A DNA stretch of 64,000 nucleotides from Branchinecta lynchi (taxonomy: Eukaryota; Arthropoda; Branchiopoda; Anostraca; Branchinectidae), in assembly GCA_023053575.1 (NCBI GenBank), contig JAKZAP010000018.1, forward strand, positions 11,973,922 through 12,037,921, given 5' to 3'. Each line of letters opens with the position of its first letter. The stretch's first letter is position 1. Below, piece by piece: positions 1 to 64,000 of this stretch. Under the pieces are notes generated by a model. It worked only from the letters and a program-made list of their open reading frames with translations, made no database searches and was not told the DNA's origin. A program made the position numbers and the translations under genes.

Positions 1-2
1 CA

Positions 3-610
3 GATAAGTCATCAATTGTAAGTTTTTCCTTTTTAAAAAGTAGCCCAGAATTTTTTCCTGTCCCTGAAAATGGTCTAATTGTTGAACAAATTGCCCTTCT
101 TGGAGTTACGCTCTCTTCGGATTTAACTTGGAAGAAGAATACAAAAAATTAAACAAAAAAAGCAAATTCATCCATATCAGTAGTTAAAACCCTGACTAAA
201 GTTGGGGTTCCACAAAAGGTATTGATTAATCTATTTTGTATGTTTGTCCGGTCTACTTGAATATGCGTGTCCGGTTTGGCAATATGCTCTGACAAAAGAG
301 GATACAGATTCCATCGAAAGTGTACAGAAACGTGCTCTGAGAATTATATACAGAGGACCTAAAATCTTTTAAATCATTTTAAACTTGAGACCCTCCATCA
401 TAGACAGGAGAGGCTGTGCAGAGATTTTGGTATGAAGTCCCTACAGAACCCCTCCTTCCGCTCCCTTCTGCCGCCCCTCTTCCAACCTCAACGTTTGCGT
501 TCGCAAAGAGCGTGTGCGGAGCGAATACCCAAGCAAGAACCCCGTTACTACCGTACGTAGCGGTACCGTAATAGTTTTATCCCTAAATTTGTACACATTT
601 TCAACAAAGA
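3..610 (+). pseudogene. Non-LTR retrotransposon 3' fragment (CR1/jockey-type RT C-terminus)
   Basis: Conceptual translation from base 3 reads the distal part of a LINE reverse transcriptase, with LLGVTLSSDLTW followed by a stop near 150. It continues as SISVVKTLTKVGVPQKVL and then, after a frameshift near 250, as LLEYACPVWQYALTKED and VQKRALRIIYRGPK. These are the conserved post-catalytic thumb/connection motifs of CR1/jockey-like elements. The catalytic palm lies outside the window or is lost. At least one stop and one frameshift show it is dead. The same protein region recurs at 37240-37860 and 45426-45960, so this LINE lineage has left several relics here. Confidence 0.8.
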
Positions 611-1041
611 GGTTTAGTCATTCTTGTGTGTGTCTCACTTCTATGTTTTTGGGATCCTAAAACGTAAATGGAGGGATACCTATGACATCGCAAAAGTTGT
701 CCGTCCGTCCGTCTGTCGGTCCGTCCGTCTGTAAGCACGATAACTCTCGAAGAGAATAAGATATTTTGATGAAACTTGGTATGAGGATTGTTTCGGTCAA
801 GGGTAAGATCGAGTTCGTAGATGGGCTCTGTAGCCCTATATTTGAGGGAGGGGGAGGGGATTCAATTTAAGGGACAAACAAAATATTTTTAAACAGGTAA
901 TGTGATAGTCGATTATGAGGTAAGAAGACATGCTGAGTACAATGGTGGCAATAATTTTCTCGCCGGACAAGTAGTTCGTCCGGAATCCGGCGAAAACCGG
1001 AAAGTTTGTTAAAAGTAAAAGTTTCATTTGAAGTTGATTAA

Positions 1042-2583
1042 ATGTTTAATTTAGGGGTAAGAAGACACGCTGAGTCTGTATATAATGATCATTTTTTACC
1101 CGGACATATAATTAGTCCGGAATCCGGTTGTACCCGCATTTTTTGTAAGTCAAAATTTTATTTAAAGTTGATTAGATTTCTTTATAGGGATAAGGAGATA
1201 CGCCGGCTTCGTTTTCACTACATAAAAAGGGGTCCCAAGGGGTCCGTTCCACTACATAAAAAAGGGTCCAAAGCCGAATGTGACAATTACCGTCCAATCA
1301 GCCTGACAAGCCAACCTGCCAAAGTGTTGACTAAGATACTACTGGACAGAATAAAAGCATTAACCAGCCACATCATCCCTGAGTATCAGGCAGGTTTCCG
1401 AGCTAACCGCTCAACGATAGACCAGATCTTTGTCATCCGTCAAGTAATGGAAAAATACCTTGAATATGGTTTGGACCTATATCAACTCTTCATCGACTTC
1501 AAGCAAGCTTTCGACTTAATTTGGAGAGAAGGCCTCTGGCATATATTACTGCACTACGGCGTCCCGTCAAACATCGTCTCACTCATTCGTAACATGTACG
1601 ATCAATTCAGAAGCCAAGTACAAACAGTTGAGGGAACGACCGAAGGATTCCAAACTTCTGCTGGTGTTTTGCAAGGATGCATCCTCTCACCCCACATGTT
1701 TAATCTCTTCCTCCACTGTGTCATGTCGCATGTTGAAGCAACTAATGGGGCAATGATAGGAGGGATTGTAATCGACAAGCTGGCATACGCAGACGACATC
1801 GACAAGCTCGCTGGATCCGTTGATGAACTGCAAACCGAAGCAGATAACCTGGAACTAGTTACCCGAACCTTCGGAATGAAAATCAACGAGGAGAAAACGA
1901 AAGCCATGCGTGTGTCAAGATTCACGAATCCACCCCCACCAAAAATTAAGCTTAATGGAGCGGAAATAGAATGGGTAGACAGCTTCACATATCTGGGGAG
2001 CCAGATCACGAGCGATAACAATCAGTCAGTGGACATCAAAAGACGACTCGCTCTTGGTAGCGCCGGCTTCAAAGCTCTAATGCCAATATGGAAGCAAAAA
2101 CAAATCTCCCTGAAGCTAAAACTTAAACTATTCTGCTCCATCATCATTCCTATAGCAATGTACGGCTGTGAAACGTGGACAGTCAGAGTAGATGATTCCA
2201 GACGACTCGCCGCATTTGAGACTAAGCTGCTGCGTCGAATCGCCGGCATAACACACGTAGATCGAGTCTCAAATGCTGACCTACTCGAAAGACTCCAGTA
2301 CAAGACTACCATCCTGGAAAGAGTCCGCCTCCAACAGCTCAGATGGCTCGGCCACGTCCAGCGCATGGCCAACGACCAACTGCCGAAGATTGCTTTCGAA
2401 GGTCACATCCACGGTTCTCGCCCTCGAGGTCGCCCTCCGAAGCGCTGGAAGGAAAATTTCTCCGAGTACAACCTCCCTAGTCTTCTCAGATTGTCACACA
2501 GCAGAGAGCAGTATAGGCGGCGTATACATTCGCTCGCGAGGAGAGAGGCCCCGAGACGGCCACTAAGGCCGGATGGGACTTAA
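1042..2583 (+). CDS. LINE reverse transcriptase reading frame (chimeric N-terminus)
   Basis: A 513-codon frame. Residues about 1-57 are translated from family 1 repeat DNA and are not retrotransposon protein. From about residue 66 it is RT: LHKKG and NYRPISL (83-88), FIDFKQAFD (150-158, first catalytic Asp), GVLQGCILSP (208-217) and LAYADD (247-252, catalytic YADD). The C-terminal part ends with RWLGHVQRM and RPRGRPPKRW, typical of RTE-like and related LINE clades, although the exact clade is uncertain. A full element would have an upstream apurinic-type endonuclease, which is missing. The ATG at 1042 is an accident of the host repeat, so the true product is a truncated polymerase domain. Confidence 0.8.
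   Translation: MFNLGVRRHAESVYNDHFLPGHIISPESGCTRIFCKSKFYLKLIRFLYRDKEIRRLRFHYIKRGPKGSVPLHKKGSKAECDNYRPISLTSQPAKVLTKILLDRIKALTSHIIPEYQAGFRANRSTIDQIFVIRQVMEKYLEYGLDLYQLFIDFKQAFDLIWREGLWHILLHYGVPSNIVSLIRNMYDQFRSQVQTVEGTTEGFQTSAGVLQGCILSPHMFNLFLHCVMSHVEATNGAMIGGIVIDKLAYADDIDKLAGSVDELQTEADNLELVTRTFGMKINEEKTKAMRVSRFTNPPPPKIKLNGAEIEWVDSFTYLGSQITSDNNQSVDIKRRLALGSAGFKALMPIWKQKQISLKLKLKLFCSIIIPIAMYGCETWTVRVDDSRRLAAFETKLLRRIAGITHVDRVSNADLLERLQYKTTILERVRLQQLRWLGHVQRMANDQLPKIAFEGHIHGSRPRGRPPKRWKENFSEYNLPSLLRLSHSREQYRRRIHSLARREAPRRPLRPDGT
1204..1214. repeat. Target-site duplication, left copy
   Basis: CGGCTTCGTTT occurs here and again at 2610-2620, exactly bracketing the LINE segment. In other family 1 copies the corresponding host sequence is uninterrupted. 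Confidence 0.8.
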
Positions 2584-2609
2584 GTCAAGTAAGTCAAGTA
2601 AGTCAAAGT
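1215..2609 (+). mobile_element. 5'-truncated LINE insertion
   Basis: The segment is bracketed by an 11-bp direct repeat (1204-1214 and 2610-2620). It ends in a short tandem tail built on AAGTCAAGT, as expected for target-primed reverse transcription. Only the reverse-transcriptase region survives and no endonuclease domain is present. At the 5' junction a motif (ACTACATAAAAA followed by GGTCC) occurs twice about 38 bp apart, suggesting template switching or a small duplication at insertion. The RT reading frame is unbroken, so the insertion is probably young relative to its host repeat. Confidence 0.8.
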
Positions 2610-2620
2610 CGGCTTCGTTT
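2610..2620. repeat. Target-site duplication, right copy
   Basis: Second copy of CGGCTTCGTTT, immediately after the LINE tail; family 1 sequence resumes here. Confidence 0.8.
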
Positions 2621-2989
2621 CTGAATTTTTCTTCTTTTGCTGGACTAGCAGTTCACTCGGAATTCGGACGAAACCGCAAATTGTTTCGGTTAAAATCGTC
2701 AAAACAGATATGGCTTATAAGGTATAGATAGGTAGATAGAATATCTGAACTCGGTTTTCTCTGACGATTAGCCTGGCGAAGACAAGACAAAATTGTCTGG
2801 ATCAAATCTTAGATATATGGGATCCCATTGACACCTATGGTCTTGTTGTGTTAGGCCATAATCAGTTTGAATTATTTATCTTGATATTATGACAGATATT
2901 ATTCATTTGCCTTCATGTGTATTGACGTATTCAACACGCCATTTGGCCCCAAGCTACGATATGTGTTGATATTTGAAATAAATTGAAAC

Positions 2990-3275
2990 TGAAACACAGG
3001 GTACTTCCAAATATCAAGTTTCGTTAAGATCCGATAACCCGTTCAAAGTTATAGATACCTCTATATTCCGGATTCCCCCTCCTCCTACTCCCCTCATGAT
3101 GTTCGGATCGGGGAAGTGACTATTTCCAATTTAATCTTTTGGGGTCCGTGATATGCCTGTCAAGTTTCATCGTCCTAGCTTATGCAGAAGTGCCCAAACT
3201 AGAAAAACCTGAACCGACCGATCGACCGACCGACGGACGGACAGAACTTGCGATTGCTATACTAAAAAATCCAAC
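2990..3275 (-). repeat. Family 2 dispersed repeat fragment
   Basis: Reverse-orientation family 2 sequence: reverse complements of GATGAAACTTG, AGGACGATGAAACTTGACAGG and the CGGTCGGTCGG-rich left part. It is cut off at about 3275, where LINE-like sequence begins. Confidence 0.65.
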
Positions 3276-3299
3276 AAGGAGAATGTAAAAAAAAAAAAT

Positions 3300-4612
3300 C
3301 AGGAAAGTGCAGTTCTGGTGGATAACGAGAGCAAGCTCTTATGGCATTTGTTACGGGTAAAGCATTTGTCAACTGGAAGAAATAGCTCAGAAAGTGTTTA
3401 CAAAGTTTGAGCAATGAGCTGTTAAAAATAAACTTGAGTTTGATCAAAATAAAACTGAAGCTGTTTTATTCACAAATAAGGATAAAGTTCCAAAAATCAC
3501 TCTGAAACTTGGTGTTGATACTATGAAGTGAAAGAAAAAGTTAAATATTTGGGCGTTATTTTGGATAGAAAATTATTGTGGACAGACCATGTTGTTAGTA
3601 GAATTAATTCAGCTAAACAATATTCAACTCGTCTTTTATGTGCGGCAAAAACAACATGGGGCCTAAGACCTTTTGCACCGAGGAAACTGTACAAGTTGGT
3701 TGTGGAAAGCACAATTTTATATGCTGTTCCAGTTTGGATCGCTGCTCTTAAGAAAAAATATATTCTGAGAAAACTAAAATCAGCTCAACGAATTTCGATG
3801 TTGGCAATCTCCAAATCTTTTCGTAGCGCACAGTCAGAAGTAATAACAGCAATTTCTGGCGTGTTACCTTTTCACATTAGAGCTTTTGAACTGACTGCAT
3901 TAAGATATGCTCGCAAAGGCGGCCCTCAAAATTGGCCGATGTTTACTCCACCTTCTTTCCCTTTAGTTCAAAGAGCATCTCTTCATAGTATTTTTACAGA
4001 TGAAGTTCTTTCTGGATTGTTTGGACACAGTATTTTTGACAATAATTTTATTTTAAACCGTCAGTTTCTAAAATCTAAGTTATATGAAATGTGGTATAGT
4101 GGTTTTTCAAAATTCAGTTAGCTACTGGCCAAGCCGTTTCTTTTCAAGTACAAATGATTTAATTGCTGCTTCTTCTTTTGAGCCAAAATACCAGTTGACA
4201 CAGTTTATTACCGGCCGTTGTCAGTTTCCTGCATAGAATTGGTAAAGCTCCTTCTAGCTTGTGTTATTGTTGCCAAATTCCTGAATCTTGCAGCCATCTT
4301 TTATTTGAATGTCCTTTATATTACACTCAGCGAATGTCTTTGTCTTTGTGTTTATCTCAACTAGGTCTTAGCTTTCCTTTTAGTCTGAATTTAGCAGTGA
4401 GTAATAAGTACGCTTGTTATTGTTTTTTTTTAAAGAACTAGGAGATTAGAAATTTCGTAGTTGGTGATCATTGGTTGCGTCATCACTTTTCTTCAGTCGA
4501 GACTTAATGATTAGATTAGAGTTTTATTTTTGATGTTATGTAGTTTTAGTTTAGTATATAGAGTGAAATACCTTGTTTGGTTTACTCACGATTAAATACT
4601 TACTTACTTACT
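3300..4612 (+). pseudogene. Non-LTR retrotransposon 3' half (I/R1/jockey-like), degenerate
   Basis: From about 3370 the translation reads EIAQKVFTKFEQ, a stop, then NKLEFDQNKTEAVLF, a typical RT motif. After a stop/frameshift near 3530 an open stretch (3528-4121) carries KYLGVILDRKLLWTDH, YAVPVWIAAL and ISGVLPFHIRA, the standard RT C-terminal landmarks. A further frame (about 4190-4441) carries QFITGRCQF and the Cys/His box CYCC...CSHLLFEC found at the end of these polyproteins. The element ends in a (TTAC)n tail at about 4597-4611. Two or more frame breaks make it inactive. It belongs to a different LINE lineage from the one at 1215-2609. Confidence 0.8.
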
Positions 4613-4779
4613 AGGTGAAGCGAGAAGGTAGATAAGAACGTCAGAAAATAACCCCTTCAAACCCCCTGGGCTCGTACCTAGAAATAGGATATCTAGTTTC
4701 GCTCGAGTCGGAGCATTTCTGATACCGCCACCGATCATCTAGGGCAAATAATTTTCTACCTTCCAAGTTTAGATCCACT

Positions 4780-4955
4780 CATTGGGTTGTCGACAAAACG
4801 TCCCCATTCGAAACGTCCCCGACAAAACGTCCCCGTGACAAAACGTCCCCGTGACAAAACGTCCCCATGACAAAACGTTCCCGTGGCGAAACGTCCCCGA
4901 TCAAAACGTCTCCTGGCGAAACGTCCCCATGGCGAAACGTCCACGGCTATAGATT
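4780..4955 (+). repeat. GACAAAACGTCCCC minisatellite block (left)
   Basis: About eleven diverged copies of a 14-17 bp unit with core AAACGTCCCC, usually preceded by GACA or GGCG. The same unit is present inverted at 5655-5815. The open frame on the minus strand here is only translated repeat. Confidence 0.85.
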
Positions 4956-4959
4956 TTTT

Positions 4960-5140
4960 TTTCCGTCGCTGAAGGATAGCTAGGCCTATGAGACTAGTGA
5001 CTGCGTCATCAGTTCAGACAAAAAAAGTTTTTAGGATATAAACTTTTGAAAACCACGATGGGTCGACTACTTCAGTATTTAACCGACACTCAAGAAACCA
5101 ACCAAAGTGTTGCTCCCGGCTTTAGTGTTTTATTTTTTAT
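4960..5140. repeat. Old family 3 fragment
   Basis: The stretch ATTTAACCGACACTCAAGAA followed by ACCAAAGTGTTGCTC matches the right subterminal region of the family 3 elements (45300-45350 and the complement of 58145-58200), with several differences. It lies inside the segment bracketed by the inverted minisatellites. Confidence 0.55.
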
Positions 5141-5654
5141 TTAATTTTATTTTGTGTGTTAGTTTACGCTGCGATATAACTCACTGATCTCGCTTCTGTT
5201 CGATATTTAATTTGGTGATATTTATTATTAAAAGATTTTATGAAAGGATCAAAACCGTCTAACCTAGATTAACTATGTCTCTCTACCTAAATAATCGTTT
5301 CATCCGCTTTCGTTTCCTCGCTTCCCGTGTCATTTTTAACCAGCATAACGGCACTACGCTTATTTTTGCATTATCCTTGTTTGACTCTCTTTGAGCCACA
5401 GCGGGTTCCCCCTTTCTCTGAGGAGCATATTGGTGCTCCTCAGATTGTGCATGTCGCTTCAAACGACCTAGAACTGATCAGTTACGAGTCAGTTGCAAGG
5501 CATATTACACGACATATTTTAACTGAAAAAAAATAAATTTATGAAGCAACCGGTCCTATGTCCGATCTTTCCTGCTTATAAGGAATGTTCCCACATCTGT
5601 AATACACACTCTGAAGTTGTTTTACCTTGATCATGCACCTGGAGATCGAGGTGA
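5141..5654. other. Interior of the minisatellite-bracketed segment, no gene seen
   Basis: AT-rich sequence with no recognisable protein frame and no splice-bounded coding block. It lies between inverted minisatellite blocks and may be the interior of a fold-back element. Confidence 0.4.
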
Positions 5655-5815
5655 ACTTAAAAATCTGTGCTTGGGGACGTTTTGACACGGGGACGTTTTG
5701 ACATGGGGACGTTTTGTCACGGGAAAGTTTTGTCATGGGGACGTTTTGTCACGGGGACGTTTTGTCACGGTGACGTTTTCGCCAGGGGACGTTTTTGTAT
5801 GGGGACATTTCGTAG
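5655..5815 (-). repeat. GACAAAACGTCCCC minisatellite block (right, inverted)
   Basis: About nine copies of GGGGACGTTTTGTC-type units, the reverse complement of the block at 4780-4955. Together they form an inverted pair about 1 kb across. A third, isolated block is at 22575-22675. Confidence 0.85.
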
Positions 5816-5819
5816 GTAA

Positions 5820-7705
5820 GCCCACTCGTGTGACACCTAGACATTTTCAGGTACGACTTTAGGCTATTTAGTTTAAACAACTTCAACAATACAAATCGAT
5901 CCCTGGGAGAAGGTAACAGTATTCCCAGTACCCCCCTTCCAACTCCCACTATCGCGGCCGAATCTGGGTCGGACACATAAATAGATCATTCAAAGCATCT
6001 TCTCTTGTAAGCTATCAAGTTTCACTCGAATCTGAGCATTTTTCGAGGAATTCCGGCCCCCCCCCCCTCACCGTGCTCGGATCCGGTCCGGACCCTAAAA
6101 TATGTCATTTGCAGCATGACTTCTCTACTTCAAGTTTCGTTCAAATTGGCCATATTCCTGTTCAGCGCTTCCAAGCGGACTATAGTTTCTGTTAATCCCC
6201 CCATACCTCACGGTCATCACTTGGATCAGACATGGTAAAATAGATCCACAGGTTTGTAAGTGGAAAACCTGTCATCTTTGTCCCAGGTTAATGGAGGTTT
6301 TACATATGTTATAGCAGCAGAAAGGGAAAGTGACCCAACACCCTATCGATTCGACTTTTTACTATGTCTACAAAAGTGTTGGTTAGACATAGTAAAAAGT
6401 CGAACCCATAGGGTAGTGGGTCACTTTCACTTTCTGCTGCTGAAACATTTGCAAAACCTCCATTACCTGGGACACAGACATGACAGACAGGATGACAGAT
6501 AACAGGTTTTCCACTTACTAACCTGTGGATCTATTTTACCATGTCTGATCCAAGTGATGACCGTGAGGCATGGGGGGATTAACATAAACTAGACCGCTTG
6601 GAAGCGCTGAACAGGAGTATGGCCAATTGCTCCACTCGTTTGACCACTATGCGAACCACAAAATTTCCAGGACTCCCGGCCACCAGCTCCCTCTCTGTGG
6701 CCAAATACGACTCGGACACATAAACCTTTTCTCATCGACCATCGTCGCCGCATGTGATTCGGACACTTACTTTGCATACCTAGGTTTCACTTCTTACCGC
6801 CCATAGGCTAAGGTTTCACTCGAACCGGGCCACCCGTTCGCAACCACCCCCCCCCCCCCCCCACACACACACAAGTATCGGATCCGGTCACAATTGAAAT
6901 GGCAGATCTGAGACGATAGCTCTTTTCCACTTGCCAAATTTCATTCAAATCCGACCACCCGTTCAAAAGTTATGGATTGTCACTACATTCCGAATTCGCC
7001 ATCCCTTCGCTCGCCCACGATGGTCAGATGGGAGAAACGACTATTCTCAAGTCACTTATTAGATCCCTGATATGCCTGCCGAGTTTCATCGTCCTACTAG
7101 CCTACACCAGGAAGTGCCGAACTGGCAGGATCGCCGAAAATCCGGACCCCCTCCAGCTCCCCCCACAGTGTAAGATTCCGGTCCGGTTATGTTAGTGAAA
7201 TATCTAGGACTTGCGCTTGTTCTTACCACCAAGTTATCACCTTATTCTTTATCATTCTTATCACCCCCACAGTGTCCGATTCCGGTCCGGTTATGTTAGT
7301 TAAATATCTAGGACCTGCGCTTGTTCTTACCACCAAGTTTCACACGAACTCAAAGCGTTTCCCAAGATTTCTGGTTTCTCCTCCAAAATTCCCGAATCCG
7401 TCCAACTGGATCGTCTGAGACACGAGGTATTTCTAAATATCATGTTTCATTACGATCCGATCACCCGCTCGAAAGTTATACATACCTCTAAGTTTCGGGA
7501 TTCTCCCTCCCTCCACTCCCGCTCAGAAGGTCGAAACGGGGAAGTTAAAATGGTCGGGTCCTTGATACGTGTGCCAAGTTTCATCGTCCTAGCTTATGTG
7601 GAAGTGCTCGAACTAGCAAGAACCCGGACCGATAGACCCCGACAGACGGGTAGAAATTACGATCGCTATATGGAACTTGGCCGAAGGGAAATTGCCATAA
7701 ACATG
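5820..7705 (-). repeat. Family 2 dispersed repeat, minus-strand copy
   Basis: Reverse-oriented family 2 sequence with repeated AAGTTTCATCGTCCTA, AAGTTTCANNNNNATCCGA and GGGATTCCCCCT-type segments. It ends near 7705 with the reverse complement of the family's left-end hairpin (ACTTGGCCGAAGGGAA). A large palindrome occupies 6144-6628. A C-run at about 6848-6862 lies inside. Short frames here are repeat translations. The copy is head-to-head with the plus copy that starts near 7856. Confidence 0.7.
6144..6628. repeat. Large near-perfect palindrome (about 485 bp)
   Basis: The left arm 6144-6369 is repeated as reverse complement at 6385-6628 around a 15-base spacer. Matching landmarks are AATTGGCCATA, CTTCCAAGCGG, CATCACTTGGATCAGACATG, GCAGCAGAAAG and GACTTTTTACTATGTCT. 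The right arm carries an extra block of about 20 bases (GACAGACAGGATGACAG). The RNA would fold into a very long hairpin. Confidence 0.85.
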
Positions 7706-8091
7706 GCATGGAAAGTTCAATATCTGAGGAAGGAAATGATTTGGGGAAATGACTTTGGGGGAGGAAAGGTTTAAACAAATTTTGAGAATTAGAAGTTGTA
7801 GAGATATTAGAAATTTGCTAAGATTCCTAAAAGTAGCCATGATCACAGGGAAAGTTTTTATGGCACTTGCCCTTCGGCCAAGTGCCATATGGCGATTGTA
7901 ATTTCTGTCCGTCAGTCGGTCTGTCGGTCCCGGTTTTGCTAGTTCGGGCACTTCCAGATCGGCTAGAACGATGAAACTCGGCAGGCATATCAGGGACCCG
8001 ACCAGATCAACTTACAAATACTCATTTCCCCAATCCGACTTTCCCCGGATCCGGGAGTCCGGAGACTATAATGCAAAAGCGGAGCGAAACG

Positions 8092-8185
8092 TAGCAAAAA
8101 GAGCGCTGCCCAAATGCGGGATCGAAACATGGACCTCTGAGTCGTGAAGCCAGTGTTCTACCACCGCGCCAAGACTTCCTGTAAT
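8092..8185 (-). repeat. tRNA-derived SINE-like sequence
   Basis: On the minus strand a box A-like TGGCGCGGTGGTAGAAC (plus 8156-8172) is followed about 35 nt later by a box B-like GTTTCGATCCC (plus 8118-8130). This is the spacing of a tRNA-type RNA polymerase III promoter. The cloverleaf is imperfect and the anticodon ambiguous, so this is probably a SINE head or tRNA pseudogene rather than a working tRNA. Confidence 0.5.
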
Positions 8186-9010
8186 CGTAGCGAATGCGGG
8201 ACTGGATATAGTTTATTAAAGTAAGACCATGTGGTCAAAACGAATGTGGTTAAACTAAACAAATCTACTGCAACGCTTCTACATAAGCTAGCACAAAGAA
8301 ACTTGGCAGGAATATCAGGGAACCGACCACATTAACTTGGAAATAATCACTTTCCAGATCCGATCATAGTGGAGGGATGGGAAATCCGGAAATTATTAGC
8401 ATGCATAACTTTGGAAAGGGTAATCGAACATGCGTGAAACTTGACATGTGTCAAGGACAAGTGTTTCGGATATTCAGTTTCAAATCCGGACCAGCTAGTT
8501 CGGGCACTTCCAAATAAGCTAGGACGATAAAACTTGGCAGGCATATCAGGGACCCGAAATGAAAAGGGTTTGAAATAGTCACTTCCCCCATCCGAGCACC
8601 GTGGGGGGAGTGGAAGGAGGGGGAATCCGGAATCTTGAGGTATTTATAACTTTTGAACGGGTGATCGGATCTCGATGAAACTTGGTATTTGGAAAGATCT
8701 CATCCCTCAGGCGACCCGCTTCAAATCCGAACCGGATCCGGTGACTTTTGGAGGGAGCTGGAGGGAACCGGAAATCTTGGGAAACGCTATTAGTGGAGGG
8801 ATCGAGATGAAACTTGGTGGGAAGACACCTAGCAAACACTAGATACATCATTGACACAACCGAGCCGATTCGGGCACTGTGGAGGGAAGGGGAATCCGGA
8901 ATTTTGAGGTATTTATAACTTTTGAACGGGTGATCGGATCTCGATGAAACTTGACCGGATCTGGTGACTTTTGGGGGGAGCTGGAGGCGGCAACGGGAAA
9001 AAACGCTATG

Positions 9011-9014
9011 ACTG
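9011..9014. repeat. Provirus target-site duplication, left (ACTG)
   Basis: ACTG flanks the left LTR and recurs at 21326-21329. Joining the flanks across one copy gives CGCTATGACTGGAGGGATCG, which matches the uninterrupted sister repeat near 21598-21615 (CGCTATGAGTGGAGGGATCG) at all but one base. Confidence 0.85.
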
Positions 9015-9647
9015 GTGAAACGGTGCTTCCCCTTACTCTATTGCATGTTAGTGACTGGGTAGCATGGTCGGAATAACAGCAATATCTACCTTAGAGTGGT
9101 GTAGAGGCGAGTTCGCGGTCCGTCTGCTCCTGGGAGTCTTTACCCGGTATCCTAGTTCAGAACGCAAGCTGCGGGTTGATCCTGGCTTTATTCACAAACA
9201 TAGGTTGATCTCGTTATACACAGTTCATGTCTTATACAACACGTAAGCACATACAATAAGTCTTCATAACACTGGGTCAATCAGTGACCATATGATATAT
9301 ATACGCCACGCGAGTTCTGAGGGCGAGTGACTACTGTTCTCTGTCCCTAACTTCTACTCTTCACTCTCTGACGTCGCAGGCTTTACCAGTTAAGGCTTTT
9401 ATAGGCTTAAAGGACGTGCGTCACCGGCCCTGATTTGGTAAACAGTTATCGGAAATCGTCAACCACAATAACAGGATATCGGCTAACCAACTATCGGAAA
9501 TCGCTAGCCACAATAACAGGATATCGGCATCCTGTTCCCTTAAACGACACACGCTTAGCATTTAGAACTGGGAACCCGGAAATGTGGTTAACCATAAGAT
9601 AAGGCAACTGCGTAGTACTTTAGTCTCCAAGAGCCTTCAATTGTTAC
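9015..9647 (-). repeat. 3' LTR
   Basis: 633 bp, nearly identical to 20693-21325. The only differences seen are A/C in TACCTT(A/C)GAGTGG and G/A in ACATA(G/A)GTTGATC. In element orientation it begins GTAAC and ends TTCAC. AATAAA is the complement of 9187-9192. Confidence 0.95.
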
Positions 9648-9661
9648 ACTTCTTTATCCTC
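9648..9661 (-). promoter_or_regulatory. Polypurine tract
   Basis: In element orientation GAGGATAAAGAAGT abuts the 3' LTR. It is almost all purine and is the expected plus-strand primer site. Confidence 0.65.
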
Positions 9662-11119
9662 ATATTTTAGTGTCTCCTGACACTAGCCACAATTATTTTT
9701 TTTCACTACTTAGGATCAACGCCATTTACTTTTTTTTTTAATGATATGGATATCTTCATTTATAGTTATACTTATTACATATACAGCGTTTCCATTTTAA
9801 CTTATCTTAATTTTACTACTTTGATTAGTATATCCTTCCGGACGTTGTCGCGGATTAAACAATTATCCTTATGAAAATTAAATTTCATCGTACCAGCATT
9901 TGCTTTTTGTGGAAGAGGGTTGACGAAGCTTAGTAGTTCGCGGTACTCTAAACTCGTCCAGGAACTGCTCTGTCCAGATCCTGCCCATTCCACTTGAGCT
10001 TAATAAGCCAAAAGCCTGGTATATTTGATCTTTAAAATGGAAACCTAACTAGTAATACCGCTATATATTCTTTCAAAAGATTTCATGGCATCATAAGCTT
10101 ACAGAAACTATGCTGAACGCAAGAGTAACTTGGTAGATATAAAGATCCTATAAAACTACGTTTTTGCTTTCCCTCCCTCCTTTACAAGTAACTTGCGTAT
10201 ATCTTACAAAGAGTAGCAACAACAACAAAAACTAAAATTGGAAAATACGAGGAAAAATTATAAATACAAGGATCCTGGACTGTCAGTATTGTTTCTATCA
10301 TTTTAGACAGATTGCAGTTTAGTCTTTAGCTCGGTTCGATGCAAAAGATTCCCGGTTCTAATGAGAAGCACTGGAAAGGCACGGGGAATAAAGACAACAA
10401 CAACAATATAATAAAATGGCCGTATGGGCCGCGTTCTAAATTACCACTACAGCAAAAAAAAAAAACAAACACAAATAAGGATGCACTATTACTAAACATT
10501 CAACTTCTTCTTTAGAATCACACTACAAAATAACACGACTTGGTTTATTTTAGTTCATAGAACGAAATTTTTCATTTTAAATTTCGTTTTATTTTCATTA
10601 AACATTTCTTCTGATGCGGTCACGTAATACGGTACTGCACTTTGTCCTGGGCTTTTTTTTTTTTTTTTTTTTTGAATTTTGCCAATAACTTTAAACAGTC
10701 TAGACAACTCTTCTGTCTCCGCTGGTTTAATTGGATGACTCGCAAGCAAAATCACCCTATGTAAGAGGCTCTGATCTGTCAATGAACCTCTCTCCTAGTT
10801 TGCTCTTGTTGCAATTAGATTTCCTGCATCCGCACTGGAAATTCTTACTTGTTTCATTTGTGGTGTCCTTTCGGAAAAACAGACTTTGGTTTTTCTGGTA
10901 AGTTCTGGGATAAAGTTCACCTGCGGTTGCGATTTCGGCCTGCGATGACGGTATTATTTACGTTTTGTTGTGTTTACTGGAGAAGTCCTCGGAGATAATC
11001 GTCGTTAGCATATTCTGTGCAAAGTAAACTGGTTGAAAGTCGAAATTTTGTGTTCCTGCAAGAAATGAGCGATTAAATACAAAATTTTTAAGCCATCTTT
11101 GTGATCGTTACGTAGTCGG
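9662..11119 (-). other. Provirus region between env and the 3' LTR, no convincing gene
   Basis: About 1.46 kb of AT-rich sequence with a 19-base T-run near 10658. The longest minus-strand frame (10555-10782, 75 codons) starts only at TTG and runs through the homopolymer, so I do not call it. A spliced accessory exon or RNA signals could lie here but nothing is recognisable. Confidence 0.5.
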
Positions 11120-13099
11120 TCAGGTTGTTTCTTGGGGTAATGGTGGTCCGAAAGTTACGTTCCGCGGACCAGCGTTTGCGTTTTCGTTTGCCATTTCTGT
11201 GTCTGGCTCGCTGTAAAACGGTTCGCTGTACTTCGGTTGTCGTCTCAGTGTTTGACACTTATTTGATGCAGCGAATGCTACAGAAACTTTATCTTTGTCA
11301 ACACACCGCTTAGTGACAAAAATGTGATAGACTGCTAATAACACAATCGGGAACAACAACCCAAACGGTAACGAAAACAGAGCGAGGGCTTTGGCAACGT
11401 GAAATTTTCCTTCTATATAGTCTACGGCTTCAAGAGAATTCTGTATGATCGGTTCATTTCTTTCAAACGAAGCTTCTAGCTCTTTTAGTGAAACTTCAGC
11501 GTCTTCTGTGCTACGTCTTGCTGCTAATTTACTTTGGATTTTTCTTGGAGCTATGAACTTAAAAGAAGAGAACTGCTCATAGTTCAACTGGGTTTGAACG
11601 GAGAAATTCTGATTATCTAATTCAATCTGAGTCTTGCCGAGAAAAACAGCAGGTATAGTAAAAGTTTCAGAAAATACTGAACATGCGATTGGGACACTCA
11701 AAATTCCGCTATTGTTCAGTATGACCTGACTCTTATCGTCGTTGTGATCACACGAAATAACCGCTTTCGTATTTTTAGCAGTGAACCCCCAAGTGGTGTC
11801 ACGGATATGTTGGAGGATTGGCATACTATCATCACCAAAATGTGAGAAAAGTATCTTACAATTCTCTTCCATTTGCTGTTGCATTTCGTTATAAATCGCG
11901 TAGTTGCAAGATTTTGCAACTTTCTTCATAGTAGGCTTATTGATACTACATAACCTGGAATCAAAAGTTAAACAGTCGGCGAAATCTTCGTTGTCGAGTT
12001 CCATGTAGTGCGTGCGTTCTTCTCGCTTAATCGCAATAAATGGCTTCGAGGGATAAATGGTAGTCAAATTTTTAGGTAGACTAATTTGCATGGTTGGAAA
12101 CGGAATAATTCGGTAAAGGTCATATTCTCCTGCAACTGAAATCAATGGGATTTTGACTAAAATCCTTAGTCCGTTGGTCGTTAATAAAGTAGTCGTCTTT
12201 GCAAACTTGTGATAATAAGGCCAAACATTATGCGTTTCCTTCGTAGGTAAGCGGTAAGGAGCGGGTAAGATTGCGGCTAAATCGTTCAGACATTCATGTA
12301 GATGCTTGGGCTTCAACATGTTAATTGGCAATCTTCCCACAGCAAGAGAATTGAGGTCAATTTCTAAGGACTGTACTTTTTGTCGAACTTCTGAAATGAG
12401 CCGGTGCAATTTCATGTACGCAAATTCCATATTGTATTGCAAGGTTATTTCTTTGGTATACTGAACAAATTCAGAGATTTGGCGCCAATTGGTTTCAATA
12501 GTTTGCAAGCTATTAGTAAGATTGGAAAGAATGTCTGCCTGAATTTTGTCGTCCATTACCAATTTTTTAATTACAGACACCTGTTTTGCAACAATCGCAT
12601 TTTGAGCGCTACCAGCTAATTTCAGTAGTTTAACAGCTTCATTAACGCTAGCAACATCGGCATCAGTTGCTGTGCCGAACAAGTACTGTAGTACGTTGCC
12701 TCCGGCATCGATCAAAGATCGCCGTTTCCTTATGCCATGTCGGTTGATCAGTGCCAGAATACCTTCGACCTCTTCCTGGAGTTCTTCTGCTGCGTGTAGT
12801 ATTTTGGCATTTTCATCACGGTATTTCTCATGAAAGATGCTTTTATTGGACAGTGCGAAGGTTTTAGCTTGTACATCTACTTTTCCCTGGTAAGCACTTA
12901 TACGAATAGAATATTCCCTTATCGTGGTGGTTACTTTCCGAAAGAACGCAAACTCTACGTCACCAGTAAGTATCCAGGCGGCGGTTGTGATGTCTACTTT
13001 CCCTTCAGGCACCAGTAAGTGCCCAAGTCCTATGCGAACCTCTGGAACCTGTTCTGCTGTCACTTTAAAAACCAGAAAAACTGAAAATATATAGAACAT
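11120..13099 (-). CDS. env: Envelope glycoprotein, baculovirus F / errantivirus Env-like
   Basis: 659 residues from ATG at 13099. A hydrophobic signal peptide occupies about 1-15. A furin-type site RKRR (124-127) is followed directly by a hydrophobic, glycine-containing fusion-peptide segment ending in LFGTATDADV, the hallmark of the Baculo_F/errantivirus envelope family. A long helical stretch follows (about 150-260). One membrane anchor is at about 571-594, followed by a tail of about 63 residues with two YSEP motifs. It would mediate membrane fusion on the particle surface after cleavage. The frame is intact. Expression probably needs a spliced subgenomic RNA, since env starts about 880 bp after pol ends. 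The family assignment is firm; function in this copy is inferred. Confidence 0.88.
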   Translation of the reverse strand: MFYIFSVFLVFKVTAEQVPEVRIGLGHLLVPEGKVDITTAAWILTGDVEFAFFRKVTTTIREYSIRISAYQGKVDVQAKTFALSNKSIFHEKYRDENAKILHAAEELQEEVEGILALINRHGIRKRRSLIDAGGNVLQYLFGTATDADVASVNEAVKLLKLAGSAQNAIVAKQVSVIKKLVMDDKIQADILSNLTNSLQTIETNWRQISEFVQYTKEITLQYNMEFAYMKLHRLISEVRQKVQSLEIDLNSLAVGRLPINMLKPKHLHECLNDLAAILPAPYRLPTKETHNVWPYYHKFAKTTTLLTTNGLRILVKIPLISVAGEYDLYRIIPFPTMQISLPKNLTTIYPSKPFIAIKREERTHYMELDNEDFADCLTFDSRLCSINKPTMKKVAKSCNYAIYNEMQQQMEENCKILFSHFGDDSMPILQHIRDTTWGFTAKNTKAVISCDHNDDKSQVILNNSGILSVPIACSVFSETFTIPAVFLGKTQIELDNQNFSVQTQLNYEQFSSFKFIAPRKIQSKLAARRSTEDAEVSLKELEASFERNEPIIQNSLEAVDYIEGKFHVAKALALFSLPFGLLFPIVLLAVYHIFVTKRCVDKDKVSVAFAASNKCQTLRRQPKYSEPFYSEPDTEMANENANAGPRNVTFGPPLPQETT

Positions 13100-13977
13100 G
13101 TTTATATCAGGTAATCACTAACACTGTTAACTTAAATATAACTTTATCTCGTTTTATTCACATTTTTTCTTTTCTTGTGGCTTTGGCTATAGCCAATTTC
13201 CGGCCTTGCGGATGTCAACATCCGGATTACATCGGATTTACGTCATTATTCACGAATACCAACGTATATTGCGTACTCGTGAATCATTCGACGGTCACTA
13301 GGCAAATCGGTATAACTGGTGTAACGACGTATAAAAAGTACGTCGACTTTCATTCTTTTAAAGGTATATTCAAAACAACTTGTAACCGGTCATGTGATAA
13401 AGAGAAACTGGTTCGAAGCAGCCTTCCATACCACCTAAGCGGTTCTATCGGGTCGATACCTTCCACTATGCCTAGCTTGTTCGATCTCAGTCCGTAACAT
13501 AGTAAGCAAAACTTCTGCACTCTGAAATTCTTTGATTTTTGCTGGTCGCCGTGTTTGCTACGTAGTATTGCTATAGTATCGTTACGCTTTAATATTACAG
13601 CGGTTGCAGAACGTCCCAGTTCGCCATTAAACGTATTCAAAATCTTGCTTGTCTGGGAACAAAATGATTCTCATGGACGGGTCTTACGTAATATGCGAGT
13701 TTGGAGTTTACCGAAATTTCGTAACATTTAGTCTATTTGAACTGCGGTAGTTTCAATCAGCAGCGTACTTTTACTGTCCGATATTCCCTTCTTATTTTAA
13801 TTTCATATTTTGCCTTTAGCTAATAGGTAAAATGAACTAGTTAACTTGTCGATCAAATGACCTAAGTGATCAGTTCAGCTCATTTGATCAAACGGTGAAT
13901 CTTCTACTACCATCAGGAATTTTCGTGCTCGCAGTGTATAACTTAATAGACTTCTTCTGATTTTATTTTTGGTAAAC
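13100..13977 (-). other. pol-env intergenic region of the provirus
   Basis: 878 bp without an ATG-initiated frame of note. A 96-codon minus frame (13350-13640) begins at TTG and has no recognisable domain. An imperfect inverted repeat (GATCAAATGA...TCATTTGATC, about 13853-13889) is near the pol end. Such a gap could hold splice signals for env RNA. Confidence 0.5.
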
Positions 13978-16900
13978 TTATTTTCCTCCCAATGTATCAT
14001 ACATTAACCAGTCTGGTTGCTTGAGTTGCCTGGGTCTTAAACCTGCAGTTCGCGATGTCGAAGCTTGCTGACTGGTTGTTGGGGTTACGTCCCTTTCTTG
14101 AAGTGTGGTTCCTTTCTCAAATCTTCTTCTGTGCCTTGTCATTTCGTTTTTGGATTTTTGGAATAGTCTGCGTCCTTCGTGTGACGTTGCCGGTAAAATA
14201 TCCGCTCTGGTTAGGACATATGGGTTTACTGGCGAAGCTAAATCTAGTGGTGGTTCTTCATAACCGATTGACGGAATCCTTTGATGTCCGTCTTGTGCTA
14301 GACCTTGATGCGACGTTTCTGCTGCAGGTTGTTTTTCAGTTTGGTCCAGTGGAACGGAGATTGGTACACCGAGTCCACAAACCTGGTCAGCATTTCCAGT
14401 TTCTTGTGCTGCTTGCGTCTCACCGACCAATGTGTGTTCGTTAGCATCTGCTTCTATTCCTGCAGCAGGGGCCGTCGGAGTTGAGTGCACTTCGTCGAAG
14501 TTCAGCCTGTATCGATCCGTTGACAGCTTCTCGTCGAATTCTAATGGTGTGGTATAGCTATCATTTGTAGGTCTGATTACTGTTGGGCTTTGCATAAATG
14601 GCGGTACGTTTTCGCTTGTTTCTGAAAGTTTCACTGGAGTTGAACATCTTACGCGGGGCGTAAACAATGGCTGATCTCCAAAAACTTCATCTTCATAATT
14701 TATTCCGTCTATATCCTGTTGGTAATCATCCCAAGTTAAATCGCTATTTGCTAGAGACAGTGGCGTTTTCACTACTACTTCACCAAACATAGCGTCAGGT
14801 TCCGTGTATACGTCAGAGCAGGATTTGTAACGTTTCGCACCAGGCGGTGTGCCATAGAATGCACTAGGTTGGTCATCATACTGTCCGTCATGCAAGTTTT
14901 CGGGAATTTGAAATCGAGGTGTACGGGGTTGCGGGTCGGAGGAACTGGTTGAAGAACTATGGCTTCTGGTACTGGTTCTGGGCTGTGCCGGTTCTGGGCG
15001 ACTGGGAACTAGAGTAACAAGTGGCACTGGGGCCGTGACAGCTGTATCGAGCAAGTTTTCTGAATTTGGTACTGTTGTGATAAATCGTGGCGATCGACGT
15101 AGTGTGGTGACCGGCTCTGCTGTCCTTCTTGCGGTTTGTCGTTCTGCTGTCAATCGTTCCATTTCAGAAGCTTCGTGATTCGTTTGCCCGCCGCTTGTGG
15201 ATTCAAGTTGCGGTTCAGCTTCCTGATTGGCTTGTTCATTCTTGTCCCACCATGTGACGTGTCTGTTCTTCGCCGATTGGCCCGTATCCGTGTGTTCATC
15301 TTCTTCAATTTCAATAGTACGTTCCCACAAACTTCTTGGTCGATGAATCTTTAGCCTATTATAATGGACGATTTGCTTGTCTCCATCTGCAATTCTTGTG
15401 ATTTCGTAATTTACTTGATTTTCTAGTACTGTGGTTATCCGATAAGGGCCTAGCCAACGGATTTTCGCAAGCTTTATCTGCCTTGCTTCCGGTGGAACTT
15501 TGAGAAGGACAAATTGGCCTATTGAATAGGGTTTCATGTTGACCTTCCGATCGTGTATGTTCTTTTGTCGGTCTCGAGCAAATTCTGAGTTTTTGCTAAC
15601 TAGGTCGTATGCTATCTTCTGTCGAGTCAGCATTTCGGACTTGTAATTTTCATCCATGTTATAGAATACGCGGCTGTTTATTACAACTTCGGTTGGGAAT
15701 CTGGGCTCTCTCAGAAACATTGCGTAGAAGGGTGAATCGCCTATACTTTCGTTAAAGGCAGAGTTCATGCTGAATTGGACGTATCTGAGGTGGTTCTCCC
15801 AGTCGGCGTAGTCTCTTCTTGCTATATACAAGCTTAACATGGTTGCTATGTCTTTGTTTTTTACTTCAGCTTTCCCATTGTGACAGGGTCGAAAGCTGCT
15901 GGTACGCGTCTGCTTTATTCCTAAAACTTCTAGCGTACTTTTGAAAACTTCAGACATAAATTCTGAACCTTGGTCGCTGAGTATGTAATCACAACTTCCG
16001 TAAACGAGCACAAAATTTTCAACAAAAGATCGCGCTACTGAGTTCGCTGTTTTGTCTGGTATACCCGCTAGGACTGTGTAGCGAGTGAAATGGTCCGCAA
16101 TTACGACCACGTATTTGCTTCCTCTGGTTGAAGTTGGAAAAGGTCCTAACAAGTCTATGCTAACAACATTTAGCGGACCGGTTGCTTTCCTAACTTCGCC
16201 TAAAGGTGCTTTTGGCGTATAGTTCAATCCTTTTCTTTGACAGCATGGCAGACATGTTTCTATGTATTCTTTGATAATGTTGTACATTCCTCGGAAATAG
16301 AAACGAGCTCGTATCCTGTGGTATGTTTTCAGAAAAGAATAATGTCCTGCAAGTTGTGAATCGTGGTATTCTTCAAGTATTCTTGGTACCATAGACATAG
16401 GTAGGACAGGTACTGTGTTAATTTCGGATCGTCTGCATCTTTGGGCAGGAATAGAAATATAGCATAAAAGTTCTGTGTCTTTATCTATGACAAAGTTCTG
16501 AATTTCGCGAATGACAGTTTTCTCGACTTCTAGCGGAAGTGGTTGGCCAGTTGCTAGGTACTCGCGTATGGATGATGCAAAATAGTCTTGTTCCTGGTTC
16601 TTCCGGAATTCTTGAACATTTACATTTTGCGCTTCTTGTTTTGTTTCTATGAAGTTAACATTTGAGGGCCAAATGCTCTTATCTTCATTTTCTGCGATGT
16701 GGTCTGGTTTCTTGACCAAGTTTCCGTCTGTTTGAGGTGAGGATGTTTCCAATATTGGTTTCCTGTCTAGTCTTGACAATGCGTCGCTGACTGAATTGAG
16801 GCGTCCAGGCAAGTACTGGATCGTAAAATCGTATCCCAAAAGTTCGGTTTGCATTCTTGCCCATTTTCCTGTGACGTCTTTGCTTGTTCCTTTAAGGAGA

Positions 16901-19374
16901 AACTGGAGCGGTTGGTGATCCGATGCAATGGTGAACCGTTTACCTAGCAAATATGGTCGGAAAGTTCTGACGCAGTGGAGAATTGCTAAAGCTTCTCGTT
17001 GTATTGTTGAATGTGATCTTTCTGCGTTGTTGAAAGATCTGCTTGTGTACTGGATCACGCGCTCTTTACCGTCTTGTTCTTGTGCTAGGTAACCACCACA
17101 CGCTTTCAGGCTTGCGTCGCAGTAAATTTTCATGGCTGCAGCTTCTCTTGTAAGATCCGGTAGACCGAGGATTGGTTTTTCCATGAGCTTCCCTCTTAGT
17201 GTTTCAAAAGCTTCCTTTTGTTCCTCTCCAAAAATAAATGGTTGGTCTTTCTTGGTAAGCAAGTTCAAACAAGCGCTGATCTCCGAATAGCCTCTTACAA
17301 ATTTTCGAAAATAATTGAACAGGCCTAGCGCCGATCTCAGCTGTGATATATCTTTGGGGTATTCTAAGTCTCTTACTGCACTCAACTTATTTGGATCCGG
17401 CCTTATGCCTTTACTGTCAATTTCATAACCGATATAGGTCACGCGGTTCGAAAACAGAAGGCATTTGCTCGGTTTCAATTTTATTCCATGCTTTCTGAAT
17501 GCTGCTAGCACTCTTTGCATCAGTGAATAATGTTGTTCTTCCGAAAAAGATCCGGCGATTGTGTCATCCAAGTAAACGGAAACGCCTTCGTCAAATAGGT
17601 GACAGAGAATTCTATGCATTATTCGGCTGTAGGCCATTGGCGCGTTTTTCAAACCAAATGCGAGTTTCTTGTAGACATACTGCTCGTGTCCAGGTGCTGA
17701 GAAACCAGTATATTGGCGGCTTTCCGGTTCGATCTCTAAAGCCCAATATCCGGCAATACAATCCAATACTGAGAAAACAGTTTTGTTGTGTAGCCTGTCA
17801 AGGATTTGGCTTATGAGGGGCAAAGGGAACTCGTCGTTAACCGTAACGGCATTTAAAGCTCTGAAATCGGTCACGAGTCTTTTTGTTCCATCTTTCTTTC
17901 CAACTAGCAGTAAAGGAGCGTTCCATGGTGATGCTGCTCGCTCGATGACGTCACAGTCGAGCATGCGCTGAATCTCTTTCTTTGCGATGTCTTCTAAGTG
18001 GATAGGTATTCGGTAGGGCCGTACTTTTACTGGTCTCGTATCTTTTTCAATCTCTATGTGAAATGGCTCAAGATTGCAGTTTCCGAGCTCCGTGCTGGAT
18101 TTTGAAAATACGTCATGATTTTCGATGACTAAAGTTTCAGCAAGTTTCCTCCTTTTGGGTTCCTTATCAAGATGACTGAAATCGAACAAAGACAGGAACT
18201 TGCTTTCTTCCTCTCGGTTAAGCGGTTTGACGGTGTTCGTCACCAAACTTCCTTCTTCCTTTGTTGTTCCTGCCAATGATATTTGATTGACGGAAATGGC
18301 TGGCTGCGGTTTCCAGGCTTCGGCATTTGCAACGAAAATTTTTGGAACGGTGATTTGTTTGTCCGAAAAATTCTCAATGAGGACTTGAATGAAGCCGTCT
18401 CGTGGTTTGATTATCTGATCAGCCAGCTCCAAATCGGGAAAGCGAGAGCGAATTTCTTCTGTCGCTTCAACGAGTAGGTCTTGATCGTAGATGAGGGGTC
18501 CGCGAGATGTGCTGAGAGTACACCGTTTGACTGTTCTTGGTGGAAACTTCGTGCGTGTTACAAAACATAATCTGTGGATTTCTGGCGGGCTTGTAGTTTG
18601 CTCCGGACCGGGTTTTGTTAAACGAACTGGCGTCGAATCTTCGTTTTCGTGGCTTGGATCTGGTCTAGTTTTGCACATACAATCTTTTGTACTATTGCGA
18701 GAGTTCACAGAAAATGAATTGCAGGCGCGGTACGGTGTAGAAACTGTCTCAATATCGCGATATGTCCCGTAATTTCCCTTTATATCATAATTCGTGTCGC
18801 GTGATTTGTTCACTAGTTTATCTGTTTCGGGGTCAACCATGAGACAATACTTTTTCATAAAACTGTAGCCAATTATCATTGGCACTTTAAGCACTTTGCT
18901 GACAAGAAAACACTCAGTATACAATTTTCCATTTAATTCGATTGTCTCCGTCAGGTTCCCAATAACATTTAAACTGTGACCACTAGCGCTGTTTACGGCA
19001 GCGGTGCTTTTTGACAACTTATTTCTAACATGGCTGGGTAGCCTCATGAAAAGTTCATTCGATATAATGCTCAAGCATGCTCCTGTGTCTGCCAAAGCAT
19101 TCACCGTATTGCCACCCAAAATAACATTGACAAACGGGGCATGGTTACTATGGGGAGCACAAAAATACGTAGCAACTAGCTTATCAAAACTACACGGGCA
19201 ATTTAACTGAGAAATTAGGCAATTAGGACAATCACAGCATTTTTTATGCACTGAAATATTTTTTCGAGCACTAGAGAAACGAGAAAAAGGATGTGAATCG
19301 TGCGGTCGCCGCGAACTAGCACGAGCACATCCTAGTTCAAGTTTAAAGAACTGAATTTCTTTTCCACTCGGCAC
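13978..19374 (-). CDS. pol: Pol polyprotein (protease, RT, RNase H, integrase)
   Basis: An open frame of 1798 codons, made as a Gag-Pol fusion by frameshifting near 19341. In order: a cysteine cluster (residues 46-61), an aspartic protease with ALADTGA (Asp96), RT with LVTDFRALN (about 500-508) and the catalytic box VYLDD (600-604), and RNase H with YCDAS (Asp753), Glu794 and Asp819. Integrase follows, with an HHCC zinc finger (His1004, His1011, Cys1041, Cys1044) and DDE residues Asp1074, Asp1134 and Glu1170. A GPY/F module with RWLGPY is at 1306-1311. Residues about 1350-1798 form a long Ser/Thr/Pro/Glu-rich tail with no recognised domain. All catalytic residues are present. The listed start is only where the frame opens; no separate initiation is expected. 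Confidence 0.95.
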   Translation of the reverse strand: MPSGKEIQFFKLELGCARASSRRPHDSHPFSRFSSARKNISVHKKCCDCPNCLISQLNCPCSFDKLVATYFCAPHSNHAPFVNVILGGNTVNALADTGACLSIISNELFMRLPSHVRNKLSKSTAAVNSASGHSLNVIGNLTETIELNGKLYTECFLVSKVLKVPMIIGYSFMKKYCLMVDPETDKLVNKSRDTNYDIKGNYGTYRDIETVSTPYRACNSFSVNSRNSTKDCMCKTRPDPSHENEDSTPVRLTKPGPEQTTSPPEIHRLCFVTRTKFPPRTVKRCTLSTSRGPLIYDQDLLVEATEEIRSRFPDLELADQIIKPRDGFIQVLIENFSDKQITVPKIFVANAEAWKPQPAISVNQISLAGTTKEEGSLVTNTVKPLNREEESKFLSLFDFSHLDKEPKRRKLAETLVIENHDVFSKSSTELGNCNLEPFHIEIEKDTRPVKVRPYRIPIHLEDIAKKEIQRMLDCDVIERAASPWNAPLLLVGKKDGTKRLVTDFRALNAVTVNDEFPLPLISQILDRLHNKTVFSVLDCIAGYWALEIEPESRQYTGFSAPGHEQYVYKKLAFGLKNAPMAYSRIMHRILCHLFDEGVSVYLDDTIAGSFSEEQHYSLMQRVLAAFRKHGIKLKPSKCLLFSNRVTYIGYEIDSKGIRPDPNKLSAVRDLEYPKDISQLRSALGLFNYFRKFVRGYSEISACLNLLTKKDQPFIFGEEQKEAFETLRGKLMEKPILGLPDLTREAAAMKIYCDASLKACGGYLAQEQDGKERVIQYTSRSFNNAERSHSTIQREALAILHCVRTFRPYLLGKRFTIASDHQPLQFLLKGTSKDVTGKWARMQTELLGYDFTIQYLPGRLNSVSDALSRLDRKPILETSSPQTDGNLVKKPDHIAENEDKSIWPSNVNFIETKQEAQNVNVQEFRKNQEQDYFASSIREYLATGQPLPLEVEKTVIREIQNFVIDKDTELLCYISIPAQRCRRSEINTVPVLPMSMVPRILEEYHDSQLAGHYSFLKTYHRIRARFYFRGMYNIIKEYIETCLPCCQRKGLNYTPKAPLGEVRKATGPLNVVSIDLLGPFPTSTRGSKYVVVIADHFTRYTVLAGIPDKTANSVARSFVENFVLVYGSCDYILSDQGSEFMSEVFKSTLEVLGIKQTRTSSFRPCHNGKAEVKNKDIATMLSLYIARRDYADWENHLRYVQFSMNSAFNESIGDSPFYAMFLREPRFPTEVVINSRVFYNMDENYKSEMLTRQKIAYDLVSKNSEFARDRQKNIHDRKVNMKPYSIGQFVLLKVPPEARQIKLAKIRWLGPYRITTVLENQVNYEITRIADGDKQIVHYNRLKIHRPRSLWERTIEIEEDEHTDTGQSAKNRHVTWWDKNEQANQEAEPQLESTSGGQTNHEASEMERLTAERQTARRTAEPVTTLRRSPRFITTVPNSENLLDTAVTAPVPLVTLVPSRPEPAQPRTSTRSHSSSTSSSDPQPRTPRFQIPENLHDGQYDDQPSAFYGTPPGAKRYKSCSDVYTEPDAMFGEVVVKTPLSLANSDLTWDDYQQDIDGINYEDEVFGDQPLFTPRVRCSTPVKLSETSENVPPFMQSPTVIRPTNDSYTTPLEFDEKLSTDRYRLNFDEVHSTPTAPAAGIEADANEHTLVGETQAAQETGNADQVCGLGVPISVPLDQTEKQPAAETSHQGLAQDGHQRIPSIGYEEPPLDLASPVNPYVLTRADILPATSHEGRRLFQKSKNEMTRHRRRFEKGTTLQERDVTPTTSQQASTSRTAGLRPRQLKQPDWLMYDTLGGK

Positions 19375-20519
19375 TGGGAGGCGTAGTGGCCCCTGACGCC
19401 ACAGTTAAAGCATCTCCCTACAGGGTTTCCGTCTTTTGTCGGAATGCTGCGACGAGGAGACCAACAATTTTTAGCCTCGTGGTTTGGCTTACCGCAATTA
19501 TAGCACAGCCTATCTTGCCTGCTTCCACCGTGAGTAGAACCACTACTGCCTGCCTCGCTACTTGTAAATAAACTAGGCCTACCCTGCGGAATTTTCTGTT
19601 TGGCATGAGAGAACCCTTGGTTCGACCGACTAAAAGCTTGATCTCTATTTCTATACTGACCACGGTGATCGTTGTCGGGCGCGCGCGTTTGAAGTTGATC
19701 GTAAGTTTTATACGCCGTTTGCGACCCGTTTTTATCCTGGTGAGGATATCTAGTTTTAAAGGTTCGGCTTGGAAAAGGCGAGCGCGAACGAGGAAATTCT
19801 GGTCTCTGAACTTGCTGGTTTCTTTCGTGCCTTTCGGGATAATGCGTAACGACCGGTTTAGCTTCTGTCGCTTCGCTGGGAACTGTTTGTACAAAATGCA
19901 TATCCGAATGGGGTGAAACAGTGGTTCTAGCTGCTTGTTTTATCCGGCCGTATTCCCGAGAACGAAAATCGTTCATGATGAAGTTGGATGCCTCTGTGAA
20001 ATTTGCCGGATTCCGGGCTAAAATCCGCATACCTAAAGACGGTGACAAACTGTCTATCAACATATTCTTCATCAAATTTTCTGCTGCCTGATAGGCAGAG
20101 CCTGCCATCGCGGCAGCTGCTGGTGCTGCTGGCATAGCCTCAAGACTTAAAAGCTGAAGTACTTTCTTTTTCAACGAGATAAGAAAAGGGTACGGATCTT
20201 CGCCATCTTCTAAAACTAAAGGCGCATGAAGTAATTTTGCTTTGTGTGAAGTGTGCTCAAACTGTGAAACTAAACGTTGCCGCAATAAAGCGAACGACGT
20301 GAGTGACGCTTTGTTTGCGGCAAGAAAATCGCTAGCAGGACCGCTGCTTCTCATGAATGCGACTTTGATAAGTGCTCCATCGTCAATTAGCTCGTCCCAG
20401 TCTTCAAGTTTAGCCACACTTTCGACAAAGTCGGTAACATCCGTACTCCCGTCAAAAATCGGAATTTGCTGAGCAATTCGGCAAAGGAGTGATAAATCAA
20501 TCTTGTCGTCACCCGGCAT
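19332..20519 (-). CDS. gag: Gag polyprotein
   Basis: 395 residues from ATG at 20519, 173 nt after the primer-binding site. The N-terminal two thirds should form the capsid. A basic, Arg/Gln-rich stretch (about 200-335) precedes two CCHC zinc knuckles: CYNCGKPNHEAKNC (339-352) and CFNCGVRGHYASQC (370-383). These bind genomic RNA in nucleocapsids. The stop lies 43 bases inside the pol frame, and the frameshift heptamer is in this overlap. The frame is intact. Confidence 0.93.
   Translation of the reverse strand: MPGDDKIDLSLLCRIAQQIPIFDGSTDVTDFVESVAKLEDWDELIDDGALIKVAFMRSSGPASDFLAANKASLTSFALLRQRLVSQFEHTSHKAKLLHAPLVLEDGEDPYPFLISLKKKVLQLLSLEAMPAAPAAAAMAGSAYQAAENLMKNMLIDSLSPSLGMRILARNPANFTEASNFIMNDFRSREYGRIKQAARTTVSPHSDMHFVQTVPSEATEAKPVVTHYPERHERNQQVQRPEFPRSRSPFPSRTFKTRYPHQDKNGSQTAYKTYDQLQTRAPDNDHRGQYRNRDQAFSRSNQGFSHAKQKIPQGRPSLFTSSEAGSSGSTHGGSRQDRLCYNCGKPNHEAKNCWSPRRSIPTKDGNPVGRCFNCGVRGHYASQCRVEKKFSSLNLN
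19341..19347 (-). promoter_or_regulatory. Minus-one ribosomal frameshift site TTTAAAC
   Basis: In the gag frame the message reads TCT TTA AAC TTG AAC TAG, so the heptamer is positioned exactly as T_TTA_AAC, a classic X_XXY_YYZ slippery site. It lies 6 nt before the gag stop. A one-base backward slip enters the pol frame (TTT AAA CTT GAA CTA). The frame arithmetic (gag codons at coordinates 2 mod 3, pol at 0 mod 3) confirms minus one. Confidence 0.88.
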
Positions 20520-20674
20520 TTTTCCACTTGCGTTTGATTCTATTTGGTTAAAGAACAGTAGACTCGAACGATGGAATTCTGATCAGAACTAACGAGACTA
20601 ATAATTTCTAGCGAATATTAAAGCACTGAAATGATGAATGATGGATCAATACATGCAATCTGCTACCTCCCACA
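20520..20674 (-). other. Provirus leader
   Basis: Untranslated leader between the primer-binding site and the gag ATG. It probably carries packaging and splice-donor signals, but none can be assigned by eye. Confidence 0.5.
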
Positions 20675-20692
20675 AGAGCGACACTGCCACCA
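20675..20692 (-). promoter_or_regulatory. tRNA primer-binding site
   Basis: In element orientation TGGTGGCAGTGTCGCTC directly abuts the 5' LTR. It begins with TGG, complementary to the universal tRNA 3' CCA. The implied tRNA 3' end is GCGACACTGCCACCA; I do not assign the isoacceptor. Confidence 0.8.
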
Positions 20693-20864
20693 GTGAAACG
20701 GTGCTTCCCCTTACTCTATTGCATGTTAGTGACTGGGTAGCATGGTCGGAATAACAGCAATATCTACCTTCGAGTGGTGTAGAGGCGAGTTCGCGGTCCG
20801 TCTGCTCCTGGGAGTCTTTACCCGGTATCCTAGTTCAGAACGCAAGCTGCGGGTTGATCCTGGC

Positions 20865-20870
20865 TTTATT
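20865..20870 (-). terminator. LTR polyadenylation signal AATAAA
   Basis: Complement of TTTATT, about 105 bases downstream of the LTR TATA box in element orientation. The same signal is at 9187-9192 in the 3' LTR, where it would act. Confidence 0.7.
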
Positions 20871-20972
20871 CACAAACATAAGTTGATCTCGTTATACACA
20901 GTTCATGTCTTATACAACACGTAAGCACATACAATAAGTCTTCATAACACTGGGTCAATCAGTGACCATATG

Positions 20973-20981
20973 ATATATATA
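20973..20981 (-). promoter_or_regulatory. LTR TATA-like box
   Basis: TATATATAT in a GC-richer context (GGCG before it in element orientation). Position and spacing to AATAAA fit a U3 promoter. The same sequence occurs in the other LTR near 9294-9302. Confidence 0.6.
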
Positions 20982-21325
20982 CGCCACGCGAGTTCTGAGG
21001 GCGAGTGACTACTGTTCTCTGTCCCTAACTTCTACTCTTCACTCTCTGACGTCGCAGGCTTTACCAGTTAAGGCTTTTATAGGCTTAAAGGACGTGCGTC
21101 ACCGGCCCTGATTTGGTAAACAGTTATCGGAAATCGTCAACCACAATAACAGGATATCGGCTAACCAACTATCGGAAATCGCTAGCCACAATAACAGGAT
21201 ATCGGCATCCTGTTCCCTTAAACGACACACGCTTAGCATTTAGAACTGGGAACCCGGAAATGTGGTTAACCATAAGATAAGGCAACTGCGTAGTACTTTA
21301 GTCTCCAAGAGCCTTCAATTGTTAC

Positions 21326-22126
21326 ACTGGAGGGATCGAGATGAAACTTGGTGGGAAGACACCTAACAAACACTAGATACATCATTGACATAACCGAGCC
21401 GATTCGGGCACTGTGGGGGGAGTGGAGGGAGGGGGAATCCGGAATCTTGAGGTATTTCTAACTTCTGAACGGGTGATCGGATCTCGATGAAACTTGATGT
21501 TTGGAAAGACCTCATGCCTCAGACGACCTACTTCAAATCCGGACCGGATCCGGTGACTTTTGGGGGGAGCTGGAGGGGGCAACCGGAAATCTTGGGAAAC
21601 GCTATGAGTGGAGGGATCGAGATGAAACTTGGTGGGAAGACACCTAGCAAACACTAGATACATCATTGACACAACCGAGCCGGTTTGGGCACTGTGGAGG
21701 GAGTGGAGGGAGGGGGAATCCGGAATCTTGAGGTAAAACTTTTGAACGGGTGATCGGATCTCGATGAAACTTGATATTTGGAAAGACCTCATGCCTCAGA
21801 TGACCCACTTAAAATCCGGACCGGATCCGGTGACTTTTGGGTGGAGCTGGAGGGGACAACCGGAAATTTTGGAAAACGCTATGAGTGGAGGGATTGAGAT
21901 GATACTTGGTGGGAAGACACCTAGCAAACACTAGATACATCATTGACAAAACCGAGCCAATTCGGGCACTGTGGGGGGAGTGGAGGGACGGGAATCCGGA
22001 ATCTTGAGGTATTTACAACTTTGAACGGGTGATCGGATCTTAATGAAACTTGATATTTGGAAAGACCTCGTGCCTCACCTACGCGCCTACTCGTAACAAG
22101 TGCCATATGAGCTCGTAGCTCTTGTT
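21326..22126 (+). repeat. Family 2 right part with about 279-bp tandem units
   Basis: Starts with the ACTG target duplicate, then tandem units recognisable by GTGGAGGGAT(C/T)GAGATGA(A/T)ACTTGG near 21328, 21610 and 21888 (period about 279 bp). Each contains ATACATCATTGACA, CCGGAATCTTGAGG and GACCGGATCCGGTGAC. It ends with the palindrome GAGCTCGTAGCTC and CTTGTT (22121-22126). Together with 7856-9014 it is one element split by the provirus. Confidence 0.8.
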
Positions 22127-23518
22127 TGTAAATAGCGTTTAAAGTTATGGTTTCGTTTAGGTGTTGTGTTGTTGTTTCCATGGCATCTTGTTTAGAGAAC
22201 CTCGTGTTGCTCGAGATAATAATAACTACTTCTAGGTATCCTAAAGCCTACGTCTCCAAGGACTATAATTTGTTTTCGTAATATCATAGAAAAAGTGATT
22301 AGTTTAGTAAAAAGTCGATAGGCGATATTGATTTATGAAATAGAGAAAAAGTAAGGTTGTTTTGGGTATATTTTTGTGTTTAAAGATTGTTCTGTATATC
22401 GCTTAATAGCTTTTAAACTCAGATTTTTATATACTTGTATACCTTTATTTTAATCTCTTATTTACATGCTCTGGTCTTAAACTAATCCGCTTTATAAGAA
22501 TGCCGGGTCTAATGTAAATCCTGAAATCCCCGCCCCACAAAAAAATATTATCATATTTTATTATTGGTCATTTTAGCCGGGGAAGTTTTACACTGGAACG
22601 TTTTGTCATTGGGACGTTTTGCCACGAGGACGTTTTGTCACGGGGAGATTTGCCTTGGGGACGTTTTGCCGACAACCCTCCGTGGAGGATTGAAAGGAGG
22701 GGGAATCAGATTCCTCAAGACCCGTTGAGTGGTAGGAGCACAAAAATGAACGTTACAAAGGGGCCAGACCGGACCTGACCTCGATGGACGGGTAGGGTAG
22801 TTGGAAGGGTACCGAGCATTTTCGGAAAATACGATTTTCAACTCAATGTTCCAGCTCGAGTTCTGGCAGCTCCGTAAGATATGTCCCTCGTGAGTCCGAA
22901 CCGCATCCGGTCATGGAGGGAGGAGTTCGAGGGGGATCCCCGAGATGACGTTTCACACGTAGGGGGCCTGGCGGAGAAGCTATTGGTATGTAACATGGGC
23001 GGTAAAAGTGTCAGATGCACCAAATGTGTCACGAACTAGGGTCGTGCAGTTTTAGGCACCATCATTAGGATCATAACTAATATTAATATGTTTTTTGACC
23101 CTACGATGAAAGTTCAGTAAATTCGGACGAGAAAACCGGATCATCTCTCCGCACCATAAAAAGAATACCAACCCTAAAATCGTATAAGTAACCAAGAACT
23201 TATAAGACAAGATCATATGTCTTTTAAGTGCTTGAAGTAGCACTTGCAGTAGAACTTTAAGACAATAAATTTAAGTTCTTGAAGCAATGGTCTTACTTAC
23301 TTGTTCCATTTACTTTTTAAAGGCATATAACAAGTCTGACCATATGTCGATCTTCTCTTCCTCTAAGTGCTACTGCATTCATGTATCTCTCTCGAAACCG
23401 TCGGACTAACTTGCGCAACAGATGACCTAGTTTGCCCAGCTTTAATCTTACCCATTGATGACACAACTTGTTATCAAAACTGACTTCACATCCATCGTTG
23501 CTGAAACGTTTGTGGCCG
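22127..23518. other. Non-repetitive-looking stretch, no gene seen
   Basis: AT-rich at 22127-22570. A minisatellite of GGGACGTTTTGTC-type units is at about 22575-22675. Then comes degenerate family 2-like sequence (CCGGACCTGACC, CCGCATCCGGTCATGGAGGG) to about 23000. From about 23040 nothing is recognisable. The promoter and 5' untranslated region of the selenoprotein gene should be near the right end, but no clear core promoter motif was identified. Confidence 0.4.
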
Positions 23519-23622
23519 AAAAGCCCGTAAGTTCAGTTTAGTTAGTTAAATTGTGTGAGAGAGATAGAAGATTAAAGCTGTGGTGAGAGAATAGGGTTTC
23601 AGAAACAAAGAAAAATACGAAT

Positions 23623-23676
23623 ATGGAGCTGGAGAAAATAAGAAACATACCGATCAAGGAAGCTTTGACAGGAAAG
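23623..23676 (+). CDS. PRXL2B-like: Selenoprotein U / PRXL2B-like, exon 1
   Basis: ATG at 23623 opens MELEKIRNIPIKEALTGK, followed by donor GTAAAG at 23677 (phase 0). Joined to exon 2 (ETTLEDEW...) it keeps the family's N-terminal spacing. The TG pair, the Trp at residue 26 and the redox site at 41 have the same intervals as in PRXL2B proteins (compared from memory of the family, not by search). Intron 1 is about 4.07 kb and contains family 1 copy B and a MITE. A diverged second copy of this exon lies 178 bp downstream. Confidence 0.75.
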
Positions 23677-23800
23677 GTAAAGTCATTTTGATCTACTATT
23701 AGCTGTTCGTGTTTGAGGCCCAAAAGCCCCGAGTTACGTTGAGTTTAGATAACCGTGGGAGTCAGAGAAGAGGATTTCAGAAACAAGGGAAAGTACGGGT

Positions 23801-23837
23801 ATGGAGGTCGAGAATATGAGAAATATACCTATCAACA
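23801..23837 (+). pseudogene. Duplicated first exon, broken
   Basis: ATGGAGGTCGAGAATATGAG gives MEVENMRNIPI, paralogous to MELEKIRNIPI of exon 1. Similarity ends after ATCAA, where MITE-type sequence (CACTGTAAAAAA) begins, and no donor follows in place. It could have been an alternative first exon before the insertion. Confidence 0.65.
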
Positions 23838-23890
23838 CTGTAAAAAAAAAGATCTTGCAGTATTTGCAAATGGGATCAGTCTATGGGAAT
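23838..23890. repeat. MITE left portion
   Basis: CACTGTAAAAA then ATCTTGCAGTATTTGC and GGGATCAG, matching the left end of the hairpin MITE at 54770-54900. The matching right portion (TTATCTCTCAGTAGAGATAA, CCCAGTAGCAAATAC) lies at about 25150-25236. The MITE is therefore split by family 1 copy B. Confidence 0.6.
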
Positions 23891-23937
23891 AATGGTTCTT
23901 TAGTAATAATATTGGCTCATGGTTTATGTTCGTCAGG

Positions 23938-25110
23938 TCTTTTTGGGATCCCAAAACGTAAGTGGAGGGATACCTGTGACATCGCAAAAGTTGTCCGTCC
24001 GTCTGTCCGTCCGTCTGTAAGCACGATAACTCGAAGGGAATGAGATATTTTGATGAAACTTGGTGTGAGGATTCGTTGGGTCGTCGGACCAGTCAAGTTC
24101 GTAGATGGGCTTTGTAGCCCTACATTTAGGGGTGGGGGAGGGGGTTCAAATTAAGGGGCAAACAAAATATTTTGAAACAGCTAATGTGATAGTCGATTAT
24201 GGGGTAAGAAGACATGCGCACGATGGTGAAAACTATTTTGTCATCGGACGAGTAGTTCGCCCGGAATCCGGACAAAACTGGAAAGTTTGTTAAAAGTAAA
24301 AGTTTTATTTGAAGTTGATTAGATGTTCGATTTAGGGATAGGAAGACATGCTGAAGACGACGGCGTAAACCATTTTCTCGACGGACAAGTAGTTCGCCCG
24401 GAATCCGCCCGAAACCGGAAAGTTTGTTAAAATTAGAAGTTTTATTTCGAGTTGATTAGATGTTCGATTTAGGACAAGAAGACATGTTGAACATTTATGT
24501 GAAAACAATTTTCTACCTGGACATGTAGTTCGCCCGGAATCCGGCGAAAACCGGAAAGTTGGTTAAAAGTAAAAGTTTAATTTGAAGTTGATTAAATGTT
24601 TGATTTATGGGTAAAAAGACATGCCGAACACGATGGTGAAAATCATTTTATCGCTTGACAACTAGTTCGCCCGGAATCTGGCCAAAACCGGAAAATTTGT
24701 TAAAAGCAAAAGTTCGATTAGATGACAGATTAAGGGGTAAAAAGAGAGGTGGAGTCGATTTATGACAATGGTTTTTTACCCGGACATATAACTATTCCGG
24801 AATCCGGTTGTAGCCGGATCTTTTCTTAAGTAAAACTTTTATTCAAAGTTGATTCGATGTTCTTTATAGGGATAAGGAGATACGCTGGTTTTGTTTCTGT
24901 ATTTTTTTTTTGCTGGACTAGTAGTTCGCTGGGAAATCGGCAGGAAGTCTCGGTCAGTATTGTCAAAATAGATATGGCTTATAGAGGTATATCTGAACTT
25001 GGTTTTCTCTGATGATTAGCCTGTCCAAGACTGGATCTGGCGAAGACAAGACACGATCGTCTGGATCAGATATTAGATTTTTGGGATCCCATCGACACCT
25101 TTGGTCTTGT
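23938..25110 (+). repeat. Family 1 dispersed repeat, copy B
   Basis: Full-length copy in intron 1 of the selenoprotein gene. The left end is TTTTTGGGATCCCAAAACG, followed by about five diverged 137-bp units with CCGGAATCCG boxes. The right end is TTGGGATCCCATCGACACC followed by TTGGTCTTGT. Confidence 0.85.
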
Positions 25111-25149
25111 CTATTTAAGTTTTTTAATCTACTCTCGATTAGGTTCCCG

Positions 25150-25236
25150 TTCTTTTTTAATTACCCGTGGGATTCTTATCTCTCAGTAGAGATAAGATTA
25201 ATCCCAGTAGCAAATACGACTAATCCCAGTAGCTAA
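25150..25236. repeat. MITE right portion
   Basis: Contains TCTCAGTAGAGATAAGATTA and twice a TAATCCCAGTAGC motif, as at the right arm of the MITE near 54850-54895. Confidence 0.55.
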
Positions 25237-26929
25237 AGGTGAATTCCTGTTTATCTACATTTACTTGTTTTTGTTGTTCAGATTGTATATAATTTTCTCA
25301 CACTGATTACTTGATGTTAGCATCTGGTTGCTGCGTAACGCACTCACAGTGCGATTTTTGCGGTCGGGTGCGAATTTCCTCCTCCGCTTAATTTTGAATC
25401 GTGTCAATATAGGTTTCCCCACAGCGATGCGAAAACGCTTTGCTGCAAAGCAAAGACAATCGTAGGATTTCGCTGCGTATAGTCGGCAGACTGCAAAAGT
25501 CTGCAGTGCAGTATTCTCCAGAGCCTCGTTTTTGTTGCATGCTGCAGGTCCACCCACTTCTCGGACGATTCCGGATCCGGACTGATTCTTCCTACATCCG
25601 TTTTTGCACTGCAGCGCTTACGAGGAAGACGGCAGCGCTTCTCGAGAATCACGGACTTGCTCCCCGACCAAGTCCGTGCTTCCCTGCAAGATGATGCAGC
25701 TTGGCTGCAGCGCTGCCGCTTCAACCAAGAAGAAAGTGAATCCAAAAACGCATATTATGCAAAAGCAAAGAGGTGCTGCAGCAGCGATGCGACAGCGCTA
25801 TTTCAACAGAAACGAGGCTCAGGAAAAAGAGTTGTCAGTAGAGGAGAACCGGCGATTTTGAAAACCGTCATGTACCGGTTATCTCGACACTTTATTTTGA
25901 TTCATTCACTCTCGCGTCTGCAATGTACCGGTTTTTCTGCATTGTATAATATGAAACGGATCCTGATTAATTCATGCTTTAACCAGGGCTGCTTTAACCA
26001 ATTAAGGGGATGTTGCTAACTCTGAATTTTAGTGTACAGCAAATGCCCGGTGCCGGAACCGGCCTGGACCAGCCGACACCGTTTCCACGTGTTGGATATG
26101 TTTAGTCAGCATGTTTCAGCTGAGTCAGCCACATGTTAGAACATGTTCTGTCAGCATGCATGTTTAGAAGCGTTCTAGAGATGAGTCGCCTAATCTATGG
26201 CCGGCATCGGTGCGGACCGGGCTGATTTTGGCCGGTTGCAAGAAAGGGTGCAAAACAGGTGCTGGTGGGTGGGCAACCCCTCGCCAGTCAACGCAACGAA
26301 GAAAATTATGGTAGTGTTCCAGCTAGTTTTTGTTAGCTACTATCGTAAACGATTCAAGTTATTATTTTCGTTCCAAAACAAAAAGTAAATTAGCTCTCCC
26401 TCTCATTATTTTCGTCCCACGACTCTTACGATCATTGTTATCTACTTATAATGGCCGGTAGCGTCATAAGTGATAATAAACTATATGACTAAGTCCAAAA
26501 CACTCCCGCCAGTGATCTTCAAGAAGAACGAGAAAACGTCTCACTAACGACTCTACCTCCCCGCCGCGTTCGTTCCGGAGAGTGTTGGAACTATCACAGT
26601 ACGGCGCTGGCCCCTCCTCTTATCATCATAACTTGTAAATACACGATTCGTAAGGGATATAGCCAGGGTTGTCACATGTCGCATGATAGTGTGAATTGTC
26701 ACTCTATTTTGTTTTTGTCACTCTTTGTCCTACGTAGGACATAAACACCACTCTATTCCAGAAAATAACCAAATGTGTCATTTTTGCAGCAGGGATTCTG
26801 ACCAAAAGTGAACATTTCATGCAAATAAATTTCACTCCTACTTCACTCTCTGTTTTGGGCCAAAAGTCACTAAATATTTTTGGTGTGGAGACACTGGATG
26901 TAGCTCGGTGTGAAGGCGCCCACAATATA
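25237..26929. other. Intron 1 sequence with a GC-richer block, no supported gene
   Basis: At 25430-25830 the composition rises and GCAGCGCT/GCGATGCG motifs recur. GAGCCTCGTTT(T/C)TGTTG near 25533 has an inverted partner near 25808 (AACAGAAACGAGGCTC). Long frames run on both strands at once, which argues for composition rather than coding. The rest (25860-26929) shows nothing recognisable. Confidence 0.4.
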
Positions 26930-27119
26930 CAGGAGGGGTACCCAACCTCGAATTTGCATAATGTTGAGAGGAAATTTCAGTGGAGCCCTAACGTGCTAAG
27001 TTTTCAAGCAGGAATCCCTGAAGCACCTAAGACTTGTTTTGGACTCCACAGAAGTTTCCTTGTAAGGTTTTCAGGCCAAGTTCGAGGTTGTATAAATTCG
27101 AGGCTGGATACCCCTCCTG
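26930..27119. mobile_element. 190-bp TA-flanked MITE
   Basis: Terminal inverted repeats of about 27 bp begin CAGGAGGGGTA(C/T)CCA(A/G)CCTC at both ends and are flanked by TA (26928-26929 and 27120-27121), as for Tc1/mariner-type elements. There is no coding capacity. Confidence 0.8.
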
Positions 27120-27121
27120 TA

Positions 27122-27748
27122 ATGTAAAGCCCAGGACGACAGGAAAATGAAGGATCTGTCGCCAACCGGACGGATTCGAAAGGAACCATAGGTATTGGAT
27201 CCAACCATCCTTTTGAAGTGGAGGGGGGGGGGGGGGGGGGTATACGTGTGAGGCTATAGAAAGAGTGTCAAGTTACTGGCACCCGATCGGCCAGATTACG
27301 GACAAGATCGATACGCTTAGAATGTTATTTTTCTGGGACCCGTCTTCTTGGGAGGTTGGATAAAAAGGGAAATTCCGGATCCTGTTTGTGATCGAGCTTG
27401 TGATATCCGAGGATAGGCGCGTCCGAACGGCTGGGTGGGTTGAGGGTGATGTTTAGAATCATCAACTTCAAGGTTCGGTCCCGGTCTCAAGACCACAGTC
27501 CAGTCTCGGTCTCAACACCGCAGTCCGGCCTTTTTGGAAACCGTAGGAGTGCAATCCGACCTCCGTAATGGGACTGTAGTATCTTCAGCTCGATAGCTTC
27601 TGTTGGTCATCATGCACGACGACTCTGACTTTCATCAGCTAGGAGACGAATTTCATTCACCCATTCAGTGAATGAAAACGCTCATTCCTCTGCTGTTCTA
27701 GCCGAACCAACGTCTAGAAACTGACCGTTAATATTTCTGGATCACTAG
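27122..27748. other. End of intron 1
   Basis: Non-coding. It has an 18-base G-run near 27222-27240 and several short GGTCTCA/CAGTCC repeats near 27478-27530. The acceptor AG of exon 2 is at 27747-27748. Confidence 0.5.
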
Positions 27749-27953
27749 GAAACAACATTGGAAGACGAATGGAGAAACAGCGACTGTGTTATCTACGTTA
27801 TTCGGCGGCTTGGATGATCCTTCAACCGGGTCCAGGTGCAGGCCATTGCCGACATGAAGCCGGTTCTGGACGCACGCGGGATCCAACTCATACTCGTCGG
27901 GATGGACACGTTTGCACTGGAGGACTTCCTGGCCGTTACAGGATACAATGGAA
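27749..27953 (+). CDS. PRXL2B-like: Selenoprotein U / PRXL2B-like, exon 2 (redox site)
   Basis: Acceptor AG at 27747-48, donor GTAAGT at 27954, phase 1 out. The translation carries W-x5-VIYVIRRLG, then TGA, then SFNRVQVQAIADMKPVLDARG and ILVGMDTFALEDFLAVTGYNG. The family (SelU/FAM213/PRXL2, AhpC-TSA-like thioredoxin fold; some members make prostaglandin F from prostamide/PGH2) has RR-x-G-C-x-x-C-R at this point. The TGA replaces the first, redox-active Cys, as in Sec-containing SelU proteins, and the residue is Sec41. The second Cys of the motif is Asn44 (AAC). Spacing from Trp26 to residue 41 and from there to the MKP motif is preserved without gaps. A nonsense mutation cannot be excluded from this exon alone, but the SECIS-like element supports recoding. 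Confidence 0.85.
27815..27817 (+). other. Selenocysteine codon (TGA, Sec41)
   Basis: In-frame TGA between GGA (Gly40) and TCC (Ser42), at the conserved redox cysteine position of the PRXL2/SelU family. The frame is open on both sides to the splice sites and the final TGA is at 35141-35143. Confidence 0.8.
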
Positions 27954-28264
27954 GTAAGTAGCACACAAATTTGTCGGCAATAGCATATTGATTAAGTGGC
28001 TTATTCTTGTTCTTGATCCTCTCATCGACTATCCCAGTGGTGGCAGATTTCAGCTTAAAACCGGTTTTTACTGTGACGACATCTAGGAAAACGGTTAGAT
28101 GTTTATCTCCCTACATAAAACTCGACACGTCCCGTAGTCACTTGGGCGATTCATTTCATGCCATAGCATAGATACAGAGCATAATACTTTCGACCACATT
28201 TACCGTAAAATACGTACTTACTACAGGGCTATTCTGGTGTTCAAATGGATTCACTTCCGTAAAG

Positions 28265-29128
28265 AACAAGACCTAAGGTGTCGATGAAATCTCAAAAATA
28301 TAATACTTGATCCAGACAATTGGGTCTTGTCTTCGCCAGATCCAGTCTTCGCCACGCTAATCATCTGAGAAAACCAAGTTCAGATATATCTCTATAAGCC
28401 ATACCTATTTTGACGATGCTGACCGAAAATTCCTGCTTTAATTCTGCCAAATTTCTGGTCTCGCCGAATTCTGAGCGAACTACCTGCCCAGCAAAATACG
28501 AATTCAGTGTATCTCCTTTCCCTATAAAGAACATCAAATCAACTTCAAAAAAAACTTTCTTATAAAAACTTTCCGGTTTCAGCCAGATTCCGGACGAATT
28601 ATATGTCCGGGTAAAAAAATGATTGTCATATACAGACTCAGCGTCTTTCTTAGCCCTAAATCTGTCATCTAATCAACTTCAGACAAAACTTTCGCTTTTA
28701 ACAAATTTTCCGGTTTGGCTGGATTGGGTTCATTATGTGTTCTTGCCCCATAATCAAACATCTAATCAACTTCCAATAAAACTTAAATTTTATCCAACTT
28801 TCCGGTTTTTGCCGGATTCCGGACGTAATACCTGTCCGGCGAGAAAATGGTTTTCATCATCGTGTTCGGCATTTCTTTTTACCTCATAATCGACTATCAC
28901 ATTAGCTGTTTAAAAATATTTTGTTTGCCCCTTAATTTGACCCCCCCCCCCCTCGATGTAGGGCTATAGAGCCCATCTACGAACTTGACCTTACCCTTGA
29001 CGCAAAGAATCCTCACACCAAGTTTCATCAAAATATCTCATTCTCTTCGAGAGTTATCGTGCTGACAGACGGACAACTTTTGCGATGTCATAGGGATTCC
29101 TCCACTTACGTTTTGGGATCCCAAAAAA
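28265..29128 (-). repeat. Family 1 dispersed repeat, copy C
   Basis: Minus-strand copy in intron 2. The right end (AACAAGACC...TCGATGAAA) is at 28265. Reverse-complement units carry CCGGAATCCGG-type boxes. The left palindrome CGTTTTGGGATCCCAAAA ends at about 29128. A ten-base C-run lies near 28946. Confidence 0.8.
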
Positions 29129-29814
29129 TGGACAACCTGTAAAAGTGAAAGCTTAATCAGAAATTGATTACAGGTTGGATTTCGGGGTAAGGAGACATGC
29201 TGAATCCGAAATAAGAAAATTATTTTCTTAAGGGACAAGTAGTTCATTTCTCCCGGAATTCGGCCACAACCGGAAATTTAGCATGAAGTTTATAACCCAA
29301 TAATATAGTCGATATAAGGTGAGGAGACATGCTGTTGCAGCTTTCGAACATACTAAAGATCGATTGGAGATTCAGTATCGGGGTAATGAGACATGCTGAA
29401 TCCAGTTTTGAACTTTATGAACATACTAAAGATCGATTGGAGATTCAGTATCGGGGTAATGAGACATGCTGAATCCAGTTTTGAACTTTATTTTCTTGAC
29501 GGATAAGTTGGCAAAATTTGCCAAAACCGGGAAATTTGGAACGAAAGGTTCCCCTCGTGCTCCACATACAGTTTGCCGATAATACTGCTAAAAGGAAGAA
29601 TTTGGTCAAGTGGTCAAGTTGGTTTGAAATAGATTAGAGATGAGATGTTGGAGTAAACGTGCATGGTGAATCCATATTTAAACTCGGTTATAGGTTATAG
29701 CAGAATGTTAAAGGGGCTTGGCCTGGGAATCTACAAGATTCGCTTGTCTGGATCAGGTAGTCCAATAAATACTCAATATTTCGGATCCCACGGAAACATT
29801 TGGTCTTGTTGGAT
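29129..29814 (+). repeat. Family 1 dispersed repeat, copy D, divergent
   Basis: Plus-strand, more diverged copy that starts where the left end of copy C stops, giving a head-to-head pair. Units carry GGTAAGGAGACATGCTGAATC and GGAATTCGGCCACAACCGG. A direct duplication of about 80 bp (AACATACTAAAGATCGATTG) is at 29346-29500. It ends in TTCGGATCCCACGGAAACA and GGTCTTGTT. Confidence 0.7.
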
Positions 29815-30012
29815 TTGGCTCGCTAATTGTCCATCCAGCATGCGGATTAGTCTTGGGCGATATATCGATATCTCGGGCTGGCGATTGATATCGAAATTGA
29901 AGCGTAAATATTTTTATCGAAAGCGATATTTGGAAATTCTTATATATTTTCTGATTGTATATAATTATTTGTATATGACTAACTTTTATATATTCTGAAG
30001 TTGGAGCATTTT

Positions 30013-32007
30013 CTTTTTATGGCACGTGCCTACCGGCCAAGTGACATATACCGATCACTTTTCCGTCGGTCGGTCAGTCGGTCGGTCAGTCCGGTGTTTG
30101 TGAGTTAGGGAACTTCCAGATGTGCTAGGACTATAAAAAACTAACTAACCTAAAAAAAAATAACCTGGAAATAATCAGTTTCCCGATCCGACCATCTGGG
30201 GGGGAGTGGAGGGCGGGGGAATCCTGAGAATTGAGTAGTTTTTGTCAAACCCCTAGCCCTTTCTTCACACTAGTATAGCTCTGGACGTGGATGACGTCAT
30301 TCTCTGCTTAAATCTATGAGTGTCGGCGGAGAGAGCTAGTGTAATTGATGGTCGAAGGGGTTGGTATGTGGTTCAAGCTTTTTGTCACACTTTTTCGAGT
30401 TAGGGTACTTCCAGATGTGCTAGGACGATGAAACTTAGAGGCATATCAGGGACCCGACCAAACCAACTTAGAAATAATCAGTTTCCCGATCCGACCATCT
30501 GGGGAGGGGCTGGAGGTTGGGGGAATCCTGAATGTTGAGTGGTGTGTAACTTTCGAACGGGTGATTGGATTGCAATGAGACTCAATACCTGAATAAATGA
30601 CTTATCTCTGATGTTTCATTTGAAGTCCGTACCAGACTCGACAGCTATGGGGGAGTTGGGGGGAGGGGAGACCGGAGATCCTGAGAAACGGTTAGAATGT
30701 AGGGATCGGATAAATCATAAATCATTTACACATTTGGACTGGATCCGGACACTGGGGGTTGGGGGTTGGAGGGGAGTTTCCCGGAATTCCGGTGATGGTG
30801 GCCATGAACTTGGGAGGCGTATCAGGGACCCGATCCAACTGACTTGTAAATACAAATTTACTCGATCCGGTAGTAATGGGGGGGGGGGGGGGGCAAAGGG
30901 AGGGGGAATCCGGAATATTGAGTTATGCGTAGCTTTGGAATGGGTGATCGGATTTGAGTGAAATTTTGTAATTGAACAGAGGACATGTCTCTGGTGATCT
31001 TGTTCAAATCCGGACCGGATTTGACAATAACTGGGGGGGGGGGGATACGTAACCGGCTTAGAGTGGAGAGATCGTGATGGAACTTTGTTGTTATAACAAA
31101 GAGATGCTCCGGAAAAGACATTTACAGAACTGGATAGTCTCTGGTAACTGTGGGGGGAGTTTGAGGGGGGGCGGAATTCCGGTGACTGCGAGTAAAGGTA
31201 CTTCCAGATGTGCTAGGACGATAAAACTTGGCTGGAATATAGAAATTCGATAAGATTGGCTTAGAAATCACCACTTTCCAAATCCGACTCCTTAAAGTAC
31301 CAACCATGACCGCAAATTAAGAAAAATACTTTTATTCTTTGAGACCAAGCTGACTTTGAAACATTTATTGAAACAATGTTTACAACGGATACGTCAGCTA
31401 CGATTCTTCATCAGCGATATTTCGGCCCTTCTTGGCAAGGGTCCTTCTGGTTCAACTTCGGGGAAGGAACAAAAACTGTATTACAGGTTTTTTTCCTTCC
31501 CCGAAGTTGAACCAGAGGATTGACAGCCCGATGAGGACCCTTGCCAAGAAGGGCCGAAATATCGCTGATGAAGAATCGTAGTTGACGTATCCGTTGTAAA
31601 CATTGCTTGAATAAAAAATAATTTTAAGCAAAATATGCATTTTCGTGATCCCCATCAGCCCATTATCATTTTTGCCTCAAGGGTTTTGCTTACAAATGAA
31701 GTTCTAGCACCCTTAAAGTAATTTTTGACCAAACGGTATATATCAGTGATGCCTAAGAGCCTGCTATCAATCAATCAATCAATTTTATTTCAGCTTACGC
31801 CATAATCGTTTTTGCCTCAAGGATTTTGGTTACAGATGAATTTCTAGCGCCTTTAAATTGCGTATCATTACAGCCAAGTTCAACAATAAAATACTTTTCT
31901 CTAGCTTTAGCTTTCTCTAGCAGTTGGACCGCACAGTCGAAAAGTACTTTTGATCATACAATACATCTCAACCCGTGCAAGTGCCATATGAGCTTACAGC
32001 TCTTGTT
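30013..32007 (+). repeat. Family 2 dispersed repeat, complete copy
   Basis: Left end TTTTTATGGCACGTGCC...GGCCAAGTG (30014-30042), then CGGTCGGTCAGTCGGTCGG. Units carry AGGACGATGAAACTT, GATCCGACCATCTGGGG and GAACGGGTGATTGGATT. The right end has AAGTGCCATATGAGCT and CTTGTT (32002-32007). G-runs lie near 30879-30893 and 31033-31042. A hammerhead-like palindrome is nested at 31374-31605. At about 31650-31870 a 60-base segment (TTTTTGCCTCAAGG) is duplicated about 155 bp apart. Confidence 0.75.
31374..31605. repeat. Palindrome with two hammerhead-ribozyme-like motifs (Penelope-type relic)
   Basis: Arms 31374-31468 and 31492-31605 are inverted copies, and the right arm has an extra 16 bases. Each arm includes AGGACCCTTGCCAAGAAGGG then CCGAAATATCGCTG. 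On the plus strand CCGATGAGGACCC...GGGCCGAAA resembles the hammerhead core CUGANGA - stem II - GAAA with one core change (C for U). Such motifs mark the terminal regions of Penelope-like elements and retrozymes. Here it looks like an inactive inverted relic. Confidence 0.55.
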
Positions 32008-33323
32008 GTAATTCAGTTTTATATTATTTGAAGTTATTAACAAAAACAAAAGATGATTCAAAATGACACTTGACTGCATTTAATGTTCCCAAATTTAGCG
32101 AAAAGAGAAATTGGTCCCGAGATATCCATATCGTTATATTGATTATCGAATGTTTGGGTGGAAATATCAACATATCAGTAAAATCCAAATATCGCCTTAC
32201 ATTATCGCGAATTTTGCATCCAAATGCAAAAGGAGTAGCCTACAGCTAGCCTACATTCTGCTTTATATGAATGCTTGTAGCTTCTGTACGAGAAAAATGC
32301 GCTCAATCATGCTTACTCAGCCCGACCAGTCACCCAGTAGCTTTACACCGGTTCAGTGGTGTAATATGTCGCTATGTGCAAGTCCGGATGCCATGCCATA
32401 GTAGCGGGTCTACCTCACGGTGACTGAGCACATGACTAACAATGACTTGCAAAGTTAAGATGAAACAAAATTATGGTTCAAGAAAACCAGAAATTACATA
32501 GCTGTTCCTGGCCACAAGAAGCATGATGCAGCGTGTTATTGTCACCATGTTTTGAGTAATGTCCATCTCTCTGCCGATCTGAAGACGTAATTGTAGTGAT
32601 TCCGCATGGAATTACCAACTTCACAGGTTAGCAATGGGCCTAGGCTGGGGTACGTCGGCTCTACCTATGATCTCAAAGGGGTCTTCTCTTCAACAGTCGG
32701 AAGGATCGTTTGTCTCGGAGGATTCTTGTTGCTCGGGCTAATAACCATTGAAAAGGGGTAGCCCAAGGGTTTATGACGTCGTGTTTTCTGAGATTTAAAC
32801 AGCTGACGATTCTCTACTCCGCCACTGCTCCGGCGAGTCCCTGTGTAAGGTTCATATAATATCAACAAAATTATTGCATCTTCGGACGGGTTATTCCTCA
32901 AAAGATCCTGTAGAACAATATGAAAATAGCAAGTACGACTAGCATTTGCAGAAATTGGCTGCTCATCGGAGGAGCAAAAAGCCCTCCAGATTCCCTGGAA
33001 AAACGGACTTAACTTAAATCAGAATTGACTTAGTGTCGATTCTTAGTTACAGGATATAGTATTCATTCATGCAAGCGACGAACAACTACTTCCTCACCAC
33101 TGAAAATGCAGCCGAGTCTGGGAATGAAAGGGCAGAACGAAGCTGAAGTAAAGCAATCGAATTACATACTACAAATTTCTTCTGGATAGACTATAGTTCT
33201 GTAAAAATGGAGACAGCTTAAAATTACCAAACCAGGATCAGCAGTCTTGAGAAAATAACCAGGCCATTTAAAATTTTACTTACCTTACCTTAAAATTTTT
33301 ACTTTGTTTATCTTTCTCTGCAG
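32008..33323. other. Intron 2 sequence, no gene seen
   Basis: About 1.3 kb without recognisable repeats, coding blocks or RNA genes. The acceptor of exon 3 (TTCTCTGCAG) ends at 33323. Confidence 0.5.
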
Positions 33324-33439
33324 AGTTTTGCGTAGACGAGCCAGAAGCCATCTTCAAAGCCTTGGGCTTAAAGAGGATCAATCTGTTCAACGCCATACCG
33401 ATGCTGATTTCTACATCCAGTAGAGAGGAAGTCAGAAAG
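33324..33439 (+). CDS. PRXL2B-like: Selenoprotein U / PRXL2B-like, exon 3
   Basis: Acceptor TTTCTCTGCAG and donor GTAAGC; phase 1 in, phase 0 out. The split codon A|AG gives Lys, producing YNGKFCVDEPEAIFKALGLK and then RINLFNAIPMLIS. The family's conserved segment (GK/E-x-Y-x-DE...LGFKR-x-N...) is recognisable across the exon 2/3 junction, which confirms the splice prediction. Family 1 copy E begins only 19 bases past the donor. Confidence 0.85.
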
Positions 33440-33458
33440 GTAAGCCACACCAATCTTC

Positions 33459-34438
33459 TTTTTGGGATCCCAAAACGTAAGTGGAGGGATACCTACGACA
33501 TCGCAAAAGTTGTTCGTCTGTCCGTCGGTCAGCACGATAGCTCTTGAAGGAAATGATATATTTCGATGAAACTTGGTGTAAGGATTCTTTGGGTTAAAGG
33601 AAAGGTCGAGTTCGTAGATGGGCTCTGTAGCCCTACATTTAGGCAGGGGGTTCAAATTAAGGGGCAAACAAAATATTTTTAAACAGCTAATGAAATAGTC
33701 GATTAAGGGGTAAGAAGATATGCTGACATTATGAAAAGCATTTTCTCACCGGACAAGTAGTTCGCCCGGAATCCGACAAAAACCGGAAAGTTTTTTACAA
33801 GTAAAAGTTTTATTTGAAGTGGATTAGATGTTTGATTTAGAAGTAAGAAGACATGCTGAACACTCATACGAAAACCATTTTCTACGTGATCAAGTAGTTC
33901 GCCCGGAATCTGGCCAAAACCGGACAATTTGTTAAAAGCAAAAAGTTCTATTGGAAGTTGATTGAATGTCAAATATAGGGGTAAGAAGAGATGCTGAACC
34001 CGGATCTGACAATCATTTTTCACCCGGACATATAGTTCACCCGGAATCCAGCCGACAGGAAAGTTTGTTCTAAGTTAGTTTTATTTGAAATTGATTATAT
34101 GTTCGCTATATGGGTAAAGAAATACGTTGAAGTCGTTCTTTAACTTTGTTTTTTCGCCGGACAAGCAGTTCGCCCGGAATTGGGCAGAAACTGGAAATTT
34201 GGCCGAAGTAAGGCAGGAAATTTCGATCATTTTCGTTAAAATAAATATGACTTATAGGGGTAAACACACATGATGAAACCATATCTGAACTTGGGTTTTC
34301 TCAGATGATTAGCTATTTGGCCTTAATCTGTTTTCAAATTTTAATAGTAAAAACGGTCAAGGAGTCTGGCGAAGACTGGGTCTGTCGAAGACTCAAATAT
34401 TACATTTTTGGGATTCCATCGAAACCTTTGGTCTTGTT
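33459..34438 (+). repeat. Family 1 dispersed repeat, copy E
   Basis: TTTTTGGGATCCCAAAACG at the left and TTTTTGGGATTCCATCGAAACC then GGTCTTGTT at the right, with four or five units between. It fills most of intron 3 (33440-34969). Confidence 0.85.
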
Positions 34439-34969
34439 CGTTGGGCTTACTGAAACCGATGAGATAGGTGGAGAAAATCGAGTTCACAGGGGGGGGGGGG
34501 GCATTAACTGCAAGATCCAGGGTGTAAGCATAAGTTGAGCCAGACGGTAGTAGAAGCGTAGACGGTAGAAAGAAGTTCTTTATTGGGAGAGCCGGGGGTG
34601 GGGGGGGGGGGGAGGCCCCGTCTTCGAACGAGGGTGCAATCTAAGTTTGAGCCGATTTAAAATTTCAGTGTATATTCAATATTCTTTTTCTTCTCTGAAT
34701 GACCATGTGTTTCGACCACAATCGTCTCATCCGCTGTCGTAGACTGTTTAAAAAAAAAGCCGGTCTCAAGCGGAAGTTTAGAATCTTTTCTAGTGTATAT
34801 CATCTTCGAATCAAAGTCATAGGCTACATGTGCAATTGACACTGTCTTTTTCGGATTATTCTCTGAGCGATAAGCCCACTAACTAAATGCTAGCTAGATC
34901 AGCTTCTTTACGATGACGACAACCAACTAAGCTGCGCGAGGTTTTATTGATAGGTTTGGTTCTTTTCAG
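34439..34969. other. Rest of intron 3
   Basis: Non-coding. G-runs lie at about 34489-34500 and 34601-34613. The acceptor TTCTTTTCAG ends at 34969. Confidence 0.5.
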
Positions 34970-35143
34970 GTAAAGGACGCCCGTGTCGGTGGCAACTTAA
35001 GGGGTGACGGATACCAGCTTGGTGGAGTGCTCATAGTAAAGAAGGGAGGAAAGTTGGTGGCCTTTAGAAGACAAGAGAGCCCAGCGGAAATACCTATGCA
35101 TCCTTCTGAAGTTCTAAAGGTGAAGACGAATGCTATTGATTGA
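34970..35143 (+). CDS. PRXL2B-like: Selenoprotein U / PRXL2B-like, exon 4 and stop
   Basis: Phase 0 in. It encodes VKDARVGGNLRGDGYQLGG, VLIVKKGGKLVAF and RRQESPAEIPMHPSEVL, ending with TGA at 35141-35143. The G-N-L-x-G-D-x-x-Q-x-GG and LIV-x-KGG motifs followed by QESP are diagnostic of the PRXL2B branch. The full spliced reading frame is 549 bp including the stop (182 residues, Sec at 41), a normal length for the family. Confidence 0.88.
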   Translation, partial: VKDARVGGNLRGDGYQLGGVLIVKKGGKLVAFRRQESPAEIPMHPSEVLKVKTNAID

Positions 35144-35855
35144 TTTAAGGAGAAAATATAAGGCATTGCTTTCTCAGGCTGGCCTGGTCCTATCGTTTAA
35201 TCCAGTCTCTGGAAATATGCAAAGCTCTAGCGACAGTTACGTGACGGAATAACTTCAGGACTGGCTGAGAACGAATTCAACTTGTACCGCCTTAGCTAAG
35301 CAGATCGTGTGGGATGATCTGATTGGCTATTTTTCAATCTTTCCAGCTATCGCATATTCTGTATTAAAATGGCAAGCTATGAATGCGCAATTTTCTATCT
35401 CACCTGGTCATCGACACGGGTCAACAAGATGTACGTTGCTTTTGTATTACCACATAAATTGACAGCCGGATCTGCATCGGTCAGCGAGGGGGAAGTCATA
35501 ACCAATTGCAGAGATCCTATAGCGAGTGGGAATGAGCGCGAGGGTGGTAGACGGTGCGCGGATTGTTGGCCCACAAAACTCCTCTCGTCATCAATTATAT
35601 GAAGTAATTGCATGCAGGAGAGAGGAATAACAAGTAAAAGCTGGTAGGACTGTTCACACTGTTTGCCAGACTAAGAGAACGGTGAATCAGCCAATAAGAA
35701 GGTAGTGAGTAAAAAGAATATACGACTGAACCGATTTCAGATTATCGACGAGCAGCGTTTGGCTACTGCACGTTCTCCAGCAAAAGAAGATGGCACCCCT
35801 TACCGTGAGCAGCGAGTCTCACCGGACTTCATCAGACAACAATAGATGGCGTAGC

Positions 35856-35931
35856 GGGCTGACCAGAGGATATGAAGCGCAATGTCTAAATCTTATGGTG
35901 TTGCTGCTGATGCTGAAATGTTGGTCATCCC
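35856..35931 (+). ncRNA. SECIS-like element
   Basis: About 710 nt after the stop. Helix I pairs GGG-C-TGACCA (35856-35865) with TGGTCA-T-CCC (35922-35931). The non-Watson-Crick core is ATGA (35872-35875) opposite TGAT (35908-35911). Helix II pairs AGCGCAATGTC (35876-35886) with GGTGTTGC-T-GCT (35897-35908), with one bulged T and three G-U pairs. The apical loop TAAATCTTAT opens with the A-run expected 12 nt after ATGA. This matches the eukaryotic SECIS consensus in order and spacing. It was assembled by eye; no energy calculation was made. Confidence 0.72.
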
Positions 35932-36050
35932 TATCCCGTCAATTGTTTCTGGTAGTTTGGAAGGATAGCAAATAGAGTGTGGGCCCTTGATGTGTTACTC
36001 ATGGTAATTCACCACTAGTAATTAGTCGGGGACTGATGAAACTTAGTAGC

Positions 36051-36056
36051 AATAAA
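36051..36056 (+). terminator. Candidate poly(A) signal AATAAA
   Basis: First AATAAA after the SECIS-like element, about 120 nt downstream of it, consistent with the end of the selenoprotein mRNA. Confidence 0.5.
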
Positions 36057-37239
36057 GTAGGTTCTATATAGAGAACTTATGTCGGTTAAAAAGCATGGAC
36101 TATGATTGGATTACTACCTTAACCTACGAAAACTGTTGCCTATTAGTGCCTTAGCGAGTAGTGGGAAAGAATAATCCCAAATTAAGGGGGAAGAAAGTCA
36201 CTCGGGTTAGAGCTAGTTACGCCGCGGCATGCAGAAAGGCATACGACTGTACGAGTGTAGTGGTGCTGATACTTGAAGCCTATCCATATGATAAAGTGGG
36301 AACCCCTTAGTTGTTTTCTACGAGTTCTAAAACCTATTTCCGTAATGATTGATAGTTTGTACTAGATGGCGTAATTTGTCTGAATTTTGTCAGCAGCAGC
36401 TGCGTTTCAATCAAAGTTTGAAGCTAACTTCAACTCAGACGTCTCTTTTTAAATGCCGATTTTGTTCGCCGGTCGCTCTATCTTTGTCCTTAGAATTCTG
36501 ACAGTCGAACTTCATCATCTAGCAAATTCGAAGCTCCAATGTTAATGAAACGGTGACCGGGTCGCGGTAGTCGCAAGAAACATTAATAAGCAAACGATCA
36601 ACTTCCATGGCGTTTGAAAACGGAGGTTAAGCAACCTGCTAAGCCAACGTTGAACTAAAATCCGATGAAAGAAGCAACTAGTACTGCTAAACTGCACAGA
36701 CTGAAAGGATTTAATTTTGGAGGGACATGAACAAATTTTTACGCTTAAGCTGGTGCAAAACGGGCTAAAACCCTTTACCGCTCAGGGCATAAGTGGCTGA
36801 AATCGTATCCCAAATGTTGACCTGTTTTTTAGTTATTTGTTACTTATGTGACATAGAATCTCATCTGCTGGTATGAAACAGGCAAAAACCGCCGCTCGAG
36901 GCCTATTGGGATAGACCGTACCTGTTATTTCAAAGTGTTTTATGTTTTGTGTTGATTTGTGCTGTGATTACTCTTCTGTTTTGTTACAACAAGTACTTGC
37001 CCGATTAAACTGAAACCCGTGAGTCCGAGTTGTACTACTTTATGTGATTATATCATCTCACAGAACTTTCTCGAAGACCGGGCGTCCTCAAAAAGGTTTG
37101 GCAAGTTATGATTAAGAGGAGGAGCCAGAACGTTATTGCGTTAGTCTCCTGGAACGTAATATGACATCATGTACCGTAGCGTTACCATTTTGAAGGGGAC
37201 TCCTGCTGCACAGTTAGTTATTCAAGGTCAACTCCTATA
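36057..37239. other. Intergenic, nothing recognised
   Basis: No repeat family member, coding block or RNA gene was identified in this 1.2 kb. Confidence 0.45.
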
Positions 37240-37880
37240 TCGAGCTTGAAAACTAAAACTCCGTGGAGTAGTTATTACTGAAACTTTAGATTGGGAAGAT
37301 AATACTGTAGAAACACTCCGTAAGGCAAACCGAAGACTGCACATGTTAAAGCTTTTATCAAAGCATAATGTCCCAAGTATTCCTATCCTCAGGATTTATA
37401 CTCCATAAGACCATTAATGGAGTACGCATGCGCAGTGTGGCATTTTGGTCTAACTTCAGATCAAAACTCACGTATTGAAAGAATCCAAAAACGTGCTCTC
37501 CATATTATCCATGAAGGCCCAAAAGTACCCTACTCCCTTCTGCTAAGCACGTACGCAATTGATACATTGGAGAAACGGAAACTGAACCTGTGCCTCGAGA
37601 TGGGTAAACAGCTTATTTCGCATCCGATCTACAATGAGTTTCTCCCTTCCCCATACAACAATGTAAGGGAAAGGCAAGAGCGAGCAGTCTCTACGAAGGT
37701 CCCAGCGTTCCAACCAGCAGCGGCCGAACATAGCCGTGACCAAAATAGTTTTATACAAAAGATTGTTGAAATTATAAATAGCCTTTGAACATTTGTACGT
37801 GCTTTTAAATGTATATGTTATAGACAGTACTCACCAATTTTGATTTTGTAACCGTGAAAGTGTGAGCGAATAAATTACTA
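37240..37880 (+). pseudogene. Non-LTR retrotransposon 3' fragment
   Basis: One frame reads VVITETLDWEDNTVETLRKA and SKHNVPSIPILRIY. After a frameshift near 37405 an open stretch (37417-37788) reads LMEYACAVWHFGL, RIERIQKRALHIIHEGPKVP and further to a stop. It is homologous to the fragments at 3-610 and 45426-45960 (CR1/jockey-like RT end). An AATAAA-containing AT-rich tail follows. Inactive. Confidence 0.75.
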
Positions 37881-37984
37881 TTCTATTCTAAAAGAAATAA
37901 ATATCAATAACACTGAGAAAGCCATCGAAAATAACCTATCCGAGCAGAAGGCCAAGAAGGTCATACAAATTTTATTAGAGCTAT

Positions 37985-38017
37985 GTTTCGGCCCTTCTTG
38001 GCAAGGGTCCTCTTCAG
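37985..38017 (-). ncRNA. Hammerhead-ribozyme-like core
   Basis: On the minus strand CTGAAGA (fits CUGANGA) is followed by stem II GGACCCTT...AAGGGCC (one bulged A) and then GAAAC. This is the conserved order of a hammerhead core. Stems I and III are short or not evident, as in Penelope-associated types. The same 30-base block, with a damaged core, is in the palindrome at 31374-31605. Confidence 0.5.
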
Positions 38018-38108
38018 GCTTAGGCCGCTAAACCTGGAAACAAACTCGTGGAAAAGGTTTTTCCACAAGTTCATTTTCAGCTTAAGTGAATACATCTGTT
38101 TGTTTAGC

Positions 38109-38790
38109 GATCACGATTGCTACCCTTCCATCGGTCCGGGTTCTGCTAGTTCGGGCTTCTCCACATAAGCTAGGACGATGAAACTTGACAGGCATATCTG
38201 GGACCCGACCAGATTAACTTGGAAATAGTCACTTCCCCGATCCGACCATCTGGGGCAGAGTGGAGGGAGGGGGAGGTATGTATAACTTTAAAACGGCTGA
38301 TCGGATTTTAAAGAAGTGTGATATTTAGAAAGACCTCGTGTCTCTGACATCCAATCTTAAGTTTGGACCGGATCAGGTGGTTCTGGGGAGAGATGGAGGG
38401 GGAACCTGAAATCTTGGGAAACACTTAAGAGTAGAGGGATCGGGATGAAACTTGATGGGAAGAATAAGCACAAGTTCTATATACGTCTGACATAAACGGA
38501 GCGGATTCTGGCACTATGGCCCCCCCTCCCCCCTGGGGTCCGGAATTCTGGTGATCAACTCGGTACTTCCTGACGTTTTAGGACGACGAAACTTGAAAGG
38601 CGCAGTGACGCGAAGAGACTGACTTGTGGATGATCGTTCACCCGATCCGACATTCGTGAGGAGAGTGGAGGGATAACGAATCAGGAATCTAGTGGCTTGC
38701 ATAACTTTTGAAGGTCGGATTTGAACGAGACTTACCAAGTTTCCAAACTTGGCAAGTGGAAAGAGCTATGGTCTCAGATGTTCCATGTTA
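38109..38790 (+). repeat. Family 2 dispersed repeat, partial
   Basis: AGCTAGGACGATGAAACTTGA, GATCCGACCATCTGGGG, AAGACCTCGTGTCTC and TTTTGAAGGTCGGATTT blocks in family order. No terminal hairpins were seen. Confidence 0.65.
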
Positions 38791-38986
38791 ATGCTTCACA
38801 AAGTTAAAAGGGAAAAGTTACTTTACAATCAGAGACCTGGCATATGTTTTACGCTTTTGAAATAAAACCTCGCGAAGGCACAAGCTGTCCTCTAGGAAAA
38901 ATTCTTTTTCCGTTCGTCAGTTCTGATCCTGAAACCTAGGTTGCGCTAGTCTGTCTTGAATGAAAAATAAATCATAATATCTTGCG

Positions 38987-40134
38987 TTTTTGGGATCCCA
39001 AAACGTAAGTGGAGGGATACCTATGACATTGCAAAAGTTGTCCGTCTGTCCGTCTGTAAGCACGATAACTCTCGAAAGGAATGAGATATTTTAATGAAAC
39101 ATGGTTAGAGGAGTCGTTGGGTCGTCGGACCAGTCAAGTTCGTAGATGGGCTTTGTAGCCCTACATTTAGGGGTGGGGGAGGGGGTTCAAATTAAGGGGT
39201 AAACAAAATATTTTGAAACAGCTAATTTGATAGTCGATTATGGGGTAAGAAGACATGCTGAACACGATGGTGAAAACCATTTTGTCATCGGACAAGGAGT
39301 TCGCCCGGAATCCGGCCAAAACCGGAAAGTTTGTTAAAAGTAAAAGTTTTATTTGAAGTTGATTAAATGTTCGATTTAAGGGTAGGAAGACATGCTGAGG
39401 ACGATGGTGAAAACCATTTTCCCGAAGGAAAAGTAGTTCGTCCGGAATCCGGCCCAAACCGGATAGCTTGTTAAAATTAAAAGTTTTATTTGGAGTTGAT
39501 TAGATGTTGATTTAGGGCAAGAAGACATGCTGAACACTTACGTGAAAAAATTTTCTACCTGGACATGTAGTTCCCCACGAATCCGGCCAAAACCGGGAAA
39601 TTGTTAGAAGCTTAAGTTTTATTTCTAGTTGATTAGATAACCGATTTAAGGGTAAGAAGAGATGCTGAATCCGTGTTTGACAATCATATTTTACCCGGAA
39701 ATTTAGTTCGACCGGAATCCGGCTGGAGTCGGAAAATTTGTTATTTTATTTATTTATTTGTTTATGACCTGCTTTTTGCGTAACAGCGGAGTATCAATAA
39801 AATACACAAAAATATTATAATAAAATATTTATAAGTTAAATTTTTATTTGAAGTTAATTAGATGTTCATTATTGGGGAAAGAAGATACCCTGAGTTCGTT
39901 TTTTAGCTTTCTTTTTCGCCGGACAAGTAGTTCTGGAGTTCGGCCGAAACCAGGAAATTGGCAGAAGTGGCAGGAAGTTTTCGTCAAAACAGATATGACT
40001 TATAGGGGTAAACACACATGTTTTAATTGTAAAAATGTTTAAGGAGTCGGTGACTGGATCTGGCTAAGACAAGACCCAGTTGTCTGGATCAGATATTGAA
40101 CTTTTGGGATCCATCGAAACCTTTGGTCTTGTTT
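38987..40134 (+). repeat. Family 1 dispersed repeat, copy F
   Basis: TTTTTGGGATCCCAAAACG at the left, five units with CCGGAATCCGGCC boxes, and CTTTTGGGATCCATCGAAACC then GGTCTTGTT at the right. An AT-rich insertion of about 95 bp (TTTATTTATTTATTTG...) lies at about 39745-39838 inside one unit. Confidence 0.85.
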
Positions 40135-40389
40135 TAGATGACTCCTGAAAAATTGGTAACTGACCGAGAAGATAAGAAATAATTGATAATAGAAAACTGA
40201 TCGTGTTCTGAAAAGCCGCGAAAATACAATAGTTGGTTCTTTTATAATGACGAACTTGCATGGTCGGGGAGGCTTTTCATTGATGAAAATTTATTTGGTT
40301 TCTGCCTTCCAGATATTAACAGGAATAGGATTGATTACTATAACGGTAAGCCAATTTCTTATGAAGTTGCATAGGCCTTCGTTAAGTTA

Positions 40390-41156
40390 GCTGAAAGGAA
40401 GGGGGGGGGGGGCCGGAAACTTTGTGACGTGCACAAAAACCAAACGAATGGGATGCGAGAAGGACAGTACCGAGTTTATGCGGCCTAGACTTGTTATTTT
40501 GGCGTCCGAACCGGATCCGGCCATGGTAAGAGTGGGACGAAGCGGGAGCCGGAATTGGCAGACATTCTCCGATTCGACTTAAACTTGATGGACGGAAAAG
40601 GAGATGTTAGAGATGCGAAGTTTATGTGTCCGAGTCGTATTCGGCCACAGTGGGGGGAGTTGGAGGGGCAGTCCTGAAAGTTTTCTGGCTCGCATAGGGG
40701 AAAACGAGTGTGGAGTGATTTGAATGAAACTTGGAAAGTAGAGAGATCGTATGCCCTAGATGACGTAATTTGTGTCCGGACCGGATCCGAGCACGGTGGG
40801 GAGAGTACCGGAATATCTAGAAAGATTCTCAGATTCGAGGGATAAGTGGTAAGAGAAGGTGCTTTACATGATCCATTAACGTGTCCAAACCATTCGGCCG
40901 CAGTAGGGGGAGTGGGAGGGGGTTACCGGAAATCGTGTGACCACGTTTAGGGATCAAACCAGTGAATCTATACTCCGGCGGTAGTCATTTGCCCTAGATA
41001 ATCCGAGGCGATGCCGGAAATGCTCAGACTCGGGTGAAACTAGATATCCTATTTCTATGTCCGATCCTAGGGGGGTTGAAGGGGCTATTTTGGTACGTTT
41101 TCATCTACTTTCTCACACCACGTACTCGTAAAAAGCGCCATGTGAGCTCGTGTTCA
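40390..41156 (+). repeat. Family 2 dispersed repeat, divergent copy
   Basis: A G-run near 40399, then GGACCGGATCCGAGCACGG, TGAATGAAACTTGG and GAGTGGGAGGGGG blocks. It ends at AAGCGCCATGTGAGCTCGTGTT, a degenerate right end of the family. Confidence 0.6.
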
Positions 41157-41597
41157 ACATTTTTTCTGTATTATTTTGTTGTGTTCTTTTGTTTTTCTTT
41201 CTGAAAATGATGTCTTTTATTTGTTTCTTGGAGGTCAGGTTCTACTTTTCAGTAGTTGTGGAAAAGTGCTCGATGAACTTCTGCGGAGGTTGAGTGTGAT
41301 GGTTTTATATATGTTTTGTTAATCATCTTTCTTCACTTGTGTTAATCATATAGAAAGCGCTTTTTTTTTACACTAGGGACTTGTACCGTGACCAATACTA
41401 TAAACAATTTGTCAATATAATTTAGAAGTCTGGGACTCCCTTGTCGGAACCGAGGTCGGAACCACGTAGACAAACCAGGACCCACAAGACGGGGTCTCAT
41501 GGTGAAAACCAAATATTATCCGTAAAACCAACTTTTTAATTAAATCCCTCTCCACCCTTAGATCTTTCCGTTTGGATACTAAATGCCTTCTCTGTTA
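41157..41597. other. Intergenic, nothing recognised
   Basis: AT-rich; no coding block or known repeat. Confidence 0.45.
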
Positions 41598-44500
41598 TTG
41601 TGTTGCGAGAGCAACACTTTGGTTTTGTCCTCGTTTTTTTTTTCGTTTTTTTTTTTTTTTTCCTATGACTCCGATTTCACTTTATTCCTGGTAACTGAGA
41701 AGGGTCTAACCTGTGCGGTTTTTACGGAAAGTGTGGACCTTAGGCCGGATTGATGAATATGACATTACATTTTGGAAAGCTCCGTAGAACTCTTGCCTGG
41801 GGCCAATAAGGATGGTTTTTGCTTGTCCTCGAGCCAGAGCCTACGGTTTGCGAAGTGAAGTGGAGTTGTATAGCCTATGTCAGAGAGGACTATCTGAAGT
41901 TGTGTAGCGAACCTTTCGTTTCATCAAAAGATGTTTCTGCTTTCGAGTGGAAAGCTCCGTTCTAGCACGCAAGCAGGCAGGCACCAGTTTCAAATTGAAG
42001 ATGGACTAAAATCTATAAGTGTTAAATATATGCGACAGTTACCCGGCCCCACAGCCAACATATCTTCTTTTAGTGATAAATAGAAAAATCTACAGAGACA
42101 AAAAAGTGGCTTTTTCCCATGGATTCGAAAGTGCTGCCATCTATTGTTTCTGTCCATGTCTGCGACGATTTCAGCTGAGTTTATAATTTTTTTTTTTGCA
42201 CTTTGGTTTGTGGTAGAGTAACGGTATCAGATGTGCCTCTTAAACTTTAAAAGTTCTCTCATTGCTAAAGAAACTAGAGCTTATCCTTTGCTCATTTCTA
42301 AGTCGTAACGTTAGAAAGTTGGCCTACGGCAAAAGAGTCAACTTTTGAACTAAGACAGGTAGAATTTTTTTTTCGACGGCAATCGATAGCCATTGATGAG
42401 CTGATCAAAGTATATGTAATCCATTTTTTGGTACAAAAATTCCTTCATGAGATAAACCAGTTTGAAAATTTCAAAGGGGTTGACAACTTCATAGTATGGT
42501 ACATTGAAACCAAAAATAGGCGATACCAGTTATGATACATATAGGGGACTTTTAAGCAACAGTCGACTGTTAGCCCATAATCATCTTCGGTAATGAGGGG
42601 TTTGCAGCTTTTGCTAGTTGGTATACCTGTTATTTGTTTCCGGTGTATTCGATGGTAAGAACAATTTGGGTCCCAATGTTAAGATATGCAAGGGACTTGT
42701 AAGTAATAATCGGCTGTTATGCTATAATCATCTTCTGCGATGATGGGTTTGCAGCTTTTGCTAGCTGTTGTACCCATTATTTGTTTCCGGTTAACTTAAT
42801 GTATATCACGGGAGAGGGACTTGTAAGTAGGAATCGGTTCACGAGGGGCTAGGCATTTTTGCAAATGGGTGCACATTGTATTCGATTTCTATAAATCTTG
42901 ACGGTAAGAAAGTTTGTGTCGATGGTCTATCAATGTAACCGAGGATTAACTGTTTACACAACGGATACAAACGAAAATGTAAAGCAATGAGGTAGTTTCA
43001 TAATAATTAATAGTGTCATCTATGGTATTTTAATCCTGAAAAGTTACGGATAGCTTTCTATTACCAACTAGATTATATAAGATATTGTTCCAAGTTTTCA
43101 TCCGTCACGATGTCTACGATTGAAAAGGATAAAGTACAACTGACTGCAAAGTTAATTTAGTCCCTTCTTCCTATATTATTTTGTTGTTGTTTTTACAACG
43201 CTGAAGAATACCTTTTGATCATATGATTAATTTTTTTAGAACATCCCGTTTAAAAAGCTTATGCTATAATCATCTTCAGCGATGAGGGGCTTGCAACTTT
43301 TGATAGCTGGTATATCCATTATTTGTTTCCGGTGAATTTGATGTCAATCACGTGAGACGGACTTGTAAGTAAGAATCGGTTCACGAGGGGCTAGAAATTT
43401 TTGAAAATTGGTGCACATTGTATTCGATTTCTGTAAATATGACAGTAAGAAAGTTTGTATCGATGGTCTATCGCTATAACCTAGGATTAACTGTTTACGC
43501 AACGGGTAAAAACGATACGGTAATGTAAAACAATAAGGTAATTTTGTAATTATTAATAGTGTCATCTATGGTATTTTAATCCTGAAAAGTTACGGATAGC
43601 TTTATAATATCAACTAGATTATATAAGATATTGTTCCAAGTTTTCATCCGTCACGATATCTACGATTGAAAAGGATAAAGTTCAACTTCGACGGCAATCG
43701 ATAGCCGCTGATGAGCTGATCAAAGTATATGAAATCCATTTTTTGGTAAAAAAAATTCCTTTATGAGATACACCAGTTTGAAAGGTTCAAGGGGTTGACA
43801 ACTTCAGTAGTAAGGTAGACACTGAAACCAAAAATAGGCGATACCAGTTGTGAGACATTTAGGGGACTTGTACGCGACAGGCGACTGTTAGCTCATAATC
43901 ATCTTCGGCAATGAGGGGTTTGCAGCTCTCGCTAGTTGGCGTACCTGTCATTTGATGAAAGATTTGGTTCCCGAATGTAAAACATGCAAGGGACTTGTAA
44001 GTAATAATCGGCTGTTATGCTACACAAATCTTCAGCGATGAGGGGTTTGCAACTTTTGCTAGTCGGTGTACCCATTATTTTTATCCGGTGAACTTGATGT
44101 CTATCACGGGAAAGGGACTTGTCAGTAGAATCGGTGCACGAGGGGCTAGAAATTTGTGCAAATTGTTGCACATTGTATTCGATTAATATAAATCTGACGG
44201 TAAGAAAGTTTGTATCGTTGGTCTATCGCTGTAACCTAGGATTTACTGTTAACGCAACGGGTACAAACGATACTGTAGTGTAAAACAAGGTAGTTTCGTA
44301 ATAATTAATAGTGTCATCTATGGTATTTTAATCCTAAAAAGTTACGGATAGCTTTATAATACCAACTAGATTATATAGGATATTATTCCAAGTTTTCATC
44401 CGTCACGATGTCTACGATTGAAAAGGATAAAGTTCAACTGACTGCTAAGTCAATTTAGTCCCTTTTTCCGATATGCTTTTGTTGTGGTTAGGGCATCGAT

Positions 44501-45425
44501 AGCCCTTGAAGAGCTGATCAAAATATATGCCATCCATTTTTTTGAACAAAATTCCTTCATGAGATAAACCAGTTTGAAAGTTTCAAGGGGTTGACAACTT
44601 CAGGAGTAAGGTACACACTGAAACCAAAAATAGGCGATACCAGTTGTGAGACATGTAAGGGACTTGTAGGCAACAGTCGACTGTAAGTAACAGTCGACTG
44701 TTAGCTCGTAATCATCTTCGGCAACGAGGAGTTTGCAGCTTTTGCTAGTTGGTATACCTGTTGTTTGTCTCAGGTGTATTCGATGGTAAGAACAATTTTG
44801 TTCCCAATTGTAAGACATGCATGGGACTTAATGTAAGTAATAATCGGCTTTTATGCTATACTCATCTTCAGCGATGAGGGGTTTGCAACTTTTGATAGCT
44901 GGTGTATCCATATTTGTTTCCGGTGAATTTGATGTCAATCACGGCAGACGGACTTGTAAGTAAGATCGGTTCACGAGGGGCTAGAAATTTTTTAAAATTG
45001 GTGCACATTGTATTCGATTTCTGTAAATATGACAGTAAGAAAGTTTGTATCGATGGTCTATCGCTATAAGCTAGGATTAACTGTTTACGCAACGGGTACA
45101 AACGATACGGTAACGTAAAACAATAAGGTAGTTTTGTAATAATTAATAGTGTCATCTATGGTATTTTAATCCTGAAACGTTACGGATAGCCTTCGTCCGA
45201 TATTGTTTTGTTGTTGGTTTTACAACGCTAAAGAACAGCTTTTGATTATGTGATTATTCTTTTTAGAACATACCGTTTTAAAAGCTTCGATACGTTGACA
45301 ATTTCAGCATTTAACCGACAGCGAAGAAACAAAACCAAAGTGTTGCTCTCGCAACACTTTAGCCGGCGAAGCCGGACAAAGGTTGCCGCAACACTTCACG
45401 TTGCCCGGGCAACGTAGGTCTAGTT
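41598..45425 (+). mobile_element. Family 3 element, copy 1 (Helitron-like, non-autonomous)
   Basis: The left end TTGTGTTGCGAGAGCAACAC is a hairpin followed by TTTGGTTTTGT. Near the right end the same sequence recurs inverted (ACAAAACCAAAGTGTTGC, 45341-45351), followed by GCCGGCGAAGCCGG, GTTGCCGCAAC, the 16-bp palindrome CGTTGCCCGGGCAACG (45399-45414) and CTAGTT (45420-45425). A hairpin followed by CTAG is the classical right end of Helitrons. The interior consists of nested tandem units (about 145 bp within about 0.8 kb). No Rep/helicase or transposase frame is present. Confidence 0.7.
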
Positions 45426-45960
45426 TTAAAACTTATATCCGTCCTCATTTAGAATATGCTTCACCGGTTTAGTATTCTTCTCTTTCTGCAGAGCTCTCTG
45501 ATCGCCTGGAAAATGTCCAAAAGAGAGCCATAAGAATCATTCTGGGTGATCATAATATTACATACGAAGAGGCTCTCGTTAAACTTGACATTCCTAAATT
45601 ATCTGTAAGTAGAAATACTCTTTCAAACAAATTTGGAGCTAAGATAACGTGTTGTCCCCAGATGACCCATCTATTCCCCCCTCCCCTCCCGTCTTCCGTG
45701 CGTCGGTCCGAGAGGAATACTGGCAATAAGTTTTCCGCATATCCCGCTAATTCTCTACCCAATTTTTACGTAGTTTCATTCCATCATTTATTTCTGGTAA
45801 TTTCTTGTGAGTGTATTAGTTAAATTGTTTCTTGTGTGTCTGTGTATTTTGTAAATGTGTATTCCTTTTCTAGCTTTTAGCTATTCGGATTGAACTTGAT
45901 TGATTGAAAAAATTAAATAAATAAATGAAATAAAATAAAACCAAATATATAATTTTAATG
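45426..45960 (+). pseudogene. Non-LTR retrotransposon 3' fragment
   Basis: Translation reads FKTYIRPHLEYASPV, a stop, then YSSLSAELSDRLENVQKRAI and RIILGDHNITYEEALVKL, the RT C-terminal region of a CR1/jockey-like LINE. An AT-rich tail ending AAATAAATAAATGAAATAAA follows. It abuts the right end of the family 3 element, which may have inserted into it. Confidence 0.75.
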
Positions 45961-46015
45961 GGGAAGACGCCCTTGAGATGGAAACATTTTATAAGTAGTG
46001 AACTGATAGACAAAA

Positions 46016-46445
46016 ATGCCCCTCAGCCGGGATTTGAACCCAGGACCCTCTAAGGCAGTCACTCTACCACTGAGCTACCGAGGGGCTTGCGAACAGAGTT
46101 CGCAAATCACTACAACAGTCTGGTAGAAGCCGGCCATAGGAACAGTGATCTTGCCCGAGTGCAAATTCATCTAACCAGTTCACATCCGCATGTCGCGGAA
46201 ATTAATAATATAGATTAATAATATAGAATCTATATTATTAATTTTATTATTAATAGAATCTATATTATAAATTACTAATATAGAATCTTTATTATTAATT
46301 TCCGTGACATGGGGATGTGAACTGGTTGGATGAATTTGCCTTCGGGCGGGATCGCTGTTCCTATTGCCGGCTTCTGCCAGACTATTGTAGTGGTTTGCGA
46401 ACTCTGTTCTGTAGTGTGACTGCCTTGTAATCAGAGGGTCCTGGG
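46016..46445. repeat. Inverted pair of tRNA-derived sequences
   Basis: The minus strand of 46020-46085 is tRNA-like: GCCCCTCGGTAGCTCAGTGG (acceptor, D-arm, box A) and GGGTTCAAATCCC (box B, T-arm). The arm 46016-46200 is repeated inverted at about 46295-46445, with an AT-rich centre built on AATATAGAATCTATATTATTA. In the left arm the anticodon region reads GCCTTAGAGGG; the right arm has GCCTTGTAATCAGAGGG, so six bases around a TGT anticodon are missing on the left. The right arm is cut by family 1 copy G. This is a fold-back SINE or tRNA pseudogene pair, not a functional tRNA. Confidence 0.7.
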
Positions 46446-47531
46446 TTTTTGGGATCCCAATACGTAAGTGGAGGGATACCTATGACATCGCAAAAGTTAT
46501 CCGTCTGTCCGTCCGTCTGTCTGTGCGCACTGTAACTCTCGAAGGGAATGAGATATTTTGATGAAACTTGGTGTGAGGATTCTTTGGGTCAAGAGTAAGG
46601 TCAAGTTCGTAGATGAGCTATTTAGCCTTACATTTAGGGGGGGGGGGGTTAAATTAAGGGACAAATTAAATATGTTTAAACAGATAATGTGATAGTCGAT
46701 TATGAGGTAAGAAGACATGTTGAACACGATGGTGAAAGCCATTTTGTCATCGGAAAAGTAGTTCGCCCGGAAACCGGCCAAAACCGGAAAGTTTGTTAAA
46801 AGTAAAAGTTTTATTTGAAGTTGATTAGATGTTCGATTTAGAGGTAGGAAGCCATGCTGAACACAATGATGAAAACCATTTTCTCGCCGAACAAATAGTT
46901 CGCCCGGAATCCGGCCAAAACCGGAAAGTTTGTTAAAAGTAAAAGTTTTATTTGGAGTTGATTAGATGTTCGATTTAGGTGTAAGAAGACATGCTGAACA
47001 CATATGTGAAAACAATTTTCTACCCAGACAAGTAGTTCGCCCGGAATCCGGCCAAAACCGAAAATTGTTAAAAGTTAGAGCTCTATTCGTAGATGGTGAA
47101 TCCGTGTATGACAATCATTTTTTACCCGGACATATAGTTCGACGGGAATCCGGCTGGAGCCGGAAAATTTGTTATAAGTTGAATTTTTATTTGAAGTCGA
47201 TTAGATGTTCAATATTGGGAAAAGAAGGTACGCAGTTCGTTTTTGAGCTTTCCTCTTACGACGGAAAAGTAGTTCAGGAATTCGGCCGAAACCGGGAAAT
47301 TGGCAGATGTGGCAGGAAGTTTTCGTCAAAATAGATATAGCTTATAGGGGTAAACACAGGTGCTGATTCAATACCTGAACTTGTTTTTCTCAGATGATTA
47401 ACTTGTTTTTGAATTTAAATAGTAAAAATGTTCAAGGAGTCTGGCGAAGACTGGATCTGGCGAAGACAAGACCCAATTGTCTGGATCAAATATTGAATTT
47501 TTGGGATCCCATCGAAACCTTTGGTGTTGTT
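46446..47531 (+). repeat. Family 1 dispersed repeat, copy G
   Basis: TTTTTGGGATCCCAATACG at the left, units with CCGGAATCCGGCCAAAACCG, and TTTTTGGGATCCCATCGAAACC then GGTGTTGTT at the right. Its left end lies inside the tRNA-derived inverted repeat. Confidence 0.85.
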
Positions 47532-48747
47532 TCTTCCTAGGACTTTTAGGCCGTTTCTGGTTTAAAGCATTTTGTTGTTCCGGAAAATTTGGAATGTATG
47601 GCTTGTATGGAAAACTGGGATAATGTTTGGCGATATTTCGGTTCTTCTTGAAGATTCCAATAGGGAAATTCCTCCTCTAATGCCAATCAGTTTGGGCTGA
47701 AGGATTATTTATGAGAAAAGATTGCTACTAGGCTTCGCAACCAGGTCATTTTATCAAAGCTTCCTATCCGAAGAAGTCTTGCCCAGTGGAAGTGATATTA
47801 ATTCTATTTATTTTGCCGAAGATAATATCGTAAACCACATTGGCCTGACATATCACAAAAATTCAACGAAGAAACCAACGAAAATGGTTTTTTTTTTATA
47901 GGTCAACGAATATACAGAAATAAAAGGCGAATATTTGTAAAAAAAAAAACATTTTCCTTGGTTTCTTCGTTGAATTCTTGTGTTATTTTGCCGACAAGTT
48001 GGAAGTTGGATTTCGAAGCGGAATACGATGACCACAAAAGGATTTGTGTCCGAAAAAAATGAAACAAAAAAAACCCTATTCTTTTGTTGGGGCTTGGCGC
48101 CCGACAGAAGCTAACTGGGGGGAAATTGTGCCGACGGATTTCAGAAGTGTTCCTATTGGCTAGATCAGAGCTGATTTTTGTACAAAAATGTGCCAGTGAA
48201 GAATGCTGGTACCTTAAGCTCCATCTGACTAAGCGAGGCTCCGGGGCAGATTACACATTGGATTCAACATATCCGATGACCGTCGCTAGTTCCTGACCGT
48301 TGTTTGAATTCGATCCCGGCCCCAAATACCGAAACCTAAATTTTACCACCAAGCCCGTTTCATGGTGTGTGTACACGCTCAGTCTTGCCAAGCCTGAAGG
48401 AGCTAAGACGGCAACCATCTGAAATCCAATTTGTTCCAAATCAGATCAGTCGATCGGGAGTGAAGCAGACAGTGTCGTCCCGACCTCCAGCTCTCCCCCC
48501 CCCCGATAGATGTTCATATCCAATAATAAGCAATTGCAAGTATGACGAACTATTTTTGTAAATTTTTAACTTGCCATTTTTTTTTTTCGTGTTTAATAGT
48601 GATGAATTGCATTTTGAAGTCGATAACTGATAGGTTAAAACTGGATATTGAAACTATCTTACCTTAAATTGCAGCTTGAAGCAAATAAGGATTTATCCTG
48701 TAGAACTCGGTTAATCCCTCTAACTATGATGACATAACCATACTATT
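47532..48747. other. Intergenic with one hairpin element, no gene seen
   Basis: At 47860-47976 AATTCAACGAAGAAACCAACG is repeated inverted (GGTTTCTTCGTTGAATT) around an AT-rich centre, a MITE-like hairpin. No coding block was recognised in the rest. A C-run lies near 48496. Confidence 0.5.
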
Positions 48748-49713
48748 TTTTTGGGATCCCAAAACGTAAGTGGCGGGATACCTATGACATTGCAAAAGTT
48801 GTCCGTCTGTGCGCACTATAACTCTCGAAAGGAATGAGATATTTTGATGAAACTTGGTGTGAGGATTCTTTGGGTCAAGAGTAGGTCGAGTTCGTAGATG
48901 GGCTCTGTAGCCCTATGTTTAGGGGTGGGGGAGGGGGTTTAAATTAAGGGGCAAATTAAATACTTTTAAACAGATAATGTGATAGTCGATTATGTCGTAA
49001 GAAGACATGCTGAACACTTCGGTGAAAACTATTTTGTCATCGGACAAGTAGTTAGCCCGGAATCCGGTCAAAACCGGAAAGTCTGTTAAACGTAAAAGTT
49101 CTATTTGAAGTTTATTAGATGTTCGATTTAGGGATAGAGGACATGCTGAACTTGATGGTGAAAACCATTTTCTCGCCGGACAAGTAGTTCGCCCGGAATC
49201 CGGCCTAAACCGGAAAGTTTGTTAAAAGTAAAAGTTTTTGGAGTTGATTAGATATCCGATTTAGGGGTAAAGAGATGCTGAACCCCTGTATGAAAATAAT
49301 TTTTTACCCGAACATATAGTTTGACCGGAATCAGGCTGGAGCCCGAAAATTTGTTATAAGTTAAATTTTTATTTGAAGTTGATAAGATGTTCAGTGTTGG
49401 GGAAAGAAGATACGCTGAGATCGTTTTGAGCTTTCTTTTTTCGCCGGACAAGTAGTTCCGGAATTCGGCTGAAACCGGGAAATTGGCAGAAGTGGCAGGA
49501 AGTTTTCGTCCAAACAGATATGACGTGTAGGGGTAAACACGCATGCTGAATCCATATCTGAACTTGGATTTCTCAGATGATTAGCTATTTAGCCTTAATC
49601 TGTTTCTGAATTTTAATAGTAAAAATGTTCAAGGAGTCTGGCGAAGACAAGACCCAATTGTCTGGATCAAATACTGAATTTTTGGGATCCCATTGAAACC
49701 TTTGGTCTTGTTC
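48748..49713 (+). repeat. Family 1 dispersed repeat, copy H
   Basis: TTTTTTGGGATCCCAAAACG at the left, four to five units, and TTTTTGGGATCCCATTGAAACC then GGTCTTGTT at the right. Confidence 0.85.
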
Positions 49714-50900
49714 ATTTTTGTCTGTCAGTTAAAATATTGCGTTAATTACGTTTGCATACAGTATTTATCACGTGTCAGCCTCAACTGAACCAAGCGCGAG
49801 CATCCGCGCAATCAAAGTCATTGATAATTCGGTTCAGGCGAGCGCGGCGAGGCTATATAAATCATTCATTGGCTGAACAGCCCCAGTACTGTACCCAGTG
49901 TTACCATGCGTGACACTTTTGGTGCTTTGTGACACTTTTTTCCTCTGGGCGACACCGGGACACTTTTCTCTGAAAGTGACACCTTTTCTGACAAGTCACA
50001 CTTTTTAGGTAGAAAAAAACCCTTTTTCTATTTACTGTTGCGGACTACCGGACCAAACACATTTAATTTGATTTACAGATAGTGTCGCCATCTATGTAAC
50101 TTGTAAAAAGTAGCCGTGTTAACTCTACAACTATACCAGTACCATACCAAACTTATAACTATTCAAACTATACCTTGCAATGTGTCCGCAATGTGTTTAA
50201 GGTACTTTATATTTCTTTCCATTTTTATCATGTACAAGCTGAAATGTATGTACAGCATGCACAAAAATTTGGGGTATCAAAAAGCGCATGGTGTCAAAAA
50301 GCATCTTTTTGCCAGGCATTGTGACACTTTCATGACTAGAGCTCTTGGCAACCATGATTGCACCGGACTTCCAGGAATAAAGATAACTGTTTTTCGCCAC
50401 ACTGCATTTCCCGTCTCTCCCCTTGGCAAAAGTTGTCACATTGAGTTATTTAGTTATGATTTCCTCATACTTCTGAACCATGCAGCCTATGATAATATAA
50501 GATATAGAGCAATACCTGGTGTTTTTATTGTATTCGTCTGTGAATGAGCTATTTGTAAGTTATTTTCGAGGTGTTTATGTCTTCTGGCTCCTCTCCTGCT
50601 ATGAAGCGATTAGAGACTTTTTATTTTCTAATATTTGGAAATAAAATGAGCCTGAACGTCGGCGGCAGAAGTAAAAGCTAACGTACCTGTCCGGCTTGGA
50701 ATGATAGCTTAGCTTAATTTGTTCGATAAGGTTTAATTTTGTTACAAGTTATGAAGTCCTACTAGTTTTAGAATGAATTGTATATGTCAATTATATTTTG
50801 TTTAAGTTGACAATCCTGTGTTATCATGTTGACAGATATTCAGGAATAAATACGATGATTGATGAACATTTGGTAGATTAACATTTGTTTTCCCTTGAAG
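49714..50900. other. Upstream region or intron of the membrane-protein gene
   Basis: Contains diverged GTGACACTTTT repeats (about 49909-50010). A 143-codon plus frame (50116-50547) has no recognised domain. The missing first exon of the membrane-protein gene may be here or further upstream; I could not identify it. The acceptor TTTTCCCTTGAAG ends at 50900. Confidence 0.4.
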
Positions 50901-51028
50901 ATCGCGGATTTGTTCGTCGGAGCCAATGGCCTCCTAGGATATATCTTCTCCGGGGGATTTTCGGGACTGATGGCTCTTGCAAGTGGAGGCCTTGGAGTCG
51001 CGCTTCATGAAAACTCGAATATGACCAT
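50901..51028 (+). CDS. Multi-pass membrane protein, internal exon (first found)
   Basis: Acceptor TTTTCCCTTGAAG, donor GTGAGT, two bases carried over. Translation: IADLFVGANGLLGYIFSGGF, SGLMALASGGLGVAL, then HENSNMT. The Gly-rich hydrophobic segment is a membrane span of about 26 residues. The phase matches the next exon (AT|T gives Ile). I do not recognise the family. The general layout (four spans, short loops, short tails) resembles MS4A/CD20-type or other tetra-span proteins, but no diagnostic motif was found. Confidence 0.7.
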
Positions 51029-51393
51029 GTGAGTAAATATTCAATTTGTTTAAAGCACATCTGAAAGCTCCTAGTAAGCTGCGTTGAGGAATACAAATAT
51101 GCATTCCCTAAAGGTTAAACTGAACCATGGTAGGCGTTTCCTCACTAAGTATTGCTTCATCCGAAACTGACTGTAAATTATATTTGACTTAAGCTATCCG
51201 TCTAGTGCAGTCAAATCCGTCACGCTTTGACATGAGAGCACAAATATGTCCTTGTGTGTATTCGATTGATTTTTAAAGTTTACCTGAAAAAACCAACTTA
51301 TCTTTGTATCATTTAACTAAATAAGTTCACTGTGTTCCTTGTGTTGTTCATCGTGTTAATGTATTTTTTTTTATTTTTCACTATTATCTCTAG

Positions 51394-51465
51394 TATCATG
51401 TTCATAATATATACGGCCGTCCTCACAACGCAAAATTCCACTATGACGCGGAAAATTGAATCTCA
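51394..51465 (+). CDS. Multi-pass membrane protein, exon 2 of those found
   Basis: Acceptor TTATCTCTAG. Translation IIMFIIYTAVLTT (second span) then QNSTMTRKIES. Donor GTAGAA at 51466 splits CA|G so that the next exon completes Gln. Reading through would reach TAG at once, so splicing is the reading that links to the downstream exon in phase. Confidence 0.6.
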
Positions 51466-53486
51466 GTAGAAACGCGGCTTACCTTTCGCGTAAACACTTA
51501 GCTTTCGAAAATCATTTTGTCAAGCATACGACACAGGTACGAGCACATAGAGGACCCACAACTCCGACAGAGAAATTGAGTGTTCGTGAATAGCGTAGCA
51601 ACGAAGTAACGCATTTTCACAGGGTCTTCAGTTCACTTTAAATGACCCCTCGCACTATTTACTCTTCAACCTACAGTATTTTAAAATATTTGAATACCTT
51701 ATATCTAGGCTGGGCTTTCAAAAACAACCCACGGTTTTGGCTGTTTTAAGCGTTTCTGATGGAAAAACTTCTCGCAGACAACCGCCGACAGCGTGATACA
51801 CATCAAAGGTAGCAAAACACGGCAAGTGAGAAAATCAGCGTAGTTTTGTTAGAGGGGTTAGAATGTGCCGTCCGAATTTGGGGTCTCCGGGTTCAGAAAT
51901 ATATGGAGTGAATATGGAAGTAGGTTGCGTTAGTAATATAGGTAAGACAGGTCCTTTAAGTGAATAAGTAATGGGGAACTAGATTGTCCTATCTCAGCCA
52001 TTTTCGGTTAAACTTTAAAGTTTAACCGAAAAGGGCTAGGATACGACAATCTAGTTACCCATCACTTGTTCACTTAAATAATCTTGAAAATCGGATGAAA
52101 AAGCGTTAGTTTGTTTTTCTGATATTTCCAAATAACCGATTATCCCATTGTGCTTGCCGCTCTTCCCGTTTCTGTGATAGCTCTGTGGTGCCTGGAACAT
52201 TTGGCAACAACACCAGCAGCATAGGAATAAATAAATTGTGTATTTGCCATATCTGACCTCGACCAAAATATGAGCTTGAAAAATCACATTTGGTCGACAG
52301 TTTAAATTTTCGCGGGCGAATTGTGGACGGATTCACCATTGGAAAGCGTCCGCATCCCCAACGTCCCTACTGAAGACTACTGTGGATAGAATGAAAATCC
52401 CCAATGTGTGTTGTAATAATTCAATGTATTTGAATCTAAGATGTAAAAATAAGTTGCCTTTTCAGTTAAACTTTAAAGCACAATCGAAAGCTCCAGAAGC
52501 TACGTTGAAGGATCTGAATATAAGGGTTTGGTAGTTGTTTTATCAATAGGTTTTCCTTCAGCCTTATCTGACTGCAAATCGTATGTGGTTTACAGGAAAA
52601 GTGCACCCAAAAGTGCGGGAAAGGGCAAGCACTGAATGGGACTGAGAAATTATCAGTCCATTATTATATAAGAGACGAAACTGGTGTCACAAAGCGATCG
52701 CACGTTAGGCGGAAGTTTGGCTACTATGATCGCTCAACGCCATTGGAATAAACGGTGGGTCACCTAACACTGCCTGTCCTTGGACTGAAACGATAGCGAC
52801 AAGGCACACGATACTATAGGGCGATTTTGGCAATCTATAGTGTTGTAGATATTTGCGTGATGTATGGATGAGTTTAATATTGGCCTTCTTTGTAGGATCC
52901 CACCGCTGCCAGCAGCTATAGAATATAATGAATTGCACAGAAAGCCTGAGGCCATTTAGTGTTGTAGAGAGTTACGTGATGTATGGATGAGTTTAATATT
53001 GGTCTTCTTTGTACGGTTATACCAGCTACTGTATGTAGAAGGTATTTCCCTACAATGGAGTTGCTTTTACTCGTCACTCGTTGCCCTTAGTGTAGCGTGG
53101 CGCAACCGACCGTGACAACTAAACACAACACGACCTTAACAACATATTCGGAGACTAATAATCTTCTATATGGTTATCGATACCATAGGTCTCTTGGATT
53201 CGCTTTCCGAAAAGCAAAGCGAGAATCCGTCCAGCGCAAGAACAAGCAAAAAGTCGTTGCGCATCAGTTGCACCTTTACAACTTCTCGCTGACTTGCCGG
53301 AACCACTTTCCACTCGCGAAGTGGATTCGCTTTCCAAGTGCTGGCGGAAACTAGTGTAGCGCGAGAACAGCTCTGGAAAGCGAAGCGACTTTTAGCCGAA
53401 GTCGCAAGAACAGCCGGCGCATAAGCTCGCCGAGCTATCCAGACCGCCAGAATCGTCTTTATATCTTTAAACGGCTATTTTCTCAG
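51466..53486. other. Intron with hairpins and duplications
   Basis: Contains the palindromic element at 51955-52077. A segment near 52463-52580 resembles 51050-51170 (TTTAAAGCACA, GAAAGCTCC, GCGTTGA versus ACGTTGA), an old intron duplication. A direct repeat of about 55 bases (CGTGATGTATGGATGAGTTT) lies at 52855 and 52974. Block 53180-53400 is GC-richer with GCTTTCC/GCGAAG motifs. No coding exon was recognised. Confidence 0.45.
51955..52077. mobile_element. Hairpin MITE (about 123 bp)
   Basis: Nearly the whole element is one palindrome. TTTAAGTGAATAAGTAATGG and AACTAGATTGTCCTA on the left face the complementary TTAGGATACGACAATCTAGTT-type and CACTTAAA sequence on the right, with the centre at TTAAACTTTAAAGTTTAA. 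No coding capacity. Confidence 0.75.
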
Positions 53487-53718
53487 GTTCAAAGCCTTCC
53501 GCGTAATGGAAATCATCAGCTCTATCGTGTCCTTCGGTCCCATCTTGGTCGGCCTGGTAGATATCATTCGCAACAGCTGGGAGTACACTGAATGGGCAGC
53601 ATCTGGCCCTGGGATCGATATAGGCATTTTCCTATTTCTCTTCGGAGCATCTAACCTTGGATTTTCGATTTGGGCCCTTGCCGAATATAAGAGAAAGGTG
53701 ACAAAGCAGATAGCCAGG
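53487..53718 (+). CDS. Multi-pass membrane protein, exon 3 of those found
   Basis: Acceptor GCTATTTTCTCAG, donor GTAAGT, phase 0 out. Translation FKAFRVMEIISSIVSFGPIL, then VGLVDIIRNSWEYTEWAASG, then PGIDIGIFLFLFGASNLGFS and IWALAEYKRKVTKQIAR. It contains two hydrophobic spans (about SSIVSFGPILVGLVDII and IDIGIFLFLFGASNLGFSIWALA) separated by a short Trp-rich loop, and ends in a basic cytoplasmic stretch. It is the longest and best supported exon of this gene. Confidence 0.75.
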
Positions 53719-55039
53719 GTAAGTAGAGGCTAATAACTTCCTTCAATTCCACTTGAAAGCAGTAAGAAAGTGGTATTGCTACTTGTGTCAGGAGGTTGTG
53801 ACCAAGTCATCCTATGAAGCTTGGTCTTCTGTGGAGGTCATCGACAGCTGAAGCCAGAAAGGATCCCACCTCCTTCCGTGACGGAGACACTTCCGATGGG
53901 TTCTAGATCTTCTTTGAGAGCGTTCAAGTACAGTTGAGGTTCCGCGGAGTTGCTCTTCATTTTCACCACTCCTCAAAATCGACAATGAAAAATTATCATG
54001 GTTAGAGAATGCCATGAAAAATTATCATGTTTAGAGAATTAAGAGAATGTGGTATATAAAGCAATACGGTCAGGCACCATTATGCAGCCTGTTAGTGGCC
54101 TTTTTCCAACTATCAGGGCTCCTGGCGGATTAAAGTACGATTAGAAACGCTACTCGAGTTGACTTGTCGCCAAAATAAGACTGAACACTCGAGAACTGGT
54201 AAGGGTTAGCTTAGATGCTTGGTGGAAGACCTGAAGTATAGAAAACTTTGGTACAATTTAACCAGAGGCGTTACTAGCCCTAGCGTTACTAGAGGCGTTA
54301 CTAGGGGGGGGGGGGACGAGGCATTTACCGACTGGCTGGTATTTTTTACCGACTTTTTCTGCAGAAAAAATCGACTGATTTTCAGAAAAATCACTAATTT
54401 TCAGAAAAATCACTGATTTTCAGAAAAAACGACTATTTTGACGAAAATTCGACCAATTTTCAGAAAAAACGACTGTTTTCATGGAAAAATCAACTGTTTT
54501 GACGAAAAAATCGCGGCGCTTCGCGCAGACTCGATTACTTTTACCGACTGGCCGGCAGCATTGGGGGGGGGGGAAGGCGTCCCCCCCCCAGTCGTGAAGC
54601 CCCTGGGTTCAACTAGTAGTAATTATGAATAATTAACAAATACAGAATATCAGAATCAGACACGTTAGTGCTGACGAAGAGTTTCAGCCGTCAAGCCAGA
54701 GTTGTGTTTCCAGTCTTACTTAATTTTCTGTACAGACCAATGGCCTATTTAAGCATTTATAGGCCACTACGCTGTAAAAACAAATCTTGCAGTATTTGCT
54801 ACTGGGATTAATCTTGTTTCTAAAAAGATATTCTTATCTCTGATTCGAATTGATCTTATCTCAGTAGAGATAAGATATAATCCCAGTAGCAAATACTGCA
54901 GTTAACTTTAATCCTTACTCGAAGAAACTTTGTACAGTGATATGAAGTAGTTATGTTTTCTAAGCTAGTATTATACCCCAAGTTCATTTTCCCCACGCCT
55001 GCTGTTATCAGAAATTCAAACATTTCCGTTTTCTTTTAG
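53719..55039. other. Last intron, with minisatellites and a MITE
   Basis: At 54268-54305 GCGTTACTAG is repeated and followed by a G-run. At 54360-54510 a unit of about 20 bases (TTTTCAGAAAAATCACTGAT) recurs, bracketed by TACCGACTGGC-type motifs. A hairpin MITE is at 54770-54900. The acceptor TTTTCTTTTAG ends at 55039. Confidence 0.55.
54770..54900. mobile_element. Hairpin MITE
   Basis: Left arm CTTGCAGTATTTGCTACTGG GATTA and right arm TAATCCCAGTAGCAAATACT GCAG are inverted copies. An inner palindrome TTATCTC...GAGATAAG sits between. Pieces of the same element lie at 23838-23890 and 25150-25236. Confidence 0.7.
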
Positions 55040-55138
55040 ATCAAGAGAATGGAGAATGAAACAAGCGAAGAAACAGATCAGACGTCAATCCGATCTAGTG
55101 GACACAGCAACCAAGCTTTCCTTCCATACGAGCCCTAA
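55040..55138 (+). CDS. Multi-pass membrane protein, last exon
   Basis: Phase 0 in, stop TAA at 55136-55138. It encodes a 32-residue acidic, Ser/Thr-rich C-terminal tail beginning IKRMENETSEETDQTS. It follows the basic membrane-proximal stretch of the preceding exon, as expected for a cytoplasmic tail. Confidence 0.65.
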   Translation: MKRMENETSEETDQTSIRSSGHSNQAFLPYEP

Positions 55139-55237
55139 GAACAATCGTACTGCAAACACGAAGAAGAAAATAATTCGCCTAATTCTCGCTAATTCCAGTT
55201 CATAGCTCCAAGCAAACTAGTTGAAAGTCACTCATTA

Positions 55238-55597
55238 GTTGCGTTTTTGCAGATACCATGGTATCTGATACCACAGTAGCTGGATCCGCATTGTAGCATT
55301 TTTGCAGCAAAAGAAAAACTGATATCCACTCAAATCAAGAGTGCAAAACTTCTTTCCCACCAATATGACAAAATCCTGAAAAAAAAAATCCTGAAATCCT
55401 GGTGATGATGAAAGTAGGACGACTTCAGATACCACGGTCGGGACCATGGTGTCTGAATATCAGATATCACGGTAAATGGCCAGATACCACGATAAATGCA
55501 AAAACGGCCTTTTCACTATGGTATCAGATGCCACGGTAACTGCGAAAACGACTTTAGACCGTGAAATCAGATGCTATGGTATCTGCAAAAACGCAAC
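55238..55597. mobile_element. 360-bp TA-flanked MITE
   Basis: Terminal inverted repeats begin GTTGCGTTTTTGCAGATACC at the left and end with the matching complement (GGTATCTGCAAAAACGCAAC) at the right. TA flanks are at 55236-55237 and 55598-55599. Internal GATACCACGGT-type motifs repeat in both orientations. No coding capacity; Tc1/mariner-like by its target site. Confidence 0.75.
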
Positions 55598-55599
55598 TA

Positions 55600-56626
55600 T
55601 TGTCTCATTAGCAACATTTGTGACAGAGAGATAGTTAAATTTGGATACAGAAGGTAGTGAGCAGGAAATAGTGGTTGTCACTTACTATTCTAAAGACAGT
55701 GCGAAACTTCCATTGCTTTTGGAAGCGATTACAGAATTTCTATTCATCAATTTGCGGATCTATTTTGCGATTTGCGACAACGGAGAACATTCAGAAACTA
55801 GCTAGTCCGCTATGAAGCACTGACGTGGAATGGTGAATTGTCATTCCAGAATTTTCATTGGCGAATTGTCATTGTCATTGGCGAATTATACTGAAGGGGC
55901 GAGGTAACGACGTAAAACCCCTGCATCACAGAGACTGGGTTCGTTACCTCGCGCTCTGCCTCACGACAGAAAAATTAAAAATTGTCGGAGGATTAACAGT
56001 GCCAAGATTCACCGTGTTAATCCAGACCCAGCGTTTTAATGGAGACCCCAGTCTCTGTGAGTTTTTCGTTATAACTAAGAGAAAACAGTACGTGCCCTTG
56101 ATAGTATTAAGTTCCATAAGGTCACACAAAATATTAAAGTTCGCGCAACTTTTACAGAAGTCTGTCGTGCTGCAGCACTGAACGTCTTTTTTATGTCGTG
56201 AGTGCTCTGATTACGAGGTAGGCTATATATATGAAATAAATATGAATTTCGATGTCAGAAGCTTCAACCCTACTTGTCGTTAACGTTGATTTCATTAAAC
56301 CAGCGACATCCACTGGAGGGTGTGTTGGTGGACAGTGCGATTTAAGGTAATGAGGATGCTCTAGAAGTCCGAAACACGCCGGTGCTCCTAGGGAAGAACA
56401 AGAAACGAGACCCAAGAACAAATCCTCAAAACTGGCTCAGATCCGATGTAAAACAGTCGACAACATTTACGTAGTGTTTCTGGTTCTTCGCTAGCCACAC
56501 TGTGATTCTTTGTCGTTGTGAAGAGTTAGTCATCAAGAGTTATATTTCTCCATGTTTTCATCAAAACGCCAAGCGAGGCTGAAAATTGCCGGGTAGGGTT
56601 TGAAAGGGGTCACGTGTGTTAAGAAT
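55600..56626. other. Intergenic, nothing recognised
   Basis: A short direct repeat (TTGTCATTGGCGAATT) lies near 55860-55890 and an inverted CAGAGACTGGG/CCCAGTCTCTG pair at 55928/56046. No coding block could be supported. Confidence 0.45.
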
Positions 56627-57428
56627 AACTAGACCTACGTTGCCTGGGCAACGAGAAGTGTTGTAGCAACCTTCATTTGGCTTTACCGAATGGCTTTACC
56701 GACCCTGTAAGTCATATCTGTTTTGACGAAAACTTCCTGCCACTTCTGCCAATTTCCCGGTTTCAGGCGAACTCCGGAACTACTTGTCCGGCGAAAAAAC
56801 AAAGGGGTATCTTCTTTCCCCAATAATGAACATCTAATCAACTTCAAATAAAAATTTAACTTATAACAAATTTTCCGACTCCAGCCGGTTCCTGTCGAAC
56901 TATATGTCCGGGTGAAATATGATTGTTACACACGGATTCAGCATCTCTTCTTACCCCTAAATCGGTTATCTAATCAACTACAAATAAAACTTTAACTTCT
57001 CTTATCAACTCCAAATAAAACTTTTAATTTTAACAAACTTTCCGGTTTGGGCCGGATTCAGGCCGAACTACTTGTCCGATGACAAAATGGTTTTCACCAT
57101 CGTGTTCAGCATGTCTTCTTACCTCATAATCGACTATCACATTAGCTGTTTCAAAATATTTTGTTTGCCCCTTAATTTGAACCCCCTCCTCCAAACCTAA
57201 ATATAGGGCTACAAAGCCCATTTACCAATTTGGCTGGTCCGACGACCCAACGAATCCTCACACCAAGTTTCATCAAAATATCTCATTCCCTTCGAGAGTT
57301 ATCGTGCTAACAGACGGACAGACGGACAACTTTTGCGATGTCATAGGTATCCGTCCACTTACGTTTTGGTATGGCATTTTGGGATCCCAAAAACACGACA
57401 AACCAAAGTGTTGCTCTCGCAACACAAC
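56627..57428 (-). mobile_element. Short family 3 element (copy 3) enclosing a family 1 copy
   Basis: AACTAGACCTACGTTGCC at 56627 is the complement of the family 3 right end. AACCAAAGTGTTGCTCTCGC then AACACAA at 57428 is the complement of its left end. Between them lies family 1 copy I instead of the usual family 3 interior. Confidence 0.65.
56700..57394 (-). repeat. Family 1 dispersed repeat, copy I, truncated
   Basis: Minus-strand copy with TTTTGGGATCCCAAAA at its left end (about 57379-57394) and reverse-complement units. It lacks the usual right end, stopping at a GACGAAAACTTCCTGCC segment near 56735. Confidence 0.75.
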
Positions 57429-58060
57429 TATATCTGCTGCGACGTTTGCTTTAAGCTAGATTCCCCCAGACAGTGGAAATCGACCAGCTCGCCAACTGGC
57501 AACCAGCAGTGGCTGCCACATATCGTGTCTGACGCCGCGGTTTCGCCTTTGGGAAGGCACCTTCACGTCTGAATCCAGCTTTAAGGCGAGGATGAACTCG
57601 CTTAGGGAGACGTCTGAATGTTGCCCGCAGAACCACAAAAATAAATTTATTATTATTGGAGATCTTATAGATTTGGAGATCTTATAGATTTCCGAGTCTT
57701 CGCCAGATCCGCTTATCATTCTGCTATATATCCATAATCCACCGCCTGAATATGTACACATTACCGTTTTCAAGTGTTTGGGAACTTACGGCGAAACAAC
57801 TAATCAGATGAGAAAATCAAGTTCCGATATCGGTTCAGCAAGGATGTTTACTCCAATATCTGGTCCCTAACAGAGATGGGCGAACCCGATCATGAAAGGA
57901 TTCGAATCCGAATCCAGGCCTAAGGTACGAATCCGATTCCGAATATTTCAAGCTGAGGATTCGAATCCAGAATCAAATCCGACCTTAACAGAAATCACAT
58001 CATTTACGTAGTATTTAGTTTAAAAGTCAGTGGTGACAAAAAGCACTGATATCTAAGGTA
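57429..58060. other. Intergenic with GAATCCGA repeats
   Basis: A cluster of GATTCGAATCC/GAATCCGAATCC motifs at 57889-57985. At 57690-57715 TCTTCGCCAGATCCGC and at 57810-57830 AGATGAGAAAATCAAGTTCC resemble the complement of the family 1 right end. No gene is supported. Confidence 0.45.
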
Positions 58061-61000
58061 ACTAGACCTACGTTGCCCGGGCAACGTGAAGTGTTGCGGC
58101 AACCTTTGTCCGGCTTCGCCGACTAAAGTGTTGCGAGAGCAACACTTTGGTTTTGTTTCTTCGCTGTCGGTTAAATGCTGAAGCTGTCAACTTATCGAAG
58201 CTTTTAAAACGGTATGTTCTAAAAAGAATAATCACATGATCAAAAGCTGTTCTTTACCGTTGTAAAACCAACAACAAAACAATATCGGAAGAAGGGACCA
58301 AATTGACTTTGCGGTCAGTTGAACTTTATCCTTTTCAATCGTAGATATCGTGACGGATGAAAACTTGGAACAATATCTTATATAATCTAGTTGGTATTAT
58401 AAAGCTATCCGTAACGTTTCAGGATTAAAATACCATAGAAAACACTATTAATTATAACAGAGCTACCTTATTGTTTTACATTACCGTATCGTTTGTACCC
58501 GTTGTGTAAACAGTTAATCCTAGGTTATAGCGATAGACCATCGATAAAAACTTTCTTACCGTCATATTGACAGAAATCGAATACAATGTGCACAATTTTC
58601 AAAAATTTCTAGCCCCTCGTGAACCGATCCTTACTTACAAGTCCCTCTCCCGTGATTGACACGGACACAAATAATGGATACACCAGCTAGCAAAAGTTGC
58701 AAACCCCTCATCGCTGAAGATGATTATAGGATAACAGCCGATTATTACTTACAAGTCCCATGCATGTCTTACGATTGGGAACAATATTGTTCTTACCATC
58801 GAATACACCTGAAACAAATAACAGGTATTCCAACTAGCAAAAGCTGCAAACTCCTCATTGCCGAAGATGATTATGAACTAACAGTTGACTGTTGCTTACA
58901 GTCGACTGTTGCTTACAAGTCCCTTACATGTCTCACAACTGGTATCGCCTATTTTTGGTTTCAGTGTATACGTTACTCCCGAAGTTGTCAGCCCCTTGAA
59001 ACTTTCAAACTGGTTAATCTCATGAAGGATTTTTGTTCCAAAAAGTGGATGACATATACTTTGATCAGCTCATCAAGGGCTATCGATTGCCCTAACCACA
59101 ACAAAAGAATATCGGAAAAAGGGACTAAATTGACTTTGCAGTCAGTTGAACTTTATCCTTTTCAATCGTAGACATCGGATGAAAACTTGGAACAATATCC
59201 TATATAATCTGGTTGGTATTATAAAGCTATCCGTAACTTTTCAGGATTAAAATACTATAGATGACACTATTAATTATTACGAAACTACCTTGTTTTACAT
59301 TATGCGTAAACCTACGTAAATCCTAGGTTACAGCGATAGACCATCGAAACAAAGTTTCTTACCGTCAGATTTATATAAATCGAATACAATGTGCAACAAT
59401 TTGCACAAATTTCTAGCCCCTCGTGCACCGATTCTACTGACAAGTCCCTTTCTCGTGACAGACATCAAGTTCACCGGATAAAAATAATGGGTACACCGGC
59501 TAGCAAGAGTTGCAAACCCCTCATCGCTGAAGATTTTTGGAGCATAACAGCCGTTTATTACTTACAAGTCCCTTGCATGTCTTACAATTGGGAACCAAAT
59601 TGTTCTTACCACCAAATGACAGGTATGCCAACTAGCGAAAGCTGCAAACCCCTCCTTGCCGAAGATGATTACAGTCTACTGTCGCGTACAAGCCCCTACA
59701 TGTCTCATAACTGGTATCGCCTATTTTTGGTTTCAGTGTACCTTACTACTGAAGTTGTCAACCCCTTTGAAATTTTCAAACTGGTGTATCTCATGAAGGA
59801 ATTTTTGTACAAAAAAATGGATGACATATACTTTGATCAGCTCATCAATGGCTATCAATTTCCTTCGAAAAAAAAAATCTACCTGTCTTAGTTCAAAAGT
59901 TGACTTTTTTGCCGTAGGCCAACTTTCTAACTCTAGTTTCTTTAGCAATGAGAGAACTTTTAAAGTTTAAGAGGCACATCTGATACCGTTACTCTACCGT
60001 AAACCCAAGCGCAAAAAAAAAAAATGATAAGCTCAGCTGAAATCGTCGCAGACATGGATAGAAACAATAGATGGCAGCACTTTCGGACCCGTGGGAAAAA
60101 CTTTTTGTCTCTGTAGATTTTTCTATTTATCACTCAAAGAAGACGTGTGGGCTGTGGGGCCGGGTAACTGCCGCATATATTTAACACTTATAGATTTTAG
60201 TCCATCTTCAATTTGAAACTGGTGCCTGCCTGCTTGCGTGCTAGAACGGAGCTTTCCACTCGAAAGCAGAATCATGGTTTGATGAAACGAACGGTTCGCT
60301 AAATGCTGAAGTTGTCAACTTATTGGAGCTTTTTAAAACTGTATGTTCTAAAAAGAATAATCAAATGATCAAAAGCTATTCTTCAGCGTTGCAAAAGCAA
60401 CAACAAAAGAATTTCGGAAGAAGGGACTAAATTGACTTTGCAGTCAGTTGAACTTTATCCGTTTCAATCGTAGACATCGTGACCGATGAAAACTTGGAAA
60501 AATATCTTTCAGGGTCACTAACAATAAATAGGTATCGCCTATTTTTGCTTCAGTGTGTACCTTACTACTGAAGTTGTCAACCCCTTGAAATTTTTTTTAA
60601 CTGGTTTCTCTCATGAAGGATTTTTGTTTAAAAAAATGGATGACATATACTTTGTTCAGCTCATCAAGGGCTATCGATTGCCCTAACATCAACAAAGAAT
60701 ATCGAAAAAAGGCACTAAATTGACTTTGTAGTCAGTTAAACTTTATCCTTTTCAATCGCAGACATCGTGACGGATGAAAACTTGGAACAATATCTTATAT
60801 AATCTAGTTGATATTATAAAGCTATCCGTAACTTTCCAGGATTATAATACCACAGATGACACTATTAGTTATTACGAACTACCTCATTGTTTTACATTAT
60901 CGTTTGTACCCCTAGTTACAGCGATCGACCATGGATACAAACTTTCTTACCGTCAGATTTATAGAAATCGCGTACAATGTGCACCAGTTTCCACAAATTT

Positions 61001-62341
61001 CTAGCCCCTCGTGAAATGATTCTTACTTACAAGTCCCTCTTCCGTGATAGACATTAAATTTCACCGGATAAAAGTAATGGGTACACCAGCTAGCAAAAAG
61101 TTGCAAGCCCCTCATCGCTGAAGATGAGTGTACCATAACAGCCGATTATTACTAAAGTCCCTATGATGTCTTATGATTGGGAACCAAATTGTTCTTACCA
61201 TCGAATACACCGGAAACAAATACCAGGTACACCAGCTAGCAGAAGTTCCAAACTCCTCATCGCTGAAGATGACTGTAGCATAACAGCCGATTATTACGTA
61301 CAATTCCCTTGCATATCTTACCATTGGGAACTCAATTGTTCTTACCATCGAATACACCGGAAATAAATAACAGATACACCAAGTAGCAAAAGCTGAAAAC
61401 CCCTCATCGCCGAAGATGATTATGAGCTAACAGTCGACTGCTGCTTACAAGTCCCCTACATTTCTCACAACTGGTATCGCCTGTTTTTGGTTTCAGTCTG
61501 CACCTTACTAATGAAGTTGTCAACCCCTTGAAATTTTCAAACTGGTGTATCTCATGAAGGAATTTTTGTACCAAAAAATGGATGACATATACTTTGATCA
61601 GCTCATCAACCGCTATCGATTGCCGTCGAAAAAAAAATTCTACCTGTCTTAGTTCAAAAGTTGACTTTTTTGCCGTAGGCCAACTTTCTAACGTCACCGC
61701 TTAGAAAGGAGCAAAGGATAAGCTCTAATTTCTTTAGCAACGAGAGAACTTTGAAAGTTTAAGAGTTTAAGAGAGTTACCATTTGTCTACCGCAAACCCA
61801 AGTGCAAAAAACGAACGATAAACTCAGCTGAAATCGCGCAGATAAATGGATATAAACAATAGATGGCAGCACTTTCGGACCCGTGGGAAAAAGCCACTTT
61901 TTTGTCTCTGTAGGTTTTTCTATTTATCACTCAACGAAGATATGTTGGCTGTGGGGCCGGGTAACTGCCGCATATATTTAACACTTATAGATTTTAGTCC
62001 ATCTTCAATTTGGAACTGGTGCCTGCCTGATAGCGTGCTAGAACAGAGCTTTCCACTCGAAAGCAGAAACATGGTTTGATGAAACGAAAGGTTCGCTACA
62101 CAACTTGAGATGGTTTTCTCCGACATAGGCTATACAACTCCACTTCACTTCGCAAACCGTAGGCTCTGGCTCGAGGACAAGCAAAAACCATCCTTATTGG
62201 CCCCAGGCAAGAGTTATACGGAGCTTTCCAAAATGTAATGTCATATTCATCAATCCGGCCTAAGGTCCAAACTTTCCGTAAAAACCGCACAGGTTAGACC
62301 CTTCCCAGTTACCAGGAATAAAATGAAATCGGAGTCATAGG

Positions 62342-62373
<32 letters not shown>

Positions 62374-62408
62374 GAGGACAAAACCAAAGTGTTGCTCTCG
62401 CAACACAA
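58061..62408 (-). mobile_element. Family 3 element, copy 2 (Helitron-like)
   Basis: Inverted relative to copy 1. AACTAGACCTACGTTGCCCG at 58061 is the right end and CTCTCGCAACACAA at 62408 the left end. Its interior appears partly duplicated: the subterminal sequence AAATGCTGAAG(C/T)TGTCAACTTA occurs at 58172 and again at 60302, directly after left-end-type sequence. Seven occurrences of the about 145-bp unit marked AGCAAAAG(T/C)TGCAAACCCC were located. Plus-strand frames through them (58656-59171, 59391-59891, 61163-61366) are repeat translations. Confidence 0.7.
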
Positions 62409-62639
62409 TTACATAACGTGATAAATTAATGAGGACGGTTGGTGGTGGAGAGCGAAAAGAGACCAGAGCCCATCTCTGGTACCTAATCGACTTCAGAAAG
62501 GCCCATTACTTTGACCGATTTCGCATTTTAGCAGCATTCCCGGCGAGCTGCATGCAGAGCAAAAGAGCTAGTGACATTGAGAGGAGAAGCTTTTGATCAA
62601 AATTTCTGGGTTTTGGCAAATTTTGCAAGCTTATCTGTC

Positions 62640-63030
62640 AGGGAAATAAGTTCAGAATTCGATTCAGCATGTCTCCATACCCCAACACTGAATCTCGAAT
62701 CGATTTCAGAAACAACTTTTTGAGCTTCAACCGAAGTTCCAGGTTCGGCTGAATTCCGGGTGAATCATTTGTCCGGCAAGAAAACGAAGTTCAGACATGG
62801 ATTCAGCGGGCCTTCTTACCCCTTAGATGACTATCTCATTAGCTTATAAGTATGGTTTGTAACCTTAATTCGAAACCCCCCTCCCCTGCCATTAAATATA
62901 GCGCTACAGGAATCATCTACGAACTTGGCCTGTACTTTGACACTGAACCCTCACACGAAGTCTGAACAACATACATCAACCCCTTCGACCCCCCGACACG
63001 ACAGACTGCCGTGATTAAACCCCCAAAATA
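62640..63030 (-). repeat. Family 1 dispersed repeat, old fragment (copy J)
   Basis: Diverged complements of family 1 motifs: AATTCCGGGTGAATCATTTG TCCGGC, GATTCAGC...CTTCTTACCCC, TGACTATCTCATTAGCT and ATCTACGAACTTGGCC. Confidence 0.55.
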
Positions 63031-63682
63031 CGTACGCTAGGCGTAATAGTCTTTGATTAAACCCCTGAAATATTGCACATGTGTACACGCGACCGGAGTC
63101 ACTACCCTCCGGCGTCCATAGATTGAACTAAGAGTATCGTAACCCGGCGCGCGATCAGCTTTCTCCTGTATGGCTAGAGGGGTAGGGTAGGAACTGGTAT
63201 CACCACTTGGATTTTCCGAAAATTGGTCGACATATTTTTATTAAATTGTTCGCAAGACAGTTGTCGAATGAATTCTGCCTTTTTGACCCAGTAAATGACG
63301 GTTAGGACTTTGGAGAATTTGAGATGGAGATACAATTTTTGTTTATATTTAGTCTGTTCGGAAGTCGCAACTGCATGACCCTCACCCTATAAAGACTTTG
63401 TCATTGGGTTTTGTAATTTTATTCTAAGTTTCCGGGTGGTGGCTAAGAGCTTGGTCACACCAGGGGCGGTCCGAAGGGCTTGGGCATGGGGGGGGAGGAC
63501 TTCAAAATATACGACTTGCCAAAAACACAGTACCAGTAGGCTCAAGAAATATTAACTTACATTAAACGTTACGGACAATACCATTGTAGTACTAAAATAA
63601 TAAACAAATAATTAACAGGAATTAGACGATGCCGTTCATATCAATTTTCGCTGGACCTCGCCTCGGTATCAGCTTCTGACAT
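63031..63682. other. Intergenic, nothing recognised
   Basis: A ten-base G-run lies near 63489. No coding block or repeat family was recognised. Confidence 0.4.
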
Positions 63683-64000
63683 ATCTACTCAAGACAAATT
63701 AAAGTGAGCGCCGTAGGCAAATTTTTTCAATCCGAGCAAACTTCAACTACGGTAAATCTCAAGCTTAAACTGCACATAAATGATGCACACTTCAACTAAA
63801 TAGAAATAGGATAGGACTAAGAAAGAGCTGCAGCCAAAGTTTGCTAAATCGGCCTTTATTCGGCAATATTCGACCATTTCCCAATCAAACTCTTGCTTTT
63901 AACGTGGCGCAGATCCCAAGCAGCAGCTTTTACCGTATGTACCTAAGACAGACTTAAATTCAGCGCCGCAGGCGATTTTTGTGTAATCCGACATTTTCCT
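63683..64000 (+). repeat. Tandem repeat, about 258-bp period, running off the window
   Basis: AAGACAAATTAAAGTGAGCG CCGTAGGCAAATT near 63692 recurs as AAGACAGACTTAAATTCAGC GCCGCAGGCGATT near 63948. Both are followed by T-rich sequence and AATCCGA. At least one full unit and the start of another are present. Confidence 0.6.

Follow-up and report, generated by a model that had tools for sequence, protein, structure and literature searches.

Sequence analysis of a Branchinecta lynchi locus suggests a selenocysteine-containing PRXL2B/SelU3 gene with UGA at the redox site

The window analyzed here, a 64,000-nucleotide stretch of contig JAKZAP010000018.1 of the anostracan Branchinecta lynchi (GCA_023053575.1), contains an exon of the PRXL2/SelU family that is interrupted by an in-frame TGA at the position of the redox cysteine. 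This raises the question of whether the gene is disabled or whether the TGA is read as selenocysteine (Sec). Our analysis indicates that the locus is very probably a selenoprotein gene of the PRXL2B/SelU3 family, whose five exons specify 209 residues and whose UGA codon 41 would encode Sec. The gene structure, the position of the TGA, a paralogue and two genes of the Sec machinery are read directly from the genome, and from these we infer that the UGA is translated as Sec.

The exon with the TGA is open apart from this one codon and is bordered by AG and GT, confirming a preliminary description made from the letters of the window. That description had proposed four exons, the first three of which are kept in our gene model (Table 1). 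Its fourth exon, with an end at 35143, runs past a donor site (CTAAAG/gtgaag) at 35119/35120. The corresponding exon of a paralogue on contig C19 stops at the equivalent place (donor gtaagc), so that by analogy the window exon is expected to end at 35119, and two Artemia isoforms part ways around there. A direct stop at 35143 as the end of the gene was rejected, and replaced by a fifth exon, beginning with IIDEQRLATARSP, which matches the tail of Artemia isoform X2. This last exon was first spotted by inspection and ranked afterwards, using left-anchored matches to the Artemia tails for 1260 downstream AG acceptors with a phase-0 open reading frame of at least 5 residues. The acceptor at 35741 ranked first of the 1260 against the X2 tail (IIDDRSLGTRQ...), with a score of 20 and a runner-up of 15, and both the X2 tail and exon 5 open with IID. 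For the X1 tail there was no good match among the 1260 acceptors (best score 10, elsewhere). The predicted coding sequence is 630 nt in length. Across the five spliced exons, the TGA is the sole in-frame stop ahead of the terminal TAG and no frameshifts were seen; judged by its sequence, the gene is intact. Gene-finding programs tend to cut a gene like this one short.

Table 1 Predicted features of the PRXL2B/SelU3-like gene in the window
Feature	Position	Strand	Details and evidence
Exon 1, coding part MELEKIRNIPIKEALTGK	23623..23676	+	Donor gtaaag; spliced translation aligns with the PRXL2B N-terminus
Exon 2, contains the TGA codon; ETTLEDEWRNSDCVIYVIRRLG(TGA)SFNRVQVQAIADMKPVLDARGIQLILVGMDTFALEDFLAVTGYNG	27749..27953	+	Sequence reading and PRXL2B alignment
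TGA codon 41, proposed Sec; RRLG-U-SFN-R	27815..27817	+	On the PRXL2B redox Cys; same position in the C19 paralogue
Exon 3, 116 nt (C19 exon 3 likewise 116 nt)	33324..33439	+	Spliced model
Exon 4, end ...PSEVLK, donor gtgaag	34970..35119	+	Matching C19 exon 4 end; Artemia isoform divergence
Exon 5, IIDEQRLATARSPAKEDGTPYREQRVSPDFIRQQ, TAG stop 35843-35845	35741..35845	+	Top AG acceptor against the Artemia X2 tail
SECIS-like element in the predicted 3'UTR	35856..35931	+	Helix I GGG.TGACCAG/TTGGTCA.CCC; ATGA 35872-35875, TGAT 35908-35911; helix II; apical-loop AA
AATAAA, possible polyadenylation signal	36051..36056	+	Sequence motif

Elsewhere in the window, long open reading frames at 1042-2583 (+), 11120-13114 (-) and 13978-20582 (-) resemble, by eye in the open reading frame listing, the reverse transcriptase of a retrotransposon, an envelope-like protein, and pol and gag of the Ty3/gypsy type. 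There is also a tRNA-like Rfam match at 46019-46084 (-), with 42.5 bits, which was uncalled by ARAGORN and is possibly a tRNA-derived repeat.

When the four exons of the preliminary description were spliced in silico and translated with Cys in place of Sec, the protein matched the solved PRXL2B (9us9) with an E-value of 1.7e-26. The same splicing gave 61.5 bits against PF13911 (AhpC-TSA_2, the PRXL2/SelU family), compared with a curated cut-off of 27. In the alignment of this spliced protein, the TGA falls without gaps on the first Cys of the 9us9 motif RRFG-C-VV-C-R. An ungapped fit to RR-x-G-C-x-x-C-R had been claimed; it holds for the first Cys and breaks down at the second, which is Asn (AAC). 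The window gene is thus UxxN, with Asn in place of the resolving Cys; it lacks the vertebrate-type CxxC pair, and we do not class it as a prostamide synthase enzyme. Placement in the PRXL2B/SelU3 subfamily is provisional and follows the names of the matches: those with telling names are prostamide/PGF synthase, PRXL2B or FAM213B, and the rest are hypothetical or unnamed. Among the best 120 of 367 matches of a profile search, CxxC is present in 119 and RxxC in one, and the named ones are from vertebrates; with the window exon and two Artemia fragments added, 123 sequences were scored for CxxC. In SelU1, the Sec is situated in the same motif. It is unlikely, by reasoning rather than by statistical test, that a single stop among about 200 codons would fall on the catalytic position by chance. 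Across the genome, the pattern GGNTGANNNTTYAAY is no commoner than expected by chance (644 and 595 matches, versus 698 and 657 with the reversed pattern).

Searching the whole assembly (575.7 Mb, 216 contigs) with the protein at E<=10 yielded six matches; four belong to the window locus and the others to contig C19. The two on C19 cover a C-terminal exon (E 2.9e-5, 50% identity) and a TGA exon (E 0.029, 27% identity), and reveal a second PRXL2B-like gene (G000:C19:12949797-12955374, minus strand) with a TGA at the same redox codon. This gene reads TVPIGNLWEDKTTVVIFLRRFG-(TGA)-AFCRLAAREIS..., and its motif RRFG-U-AFC-R is UxxC, with the second Cys retained. Exon 3 has the same length in the two genes and exon 4 is 147 nt on C19 versus 150 nt in the window. 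The C19 exon 4 ends with ...NSKILE/gtaagc, and the last exon opens with VLGLASDVK..., resembling vertebrate tails. Besides the redox-site TGA, C19 exons 2 to 5 hold no in-frame stop ahead of the end; exon 1 of this gene was searched for and not found. A possible history, to which we give somewhat less than even weight, is that of a duplication after which one Sec-PRXL2B copy lost the resolving Cys and became a one-Sec (UxxN) enzyme, with the other copy keeping UxxC. If this is true and conserved across anostracans, the two genes would form a subfunctionalised selenoenzyme pair in which Sec is kept without a partner thiol, masked so far by truncated gene models. The UxxC/UxxN pair would also be a direct handle on the role of the resolving Cys in a selenoenzyme.

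The closest relatives found by a word-based search of 5.8 billion protein sequences are the prostamide/PGF synthase-like isoforms X1 and X2 of Artemia franciscana (P0002 and P0003), which share 62-63% identity with the window protein across ~60% of the query (63% over 107 aligned residues, ungapped). A profile built from the window and Artemia proteins added only a Ciona savignyi protein at E<=0.1. Both Artemia isoforms start at a Met aligned to Met70 of the window protein, which lies 29 codons past the TGA, within exon 2. They are thus annotated without the N-terminal part expected to carry the redox residue, whereas the window gene has that part. Since a Cys codon would permit upstream extension of the models, their start downstream of the site suggests that the Artemia gene, too, has an in-frame stop at the redox site, a reading that comes from the annotated proteins. 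A Sec codon at this site would account for public Artemia proteins without an active site.

To be decoded as Sec, the UGA would need the corresponding machinery, the absence of which the preliminary description had named as an argument against its proposal. A search for it found tRNA-Sec and SEPSECS matches, and the same genome has a thioredoxin reductase (TrxR) with GC-TGA-G. The tRNA-Sec model gave eight matches, one of which is above the cut-off (75.2 bits, anticodon TCA), the other seven being tRNA-Ser. SEPSECS has two genome matches, the better with an E-value of 5.2e-123 and one TAA within its matched stretch. The TrxR gene (G000:C21, about 6002487, minus strand) ends with the tail QKGC-(TGA)-G-stop. 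Its exons match TIGR01438 singly in 7 matches, each under the whole-protein cut-off, as expected of single exons.

We also found a SECIS-like element in the predicted 3'UTR of the window gene. It reads ATGAA-GCGCAATGTC-TAAATCTTAT-GGTGTTGCTGC-TGAT, its core lies 26 nt after the stop, and a helix I of seven plus three base pairs lies outside. We note that the element was first seen by eye and that the minimum length of the scan was then lowered to 30, which makes the score post hoc in part; earlier scans with a minimum core-to-core distance of 55 and 45, and a relaxed one at 40, missed it. It is the top of five scan hits on both strands of the window (-21.6, next -15.9). Random sequence with the dinucleotide make-up of the window gave 9 equally good hits in 12.8 Mb, two of them with ATGA, and seventeen other loci (117 kb counting both strands, two overlapping) gave two hits, the better one at -17.7. 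In the C19 stretch (38.7 kb), the gene strand has hits at -21.2, -16.9 and -16.6, and a single place on the opposite strand yields another two (-19.1 and -16.6). As the latter place has no known gene, real DNA presumably attains -19.1 by chance. The C19 gene has two SECIS candidates, 126 and 1240 nt past its stop, and we make no choice between them. As a positive control, 9.9 kb over the 3' end of the TrxR gene was scanned on both strands with the scan unchanged, and the sole hit (-24.6) is 325 nt after the stop. By our own grammar, partly post hoc, a SECIS-like element is present in the predicted 3'UTR. The overall fold energy of the window hairpin is ordinary (z of -1.56, -0.31 and -0.60 for three cuts). 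The Rfam SECIS model had no hit in the window, either at its gathering score or at E<=10 in 22-45 kb, 35.1-36.9 kb and 45-64 kb; it also had no genome match at E<=1e-3, where the controls were silent too, making it uninformative. A further SECIS candidate at 40051 was dropped, as it scored -11.7 and no exon was found to support it.

Taken together, the TGA on the redox Cys, the C19 TGA at the same codon, the Sec machinery and the SECIS-like element support the Sec41 reading put forward in the preliminary description. Decoding of UGA codon 41 as Sec would draw on the tRNA-Sec of this genome and on a short SECIS located in the 3'UTR. In a protein with a thioredoxin-like, peroxiredoxin-like-2 fold, Sec41 may then act as the reactive residue, with a redox function assumed from knowledge of the family. 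Given Asn at the position of the second Cys, the enzyme would have to use a one-Sec mechanism in which a thiol from outside resolves the selenenic intermediate.

A recently disabled gene would look similar at this codon, as TGC or TGT becomes TGA by a single base change, whether through a nonsense mutation, a polymorphism or an assembly error, and the locus would then make at most a fragment from Met70. The second Cys is already gone, which could mean relaxed constraint. Against this, the five exons hold no further stop or frameshift, the similarity to Artemia extends ungapped through the aligned residues, and a SECIS-like element follows the stop. The shared TGA of the C19 paralogue and the Artemia models that begin shortly after the site also speak against it, and we consider a disabled gene quite improbable. 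Selenium might alternatively be uninvolved, with readthrough that inserts a standard amino acid at the UGA, or with the short form itself a product. Stop-codon readthrough is known in animals, according to the accessible text of PMC5100048, but it gives no reason for the codon to fall on the redox Cys, and this genome has both Sec machinery and a SECIS-like element; such a reading appears highly improbable to us.

Compatible with the Sec reading is a gene whose true SECIS lies elsewhere, the hairpin at 35856-35931 having arisen by chance. The short helix II, the ordinary energy and the predicted status of the 3'UTR would fit such an origin. The hairpin, however, outscores every other hit on either strand of the window, its core lies close behind the stop, and the TrxR element from the same scan is about equally short (inner length of 34 nt versus 31 nt). 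A chance hairpin thus seems unlikely, and we prefer the reading in which this element serves UGA codon 41.

SelU3, which is the lineage of prostamide/PGF synthase, has been reported with Sec in non-deuterostome invertebrates, and the accessible part of that report (PMC3473315) describes 8 SelU3 proteins from 7 species, 3 of these proteins being Cys forms, each from a deuterostome; arthropods contributed 0 of the 6 surveyed species. Vertebrate Sec-containing SelU falls in SelU1, as stated in the accessible text of PMC3316567. Many selenoprotein genes in shrimp are cited as unpublished data in the available portion of PMC2375036, and Daphnia pulex is among the genomes searched in PMC2500217, where the main text, as far as accessible, does not mention SelU. 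A centipede is reported in PMC4244043 to have 20 selenoproteins, possibly with a Sec-SelU among them; insects, according to the accessible text of the same paper, have very few selenoproteins or none. Other arthropods can therefore reveal what insects have lost. Among the papers listed on SelU3, on selenoprotein U in crustaceans or arthropods, on PRXL2B/prostamide with selenocysteine and on Artemia with selenocysteine, none describes, by its listing, a crustacean Sec-SelU3. Sec-containing SelU3 is already published for non-deuterostome invertebrates; the window gene would add a further member and extend the range of Sec-containing PRXL2B to a crustacean.

Among known systems, the vertebrate PRXL2B or prostamide/PGF synthase (9us9) is like the window gene over nearly the full length, and differs at the redox site, where 119 of the best 120 profile matches have CxxC and the window gene has UxxN. 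SelU1 of fish and birds is described as a sister subfamily with Sec forms (accessible text of PMC3316567 and PMC3473315). The Sec-SelU3 of non-deuterostome invertebrates belongs, by the accessible text of PMC3473315, to the same family with Sec as the window gene; compared with that set, the window gene has Asn at the second Cys, and its genome holds two copies with TGA.
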